The notes below the pieces were generated by a model. The model saw nothing but the letters and a program-made list of their open reading frames with translations. It was not told the DNA's origin and made no database searches. A program made the translations under genes and the position numbers. Below are positions 1 to 22,161 of a DNA stretch of 22,161 nucleotides, in pieces (positions within the stretch are counted from its first letter, which is position 1; each line of letters starts with the position of its first letter). The stretch spans positions 1 to 22,161 of IMG/VR virus record IMGVR_UViG_3300034019_001589, one strand, 5' to 3'. The DNA is from a virus.

Positions 1-3000
1 TTCCAGCGACCATTGTGGTTCTTCAGCATCAGATAGAAAGAATTCGCGTTTGATGTGGCATTATTGCCCAGCTTTCCATATTCGCCTTTGGTAGCTGTTC
101 TGGCTTTGTCCACGATGGTTTTCCATTGTTCCTTTTTGAGTTTGAAGGCTCCATCAATGGAGTTTTGAATTTGCTGGATGACCTCCGGCTGCAAGACAAG
201 CCGCATCCACAGGGCCTCCTGATCAAGTGGCGGGAGTTGTTTGGAGAGCGTGCCCCATAGGTGGTGCAGCGCTGTGACAAACTCGGTGGGTTTTTCGCCG
301 ATCACTTGGCGCATTTCGACAACGCTATCGAGCCCAGCCATCGCGGCGTCCCGCGTGCCTGAGACGGTGCGGGGCCCGTGGAATCCGCCATCCAGTAGGG
401 CGATGAAATCCTTTGGCCGCTTGAGCATCATGTCGATTCCGCTCGGAGGGACCAGGATGTTTTTGGTGACGCCGGCGTTTCGCATGATTTCGGCGTATCC
501 CTTGGGGTCTGTAAATTTGAAGGGGTCGTTGGTAATTACTTCAGTCGCCTTGTTTACTTGTTCAATAGCGGCTACGACCTTGTCTCTGTTTTTTACCGCT
601 TCGCCGATGAAGTCCTTGTTGCCGAGAGAGAATTTTGATTTTGCGAGTTGATAATTTGGAAGGGGAAGATCGAAGTTTCCTGGCTGAAATTTCACTTCGG
701 TATTATCGCGCAGCTTCGGAGTCATGCCCTCCTTTTGCTTGCCCTTTTTATCCAGCACAGGCTTGCCTTTGTCATCGAAAAGTTTCTCACGAATCATCAC
801 GCGGACGATAGGCACCGACTTCGCTTGGGGGATTGTCTTGGGCAGGGATTTTGCTGCTGTTGTGTAAAGCTGCGTCATCGAACCCGCGGGCATGTCGATA
901 CCTTTGTCCGGCACCGCATCCGGCATGGCTTGGCCGGGAGTGGGTCTTGTTGTTCCTGACACAAAAATGTCATCTGGGTTGTCAGTGAGCCAAAGTTTTT
1001 TGCCATTGATTTCCGTGACTTTTGGATTCCTTAAAAAGGCTTCGACCACTACAGGGTTTGCGGGCTCGTTTGTTTTGCTTGCAGCGGCACGAAGCCGATC
1101 ACCGAGGTCATTTGGAATCTTGTCTGCAATCTCGTCGAAATAGATTCCCAAGCTCTCAATGTCGTCTACATAGCGAGAATTGAATTCTGGCAATTCAGTA
1201 GAGTCTGCAAACCCATCCACTTTTAAGCCGTTGTCCATTCTGCCTGCGAGCTCTCGCATGACATCATTTGCGGTATCTACTGCGGACTGTGCGGAATCAA
1301 TTTGATTGGAAGCGTAGCCTTTTGCTGACTCGACATTATCGGTGAAAGAAAAACCACCTCGAGACAGGCCCGAGTTTCTTGCCCTATATTTCAGATCAAA
1401 TTTTTGGCCCTTAAAGTCAGGGCTGCCATGATAAACGGGGCCAACCAATCCCTGGCGCTTGGCTTCATTCGGCGTGATAGTTACATCCGGCATCGCTTGG
1501 CCTTTAGGCGTTGGCAGGTCTTTCGACAAGTCCGGCATGGCGGCGGGGATGTTTGGCAGGAGGTTGCCGTTGGCTTTGTCGTAGTCGAAGTGGAAGCCTT
1601 GGCGGCCGGTGCCTACGGCGGCGTCCACGCGGTCGAGGCGGAATTGTTTGATGGCGCTGCCGGGGCCGAAGGCTCCGTTGAGGGGGTTTTTGCCTCGGTT
1701 GTAGTTGGTGGCTATGCCGACGAGGGAATTGAGGGCGTCGCGCTTGGCGGTGCCGATTTTGTTTTCGCCTGGGAGGTTGTTGCGGTGGTTATCCATCCAC
1801 TGCTTGAGGTCGGTTTCGACCTGGCTGAGTTCCCAGTTGAAGGGGGCGAGGAATTCGCTGCGGTCGTTGATGCCTCGCATAGCGCGGTTGCGGAATTGGG
1901 TGAGGTCAAGGAGGACGGCGTTGAGGTTTCCGGCTTTGGTGAGCTGCCACTCAAAGGGGAGCACCTCGCGGGTGATGGCTTCGAGGTTGCCGAGTTTCTT
2001 GACTTGGAAGGCACCAGAATCGCCACTGCCGATGGCGTGGTAGCGGACCTGCATGCTTTCGCCTGTCTGGCCGAATTGCTCGAACTGGCGGGCGAAGTTG
2101 CGGATGTGGGGCATGAAGCCGTTGAGAAAATCGAAGGACTGCGGGAGCAGTTTGCCGCGAACACGGGTGATATTTGAATTTTTGTCTTTTCTGGGTCCGA
2201 GGTAGGGATCGTTATCTGGACGCAGTTTGGATCCGCCGAGGGCGCGGAGTTGCTCGCGAACCTTCTTGTGTTCGGCGTTGAGGTCGCGCTGGTCGCGGAG
2301 AATGGCTTGGCCGGTGACGGGATCCTGGATGGCGAATGCGTTGGCTTTTACTCCGTCGCCTCGGTCGTAGAATGTGACCTGAGGATTGTTAGCGAGGTCG
2401 CTGGCGCGGCCGCTGGGGGCGATCTTCACGCCGGCAGGTTTTTCGTGTGTGGGGTTGTTGGCCCACTGCCGGTAGTTGTTGATGTAGGTGCCGAGCTGGC
2501 CGAGGAGCGCTTTGTCGGTGGCGAGGAGGGGGTTTTCTTTGAAGAGGCTGCCGGGGGTGTCAAGCGGACGGCCGGTCTGGCCGTCGATGCGGATGCCGCT
2601 GGCGGTGAGAGATCGGGCTTGGGCGCCGAGGATGCCTTCAGCAAAAGTGAGGAAGTTTTCGCCTGCGGGTGCGCCTCGGCGGATGGCTGCGAAATCCATG
2701 GACTGGCTGGCTTGAGCGAAGGTCTCGGCGAAAATCTCGTCACGGGCCCAGTCGAGGCCGTCCATGTCGCCTCGGGCGAGTCCGCCTTGGCTGAGGTTCT
2801 CCATCTCGCTGGACAGCGTAGTGGGAGTAATCTCGAAGTTGCCGTCGGGGAAGGCGCTGGCGTTTTTGCCTCGGATGATGTTGCTGGCGTATTCGCGGGC
2901 ACGGGCTTGGACACCTTCGGGGCCGTAGGTTTTATCCACCCAGGCTCGGGCGGCGTATTTTTGCTGTCCATCGAGGGCTCCGCTGGCGAGGAGGGCGTGG

Positions 3001-4985
3001 CCGAATTCGTGAGGTTCGATGCCGGTGCGCTTGGCGTCGAGGTTGATGAAGACCTTGGCGCGTTCTCCAGGGGCGGATTGAACAAAGAGCCCGGCAGAAC
3101 CTGCTCCGCCTTGCGCTTGGACATTGGCGTTGTAGTCGGTGGAGTTGAGCGGGACGAAGTCGAGGGCGTTGCGGAAGGTGCCCTGCATGGCGGCGAGCTT
3201 GACGAGGCTGTCGGGTGTCTGGGTGGACATCATTTTACTGACATCACCACCGTTAAGTTCGACATCGACGAGCATGCGGGAGACATCACTGATGGCGGCT
3301 TGTTGGCGGCGCTGCTGGAGGCCGGTGAAGCGCTGCACGCCACCGCCTGCGGCACCAAATGCTGCGCCTGCTCCAAGTATGGCAGCGGCTTCTTCGTCGT
3401 CGCCTGCGTTGGCTGCGAGTAGCGAGAAGGGGGCGTTGATGGCGGCACCTTTCACTGCGCCTGTGGCGACTGCGCTGGATCCTCGCACTGCTTGGACGAT
3501 GGCGGGGTTGGAGAGTTTGCTGGCGAGGGCTCGCATCTGCGGGGAGAGGGCTTGATTGGCAGCGAGGCGGGCGGGGGTGCTCTCGATGCTCACGAATTGG
3601 CTGGGGCGCTCGAGGACTTCTTTGAAGGCTTGGGGCACGGCGTCGTTTGCGAGCACAGCGGCTCGGGCGGCTTGGTCGAGGCCGTTGGTGGCGTCGGCGG
3701 ATTCGCGGAGGATGATTTTAGCGGTGCCTGCACCGGTCTCGATTTTGCGGAGCACGCCGAAGCCTGCTTTGTAGACGGGGTAGAACCCGGCGATGGTAGC
3801 GGCTAACTCGGGGGGAGCCCCCACTGCGGCGGCTCCTGCGGCAATGCCACCGCCGATGCCGACATTTTTACCGAAGTTGAGGACTTTGCCTGCGGCAGAG
3901 ATGTCACGCGGCGTGAATCCTGTAGCGTTGGTGACGACATTGGCAAAGCGCTCTGCGAGGGCGTCGTTGCCTTTGACGAAGCCGCCTGCGACTTTTTCCA
4001 CAGCATTGGCTGCTTCGGAGCTCAAAACCTTCATGCCTCGGGATAGGCCAATGGCTTTGGCTCCGGCACCGAAGGGGATAAGGTTCGTAGGGTCGGCGAC
4101 CATTTCGATGACGCCGGCCTGCGACAAGTTGGGCGTTTCCTGCTGGCGGCGGCCGGTGGTGAGCATGGTGAGAAGCTCGGTGGGGGCGGTCTTGGTGGCG
4201 AGGTCTTGGTATTCGGCATCGATGCCTTTTTTGGCGATGTAGCCTTCAAATTCGTGGTCTTTGAGATCGTCCTCGGTGGTGGGGCGGAGCTTGCGGCCGC
4301 TCTCAAGGGCGTTCTGGAGTTGGACCTCGTTGTTGTAGAAGAAAAACTCGCCGGTCTCTTCGTCGCGGTATTTGGGGGCGCCTTGAATTCCTTCCTTTAC
4401 CCATCCGCCAAGCTGCATGGCGCCAAGGGCTGCGCGGCCGATGCCGGTCTGGAGTGTGGCTGGCGATTTCGCGATGGTCTCAAGTGGCGAGTAGACGGCG
4501 GTGTTGAAGGCATCCAGCGCTGTGACGACAAGGCCGCCCACTGCCTGTGCTGCGAGCTCGGCAGTGCCGGGGATTTTGCCTTCCGATTTGAGGCGTTCCT
4601 TGGTGGCCTTGAGCTCGAAATACTCGTCGCGGGTGGGTGAGTAGGTCGGGTCGTCTAAGGCTGCGACGGCTTCTTGGTCCAACTGCTCGCTGGTGAATTC
4701 TTGCGGAGGCGGAGGAGTGGAAGACTTTTCAAGGACATCAATTTCCTCGGTGGTGTATTCACGGGCCTCAAGCTGGGCAACGGGGCCCATGGCGGGTCCG
4801 CGGGCAGGAAGTGCCCCCTCGCCGGTGATCAGTCCGGGTGAGCCTGTTGGGTCAGGCGCTGTGAGTGTGCTTGCTACGGGAGCAGAGGCCGTTGGGGGAA
4901 GAGGCTCCTGCACCGGCAGCTCGGCGGCTGCCAGGGCATCGAGTTCATCGGATGTGAATTCTCTAACGGGGGATCCAGTTGCCAT
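1..4985 (-). CDS. Giant polyvalent/ejection protein: zincin and ADP-ribosyltransferase-like domains, 3'-partial
   Basis: One frame stays open from the ATG at 4985 to the window edge: 1661 codons with no stop, so the end is missing. In order: a Pro-rich N-terminus with three [RQ]E[FY]T[ST]xxxD motifs (8, 75, 95); helical regions with Gly/Ala-rich, possibly membrane-active segments (about 376-412, 533-549); a zincin motif HEFGH (659-663) with a second acidic stretch DEIFAE (749-754) as possible third ligand; and an ADP-ribosyltransferase-like domain (about 1175-1345) opening VYHGSPDF (1184) and GGFSFTDN (1210) then AKGYA. A further domain (about 1357-1661) is not identified. Such multi-enzyme 'polyvalent' proteins are injected with phage DNA. 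From about 1530 downward the DNA is AT-richer. It has no Shine-Dalgarno sequence; the start overlaps the previous gene by 23 nt. Both enzyme activities are inferred from motifs. Confidence 0.8.
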   Translation of the reverse strand, partial: MATGSPVREFTSDELDALAAAELPVQEPLPPTASAPVASTLTAPDPTGSPGLITGEGALPARGPAMGPVAQLEAREYTTEEIDVLEKSSTPPPPQEFTSEQLDQEAVAALDDPTYSPTRDEYFELKATKERLKSEGKIPGTAELAAQAVGGLVVTALDAFNTAVYSPLETIAKSPATLQTGIGRAALGAMQLGGWVKEGIQGAPKYRDEETGEFFFYNNEVQLQNALESGRKLRPTTEDDLKDHEFEGYIAKKGIDAEYQDLATKTAPTELLTMLTTGRRQQETPNLSQAGVIEMVADPTNLIPFGAGAKAIGLSRGMKVLSSEAANAVEKVAGGFVKGNDALAERFANVVTNATGFTPRDISAAGKVLNFGKNVGIGGGIAAGAAAVGAPPELAATIAGFYPVYKAGFGVLRKIETGAGTAKIILRESADATNGLDQAARAAVLANDAVPQAFKEVLERPSQFVSIESTPARLAANQALSPQMRALASKLSNPAIVQAVRGSSAVATGAVKGAAINAPFSLLAANAGDDEEAAAILGAGAAFGAAGGGVQRFTGLQQRRQQAAISDVSRMLVDVELNGGDVSKMMSTQTPDSLVKLAAMQGTFRNALDFVPLNSTDYNANVQAQGGAGSAGLFVQSAPGERAKVFINLDAKRTGIEPHEFGHALLASGALDGQQKYAARAWVDKTYGPEGVQARAREYASNIIRGKNASAFPDGNFEITPTTLSSEMENLSQGGLARGDMDGLDWARDEIFAETFAQASQSMDFAAIRRGAPAGENFLTFAEGILGAQARSLTASGIRIDGQTGRPLDTPGSLFKENPLLATDKALLGQLGTYINNYRQWANNPTHEKPAGVKIAPSGRASDLANNPQVTFYDRGDGVKANAFAIQDPVTGQAILRDQRDLNAEHKKVREQLRALGGSKLRPDNDPYLGPRKDKNSNITRVRGKLLPQSFDFLNGFMPHIRNFARQFEQFGQTGESMQVRYHAIGSGDSGAFQVKKLGNLEAITREVLPFEWQLTKAGNLNAVLLDLTQFRNRAMRGINDRSEFLAPFNWELSQVETDLKQWMDNHRNNLPGENKIGTAKRDALNSLVGIATNYNRGKNPLNGAFGPGSAIKQFRLDRVDAAVGTGRQGFHFDYDKANGNLLPNIPAAMPDLSKDLPTPKGQAMPDVTITPNEAKRQGLVGPVYHGSPDFKGQKFDLKYRARNSGLSRGGFSFTDNVESAKGYASNQIDSAQSAVDTANDVMRELAGRMDNGLKVDGFADSTELPEFNSRYVDDIESLGIYFDEIADKIPNDLGDRLRAAASKTNEPANPVVVEAFLRNPKVTEINGKKLWLTDNPDDIFVSGTTRPTPGQAMPDAVPDKGIDMPAGSMTQLYTTAAKSLPKTIPQAKSVPIVRVMIREKLFDDKGKPVLDKKGKQKEGMTPKLRDNTEVKFQPGNFDLPLPNYQLAKSKFSLGNKDFIGEAVKNRDKVVAAIEQVNKATEVITNDPFKFTDPKGYAEIMRNAGVTKNILVPPSGIDMMLKRPKDFIALLDGGFHGPRTVSGTRDAAMAGLDSVVEMRQVIGEKPTEFVTALHHLWGTLSKQLPPLDQEALWMRLVLQPEVIQQIQNSIDGAFKLKKEQWKTIVDKARTATKGEYGKLGNNATSNANSFYLMLKNHNGRW
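918..935. repeat. Direct repeat flanking the ART-like domain, copy B
   Basis: The 18-bp sequence ATCCGGCATGGCTTGGCC on the plus strand matches 17 of 18 bases of copy A at 1485-1502. On the coding strand both encode GQAMPD in frame (residues 1351-1356 here). It lies on the far side of the ADP-ribosyltransferase-like domain, 567 nt (189 codons) from copy A. Confidence 0.8.
1485..1502. repeat. Direct repeat flanking the ART-like domain, copy A
   Basis: The plus strand reads ATCCGGCATCGCTTGGCC and encodes GQAMPD at residues 1162-1167. A further partial copy (AAMPD) lies a little upstream in the coding direction, near 1531-1543. With copy B it brackets the AT-richer ADP-ribosyltransferase-like domain. 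Confidence 0.8.
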
Positions 4986-5790
4986 TGGGTTGTTGGACGA
5001 AAGTTTGGCCGCGGATGACGCGGGTGGCGGGTTGCTGGGGTTGTGCGGGGGCGGCTTGAGGGCTTGCTGGCTGTGAGCGTGCTTGGGCTTGAGCGAGGAC
5101 GCCGTCGAAATCCATGAGGGCCTTGTTGAATCCGTCTTCCGTTTGGCGTGGGTTTAGTCGAGCGATGGCTGCGGTGGCTTTGGCGCCCTCTTGCTCGGTG
5201 ATCTGGCCGGCACCTTTGAGGTTGTTGAAGGCTTGCATGAATGTGCCGCCTTGGACTTGCTCCAGCAGAGTGTAGAAATCGGCGGCTTTTGTTCCGCTGA
5301 ATGGCTCTTTGTTAATACCGAAAAGGTATTCGCTTCCTTTAGCACCGACCGATGCGCTCATGCCTGCGTGGCCTTTTAATTCGGCCAGCATGGATCTCAT
5401 GCCGGCGATCTCTGTGGCTGCGGCTTGCTTGCGGGATTCGACCTGCGCGATGTCGGCTTGGGATTTTTTAAGGTCAAGTTCGGCCTTTTGAATATCGAGC
5501 TGCGCTTTTTCAGCTTGGGCTTGGGCTTGGGGAGTGGACTGCTCTAGGAGGCGGGTGTTGAAGGTCTCGATGAATTCGGCTGCTGCTTGCGGGGTGTATT
5601 GGATGCCCTGCTTCATGTTTCGCAGGAGTTGCTTTTGGGACTCTGGCAACCGGGCGAAATCCTCGGCGGATTGCACGACGATGCTGCCAAAGTCAAAGCT
5701 GTTGCCTTTGGATGCCTTGGGCGGCGGTGGAGGCACGGCGCCGGCGATCTGATAGTTTTGCGCAAAGGCTTCGAGTTCGGAGGGGTCCAT
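4963..5790 (-). CDS. Ejection-type helical virion protein (275 aa)
   Basis: This 275-residue protein is Gln/Ala-rich and helical. Residues about 88-140 are a predicted coiled coil (AEKAQLDIQKAELDLKKSQA). Residues about 165-230 hold SGTKAADFYTLLEQVQGGTF, MQAFNNLKGAGQITEQEGAK, a motif I recall in many phage structural or transglycosylase-linked proteins. The short C-terminal part (TRVIRGQTFVQQPNGNWIPR) also looks conserved. It lies directly before the giant polyvalent protein and overlaps its start by 23 nt. Position and composition suggest an internal or ejection protein; I see no catalytic motif. It begins MDPSELEAFAQNY, 4 nt after the preceding stop. Confidence 0.6.
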   Translation of the reverse strand: MDPSELEAFAQNYQIAGAVPPPPPKASKGNSFDFGSIVVQSAEDFARLPESQKQLLRNMKQGIQYTPQAAAEFIETFNTRLLEQSTPQAQAQAEKAQLDIQKAELDLKKSQADIAQVESRKQAAATEIAGMRSMLAELKGHAGMSASVGAKGSEYLFGINKEPFSGTKAADFYTLLEQVQGGTFMQAFNNLKGAGQITEQEGAKATAAIARLNPRQTEDGFNKALMDFDGVLAQAQARSQPASPQAAPAQPQQPATRVIRGQTFVQQPNGNWIPR

Positions 5791-5794
5791 ATTA

Positions 5795-6316
5795 TTATTG
5801 CACGAAGTTCATGTTGATCCCGCCGGCGGGGTTGGCCTGTGGCTGGGCTGTGGGGGCTGCTGCTGGCACTCCGGTGTAGGGCTGCTGATTCGGAGCCGGT
5901 TGCTGGGCGAGCATGTTGGCGTTCACGCGGTTGGCTTGGGCGTTGTATTGGGTCTGATACATCCAGCGCTTGAGGTCGTGATCCATGACAGATTCAGCCG
6001 TTGAGACCATGCCTTGCCGTTTGCCAAGCGGCATGGTGTCGAATTTATCGATGGTTTCTTTGGTAAATAAGGGTGAACCGTCGGTTTTTGTGTAGTCCTT
6101 CAGCATGTCGAACTTGGCGTTGACGCCGTCCGAAGCGATGCGGTTTTCGGCGGCCTTGGTGAAGCCTCCAGTGACGCCGCTAGCTAGACTCGTCACTCCG
6201 CTGGCGATACCTTTAGCCAGGGCTTCGTTGCCAGCGGCGGTGATTTGGGATGCGTTGGTTTGGTATCCGGCGAGGATTTCGCCGGAGCGGTCGTTGACTG
6301 AGGGGTTGTATGGCAT
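5795..6316 (-). CDS. Ejection-type/internal virion protein (173 aa)
   Basis: This 173-residue protein has an Ala/Gly/Ser-rich helical N-terminal half (ITAAGNEALAKGIASGVTSL) typical of small phage proteins that pass through membranes. A charged middle (FDMLKDYTKTDGSPLFTKET) and a Pro/Gln/Ala-rich tail (QQPAPNQQPYTGVPAAAPTA) follow. No known domain is recognised. It sits between the YkgJ-like gene (4 nt gap) and the 275-aa protein (4 nt gap), within a cluster of ejection-type proteins. I infer a structural or DNA-ejection role. It lacks a Shine-Dalgarno sequence, so coupling is likely. Confidence 0.58.
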   Translation of the reverse strand: MPYNPSVNDRSGEILAGYQTNASQITAAGNEALAKGIASGVTSLASGVTGGFTKAAENRIASDGVNAKFDMLKDYTKTDGSPLFTKETIDKFDTMPLGKRQGMVSTAESVMDHDLKRWMYQTQYNAQANRVNANMLAQQPAPNQQPYTGVPAAAPTAQPQANPAGGINMNFVQ

Positions 6317-6320
6317 GGGA

Positions 6321-6614
6321 TTAGGTGGGGAGGTTTTTGGATTGGCGGGCTTCTATGCAGAGTGGGCTGCCTGGCTGGAAGGCTCGGCAGGCATTCGGAC
6401 GGTGTTCGTAAATTGCGCAGGCGACTCCTCGGCCCACCTCGCCACGGAGGGCGATGCAGCGTCCGCAGGGGTCGGTTTTGAGAAGGGGGTAGTCGGTGCG
6501 GAGGTATTCGGCAGGGATGCCGGTGGCGTCGGAGCGGTCGCGCCGGAGCACGGGCCAGCTCCAACGGTGCGAGCAACATGCGCCACACCGTTGACAGTCG
6601 TATTGGGATTCCAT
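6321..6614 (-). CDS. YkgJ-like cysteine-cluster protein (97 aa)
   Basis: This 97-residue protein starts MESQYDCQRCGACCSHRWSW. Cysteines at 7, 10, 13, 14, 50, 53, 66, 76 and 86 form the CxxCxxCC...CxxC...C...C pattern of YkgJ-family proteins, which are thought to bind zinc or Fe-S clusters. The tail YEHRPNACRAFQPGSPLCIE is also typical (P-x-x-C-R-x-F). The gene lies in the -1 frame relative to the PP-loop gene, and its first 262 nt overlap that gene's C-terminal end. It ends 4 nt before the next start. The two are probably an accessory pair, because PP-loop enzymes often work with metal clusters, but a joint function is inference. I see no ribosome binding site beyond CAAGG. Confidence 0.7.
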   Translation of the reverse strand: MESQYDCQRCGACCSHRWSWPVLRRDRSDATGIPAEYLRTDYPLLKTDPCGRCIALRGEVGRGVACAIYEHRPNACRAFQPGSPLCIEARQSKNLPT

Positions 6615-7447
6615 GTGGGTTTGAAGCCTTGCTCTGGGATGGAGTTGTCTTCGTAGGGGGCGAGGTGGGCGATGCTGTTTACCTCGCTGCGGAGCTTGGG
6701 GCACCACACGGGGGCGGAGAGGTGGCGGTTCACGCAGTTCCAGCAGATCGGGTAGTAGTCTGCGTTGTGGGATTTGTCCTGCTTGTGGCCCCACTTGCCG
6801 GAGGCGCGGTCGTAGCGGGTGGGGTCCATCGGGACGCCTTCGGCTTCGAGGTAGTCGAAGATGTCGTCGTCGGTCCAATGCCGCATGAGGAAAAGCTGGG
6901 TCGGGCTGTCATCCACACGGCGCACATCCTGGGCGAGTGGGACGCCGCCTTTGATGAGATCGACATCGGCGCTCTTCTGCCCGTGGAAAGCGGCATCCCA
7001 CGGCCAGTTGAACGAGCCGGTGGGGCGCTGGAGGACATCGGTGAGGCCGCACAGGTAGGGCTCGCCTTCCTTGGGGTGCTCGGTGCCGAGGCTGAGAACC
7101 AGGGCGCTGTGGTGGCCCCATTGATAGTATTTGAGAAAGTCGAAACGGGGTTCGCCGGTTTCGATGTCGAACCCATCCTGGATGGCGATGCGGCCGGGAG
7201 CGTAATCGAAGAGGGTCAAGTCCCACTCGCGGGCGAGGAGGTCGCTGTGGGCGTAGCGATGGCGGAAGCGAGGTTCACGCCACTGCACGCAGGGGAGCCG
7301 CACGCCGAGCTTGAAAATGAGGAGGTGCAGCATGGCGGTGCTGTCCTTGCCACCGCTCCAGAGGACGACGGGGTTGCGAAATTCCCGTAGCCAATACTCG
7401 GCTCGGGTCAGGGTTTCATCGACGAGGTTTTGCAGGTGTTGGTTCAT
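6353..7447 (-). CDS. PP-loop ATP pyrophosphatase, PAPS-reductase-like
   Basis: This 364-residue protein belongs to the PP-loop superfamily, which activates substrates by adenylation. The loop SGGKDST is at 31-37, following VVLW. HWTDDDIFDYLEAEGVPMDP (190-209) is the W-x-x-x-D-I/x-x-Y-L feature of PAPS reductases and related proteins. A Cys cluster (C235, C238, C249) near the end could bind a metal or Fe-S cluster. The start shares one base with the preceding stop. Residues from about 278 to 364 overlap a second gene in another frame and are Pro/Ala/Thr/Ser-rich, unlike the rest. The conserved core therefore seems to end near residue 277, and the natural stop may have been lost. Likely chemistry is sulphur or nucleotide modification, perhaps of nucleic acid; the substrate is unknown. 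Confidence 0.72.
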   Translation of the reverse strand: MNQHLQNLVDETLTRAEYWLREFRNPVVLWSGGKDSTAMLHLLIFKLGVRLPCVQWREPRFRHRYAHSDLLAREWDLTLFDYAPGRIAIQDGFDIETGEPRFDFLKYYQWGHHSALVLSLGTEHPKEGEPYLCGLTDVLQRPTGSFNWPWDAAFHGQKSADVDLIKGGVPLAQDVRRVDDSPTQLFLMRHWTDDDIFDYLEAEGVPMDPTRYDRASGKWGHKQDKSHNADYYPICWNCVNRHLSAPVWCPKLRSEVNSIAHLAPYEDNSIPEQGFKPTWNPNTTVNGVAHVARTVGAGPCSGATAPTPPASLPNTSAPTTPFSKPTPADAASPSVARWAEESPAQFTNTVRMPAEPSSQAAHSA

Positions 7448-9039
7448 TAAATAGCGAGAGCGGTCATGCCGAGGACCATGCCGCCAGCGGCGATGCCGGA
7501 GCCCATCATGGAGTTTTGCGATGCGCCTGCGGTGGCACCGGCTTGGATTCCGGCACCTCGGAGGGCGGCTTGGTTGTTTTGGAAGCTGTTGTAGCGGGAG
7601 TCGAGCATGTTGGCGTTGAATTGGTTGTTTGCGTTATTCATTTCAGTGACGCCCATGCCAATTTGAGCCGATGGGCCGAGCGCGGCGGTGCCGAGATTGT
7701 TAGTGCCGAAGAAATTTTGCTGACTCATTCCGAGGTTGCGGAAGAGGGGGTTGTAGGTCGAACGGACATTTGCCATATCCACGGCGGCGGTCATGCCAGC
7801 GCGGCGGGTTGCATCGACATAGTTACTGGCTTGCCCGAGCTGGTTAAGAGTTTGTTGGACTGCGCCGAGGCGGTTTTGCTCGTTGGCGGCTTGAGCGCGG
7901 AAGTTGTTTTCGACATTGATGCCGCCTGCTGCCAGTTGGTTTTGCTGGTTCTGGAATTGACGGCCTAAGTCGTTTTGTAAAACATTTTGGGCAAACCCGA
8001 GGTCTTCCTGTTGGCGTTGGCGGGAGAAGCGGTCGCGGTTGAGCATTTCGACTGCCATGGCAGACTGCCCGATCCCGAGGCCACGGGCTGCCATTCCGGC
8101 GCGAGCAGATTGCAAGGCGTCGCGTTCTTGCTCAGGGGTGAGTCGCCCTAGCGAATTGGCTTTATCCATGGCCTGCGCGTAAAGGGCTTGCCCGAGCGGG
8201 CCCGCCTCCACCGAAGCGACATTGACACGCTCTTGTTGGATCGGAGCCGCTTGGTAGCTTTGCTTCGCTTGGTCTAAAAATTGCTGCCCCTGCTCGGTGA
8301 TCTTGCCGAGTTCTTGGGCGTAGGTATCTGCTAAATCAAGATATTCGTAGGTGTAGGGATCGGCCTCGTAATAAATGTCATCGATGCTTGGACCTTGCAC
8401 ATTGAGGGCGTTATTTGAATCCTCGATGGCTTTGTTGTATTTTTCTAAATTGCCCTTAAACCCTGTTAGCTTTGATTGGGCGCCGGTTAATTTCGATTGA
8501 AGGGAAGCAACTTTTTTGGACGACCCGCTTTCGGCGATCTTTTGCTGCTCATCGCGCTTCGCTGTTGTTGATGCAACTTGCTTTTGCAGCGTTTTGTATT
8601 GCTTCGAGTCAGGTTTAGCAGAAGCCAATTTTGAATTTAGGCTTGTTAATGTTTTATCGAGCTTGGAGACACTTGCCGCTGCGGCGGCTTTAGTTTTATC
8701 TGTTGTTTTCGCAATAGACGATTCAAGTTTTGCAATGCCTTTCTCAGTGGATGAGATTTTTTTGTTTGTTGAACCTACAAGTTTTGTATTGGTATTGATC
8801 GTTTTGTTGAAACCAGCAGCCGCCGCCGGGTCCAATGTCATGCTTCGACCGCCGGTCTGCAAATAATTTGCCAGAGTGTAATTGCCTAGATTAACCCCCT
8901 GCAAATTTGCATTAGATACTGCATTGGCAAATTGCGGAACGCCTTTGGCAATGCTTGTATAAGTTTGCCCTAAATTAATTTGCGGAATAGGCTGCGCTTG
9001 CGGTGGGGCGGATTGCTTATTCTTAGATTTCTTAGCCAT
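7447..9039 (-). CDS. Ejection-type internal virion protein (530 aa)
   Basis: This 530-residue protein resembles podoviral internal/ejection proteins. It begins with a basic, Pro/Gln-rich start (MAKKSKNKQSAPPQAQP). Residues about 80-215 form a Lys/Ser/Thr-rich coiled-coil segment. The middle is Gln/Ala-rich and helical (LTPEQERDALQSARAGMAAR, then FSRQRQQEDLGFAQNVLQND). The tail is glycine-alanine-methionine hydrophobic (GSGIAAGGMVLGMTALAI). The last feature would suit membrane insertion during DNA delivery. Its stop shares one base with the next start (TAATG). The coiled-coil part is encoded by AT-richer DNA (about 8395-8800), which looks like an inserted module. No enzyme motif is visible. 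Its exact role is inferred from composition and position. Confidence 0.6.
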   Translation of the reverse strand: MAKKSKNKQSAPPQAQPIPQINLGQTYTSIAKGVPQFANAVSNANLQGVNLGNYTLANYLQTGGRSMTLDPAAAAGFNKTINTNTKLVGSTNKKISSTEKGIAKLESSIAKTTDKTKAAAAASVSKLDKTLTSLNSKLASAKPDSKQYKTLQKQVASTTAKRDEQQKIAESGSSKKVASLQSKLTGAQSKLTGFKGNLEKYNKAIEDSNNALNVQGPSIDDIYYEADPYTYEYLDLADTYAQELGKITEQGQQFLDQAKQSYQAAPIQQERVNVASVEAGPLGQALYAQAMDKANSLGRLTPEQERDALQSARAGMAARGLGIGQSAMAVEMLNRDRFSRQRQQEDLGFAQNVLQNDLGRQFQNQQNQLAAGGINVENNFRAQAANEQNRLGAVQQTLNQLGQASNYVDATRRAGMTAAVDMANVRSTYNPLFRNLGMSQQNFFGTNNLGTAALGPSAQIGMGVTEMNNANNQFNANMLDSRYNSFQNNQAALRGAGIQAGATAGASQNSMMGSGIAAGGMVLGMTALAI

Positions 9040-9056
9040 AGTAGTTTTGTTTTAGA

Positions 9057-9830
9057 TTAAAACCCCCATTTAAGTGAAAAATAATTGTTGAGGTTTTGCA
9101 TGTCTTTAGAAGAAAGATTATTCGGCCTTACATAAAAGACGATTTCGGCGATTGTCGCGTTAAGGTTCCCATAATTAGTTGGGTCTCCGTTATTCCCTAC
9201 ATAGAAAGTGCGTGCCGCCGAGTAGTTTCCTCCGTTATCTGACGCGGTGTTTTGCGAGCGCAAAACTTTGTCGATATAAAGCTGGTAGGTATAAGAAGCG
9301 TTGATTGCTCGCGGGAAAGACGCAAAAGCGTAGTAATAATTTGTGTTATTAAAACTAGAAATGCTTGGCTCCCAAAACCCATTTGTATGGAAACGATGAT
9401 GCAAGGTGCCCAAATAATTGAACACCTGCAACTGGCCTGCATTTGCACCTGTAACGCCAAAGAGATTGTCGTAGGTATTGCTCGCCCATGCGTTCCACTT
9501 AGCCACATAGAAAACATATACTTTATTAAGCCCCAATCCTGGAAAGGCGGTCGCCATTCCATCGGAGTTAAACGCCACGACATTACGGCCATTGCGCCCG
9601 CCAGTTTGCAGCGTGGGGCGATAAACGGTATTTGTTTGCGTGAGGTGTCTTGCGTTCCCGCTCATGTCTTCCCACCGGGCAATCGCACTGCCGTTGGTGG
9701 TGACTAATGATCCCCCACTTGTGGCATTATACACTCCCTGCGTGGCATCATACCACGCCGCAAGACCAGAGACGCTTCGCGGATCAGCAAAGCGTTTTAA
9801 TACAGAGATGCGTTTAAGAGCAAGGGCCAT
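9057..9830 (-). CDS. Concanavalin/LamG-like receptor-binding protein (257 aa)
   Basis: This 257-residue protein contains a jelly-roll (LamG/concanavalin-like) domain. The pattern starts SVSGLAAWYDATQGVYN (about 23-39), then WEDMSGNARHLTQTN, RPTLQTGGRNGRNVVAFNSD, and ends with NATIAEIVFYVRPNNLSS. These are the standard landmarks of such domains, which bind sugars on host surfaces. The ATG at 9830 (MALALKRISVLKRF) is preferred to 9878 because it follows the preceding stop by one nucleotide and avoids a 16-residue overlap tail. The gene is AT-rich compared with its neighbours, suggesting acquisition of a host-range module. There is a 17-nt AT-rich gap before the next gene. Confidence 0.7.
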   Translation of the reverse strand: MALALKRISVLKRFADPRSVSGLAAWYDATQGVYNATSGGSLVTTNGSAIARWEDMSGNARHLTQTNTVYRPTLQTGGRNGRNVVAFNSDGMATAFPGLGLNKVYVFYVAKWNAWASNTYDNLFGVTGANAGQLQVFNYLGTLHHRFHTNGFWEPSISSFNNTNYYYAFASFPRAINASYTYQLYIDKVLRSQNTASDNGGNYSAARTFYVGNNGDPTNYGNLNATIAEIVFYVRPNNLSSKDMQNLNNYFSLKWGF

Positions 9831-9831
9831 A

Positions 9832-10380
9832 TCAGTGGTTTTGATCGTTGACAAATCCGAACCATGTCGCTCCGCCATCGTGTGTTAAGAAAGAAAATGT
9901 ATCCACCTTGCCGCTGGTGCCCGTCACGCTTGGGGCCGAGCCGCCTCCCCATCGCACCGAGCCGGGCCATGTCACTGCGCGCACCGTGCCATCATTCACA
10001 AATTGCACCATGAAACTGAAAACTCTCGGCGAAGCCGGAGCCCCCGTGAAAGTCACGGTCACATTGGCGTTGAGCGTCACATAGAAAAGCGCGGCCTGGC
10101 TCACATTCAGCGACAAAGCACTGCCTGTGATCGAGGGCGTAGCCTTGACCTCGGAAACCGGCCCAAGATTAGCCGCCCCTGTCACGCTTAATGTGCCTGT
10201 GGTCGTTATGTTTTGCGCTCCAAAATCCGGCGCGATTTTCGTTCCAGATATAGCGGCGTTCGCCGATATGTCGGCATTCTCTATGTTTGCAATCGTGGCT
10301 AAATCCACAAGAGCGTGTATGCTTTGCGTCGTTACGGTTTCGCCGTTGATAAAAGTTTTGCCTTTTGTGAGAGTAGCCAT
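9832..10380 (-). CDS. Tail fibre/appendage protein with conserved C-terminal domain (182 aa)
   Basis: This 182-residue protein has an N-terminal attachment part (1-50), a short NITTTGTLSVTGAA shaft-type motif (about 57-70), and a C-terminal beta domain. The C-terminal part contains FSFMVQFVNDGTVRAVTWPG (about 122-141), then SVRWGGGSAPSV, VDTFSFLTHDGGATWFGFVN. I recognise this as a frequent tail/fibre tip pattern in phages, with WP, W-x-G-G and DGGxTWxGF. It follows the beta-propeller-like gene by 2 nt and is followed at 1 nt by the lectin-like gene. It is likely part of the receptor-binding apparatus. The GC content is moderately high here and drops sharply in the next gene. Confidence 0.66.
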   Translation of the reverse strand: MATLTKGKTFINGETVTTQSIHALVDLATIANIENADISANAAISGTKIAPDFGAQNITTTGTLSVTGAANLGPVSEVKATPSITGSALSLNVSQAALFYVTLNANVTVTFTGAPASPRVFSFMVQFVNDGTVRAVTWPGSVRWGGGSAPSVTGTSGKVDTFSFLTHDGGATWFGFVNDQNH

Positions 10381-10382
10381 GG

Positions 10383-12281
10383 TTAGTTAAGAGTTCGGGT
10401 TTCAGAGCTGAACATTCTGGAGACAGCGGCTTCTGCCGTGATAGCCCGTAGGATGGGGCGTCCAGAGGAGGTGCGGAAACGGAGGTCAAGAGCCGTCGCC
10501 TTGCAACGCAGCGGCGCTTTGATTGTGTAATCCTCCGCGCTGGATTCGGAGTTCTCGATGCTGGCCACTTGAAAGTCGGAATCATAGTCCGTGGTGATCG
10601 CATCAATCGCACACACCTCCGAAGGCGACAGCACCACACTGGCTTTCGTGCGCAGGAGCCGCTTGGAATTGAGCGTCCCAAAATTATACCGCCTGGTGAT
10701 CAGTTCGGATTTTACGATGTTAAATGAGTTAGATTCGGTCTTATTGGCGAGATCGTCGCCGTAGTCATTCTCATCCAGTAGGAACAAAGACCCTGCCCGA
10801 CTGGCCGCAAAAAGGCGGCGCTCGCCATTATAGGTGGCTACGATCAGCTCATCCAAATTCAGCGAGTAAATGTCCTTGCTCTCCCAATTTTGCGTCAGTG
10901 AACTCCAAATAAAAACCGCATTGTTTGTGGTCGCAGAAGCCCCTACAGGAACCGCGAGGTAGTAGCGATTGTTCCACCACCGCCCCACGGCATTCCGTGA
11001 ATAAACCGAGTTGATTTTATCAAACTGATCAGCAATGGGGTCCGAGAGCGGTTGGGTGTTGGCGCGGAGTTTCAGGTCGAGCTGGGTGTCGAGGCGGTAA
11101 ACTCCGGCGTCCGATAGGAAAAACACAAACTGACCGGCGGTCTGGATCGAGCGGCGGGCCACGCAGCCGATCTCGTCGGTGAGGAGCGTTAGGCGGGAGA
11201 CGGCTGCATCTACCGTGAACAAATCCCCCGCAGCGTTTGCCGTGTCGGTGAGGTTGGCCAGCCAGATCGAGTTGCGTAGGAAGACCAGCGCCTGACCCTC
11301 GACCCAAGGGTGAATGGCGACAAGGTAGTCGTTCGAGCCTTGGTTGGCGCGGAAAGATTGGAAGAAAGGGTCGTAGAGATCAGGGTCCAAGACATCCGAG
11401 ATCGCCACGGCGTCACGGCCATCGGGAATCCACAGCCGGTTGCCGATGTAGGTCGCCCATGGCGACGAGCGCATTGTTTTGTAAGACACCCCCTCGGCAG
11501 GCACTCCAGTTTCCGCTCGCACAAATTGCGTAAGCAGCCCATCCCACCAAAGCGGCGGCTTCACCCGCCGGATGGCAATGCCAGCCCTAAGGTCCGACGC
11601 AGTGCCCGCCGGCACCTCGATGGTGAAGCTGTTGGCCGTCGCGGTGAGAATGTCAAACTCATGGCCTTGAAAAGCCGCGACACTGCCCTCCTCGATCCTC
11701 ACCCGCATCCCGGCGACATAGCCGTGGTTGGCAATATTGACGGTCGCCGTCGTGCCGCTCACCGCAATCCCCGCCAAGTTGGTAAAGGAAAAACCCCACC
11801 CTGGCTGCGTAAGGCTGGCCTCACGCAAAATGTAAAAGCGATTAAACGCCTGCACGCACGAAACAAAATCAGTCGGCTCAATAACCTCTTCCGAGCCGGT
11901 CGGTGAGGGATATTGAATTTCCTCAATCGGGAATCCCTGCCGGTAAAGAAACGCCGAGGTTGGCCCGCAGAGGACGATGTATTCGTTCCCATCGTAATAA
12001 TTCGGAGAGCTAAAAACGCCACTGGCAAAAACTCCTCCCGTATAAATGCTGCGAATCACGGCGCTGGCATCCAGCACAAATGGCAAGACAAGCGGAGGAG
12101 TTCCCGCCGATATGCCATCACCCAGCCGCTTCGCGCCTTTGCGCGTCTGGGCGACGCCTCGGTCGAGTCGCATGTTTTCGGCGTATTGGACCATCCCCGG
12201 CTGGAGTTGCAGCGGGTTGAGGCGGGAGGCCATGCCGATAAATCCGGCATCGCCTTCGACTATGGTCTGATCGTCGGGCAT
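10383..12281 (-). CDS. Stabilisation/tail-tube protein, beta-propeller-like (632 aa)
   Basis: This 632-residue protein begins MPDDQTIVEGDAGFIGMASR and continues LNPLQLQPGMVQYAENMRLD. That opening (full-length, colinear 'genome is held, here are my nodes' type) is typical of podoviral stabilisation/nozzle proteins of the P22 gp10 / T7 gp12 kind, where Q-x-G-x-x-x-x-x-E-N-x-R precedes a beta-propeller. The body has repeated short beta segments with aromatic caps (IGNRLWIPDG, VFLRNSIWLAN, QFVFFLSDAGVYRLD, RWWNNRYYLAVPV, RRLFAASRAGSLFLLDEND), consistent with propeller blades. It probably seals the head-tail channel or forms the tail nozzle. It ends 2 nt before the next gene. Assignment is by pattern; the exact homologue is unknown. 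Confidence 0.68.
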   Translation of the reverse strand: MPDDQTIVEGDAGFIGMASRLNPLQLQPGMVQYAENMRLDRGVAQTRKGAKRLGDGISAGTPPLVLPFVLDASAVIRSIYTGGVFASGVFSSPNYYDGNEYIVLCGPTSAFLYRQGFPIEEIQYPSPTGSEEVIEPTDFVSCVQAFNRFYILREASLTQPGWGFSFTNLAGIAVSGTTATVNIANHGYVAGMRVRIEEGSVAAFQGHEFDILTATANSFTIEVPAGTASDLRAGIAIRRVKPPLWWDGLLTQFVRAETGVPAEGVSYKTMRSSPWATYIGNRLWIPDGRDAVAISDVLDPDLYDPFFQSFRANQGSNDYLVAIHPWVEGQALVFLRNSIWLANLTDTANAAGDLFTVDAAVSRLTLLTDEIGCVARRSIQTAGQFVFFLSDAGVYRLDTQLDLKLRANTQPLSDPIADQFDKINSVYSRNAVGRWWNNRYYLAVPVGASATTNNAVFIWSSLTQNWESKDIYSLNLDELIVATYNGERRLFAASRAGSLFLLDENDYGDDLANKTESNSFNIVKSELITRRYNFGTLNSKRLLRTKASVVLSPSEVCAIDAITTDYDSDFQVASIENSESSAEDYTIKAPLRCKATALDLRFRTSSGRPILRAITAEAAVSRMFSSETRTLN

Positions 12282-12728
12282 CTACCTTCTATTCTGCGGA
12301 TGGTTGTCAAGGAGGGCGCGGATGGCTTTAGCGCTGATGCGCGGCTCGCCTTTGAATCGCATCAGGTCTGCAAGTTGGCTGGGGGTCTTGCCGCGATGGC
12401 GGGCGAGGACGGCTTGCACCCGGTCGAGCAAATGGGCCGGAATGCCTGCGATGGCTTGGGGCGAGGATTTGGCGGGCTTGGGGGTGCCGGGCTCGATGAT
12501 GCGGTAGCAGGTGACTTGCACGGGGCGCATGGTGGCGGCGTCCCAATCGCTGAATTTTTTAGTCTCGATGTCGCGGGCTTCGATGGCGTCGCGCAGGAGG
12601 TCGTGGACATTGCGCTCGGGGCAGCCGAGTTGGCGGGCGGCTTGCTGGCGGGTGAGCCATCCTTGGTTTGCGGGGATGCCGTATTTGAGGGCTTTGTGCT
12701 TGAGGGCGATGGCGGCGAGTTTGTTCAT
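12282..12728 (-). CDS. Helix-turn-helix DNA-binding protein (148 aa)
   Basis: This 148-residue protein has a winged or simple helix-turn-helix near its N-terminus. WLTRQQAARQLGCPERNVHD (24-43) has the classic helix-turn-helix spacing, with a turn glycine before the recognition helix. The C-terminal half (IPAHLLDRVQAVLARHRGKT then PSQLADLMRF) is a second helical domain that could also bind DNA. It overlaps the phosphoesterase gene by 4 nt and touches the next gene directly (TAGATG). It may regulate late genes or take part in DNA packaging, for example as a small-terminase-like protein, but nothing shows which. The call rests on a visible motif only. Confidence 0.62.
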   Translation of the reverse strand: MNKLAAIALKHKALKYGIPANQGWLTRQQAARQLGCPERNVHDLLRDAIEARDIETKKFSDWDAATMRPVQVTCYRIIEPGTPKPAKSSPQAIAGIPAHLLDRVQAVLARHRGKTPSQLADLMRFKGEPRISAKAIRALLDNHPQNRR

Positions 12729-13711
12729 GCGGACTTGGGTTTGAGGAGGAGACTGGCGTAGCTGGTGCCTTCGTTGATGGTGACATTCACCATTTGGAAG
12801 TTGCCGGTCTTTTTACTGATGAAGCGGACGAGGTAGCCATGCGTCCACTCGGTGGGGCGGGTGTTGGCGTAGAGGGGCTGGCGTTTGCACAGGCAGCCGG
12901 GGTTCCATGCGGAAATGAGGCCAACGCCTGGGAGGTGCATGGGCTTGTAGGCGGCGCGGTGGGTGTCGAAGAAAACGATATTCGCAGCGGCCTTGGCCAT
13001 GGCTTGTCCAGCGGCGTCGCGGGCGTTGCTGATTTTGTGAACGAAAAATGCCTTGTCGATTTTTACCCAGCCTGGCGTGTCGCAATCGCCGTGGGTTTTG
13101 CCCTGGTGGTAGTAGCGGATGCCTCGGTCTTTGAGCCTCAACACATGCTCGGGGCAGAAGGTGCGGCGGAGCAGGTCGGTATCCTTGTGGTGAGCGAGGC
13201 GTTGGGTGAGAGCCCATCTCTCGACGCGCCACTCATGGTTTCCCTCGATGTAGTGGCATTCGGAGGGCGAGGCGGCGGCGAGGATTTGGTCGAGCAGGGA
13301 ATTGCTGACAGCGATGTCGTCCTCGTAGGAATCCTCGGTCTCGGCGACATAGCCGAGCGTGTGGTGCTCGGCGAGGAAGCCGCCGCAGTCGATGTAATCG
13401 CCGCCGATGATGAGGCGGTCGGGGTTGAGGGATTTGAGATCACCGAGGAAAGCAGCCATCGCGGCGGGGTCGTGTTTGTTGCCGTGGACATCGGAGAAAA
13501 TGACTTCGATGATGTCGCCGGTTCCGGCCTTCGATGTGGCGGGCGTGACCTTGCGCGGGGCTTTGGTGAAACGCGAACGCTCCAGAGCCTTGATCGTTTC
13601 GGCGTGGGCGCGGCGCTCGGCTTCGAGCTGGGCGCGGGCTTGGGCTGCTTCGTTCTGCGCGGCGGTGACTTGGCTGGCGTGAACGATGTTTTGCAGTTTG
13701 TTAGTTTTCAT
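12725..13711 (-). CDS. Calcineurin-like metallophosphoesterase
   Basis: This 328-residue protein has a coiled-coil N-terminus (about 15-47, Ala/Glu/Arg-rich) and then a metallophosphoesterase domain. The dimetal motifs are in order: D74-x-H76 (SDVHGN), GGDYID (103-108), GNHE (157-160), then His225 and His251 (FFDTHR, in place of the usual GHTH/GHSH). Likely substrates are a phosphodiester or phosphomonoester in nucleic acid or nucleotide metabolism; the family is too broad to say more. The start at 13711 (MKTNKLQN) is backed by a GAGGAGG site 7 nt upstream and a 4-nt overlap. An upstream in-frame ATG at 14032 would add about 107 residues overlapping the preceding gene in low-complexity form. 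It also overlaps the next gene by 4 nt. An enzyme among late structural genes is unusual. Confidence 0.82.
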   Translation of the reverse strand: MKTNKLQNIVHASQVTAAQNEAAQARAQLEAERRAHAETIKALERSRFTKAPRKVTPATSKAGTGDIIEVIFSDVHGNKHDPAAMAAFLGDLKSLNPDRLIIGGDYIDCGGFLAEHHTLGYVAETEDSYEDDIAVSNSLLDQILAAASPSECHYIEGNHEWRVERWALTQRLAHHKDTDLLRRTFCPEHVLRLKDRGIRYYHQGKTHGDCDTPGWVKIDKAFFVHKISNARDAAGQAMAKAAANIVFFDTHRAAYKPMHLPGVGLISAWNPGCLCKRQPLYANTRPTEWTHGYLVRFISKKTGNFQMVNVTINEGTSYASLLLKPKSA

Positions 13712-13956
13712 TCTTCGTCCTCCTCGTCTTCGTCTGGCTCGTAGGGCCAGAGCATGTCTTCGGCTTCGCGGCAAAGAGATTTTGCTGCGTAGTCGTTGCC
13801 ATACTTTATGTCCATGTAGTAGGTCGTGCCTTCGTCCTCCCAACTCACCACGGCAATGCCGACATCGAAATGCTCGGCAAGCAAGGAGCGCACCTGGAGC
13901 ATGATGGCCTCGCGGTCTTTCGGTGGGGAGGTTTTGGGTTTGCGCAGGCGGCTCAT
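13708..13956 (-). CDS. Small acidic hypothetical protein (82 aa)
   Basis: This 82-residue protein has a basic N-terminus (MSRLRKPKTSPPKDRE), a likely alpha/beta core (QVRSLLAEHFDVGIAVVSWE then TTYYMDIKYGND) and a strongly acidic tail (PDEDEEDEE). I do not recognise it. It is coupled on both sides by ATGA overlaps, with the lysin before it and the phosphoesterase after it. A GAGGAGG ribosome binding site lies 7 nt before its ATG. Its own acidic tail is encoded by GAGGAGG-rich DNA, which supplies the ribosome binding site of the next gene. A longer reading from 14046 adds residues overlapping the lysin and was not used. Confidence 0.62.
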   Translation of the reverse strand: MSRLRKPKTSPPKDREAIMLQVRSLLAEHFDVGIAVVSWEDEGTTYYMDIKYGNDYAAKSLCREAEDMLWPYEPDEDEEDEE

Positions 13957-14501
13957 GCGTTGCCCTCCTCGACGAGCAGGTAAGGGATTGTCTTCTGACC
14001 GGCGCGGTCCATCTCGGAGTAGACCAGGGCAACGAACGCGGGCCATTGGCTGGGGTGGATCGTCTGGCAGCCTTCGCTGCTTGTGGTGCGGGTGCCGCCC
14101 TTGTGGATGTTGATGGCGGTTCCCATGCTGTCGCCTTCGCCGTCGCGGGTCACGGGGAGTTGTTCGCCGGGCGTGGCGGGTCGGAGGGCGGGGTAGCCGC
14201 CGCCGGGCTTTGACAGGCCGTGCTTGCCTTTGCGGTAGCGGTGCACGCCGGGCTTGAGGACAGCGATGCCTTGGCGTTTCACGCTCGGATCGGTGTTGGC
14301 GTTGAAGGTGGCGTAGGCGTTTGGCGAGACCAGAAAGATGGCGTCGTCATAGATGCCTCGGTCGTTCTCGCCCGGCTTGCCCATGGTGTCTCGGTAGTAG
14401 CCGCGAATGCCCACCAGAGCGACCTCATCGGCCACGCGAGCTTTTGTAAGCAAGGCTTGCGTTTTCGACTTGGCTTGTTGAGGGCGGCTCGGGGGGAGCA
14501 T
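13953..14501 (-). CDS. Candidate lysin, L,D-transpeptidase-like motif (182 aa)
   Basis: This 182-residue protein has a C-terminal motif INIHKGG (130-136) followed by SSEGCQTIHP (141-150). The spacing of His133, Ser142, Gly144 and Cys145 is like the H...(S/T)xGC signature of YkuD/L,D-transpeptidase folds, where cysteine is the nucleophile. Residues 30-95 contain GIRGYYRDTMGKPGENDRGI and a run of conserved-looking aromatic and acidic positions. Placed right after holin- and spanin-like genes, it is the best candidate for the cell-wall hydrolase. No lysozyme, amidase or glycosidase motif is visible elsewhere in the window. It has no signal peptide, as expected for a holin-dependent enzyme. Its TGA overlaps the next ATG. 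The enzymatic activity is inferred and could instead be wall modification. Confidence 0.5.
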   Translation of the reverse strand: MLPPSRPQQAKSKTQALLTKARVADEVALVGIRGYYRDTMGKPGENDRGIYDDAIFLVSPNAYATFNANTDPSVKRQGIAVLKPGVHRYRKGKHGLSKPGGGYPALRPATPGEQLPVTRDGEGDSMGTAINIHKGGTRTTSSEGCQTIHPSQWPAFVALVYSEMDRAGQKTIPYLLVEEGNA

Positions 14502-14507
14502 CAGGAG

Positions 14508-14535
14508 TTTTAGGTTTTAAGTTTTAAGTTTTAAG
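14508..14535 (-). repeat. Heptamer leader array, copy 3
   Basis: On the plus strand the units read TTTTAGG, TTTTAAG, TTTTAAG, TTTTAAG. On the coding strand the array ends 6 nt (CTCCTG) before the ATG of the lysin candidate at 14501. The unit next to the start codon is the degenerate one here, whereas in the other copies it is the third. A CTCTGTG repeat lies on the far side. Confidence 0.75.
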
Positions 14536-14541
14536 TTCTCC

Positions 14542-14566
14542 CTCTGTGCTCTCTGTGTCCTCTGTG
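14542..14566. repeat. CTCTGTG tandem repeat (period 9)
   Basis: Three CTCTGTG units start at 14542, 14551 and 14560, exactly 9 nt apart; on the minus strand they read CACAGAG. They lie between the lipoprotein stop and the heptamer array upstream of the lysin gene. From memory, similar CACAGAG strings are common between genes in several environmental phyla, including Verrucomicrobiota; I have not verified this. Confidence 0.65.
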
Positions 14567-14567
14567 G

Positions 14568-14732
14568 TTATTTATCCTTGAGGGCGGGCAGCTCGGGGAG
14601 GGTGTAGCTAAACCTGCCGTAGTCGGTTTCGAGGGAGATGCCGAGGGTGCTGCAGCTGGTGAGGAAGGAGATGCAGAGAAAGATGTAGCCGAGCAGCAGG
14701 CCGGTGGCGGCGATCTGGGCGGGCGAGGTCAT
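14568..14732 (-). CDS. Rz1-like lipoprotein, candidate outer-membrane spanin (54 aa)
   Basis: This 54-residue protein begins MTSPAQIAATGLLLGYIFLC. It has a hydrophobic signal segment (about 6-25), then the lipobox LTSC with the lipidated cysteine at residue 27. The mature part would be only 28 residues (CSTLGISLETDYGRFSYTLP then ELPALKDK) and contains two prolines. Signal peptidase II processing and outer-membrane anchoring are expected. A tiny lipoprotein between holin-like and lysin genes matches Rz1-type outer-membrane spanins, and it implies a diderm host. A clear inner-membrane Rz partner is not seen unless the preceding 54-aa protein acts as one. The ATG at 14732 is chosen because it overlaps the preceding stop and starts a proper signal peptide; an upstream ATG at 14819 lies out of frame within that gene. 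Confidence 0.6.
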   Translation of the reverse strand: MTSPAQIAATGLLLGYIFLCISFLTSCSTLGISLETDYGRFSYTLPELPALKDK

Positions 14733-14893
14733 TTCTCGTCGCGGAAAACCTCGTAGGCTCCCACGAGCGCGATGACAACCGCACTGATGGCCGAAAATTG
14801 GTCGGGACTGACCTGCCAACCGGTGAGTGCTACGAGCGAGGCGATGCCCGCCCAGGTGGATTTTTGTTTTAAGTGCGAGAGGAATTTGTTCAT
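14729..14893 (-). CDS. Small membrane protein of the lysis cassette (54 aa)
   Basis: This 54-residue gene begins MNKFLSHLKQKSTWAGIASL and ends with EVFRDEK. A basic N-terminus is followed by a hydrophobic segment (about 14-26), a polar turn (SPDQFSA) and a second hydrophobic helix (about 36-48). The layout resembles short holin-like phage proteins with a KSTWAG motif followed by an (x)EVFRDE end. Its TGA overlaps the ATG of the next gene (ATGA), so it is translationally coupled to the lipoprotein. Immediately upstream of its ATG is an 11-C tract with no Shine-Dalgarno sequence. It could be a second holin, an antiholin or a spanin partner; the sequence does not decide. Confidence 0.58.
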   Translation of the reverse strand: MNKFLSHLKQKSTWAGIASLVALTGWQVSPDQFSAISAVVIALVGAYEVFRDEK

Positions 14894-14910
14894 GGGGGGG
14901 GGGGAGGGAG

Positions 14911-14938
14911 TTTTAAGTTTTAAGAATTAAGTTTTAAG
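14911..14938 (-). repeat. Heptamer leader array, copy 2
   Basis: On the plus strand the four heptamers read TTTTAAG, TTTTAAG, AATTAAG, TTTTAAG. The order is the same as in copy 1, including the degenerate third unit. The array lies between the holin candidate, whose stop codon it supplies, and the 54-aa membrane protein starting at 14893. The spacer to that ATG is CTCCCT followed by a run of 11 C on the coding strand. Confidence 0.75.
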
Positions 14939-15119
14939 GGTCGAGCGGCGGGCGCTTCTTGTTGAGGATGGCGTAGAGCGAGGCCACGCCGACCGCGATG
15001 CCGACTAGGAGCGAGGCGATGCGAAGCCACGCCTCGATCTCCGGGAGCAGCGACACCGTAAGCCCCGTCGCCGTAGCGACGAGGCCGGTGAAGGAGGCGG
15101 CGGCTTGGTGCGTGTCCAT
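14934..15119 (-). CDS. Candidate holin (61 aa, two TM segments)
   Basis: This 61-residue protein has two predicted membrane segments: about 8-25 (ASFTGLVATATGLTVSLL) and about 31-49 (RIASLLVGIAVGVASLYAI). It ends in a basic tail (NKKRPPLDP). Size and topology fit a small holin, which forms the inner-membrane lesion that times lysis. The start is the ATG at 15119, directly after the preceding stop (TAACAATG); a longer reading from 15173 would add a basic low-complexity stretch and is less likely. The TAA stop is provided by the first heptamer of the repeat array downstream. Three small lysis-type genes follow, which supports the call, but family membership is not proven. Confidence 0.6.
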   Translation of the reverse strand: MDTHQAAASFTGLVATATGLTVSLLPEIEAWLRIASLLVGIAVGVASLYAILNKKRPPLDP

Positions 15120-15121
15120 TG

Positions 15122-16072
15122 TTAGCTGAGGGCGGCGGCGAGCTGCGCTCCGGTGGTGGCCACGGTCGAGCATTGCGCGAGCCGGTCGGTCTGGAGCAGG
15201 TCGGTCTTGGCTTTCACCGCGTCGAGCTTCGAGGCTTCGGATGCAGCGAGTCTGCTGCTCACGGCTTGGTCCACTCGGGCCAACTCGACCGAAAGCTCGG
15301 AACGCACGGCTGCTGCCACCGTGCTGGCGGACGGCGCAGTGACTCCGGCGATGGCGGCCTCAAGGAGGCTTTGGTCGGCAGGATCGCTCGGCAGCGCATC
15401 GGTCTTCGATTTGATCCCTGATAGCTGGGTCGAGTTGGAATCCATTTCCGTGCGAATCTCGACCACGGTCGGGATCGAGAGGGCGGAGATGGCGGACTCG
15501 ACAAGGCTTTGGTCTGCGGGGTCGCTGGGGAGATTGTCGGTCTTGGCCTGGATGGCAGAGATCGCGGCGTCGAGGTTTGCCAGCTTGGTCGAGTTGGAAT
15601 CCAACTCGGTGCGGATCTGGACTACGGTCGGGATCGAGAGGGCGGTGATAGCGGACTCGACGAGGCTTTGGTCGGCGGGGTCGCTCGGCAGTGCATCGGT
15701 TTTCGCTTTGATGGCCGAGATGTCCGAGTTGGCTGGGGCCGTATAGCCCGAGGAGGCGAGGCGGGTGCTGGTCGCGGCGTCGAGATTTTCGACTCCAGCG
15801 CGGCCTAATACCCAGAGGCTCGGGATGTGCTGGGCGTCCACGGTGGAGTCCGTGGTTTTGAAAATGGCAGTGTATTCACCTTCCGAGGAATTGTTGGAGG
15901 TGAGCGTGTAGGAATACAGCCCGCCGCCGACAGCGGTGGCGCTGCCGCCGGTGACGATTTGTGTGCCGCTTGGGTCGTAAAGATCGACGGTAACGGTGAG
16001 GCCGGTTTTGCCTTGTTTACTGGCGGTGTAGAAGGCGAGGAACTTTACGGAGTTGGAGACTTGTTCGAGCAT
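15122..16072 (-). CDS. Repeat-containing appendage/baseplate-type protein (316 aa)
   Basis: This 316-residue protein has an N-terminal beta-sandwich-like domain (1-92) and a helical repeat region (about 115-295). The beta part contains LTVTVDLYDPSGTQIVTGG and GGLYSYTLTSN, as in phage proteins with an immunoglobulin-like or BppU-type fold. The repeats contain KTDALPSDPADQSLVESAI (from about 124), again at about 177 and 223, with a shorter KAKTD copy at 287. I placed the start at 16072 (MLEQVSNSVKFLAFYTASKQ), not 16177, because the extra 35 residues would be a Ser/Pro-rich shadow of the preceding gene. It has no Shine-Dalgarno sequence. A structural shaft or adaptor protein is likely; the specific role is unknown. 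Confidence 0.65.
   Translation of the reverse strand: MLEQVSNSVKFLAFYTASKQGKTGLTVTVDLYDPSGTQIVTGGSATAVGGGLYSYTLTSNNSSEGEYTAIFKTTDSTVDAQHIPSLWVLGRAGVENLDAATSTRLASSGYTAPANSDISAIKAKTDALPSDPADQSLVESAITALSIPTVVQIRTELDSNSTKLANLDAAISAIQAKTDNLPSDPADQSLVESAISALSIPTVVEIRTEMDSNSTQLSGIKSKTDALPSDPADQSLLEAAIAGVTAPSASTVAAAVRSELSVELARVDQAVSSRLAASEASKLDAVKAKTDLLQTDRLAQCSTVATTGAQLAAALS
15338..15709 (-). repeat. In-frame tandem repeats of the 316-aa protein
   Basis: Three imperfect copies encode KxKTDxLPSDPADQSLxExAI units, starting at residues 122, 175 and 221 of the 316-aa protein (spacing 53 and 46 residues). The first two also share the following SIPTVVxIRTExDSNST segment. At DNA level the copies are nearly identical over long runs, so they are recent or kept alike by recombination. 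Confidence 0.8.
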
Positions 16073-16085
16073 GGTTGGTGGTTGG

Positions 16086-16400
16086 TTAGATTTCTTCGGG
16101 TTGGGGCAGGAGCTGGAGGACTTGGGACATGGGGAGGACTTCGACGAGGGGGAAAAGCTCGGCGGGGAGATGCGCAAATCCGCCGGAGTAAATCCCGCCG
16201 GGGCCGACTTCGGTCAGCAAATCCGCGCAGAGCATTTTGCGGCCATCGACCAGATCGACGGGCGAGGCGACATGGCGCGGGTTGCCGTGCTCGGCTTGGA
16301 CGGCGGCGAGTTGGGCGGCGAGTTCGGGCGAGAATACGAGCGCGAGGTCTTTGGCGGTCTCGTAGCTCACAGGCTGGGTGATGAGGTCGGCGAGGGTCAT
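16086..16400 (-). CDS. Hypothetical small protein (104 aa)
   Basis: This 104-residue protein is acidic and has no membrane segment. The middle contains VDLVDGRKMLCADLLTEVGP followed by GGIYSGGFAHLP, a compact, plausibly globular fold. I recall no function. Its ATG overlaps the stop of the lectin-like gene by 4 nt (ATGA), and its stop lies 13 nt before the next start. It is therefore part of the appendage operon and may be a chaperone or small structural partner of the flanking fibre proteins. An out-of-frame ATG at 16177 inside this gene would give the next protein a 35-residue low-complexity extension; I rejected that start. Confidence 0.6.
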   Translation of the reverse strand: MTLADLITQPVSYETAKDLALVFSPELAAQLAAVQAEHGNPRHVASPVDLVDGRKMLCADLLTEVGPGGIYSGGFAHLPAELFPLVEVLPMSQVLQLLPQPEEI

Positions 16401-17233
16401 GGGATGGCGGCAGCGAGGGAGGTCATTAGCGTGCGAACTTGAGTGCCGAACTTGGCAAGGTCTAGAGATTCGCCCACGGAATAAAATGACAGCCTGTTGT
16501 CTGTTGGGCTAAAAATTGATCCCGAGTTATTTACTGCAAAAATCCATATATTCCCGTTGTGAGGCGCCTCAGAAGTAACCGAGAGGGTTCCGGATTGGTT
16601 GCCTGGTGCCGAATAACTAATGGTGCTCGCGGATGCTCTGCTGACGGCCAAAAACCCTGCTGCATTTTGTGATGATGCTGCCGCCAAAGGCCCTGCGGAA
16701 CTACGGGCTCGCACAAAATAACCGTTGGTAAATTGCGATAGATAATTGTTTTGCAAAGTCGAACGCCCAGCCACCCCAGATGCGCCTGCTCCAAGAAAAC
16801 TGGCGGCGTGAGTAACCGTAATTTCTTCTCCTCTGTAAATGCTTGCGTGGTAATTATTTTGAGGGTCGGCGTTGTTGTTTCGGTTAGAATTAAGATATTT
16901 AGTTGTTCCGTTACCCTTTAACCCTGATTTCCGGTTGTAGTCTGCGGTGACAAAATTTGAGTTGGTCGGAGCCGTGCCGACTAACGGCACAAGCGCACCC
17001 GATAGCGTGCGTGCCCCAGCAAGAATGCAGGAGGCTTTGATGGCGGTCCAGATGCCGTCTGACTTACACCCGAGAATGAAATCTTCGTAGGCGAATTTTA
17101 CGCTGTCTTCCAAATTTTGCCCGTCTGCTGCCTGGACAGCAGCGATGTAGGCGAGGGCATCGGTGTCGGCGACTTCGCGGACCTTGGTCGGAACGCGGAG
17201 GGGCGAGAGTTGGCCGTATAAAGGACTAAGCAT
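16397..17233 (-). CDS. Tail appendage protein, lectin-like domain (278 aa)
   Basis: This 278-residue protein is likely a tail appendage or receptor-binding component. The helical N-terminus contains ALAYIAAVQAADGQNLED and FILGCKSDGIWTAIKAS. A long beta-rich, Asn/Ser/Gly-rich domain (about 85-260) follows, of the kind found in concanavalin-like phage appendage proteins (NFVTADYNRKSGLKGNGTTK, then HNGNIWIFAVNNSGSIF). The region encoding the beta-rich part (about 16450-16980) is clearly AT-richer than both flanks and uses different codons, a sign of modular exchange of the host-recognition part. It overlaps the gene before it by 8 nt and the one after by 4 nt. An AAGGGG sequence 9 nt upstream of the ATG is a weak ribosome binding site. 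Confidence 0.62.
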   Translation of the reverse strand: MLSPLYGQLSPLRVPTKVREVADTDALAYIAAVQAADGQNLEDSVKFAYEDFILGCKSDGIWTAIKASCILAGARTLSGALVPLVGTAPTNSNFVTADYNRKSGLKGNGTTKYLNSNRNNNADPQNNYHASIYRGEEITVTHAASFLGAGASGVAGRSTLQNNYLSQFTNGYFVRARSSAGPLAAASSQNAAGFLAVSRASASTISYSAPGNQSGTLSVTSEAPHNGNIWIFAVNNSGSIFSPTDNRLSFYSVGESLDLAKFGTQVRTLMTSLAAAIP

Positions 17234-17594
17234 AGGTCAAATTCCCCTTGTTTGACCACGCGCCGACGGCGGATTGCTCCGAAGAGACATTGCCTGCGGC
17301 GTCGGTGGTGATTTTGTAGATGGTCCAGGATGGGGCGTCCTCGGCTGGGCCGGTGGCGGGGTAGTCGGCCCAGGCGAGGCGGCCCATGTAGAGGGTCGTG
17401 CCATCGGTGGCGGAGAGTTGCAGGTAGTCGCTGGGGTCGCGGGGGCGGGCGAGGCGGAAGACTTCTCCCAGGTGGTCTTTGGAATACAAGCGCCGGTCGG
17501 CGAGGTTTAAGGCGAGGCTCCCTTCGGCCACTTGCGCGGCGGCGGGGACTCGGCCTGCTACCGTGCTGCGGAGGAGCTTGAAGACCGTGGCCAT
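17226..17594 (-). CDS. Fibre/appendage protein with shared N-terminal module (122 aa)
   Basis: This 122-residue protein starts with LLRSTVAGRVPAAAQVAEG and continues SLALNLADRRLYSKD. This is the 'R-S-x-x-A-G-x-x-P-x-x-x-x-L-x-x-G-E-L-A-x-N-x-x-D-x-x-L-Y' module common at the N-terminus of phage fibre and appendage proteins, and a variant is in the 292-aa fibre upstream. The rest (YLQLSATDGTTLYMGRLAWA, then PSWTIYKITTDAAGNVSSEQ) is beta-rich and resembles small domains attached to lectin-like or fibre proteins. It overlaps the next gene by 8 nt. A short linker or attachment protein for the receptor-binding protein downstream is the most likely role. Confidence 0.62.
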   Translation of the reverse strand: MATVFKLLRSTVAGRVPAAAQVAEGSLALNLADRRLYSKDHLGEVFRLARPRDPSDYLQLSATDGTTLYMGRLAWADYPATGPAEDAPSWTIYKITTDAAGNVSSEQSAVGAWSNKGNLTYA

Positions 17595-17601
17595 GGAGAA
17601 G

Positions 17602-17629
17602 TTTTAAGTTTTAAGGATTAAGTTTTAAG
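17602..17629 (-). repeat. Heptamer leader array, copy 1
   Basis: Four head-to-tail heptamers read on the plus strand as TTTTAAG, TTTTAAG, GATTAAG, TTTTAAG. On the coding strand they form an A-rich CTTAAAA array, separated from the ATG of the 122-aa gene at 17594 by a 7-nt pyrimidine-rich spacer (CTTCTCC). The same architecture occurs before the genes starting at 14893 and 14501. It could be a promoter or an unstructured A-rich translation leader, or simply a dispersed intergenic repeat. Confidence 0.75.
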
Positions 17630-17641
17630 CAGTGGCCCCGT

Positions 17642-17674
17642 GGCGGCGGCGCGGGCTGGAACCGCACCGCCGCT
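17642..17674 (-). terminator. GC-rich hairpin, candidate terminator
   Basis: The arms 17643-17654 and 17662-17673 form a 12-bp stem around a 7-nt loop. On the minus strand every position pairs, with one U-G wobble. Four more C-G pairs (17636-17639 with 17677-17680) follow after a 3-nt internal loop. It lies just after the stop of the fibre gene and before the heptamer array and the start of the next gene. No U-run follows directly, so it is not a classical intrinsic terminator. It could attenuate transcription or protect the upstream mRNA 3' end. Confidence 0.5.
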
Positions 17675-17691
17675 GTGGGGGGAGGGAGCTA

Positions 17692-18570
17692 TTAGAAGCT
17701 GCCGCCGTCGATCTCAGTCTCGAGCGCGGAAACGCGGGAGGTGAGCGAGGTGGCTGCGGATTCGATGTTGCCTGCGCGGGACTCGAGGGCGTCGATGTCG
17801 CCTTCGTTGGTCGTCACACGGCCAGCCAGCGTGGTCGCTGCGGACTCGATGGCGTCGATGTCGGACTCGGCAGTCGTCACACGACCGGCGAGGGTCGTCG
17901 CGGCGGACTCGATGCTAGTGGCGCGGCTCTCCAACGCGGCAATGTCGCTCTCCACCTCGTCGAGGCGTGAGTCGGCGCTGGCGTTTTCGAGAGTGGTCAC
18001 GCGGGCTTCGACTGCATCAATGTCGCCTTCGGCTGTGGTGACACGGCCTGCGAGGGTCGAGGCAGCACCTTCGATGCTGGTGGCGCGGGACTCAAGGGCG
18101 TTGATGTCGCTCTCGGCTGTGGTGACACGGCCATCAAGCGCTTGCTCGGCTGCGGTGGCGCGGTTGACCTCGGCGGTCAGGGCGCTGGAGGCGCTGTTGG
18201 CGAGGGAGGTGATCGCACCGTTGAGGTTGCTGTCGGCGGCCTCGAAGGCGGCGACCACTTCCGTCAACGAATCGAGCGAGCCGGGAGTGACATTCGAGAG
18301 AACATTGTCAATGCGGGTGCCGAGGGCGGCTTCCGCTGCGGTGGCGCGGGAGGTTTCGGAGGTGATGCTGCTGTTCAGCGTGCTGACTTCCGAGGAGAGG
18401 TCGGCGTTCGTGGCGAAGTGGCCTTCACCGGCGAGGGCGACGATACCAGAGTCGAGTCCGATGTAGAGTTTGTCGTCAACCTTGTTGTAGGCGAGTTCGC
18501 CGATGGCGAGGCTGGCTGGGGCTCCTGCGTTACCGCTGAGGCGGCGTTTGATGCGAAGGGTATTGGGCAT
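17692..18570 (-). CDS. Coiled-coil repeat tail fibre protein
   Basis: This 292-residue protein is likely a trimeric fibre or tail-appendage shaft. Residues 4-40 match a frequent N-terminal module of phage appendage proteins, with a basic LRIKRRLSG, then AIGELAYNKVDDKLYIG. From about 55 to the end it is Ala/Ser/Thr/Glu-rich with heptad-like spacing. Repeats based on LAGRVTTAESDIDAIES begin at about residues 145, 173, 227 and 248, so a long parallel coiled coil is expected. It has no receptor-binding globular tip, and the C-terminus (IDGGSF) ends right after the coil. It may therefore be a spacer onto which another protein attaches. A GC-rich hairpin follows the gene. The next gene carries a version of the same N-terminal module. 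Confidence 0.72.
   Translation of the reverse strand: MPNTLRIKRRLSGNAGAPASLAIGELAYNKVDDKLYIGLDSGIVALAGEGHFATNADLSSEVSTLNSSITSETSRATAAEAALGTRIDNVLSNVTPGSLDSLTEVVAAFEAADSNLNGAITSLANSASSALTAEVNRATAAEQALDGRVTTAESDINALESRATSIEGAASTLAGRVTTAEGDIDAVEARVTTLENASADSRLDEVESDIAALESRATSIESAATTLAGRVTTAESDIDAIESAATTLAGRVTTNEGDIDALESRAGNIESAATSLTSRVSALETEIDGGSF
17719..18138 (-). repeat. Coding repeats in the coiled-coil fibre
   Basis: Degenerate in-frame repeats encode GRVTTAE/NxDIDAxES-type units, with the GRVTT motif at residues 147, 175, 229 and 250 and ESRATSIE at 160 and 214. Spacings of 28 and 21 residues are multiples of seven, as expected of a heptad coil. Such arrays often change length by recombination. 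Confidence 0.75.
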
Positions 18571-18609
18571 TTGTGTTAGGGGGTGTTTGGTTGTTCTGCG
18601 GGGTTAGTC

Positions 18610-18882
18610 CTAAAACTCACCGCCGTCCGCGTCGGACGAGATGGGTAGATAGGAAAGGGTGTCCACATCCCACCGGTGGGGGATGTTGGTATCTGCGGGA
18701 AAGTAAATGCGGGCGACGACGCCTTCGGCGGGAAAGTCGGCAATCGTCGAAAAACGCTGCACATCGTCGAAATCGTCGGGGATCATCGTGCCGGAGATTT
18801 GACCGGAGCTGTCGAGCTGCGCGACCTGGGCGGTCGTGCTGATCATGTTTCCGGTGAGGGGATCGAACGAAACTTGCGACAT
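18610..18882 (-). CDS. Small tail-fibre-associated protein (90 aa)
   Basis: This 90-residue protein resembles short fragments of phage fibre proteins. The segment LDSSGQISGTMIP (about 23-35) is of the 'L-x-x-x-G-x-I-x-x-x-x-I/L-P' type found in many fibre shafts. FPAEGVVARIYFPADTN is of the 'fPatGe.gkiYva.Dtn..yrW' type used in fibre tips and adaptors. It ends DADGGEF, and the next gene ends IDGGSF, so the two share a C-terminal DGGxF signature. It follows the 95-aa gene by 2 nt with no ribosome binding site, which suggests translational coupling. A fibre or collar accessory role is inferred; no enzyme motif is visible. Confidence 0.58.
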   Translation of the reverse strand: MSQVSFDPLTGNMISTTAQVAQLDSSGQISGTMIPDDFDDVQRFSTIADFPAEGVVARIYFPADTNIPHRWDVDTLSYLPISSDADGGEF

Positions 18883-18884
18883 GG

Positions 18885-19172
18885 TTACGCGAAGGGGGGA
18901 TACTGAACGAAGGAGGTTTTGAGTTGGGCGTTGTCGGTCGCGGGAACGCCCCCGAAATAGGTCATGCGGATGCGGGCGACTGCGGTTCCGCCAAAGCTGT
19001 ATTCGGTGTAATCGGTGTTGTTCGTGGCACCGACTTTGAAGACTTCAAACTTGTCGTAGAGAGGAACTGGAAATCCGGTGGTGACTCGCAGAGCCCCATC
19101 TGATGTGGCTTGGACGGGTTGCACGATGCCAGCAGAGGAGCGGGCGGCGATCTGGACGGTGGGGTTGCTCAT
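18885..19172 (-). CDS. Small hypothetical virion protein (95 aa)
   Basis: I do not recognise this 95-residue protein. It is beta-rich, with alternating polar and hydrophobic residues (FEVFKVGATNNTDYTEYSF, then ARIRMTYFGGVP), no membrane segment and no cysteines. It begins MSNPTVQIAARSSAGIVQPV, which reads like the start of a small virion surface or collar protein. It lies 39 nt after the adaptor gene and 2 nt before the next gene, so it is almost certainly co-transcribed and structural. Its leader is AT-rich and has no Shine-Dalgarno sequence. A decoration, collar or fibre-attachment role would fit, but nothing in the sequence decides between them. Confidence 0.6.
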   Translation of the reverse strand: MSNPTVQIAARSSAGIVQPVQATSDGALRVTTGFPVPLYDKFEVFKVGATNNTDYTEYSFGGTAVARIRMTYFGGVPATDNAQLKTSFVQYPPFA

Positions 19173-19211
19173 GTCGTTAATTTAATTATGGGAGAGGGTG
19201 TCAAGGGGTGA

Positions 19212-20159
19212 TTATTGGAACGAAGCGGACCAGCGGCGGACCTCGCCTTTGCGGAGCCAGGCGTCGTCCATTCGCTGCTGGAGGATGCCTTCGGCTCGGG
19301 CGAACTGGTAGTTGGCTTTGTCCATCTGGCCGTCCTCCGAAAGCGTCTCGGCGAGCGCGTAGAACTTAAGGTAGTCGGCCAAGAACGCGGGGATGCGGTG
19401 GCGTAGCCAGAACTCCTCATTCGTCGGGAGATTGCCGGTCGTGTCAGCGATAGCCTCGTAGCAATCGCCGGTCGTGTTGTAGTAAACGAGATCGCCCGCT
19501 GCGTAAGCGGTGGAGGAGTTGAAAGCGGTCGCTGTGAAGCGGGGCTGAGGCAGCGAGAACTCCACCCAGACTTGGCCAGAAATGTAATCCGTATCCGTGA
19601 TGAAGATGCGGTCTTCGGTGACGACGAAGGAAAGGGATTTTGTGACGCGGCCTTCGTCGGGCTTGATGTCATAAACCTTCAGCACATTGCCGATCACCTT
19701 CATGCCATTTTGCACCAGCAGCACATAGGGAATGAACTCATCGGCTGGGGCATTCTCGCTGGTCTCGATGTAGGTCGCGGTCAGGCGGTCGTTCCACGCG
19801 ACATTCTCCGCCGTGTCGATATTCAGCAGATCGCCCGCTGCGGTCGTGGTGACGCGCTTGATTCGCCATTCGAGATCAGCGAACGACGATCCCTGCAAGG
19901 CACGGCCAATGTAAGAGGTCGTGCCCACATAATCGCTCTCGTAGGTATAAAGCCCCGGCGCGTAGCCATCGCCTACTGGCGTGCGGGCCTCAGTCAAATA
20001 AACCTCGGGCCAATCAAAGAATGTCCAAGCCGTCGCGGCAGCGGTCGTCAAATACTCGGCGAGCGCTGTGGCTTGAGAAGCCATGAGCGGCTGCGCGGGG
20101 TCTATGCCCATGCGGGAAATCACGCCATCGCGGACGGTGCGGTAGGGTGTGGCCTTCAT
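19212..20159 (-). CDS. Neck/adaptor-like virion protein with carbohydrate-binding-like insert
   Basis: This 315-residue protein is placed directly after the portal and is likely the head-to-tail adaptor that docks under it. The N-terminal (1-60) and C-terminal (255-315) parts are helical; the C-terminal segment DYLKFYALAETLSEDGQMDK is of the type seen in podoviral adaptor/neck proteins. Between them sits a beta-rich middle. Residues about 212-252 follow the pattern of CBM5/12 chitin-binding-like modules: Y219, GD at 222-223, YY at 226-227, C233-Y234, then TG, a proline and W251. The start is supported by a strong AAGGAGG ribosome binding site about 7 nt upstream and a 4-nt ATGA overlap with the portal gene. 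The adaptor role is inferred from position and helix pattern. The carbohydrate-binding similarity is a motif impression only. Confidence 0.6.
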   Translation of the reverse strand: MKATPYRTVRDGVISRMGIDPAQPLMASQATALAEYLTTAAATAWTFFDWPEVYLTEARTPVGDGYAPGLYTYESDYVGTTSYIGRALQGSSFADLEWRIKRVTTTAAGDLLNIDTAENVAWNDRLTATYIETSENAPADEFIPYVLLVQNGMKVIGNVLKVYDIKPDEGRVTKSLSFVVTEDRIFITDTDYISGQVWVEFSLPQPRFTATAFNSSTAYAAGDLVYYNTTGDCYEAIADTTGNLPTNEEFWLRHRIPAFLADYLKFYALAETLSEDGQMDKANYQFARAEGILQQRMDDAWLRKGEVRRWSASFQ

Positions 20160-22161
20160 TGTGCGCCTCCTTGCATTTCTTCGGCAACTTTCTGGAGTCC
20201 CGGCTGGGCGCCGACGCGGCCTATCTGGGCGTTTTGTTGTTGTTGGACTTGGAAGGCGAAACTTTCCATGCGGGCGTTGAGCATGGCGGCAAAGATTTGA
20301 TCCTGCTGGAGGCGCTGCTGGATTGCCGGGTTGCTCTGGATGATGTTTTGCAGCGTCTGCAAACGGAGCTGGAAGTTTTGGCCTTCGCTCTTAAGAGGTG
20401 GCTCGGTGCCGGCGGCGATTTTCGTATATTGGACTTGCTCGTCGTCGATCTCTTGCTGGCTGGCGGCCTCGGCATCGCGGATGAGGAGCTCGGAGAGATT
20501 GGGGTCGATGGAGCCGAAAAGGAATTTGACGAGTCCGGCGCGGTCGATGACGCCTTGCGTGTCGAGGGGGATGAGCTGGGTGAGCCCTTGCAGCTTGATC
20601 TTGAGTGCCTCGGAGTCGAGCGTGCGGGCGTCGAAGTCGAGGCGGAGGTCGTATTTGCCCTGGATGTCTTGGCGGCTGGCGCGGAAGGGGGTGGGCAGTC
20701 CGCCGGCGACTCGGACAAATTGGATGTCGTCGAGGTATTGCTGACAGAGTTGGAAGGTCTGGCCGAGGATGAGGGCCATGTCGGCGAGCCAGGTATCGAC
20801 CAAATCCTGCTGGGCGAGGAGAGCACGCTGCGGGGCCATGTCGGCGCGGGGAATGCCGAAATACTCGTCCACATCGCGGCGGGTGGCGGCTTCGATTTCG
20901 ATGGTTCCCATGTCATTCACCGGCGGGGCCATCCATTGGAATTCGCCGGGGCGACGCTCTGGGAGCTGCTTGGCGGGGCCGAGGACGATTTCCATTTTGC
21001 CTCGGTTCGCGGGGACTTTGAGCGGGGGGAGAATGGTGAGCGAGGCGCGGTCGCTGCGGTAGTCGCGTTGCACTTTGATCTCGCTTTGCTGGGTGGCAAC
21101 AAGCTCTGGCACGCCTCGGGCCTCGATGAGGGGGCGGCTGGTGCGTTCGAGGGGTAGCTCGATGAAGGGATATTGGCCGTGCTCGTAGCCCATGGCCTCG
21201 GACTTGGCGACGCGGTCCACGACGCTGGGCTGAATGTGGGTGCAGATGACCTCCATGGCGCCGATCTTTTCGTTCCACTTTTTCTGGTAAACGCGCCAGA
21301 CCTCGATCATGTCGCGGTCGTCGGAGAGCAGGAATGTATCGGTGATGCGATACATGTTGCGGCCGGTGCGGCGGGAGATGCCTTTGTGTTTGATGGCCTC
21401 CTCGATCCAGCGTGGGTCGTAGTCCTCGGTGACTTCGCGCTCGCGGAGCTCGTCTTCGCGCAATAGTTCGCGGCAGGCGATGAATGGGGCCCGCTGGAGG
21501 TCGTAGGTGGAGGGCGGGAAGATGATGTCCTCCCACGGCTCGTAGGCTTGCCAGTCGGGGAGGTTCTCGAAGATGTAAGGAGAGTCGTATTCAAACGCTC
21601 CGGTCTCGCGGAGCTTGCGGACATTGGCTGCGGTGCCTTGGCCTGGAAGCAGGAGATCCATCTCGCGGGCGACGGCCTCTTCCTGCGTGGGGTCGAGGAT
21701 AGCCTCGATGATCATGGCGAGCTGGGGGTCGCCGGTCTCCATGTATTGCATCTGGAGAGACTCGAGAGTGAAAGTGAGTTTTTCGTTGCGAGTGGTGCGG
21801 CGCCAGAAGACGCCCATCACGGCCAATCCGTAGGTCTCGCGGATGTTTGCGGCGAGTTCCACCTCGCGCTTGGTCATGGCGGAGCAGTGCGAATTGAGAA
21901 GCCACTGGATGACGGTCTCGACTTTGCGACCGGCCATGATGTCGGTCGTCTCGGTGGGCATCACAGCGAGACGGGCGCGGGTGAAGGAGTTTTTCATCAA
22001 CCGCACACGCTCGTTGATGAGCATGTCGGAAAGGCGGATTCGGGAGTCGGAAGCCCCATCCCAGGGGAATGCGTTTTTGCCGAGGTTCGACGAGTATTTG
22101 CGGCCGGTGTCGTCTTGTCCTGGCCAGAGGCAGAATCGCTGGTTGTAGTTGAGATTTTTGC
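20156..22161 (-). CDS. Phage portal (head-tail connector) protein, 5'-partial
   Basis: This is probably the portal protein, the dodecameric ring at the capsid vertex through which DNA is packaged and ejected. The frame stays open to the window edge, so the true start lies beyond it; 667 residues are visible. An internal ATG at 22024 is not the start, because the 45 residues before it (including WPGQDD and NAFPWDGASD) read as good protein and look like a typical portal N-terminus. The body is long, charged and mixed alpha/beta, with an FGIPRADMAPQRAL segment in the stem/wing region. The C-terminus is Gln-rich and helical (LQQDQIFAAMLNARMESF), as in many podoviral portals. It overlaps the next gene by 4 nt. 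The role rests on overall pattern, size and its place before the neck adaptor; P22-like versus T7-like family is not resolved. Confidence 0.82.
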   Translation of the reverse strand, partial: KNLNYNQRFCLWPGQDDTGRKYSSNLGKNAFPWDGASDSRIRLSDMLINERVRLMKNSFTRARLAVMPTETTDIMAGRKVETVIQWLLNSHCSAMTKREVELAANIRETYGLAVMGVFWRRTTRNEKLTFTLESLQMQYMETGDPQLAMIIEAILDPTQEEAVAREMDLLLPGQGTAANVRKLRETGAFEYDSPYIFENLPDWQAYEPWEDIIFPPSTYDLQRAPFIACRELLREDELREREVTEDYDPRWIEEAIKHKGISRRTGRNMYRITDTFLLSDDRDMIEVWRVYQKKWNEKIGAMEVICTHIQPSVVDRVAKSEAMGYEHGQYPFIELPLERTSRPLIEARGVPELVATQQSEIKVQRDYRSDRASLTILPPLKVPANRGKMEIVLGPAKQLPERRPGEFQWMAPPVNDMGTIEIEAATRRDVDEYFGIPRADMAPQRALLAQQDLVDTWLADMALILGQTFQLCQQYLDDIQFVRVAGGLPTPFRASRQDIQGKYDLRLDFDARTLDSEALKIKLQGLTQLIPLDTQGVIDRAGLVKFLFGSIDPNLSELLIRDAEAASQQEIDDEQVQYTKIAAGTEPPLKSEGQNFQLRLQTLQNIIQSNPAIQQRLQQDQIFAAMLNARMESFAFQVQQQQNAQIGRVGAQPGLQKVAEEMQGGAQ

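Follow-up and report, generated by a model that had tools for sequence, protein, structure and literature searches.

The stretch of DNA analysed here (the window) is the IMG/VR record IMGVR_UViG_3300034019_001589, a viral sequence of 22,161 bases with no further contig, and the features that concern us are collected in Table 1. The larger protein of the pair carries the ATP motif SGGKDST at residues 31–37 (S31 to T37) and cysteines at positions 53, 133, 235, 238 and 249, plus one in its C-terminal tail. It scored 22.1 bits against Pfam PF01507 (PAPS_reduct), for which the cut-off of 22.5 is passed by its relatives L213, L192 and L129 (36.3, 35.8 and 29.0 bits), and it matched PHROG 424 and 2302, which carry the name PAPS reductase. 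The smaller, 97-aa protein (window 6614-6321(-)), which begins MESQYDCQRCGACC, scored 37.6 bits against PF03692 (CxxCxxCC), above the curated cut-off of 23. The ATG of the PP-loop gene shares 1 nt with the stop codon of the upstream gene, which we call gp14-like, and the 275-aa ORF matched phrog_2534, described in PHROG as ‘released from the phage upon host infection’ (E 5e-15). The original prediction had placed a PP-loop protein with C235, C238 and C249 beside a YkgJ-like neighbour in a run of virion genes; its coordinates and residues were right, translation and Pfam confirmed the CxxCxxCC neighbour, and the flanks are indeed virion-type, the phrog_2534 match included. A calcineurin-like metallophosphoesterase (PF00149, E 2e-7) lies elsewhere in the window, at 12725-13654 (-), between tail-region genes.

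Table 1. Positions of the PP-loop/CxxCxxCC pair and of its flanking genes in the window.
Feature	Position	Strand	Basis or remark
Upstream virion-type gene (gp14-like)	7447..9039	(-)	Gly-rich hydrophobic C-terminus
PP-loop (AANH/PAPS-reductase-type) protein, 364 aa	6353..7447	(-)	Translation, Pfam, PHROG, alignment, fold comparison
PP-loop C-terminal tail, ~86 codons	6353..6614	(-)	Overlies the CxxCxxCC gene in another frame
TAG stop of the PP-loop frame	6353..6355	(-)	Within the CxxCxxCC gene; formed by [ACT]TA|GAA
CxxCxxCC (PF03692) protein, 97 aa	6321..6614	(-)	Translation, Pfam, alignment A6
173-aa gene, downstream edge of the slot	5795..6316	(-)	Same frame as the PP-loop ORF
275-aa ejection-type protein (phrog_2534)	4963..5790	(-)	Used as flank marker
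Giant protein, N-terminal part	3..4985	(-)	Continues beyond the end of the record; flanks the ejection module on the right

The core of the PP-loop protein was modelled by AlphaFold with a mean pLDDT of 87, and the top Foldseek match of the model was CysD (1zun; E 3e-6). The VIA-align Z values were 13.8 for CysD, 13.3 for APS reductase and 13.2 for FAD synthase, followed by PAPS reductases (near 11), TtuA (11.0), NcsA (10.3) and LarE (10.2), and a profile search of PDB sequences with the family agreed with this ranking (CysD 48.8 bits, CysH 25.7). The fold class and the SGGKDS ATP site are thus held in common with CysD, the APS/PAPS reductases and a domain of human FAD synthase, whereas the phage protein departs from CysD and the reductases in its extra C-terminal CxxC-x10-C, in lacking ECG[LIVM]H and in forming a separate clade. 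Both the SGGKDS motif and Cys133, Cys235, Cys238 and Cys249 were invariant in 25/25 aligned family members (L202, for which the reference held a stop, was left out of alignment A5); Cys133 lies ahead of the CxxC, and the third cysteine of the cluster 11 residues past it. ECG[LI]H is the C-terminal catalytic cysteine motif of CysH. Because ECG[LIVM]H was absent from all 13 family rows, and was found in E. coli CysH as a positive control, the PP-loop protein is, as judged by the motif examined, not a sulphonucleotide reductase. Its scores against the NCBIfam CysD models were 33.7, 30.3 and 28 bits, where the cut-offs are 195, 413 and 396.6. In a 31-row tree, the deeper order of which is unsafe owing to long branches, the family formed its own clade (support 100/99), apart from CysD, CysH, DndC and the Lessievirus-type protein considered below. 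The natural reading of the PP-loop protein would be that of a metal-dependent adenylating enzyme.

In the small protein, eight cysteines (C7, C10, C13, C14, C53, C66, C76 and C86) are invariant across alignment A6; its predicted structure was unusable (pLDDT 48), and full-text literature searches returned no described function for the CxxCxxCC family. It has all its motifs in common with YkgJ-type PF03692 proteins, the phage form being distinguished as a single domain of 90-100 aa that is tied to the PP-loop gene. The two genes were found together in many independent viral contigs, with PP-loop identities down to ~36%, and the pair in the window is therefore not a chance arrangement. Exceptions among the loci selected by cassette are L129/L130, which have the PP-loop gene alone, and the L132-type contigs, in which a small gene stands between the two; in these contigs, runs of small genes starting MGG surround the pair (L132: 4839-5270 and 5551-7356), and one of these is the gene that lies between. 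Searching 50,697 phage records by tblastn with either protein gave no useful match at 1e-5, and motif-level or unrelated matches only at E values up to 10.

One relative, L134 (G014 C4), is a contig of a metagenome-assembled genome (MAG) titled Chthoniobacter flavus, with an SMC gene, phage genes and, on one side, chromosomal genes. This contig makes a Verrucomicrobiota host likely, a chimeric contig being possible, and it may represent a phage integration. Among 288 genomes of the same phylum, that MAG alone held the PP-loop family (482 bits); the next matches reached at most 36 bits, mostly to the PP-loop N-terminus of ~300-aa ORFs, five of which group with CysD in the 31-row tree. An integrase (PF00589) occurs in 9/17 related phage records. 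A cysteine desulfurase (PF00266) was found in 0/17 of these records and in 14/14 control genomes; host enzymes could serve in its place.

The two ORFs share 262 nt in different frames, the PP frame being the -1 frame, a feature absent from the original prediction. Scans of viral contigs gave 55 loci with the PP-loop protein, 80 of 140 with the PP-loop profile and 80 of 222 with the CxxCxxCC profile, and the unique pairs fall into discrete classes according to the position of the PP-frame stop relative to the CxxCxxCC motif: +244 (44 pairs, including that in the window), +115/118 (36 pairs), +94 (three pairs) and about -8 to -11 (10 pairs, ‘G0’, from which L193, with a broken PP frame, was left out), while L213, at +68 and in another phase, makes a class of its own. 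In all 44 unique relatives of the +244 class the PP frame remains open through the CxxCxxCC gene up to a single TAG, formed by CTA, ATA or TTA followed by GAA (44/44). When base changes were counted on a tree (L081 being left out of these step counts), the first base of the TAG-making codon had changed 10 times and the third not at all, whereas in the +115 class, whose PP frame stops before this point, the first base of the homologous codon had changed once and the third 12 times; elsewhere in the CxxCxxCC gene it is the third positions that change most (3.42 steps versus 1.41 and 0.90). In the window, this TAG alone parts the 173-aa gene from the in-frame PP-loop ORF, and in 22/44 pairs of the class no second stop separates the PP ORF from the downstream virion gene, which is read in the same frame, so that loss of the TAG would fuse the two proteins. 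Given this reversal of codon changes and the risk of fusion, translation of the PP frame appears to run as far as the TAG, with selection keeping this stop.

The open frame alone is not proof of this, and we rejected it as such, since roughly one synonymous shuffle in two leaves the frame of a single sequence open (fractions of 0.34 to 0.76 across 12 sequences). We likewise rejected the idea that the tail sequence is conserved and functional: third positions of the CxxCxxCC gene in the +115 class change as often inside the overlap (2.14 steps) as outside it (2.00), and the tail amino acids thus look unconstrained. We also considered a programmed -1 frameshift fusing both proteins, and rejected it because inspection by eye revealed no X-XXY-YYZ heptamer near the junction in the window, because the small gene has an ATG 4-6 codons ahead of the motif in 40/44 pairs, and because the two genes are almost separate in some AT-rich relatives. 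In the other four pairs of the +244 class (L021, L025, L026 and L028) CTG stands in place of this ATG, and an unusual start codon or another route of expression is possible for their small gene. Some AT-rich relatives have a PP gene that terminates in ..TWNK* immediately before the CxxCxxCC motif, so the long PP tail seems to have arisen by stop loss, and the 262-nt overlap with its selected stop clearly illustrates how a gene tail can come to extend across the adjacent gene.

The pair occupies a slot between the gp14-like and 173-aa genes, and relatives without it carry in this slot a YcaO gene, sometimes a gene for a ThiS-like protein (ending GG), and a TfuA gene. Pfam identified these proteins as YcaO (PF02624; E 2e-60 to 6e-67), TfuA (PF07812; 1e-30 to 3e-36) and ThiS (PF02597; 3e-8), and among NCBIfam models those for McrA-glycine thioamidation ranked first for the phage YcaO (184 bits, cut-off 365) and TfuA (133 bits, cut-off 235), in both cases short of the threshold. 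For a census of the slot, contigs were chosen by their flank genes (275-aa, portal and 173-aa) rather than by cassette, and were merged by contig name. The 31 readable slots comprised 17 with PP-loop plus CxxCxxCC, 12 with YcaO plus TfuA (some with the ThiS-like gene), two that were empty and none with both; three further slots were cut off. By query, the 275-aa gene gave 26 loci, with both pair genes in 16 and neither in 10 (nine YcaO plus TfuA, one cut off), and the 173-aa gene gave 15. The portal query, for which 28 of 70 loci, those on larger records, were considered, gave the PP-loop gene in seven and the CxxCxxCC gene in eight, the eighth (G311) having this gene at the contig end with the PP gene cut; of the others, six had YcaO, one was empty and 13 had no assembled slot. 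Selecting by TfuA instead gave 31 loci, with YcaO in 30, ThiS in 13 and the PP-loop pair in none, and the two kinds of cassette were together in 0/390 loci, a total with many overlapping copies. The PP-loop and CxxCxxCC genes are therefore one accessory cassette, gained and lost as a unit. In the empty slots, L458 (1887-4490) and G324 (L386), the gp14-like gene is followed directly by the 173-aa gene.

Slot states do not cluster on the portal tree: at least six changes are needed among 15 records (shuffled mean 5.9), and the starred branches alone force at least three, so the cassettes are exchanged often between close relatives. The YcaO-TfuA cassettes in phage ejection operons were seen at L276, L278, L281-L285, L287 and L289, and at L419-L447; the phage YcaO had a match in a single annotated phage record, to a YcaO of the E. 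coli type, and no paper on phage YcaO-TfuA was among the literature matches listed. Neither YcaO nor TfuA had a match in the window, so the pair there is an analogue and not a member of the YcaO-TfuA family.

The upstream gene also differs between the two types. The gp14-like protein of G327 (YcaO type) matches its counterpart in G001 (PP type) at about 85% along 350 aa, beyond which it has ~70 further residues, beginning ACWIARAAFG, a domain that we take to be CFI-box-like; NCBIfam returned no family for two gp14-like proteins that have it. This domain was present in 30/31 TfuA-selected loci, the remaining one (L448) starting inside TfuA, and in 0/82 genes upstream of PP loci (a set that includes the non-members L135 and L137 and a wrong ORF for L028), PP-type proteins ending instead in a Gly-rich, hydrophobic stretch. 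We rejected it as a strict marker of YcaO-TfuA, because L458 combines an ACWVAR-type domain with an empty slot; the other empty slot has the Gly-rich end. With the domain present in one type and missing from the other, the substrates of the two cassettes need not match.

We tentatively favour, at somewhat less than even confidence, the reading that the pair is one accessory cassette acting as an ATP-dependent sulphur-insertion module, its likeliest target being the backbone of an ejection-module protein. The PP-loop protein would adenylate a substrate oxygen and swap in sulphur, with C133/C235/C238/C249 as the probable metal site for the replacement; the CxxCxxCC protein would be a metal-binding partner, whether a sulphur or electron carrier or a substrate adaptor; and the likeliest product would be a backbone thioamide, or a comparable thiolated group, on an ejection-module protein that the phage encodes. 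The argument for a sulphur role is that YcaO-TfuA is exchanged for a PP-loop protein with a cysteine cluster, as would be expected if both insert sulphur with ATP, and a protein thioamide is the likeliest form because the characterised relatives of the YcaO-TfuA(-ThiS) set that fills the same slot thioamidate protein backbones. The exchange suggests, by analogy, that the two cassettes serve similar functions, and by position the proteins of the ejection operon are the first candidate substrates; on the other side, mutual exclusion within one slot can follow from flank recombination alone, and PP-loop genes lacking a CxxCxxCC partner, in L129/L130 and in the Lessieviruses, also count against this reading. 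A stronger form, in which two unrelated thioamidation machines are swapped in the ejection operon and place backbone thioamides in an ejection protein, perhaps in the gp14-like tail, we regard as unlikely, at about one chance in five; it would mean that a virion or ejection protein is modified with sulphur, and by a new type of protein-thioamide synthase. The thioamidation reading is nevertheless plausible by analogy, precise and testable.

The closest chemical precedent is CtaC, an Fe-S PP-loop/AANH ATPase for which backbone thioamidation was reconstituted with ATP and sulphide, and mutations of the PP-loop or of the cluster cysteines abolish or lower activity (PMC6772006). CtaC and the phage protein are both PP-loop/AANH-type proteins with cysteines, which in the phage protein may serve an Fe-S site, and its conversion of amide to thioamide is the one proposed here; however, it acts on non-ribosomal peptides bound to a carrier protein, with no CxxCxxCC partner in the portion of that report available, and its cysteines C154, C157 and C284 run CxxC...C, with the pair first, whereas in the phage protein C133 precedes CxxC-x10-C. 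YcaO-TfuA is reported to be required for the thioglycine of McrA (PMC5589413); this system, the type that fills the same slot in close relatives, would share with the pair ATP-dependent sulphur insertion into a backbone, although its proteins are unrelated to those of the pair. The pair in the window appears to be a new, phage-specific variant of the PP-loop sulphur enzymes with a CxxCxxCC partner.

PP-loop genes also lie at this place in other phages. The PAPS reductase-like gp65/gp67 of the Lessieviruses JC1, DC1 and BcepIL02 stand between virion-associated genes before a giant protein, although their sequence is distant, their cysteines are an APS-reductase-like CC plus CxxC, and they have no CxxCxxCC partner; gp66 of JC1 has no cysteine cluster. 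JC1 virions contain gp64, gp67, gp68 and gp69, with gp65 not listed in the part of the source available (PMC9144972), and since neighbours of the PP-loop protein are listed and the protein itself is not, the enzyme is probably no part of the virion. Such placements suggest that PP-loop enzymes are more widely associated with ejection modules. A different PP-loop ‘PAPS reductase’ between virion genes was seen in JC1, BcepIL02, DC1 and Manatee Spring virus MW202711 (L236, L237 and L238).

Of the other explanations, thiolation of nucleic acid stands best, though we consider it unlikely, at perhaps one chance in five: the PP-loop protein would thiolate tRNA or phage DNA in the manner of TtcA/TtuA/MnmA or DndC, and the CxxCxxCC protein would serve as its Fe-S or sulphur carrier. 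TtuA, NcsA and TilS are among its structural neighbours and a PP-loop with metal cysteines fits such a role, as does the example of DndC, another PP-loop protein in an operon for sulphur chemistry, with a 4Fe-4S centre on three cysteines (PMC10853773). The phage family, however, lies outside the four DndC rows in the tree and matches DndC at 11 bits only, is nearest by profile and structure to CysD, APS reductase and FAD synthase, comes from phages with no desulfurase in the 17 records, and alternates in its slot with a system for protein-backbone sulphur. Slightly less probable is that the slot is a generic cargo site, where unrelated morons without common function are swapped by flank recombination. 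A shared slot by itself gives exclusion, the empty slots imply that neither cassette is essential, and a GNAT and a different PP-loop gene fill the same region in the Lessieviruses; yet all 29 filled slots of the census hold one of two ATP-dependent sulphur-insertion-type sets, where a random slot should vary, and the genes at this place in the Lessieviruses and in MW202711 are again PP-loop proteins. Counter-defence or host takeover, with the pair altering a host small molecule or sequestering metal so as to block defence, is improbable to a greater degree, at around one chance in eight: fast turnover of accessory cassettes is a usual mark of defence conflicts and weak PADLOC matches include DndC and QueC (E 0.03 to 0.05), but these matches are at motif level only, the pair lies inside a late ejection operon rather than in an early region, and no defence or anti-defence family was found. 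An ordinary auxiliary gene of sulphate assimilation (a PAPS/APS reductase or the small subunit of ATP sulfurylase, as the usual phage ‘cysH’ annotation would have it) is very improbable, for the near-threshold PF01507 score, the PHROG names and CysD as the closest solved structure are outweighed by the missing ECG[LIVM]H, CysD-model scores far below cut-off, the separate clade and the alternation with YcaO-TfuA.

The interpretation originally offered for the pair is thus partly supported. Its description as an accessory pair among ejection genes holds, given joint gain and loss and a slot that is empty or otherwise filled in close relatives, and neither of the two outcomes that would have told against it came about: the family forms its own clade and lies inside neither CysD nor CysH, and both genes occur together in other phage contigs. 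Of the roles proposed, sulphur transfer is favoured because the alternative content of the slot is YcaO-TfuA, with or without ThiS; nucleobase modification and protection against host defences have nothing specific in their favour, with no desulfurase in the 17 records and the family outside DndC.

Phage ‘PAPS reductases’ are widely counted as genes of sulphur metabolism. A single slot filled by different sets of enzymes amounts to a natural exchange experiment, and it offers an independent hint to the job of one such PP-loop family. If the preferred reading of protein-backbone sulphur insertion is true, it would establish a PP-loop route to protein thioamidation, would supply the CxxCxxCC family with both a partner and a reaction, and would raise the question of why an apparatus for DNA ejection needs sulphur chemistry.
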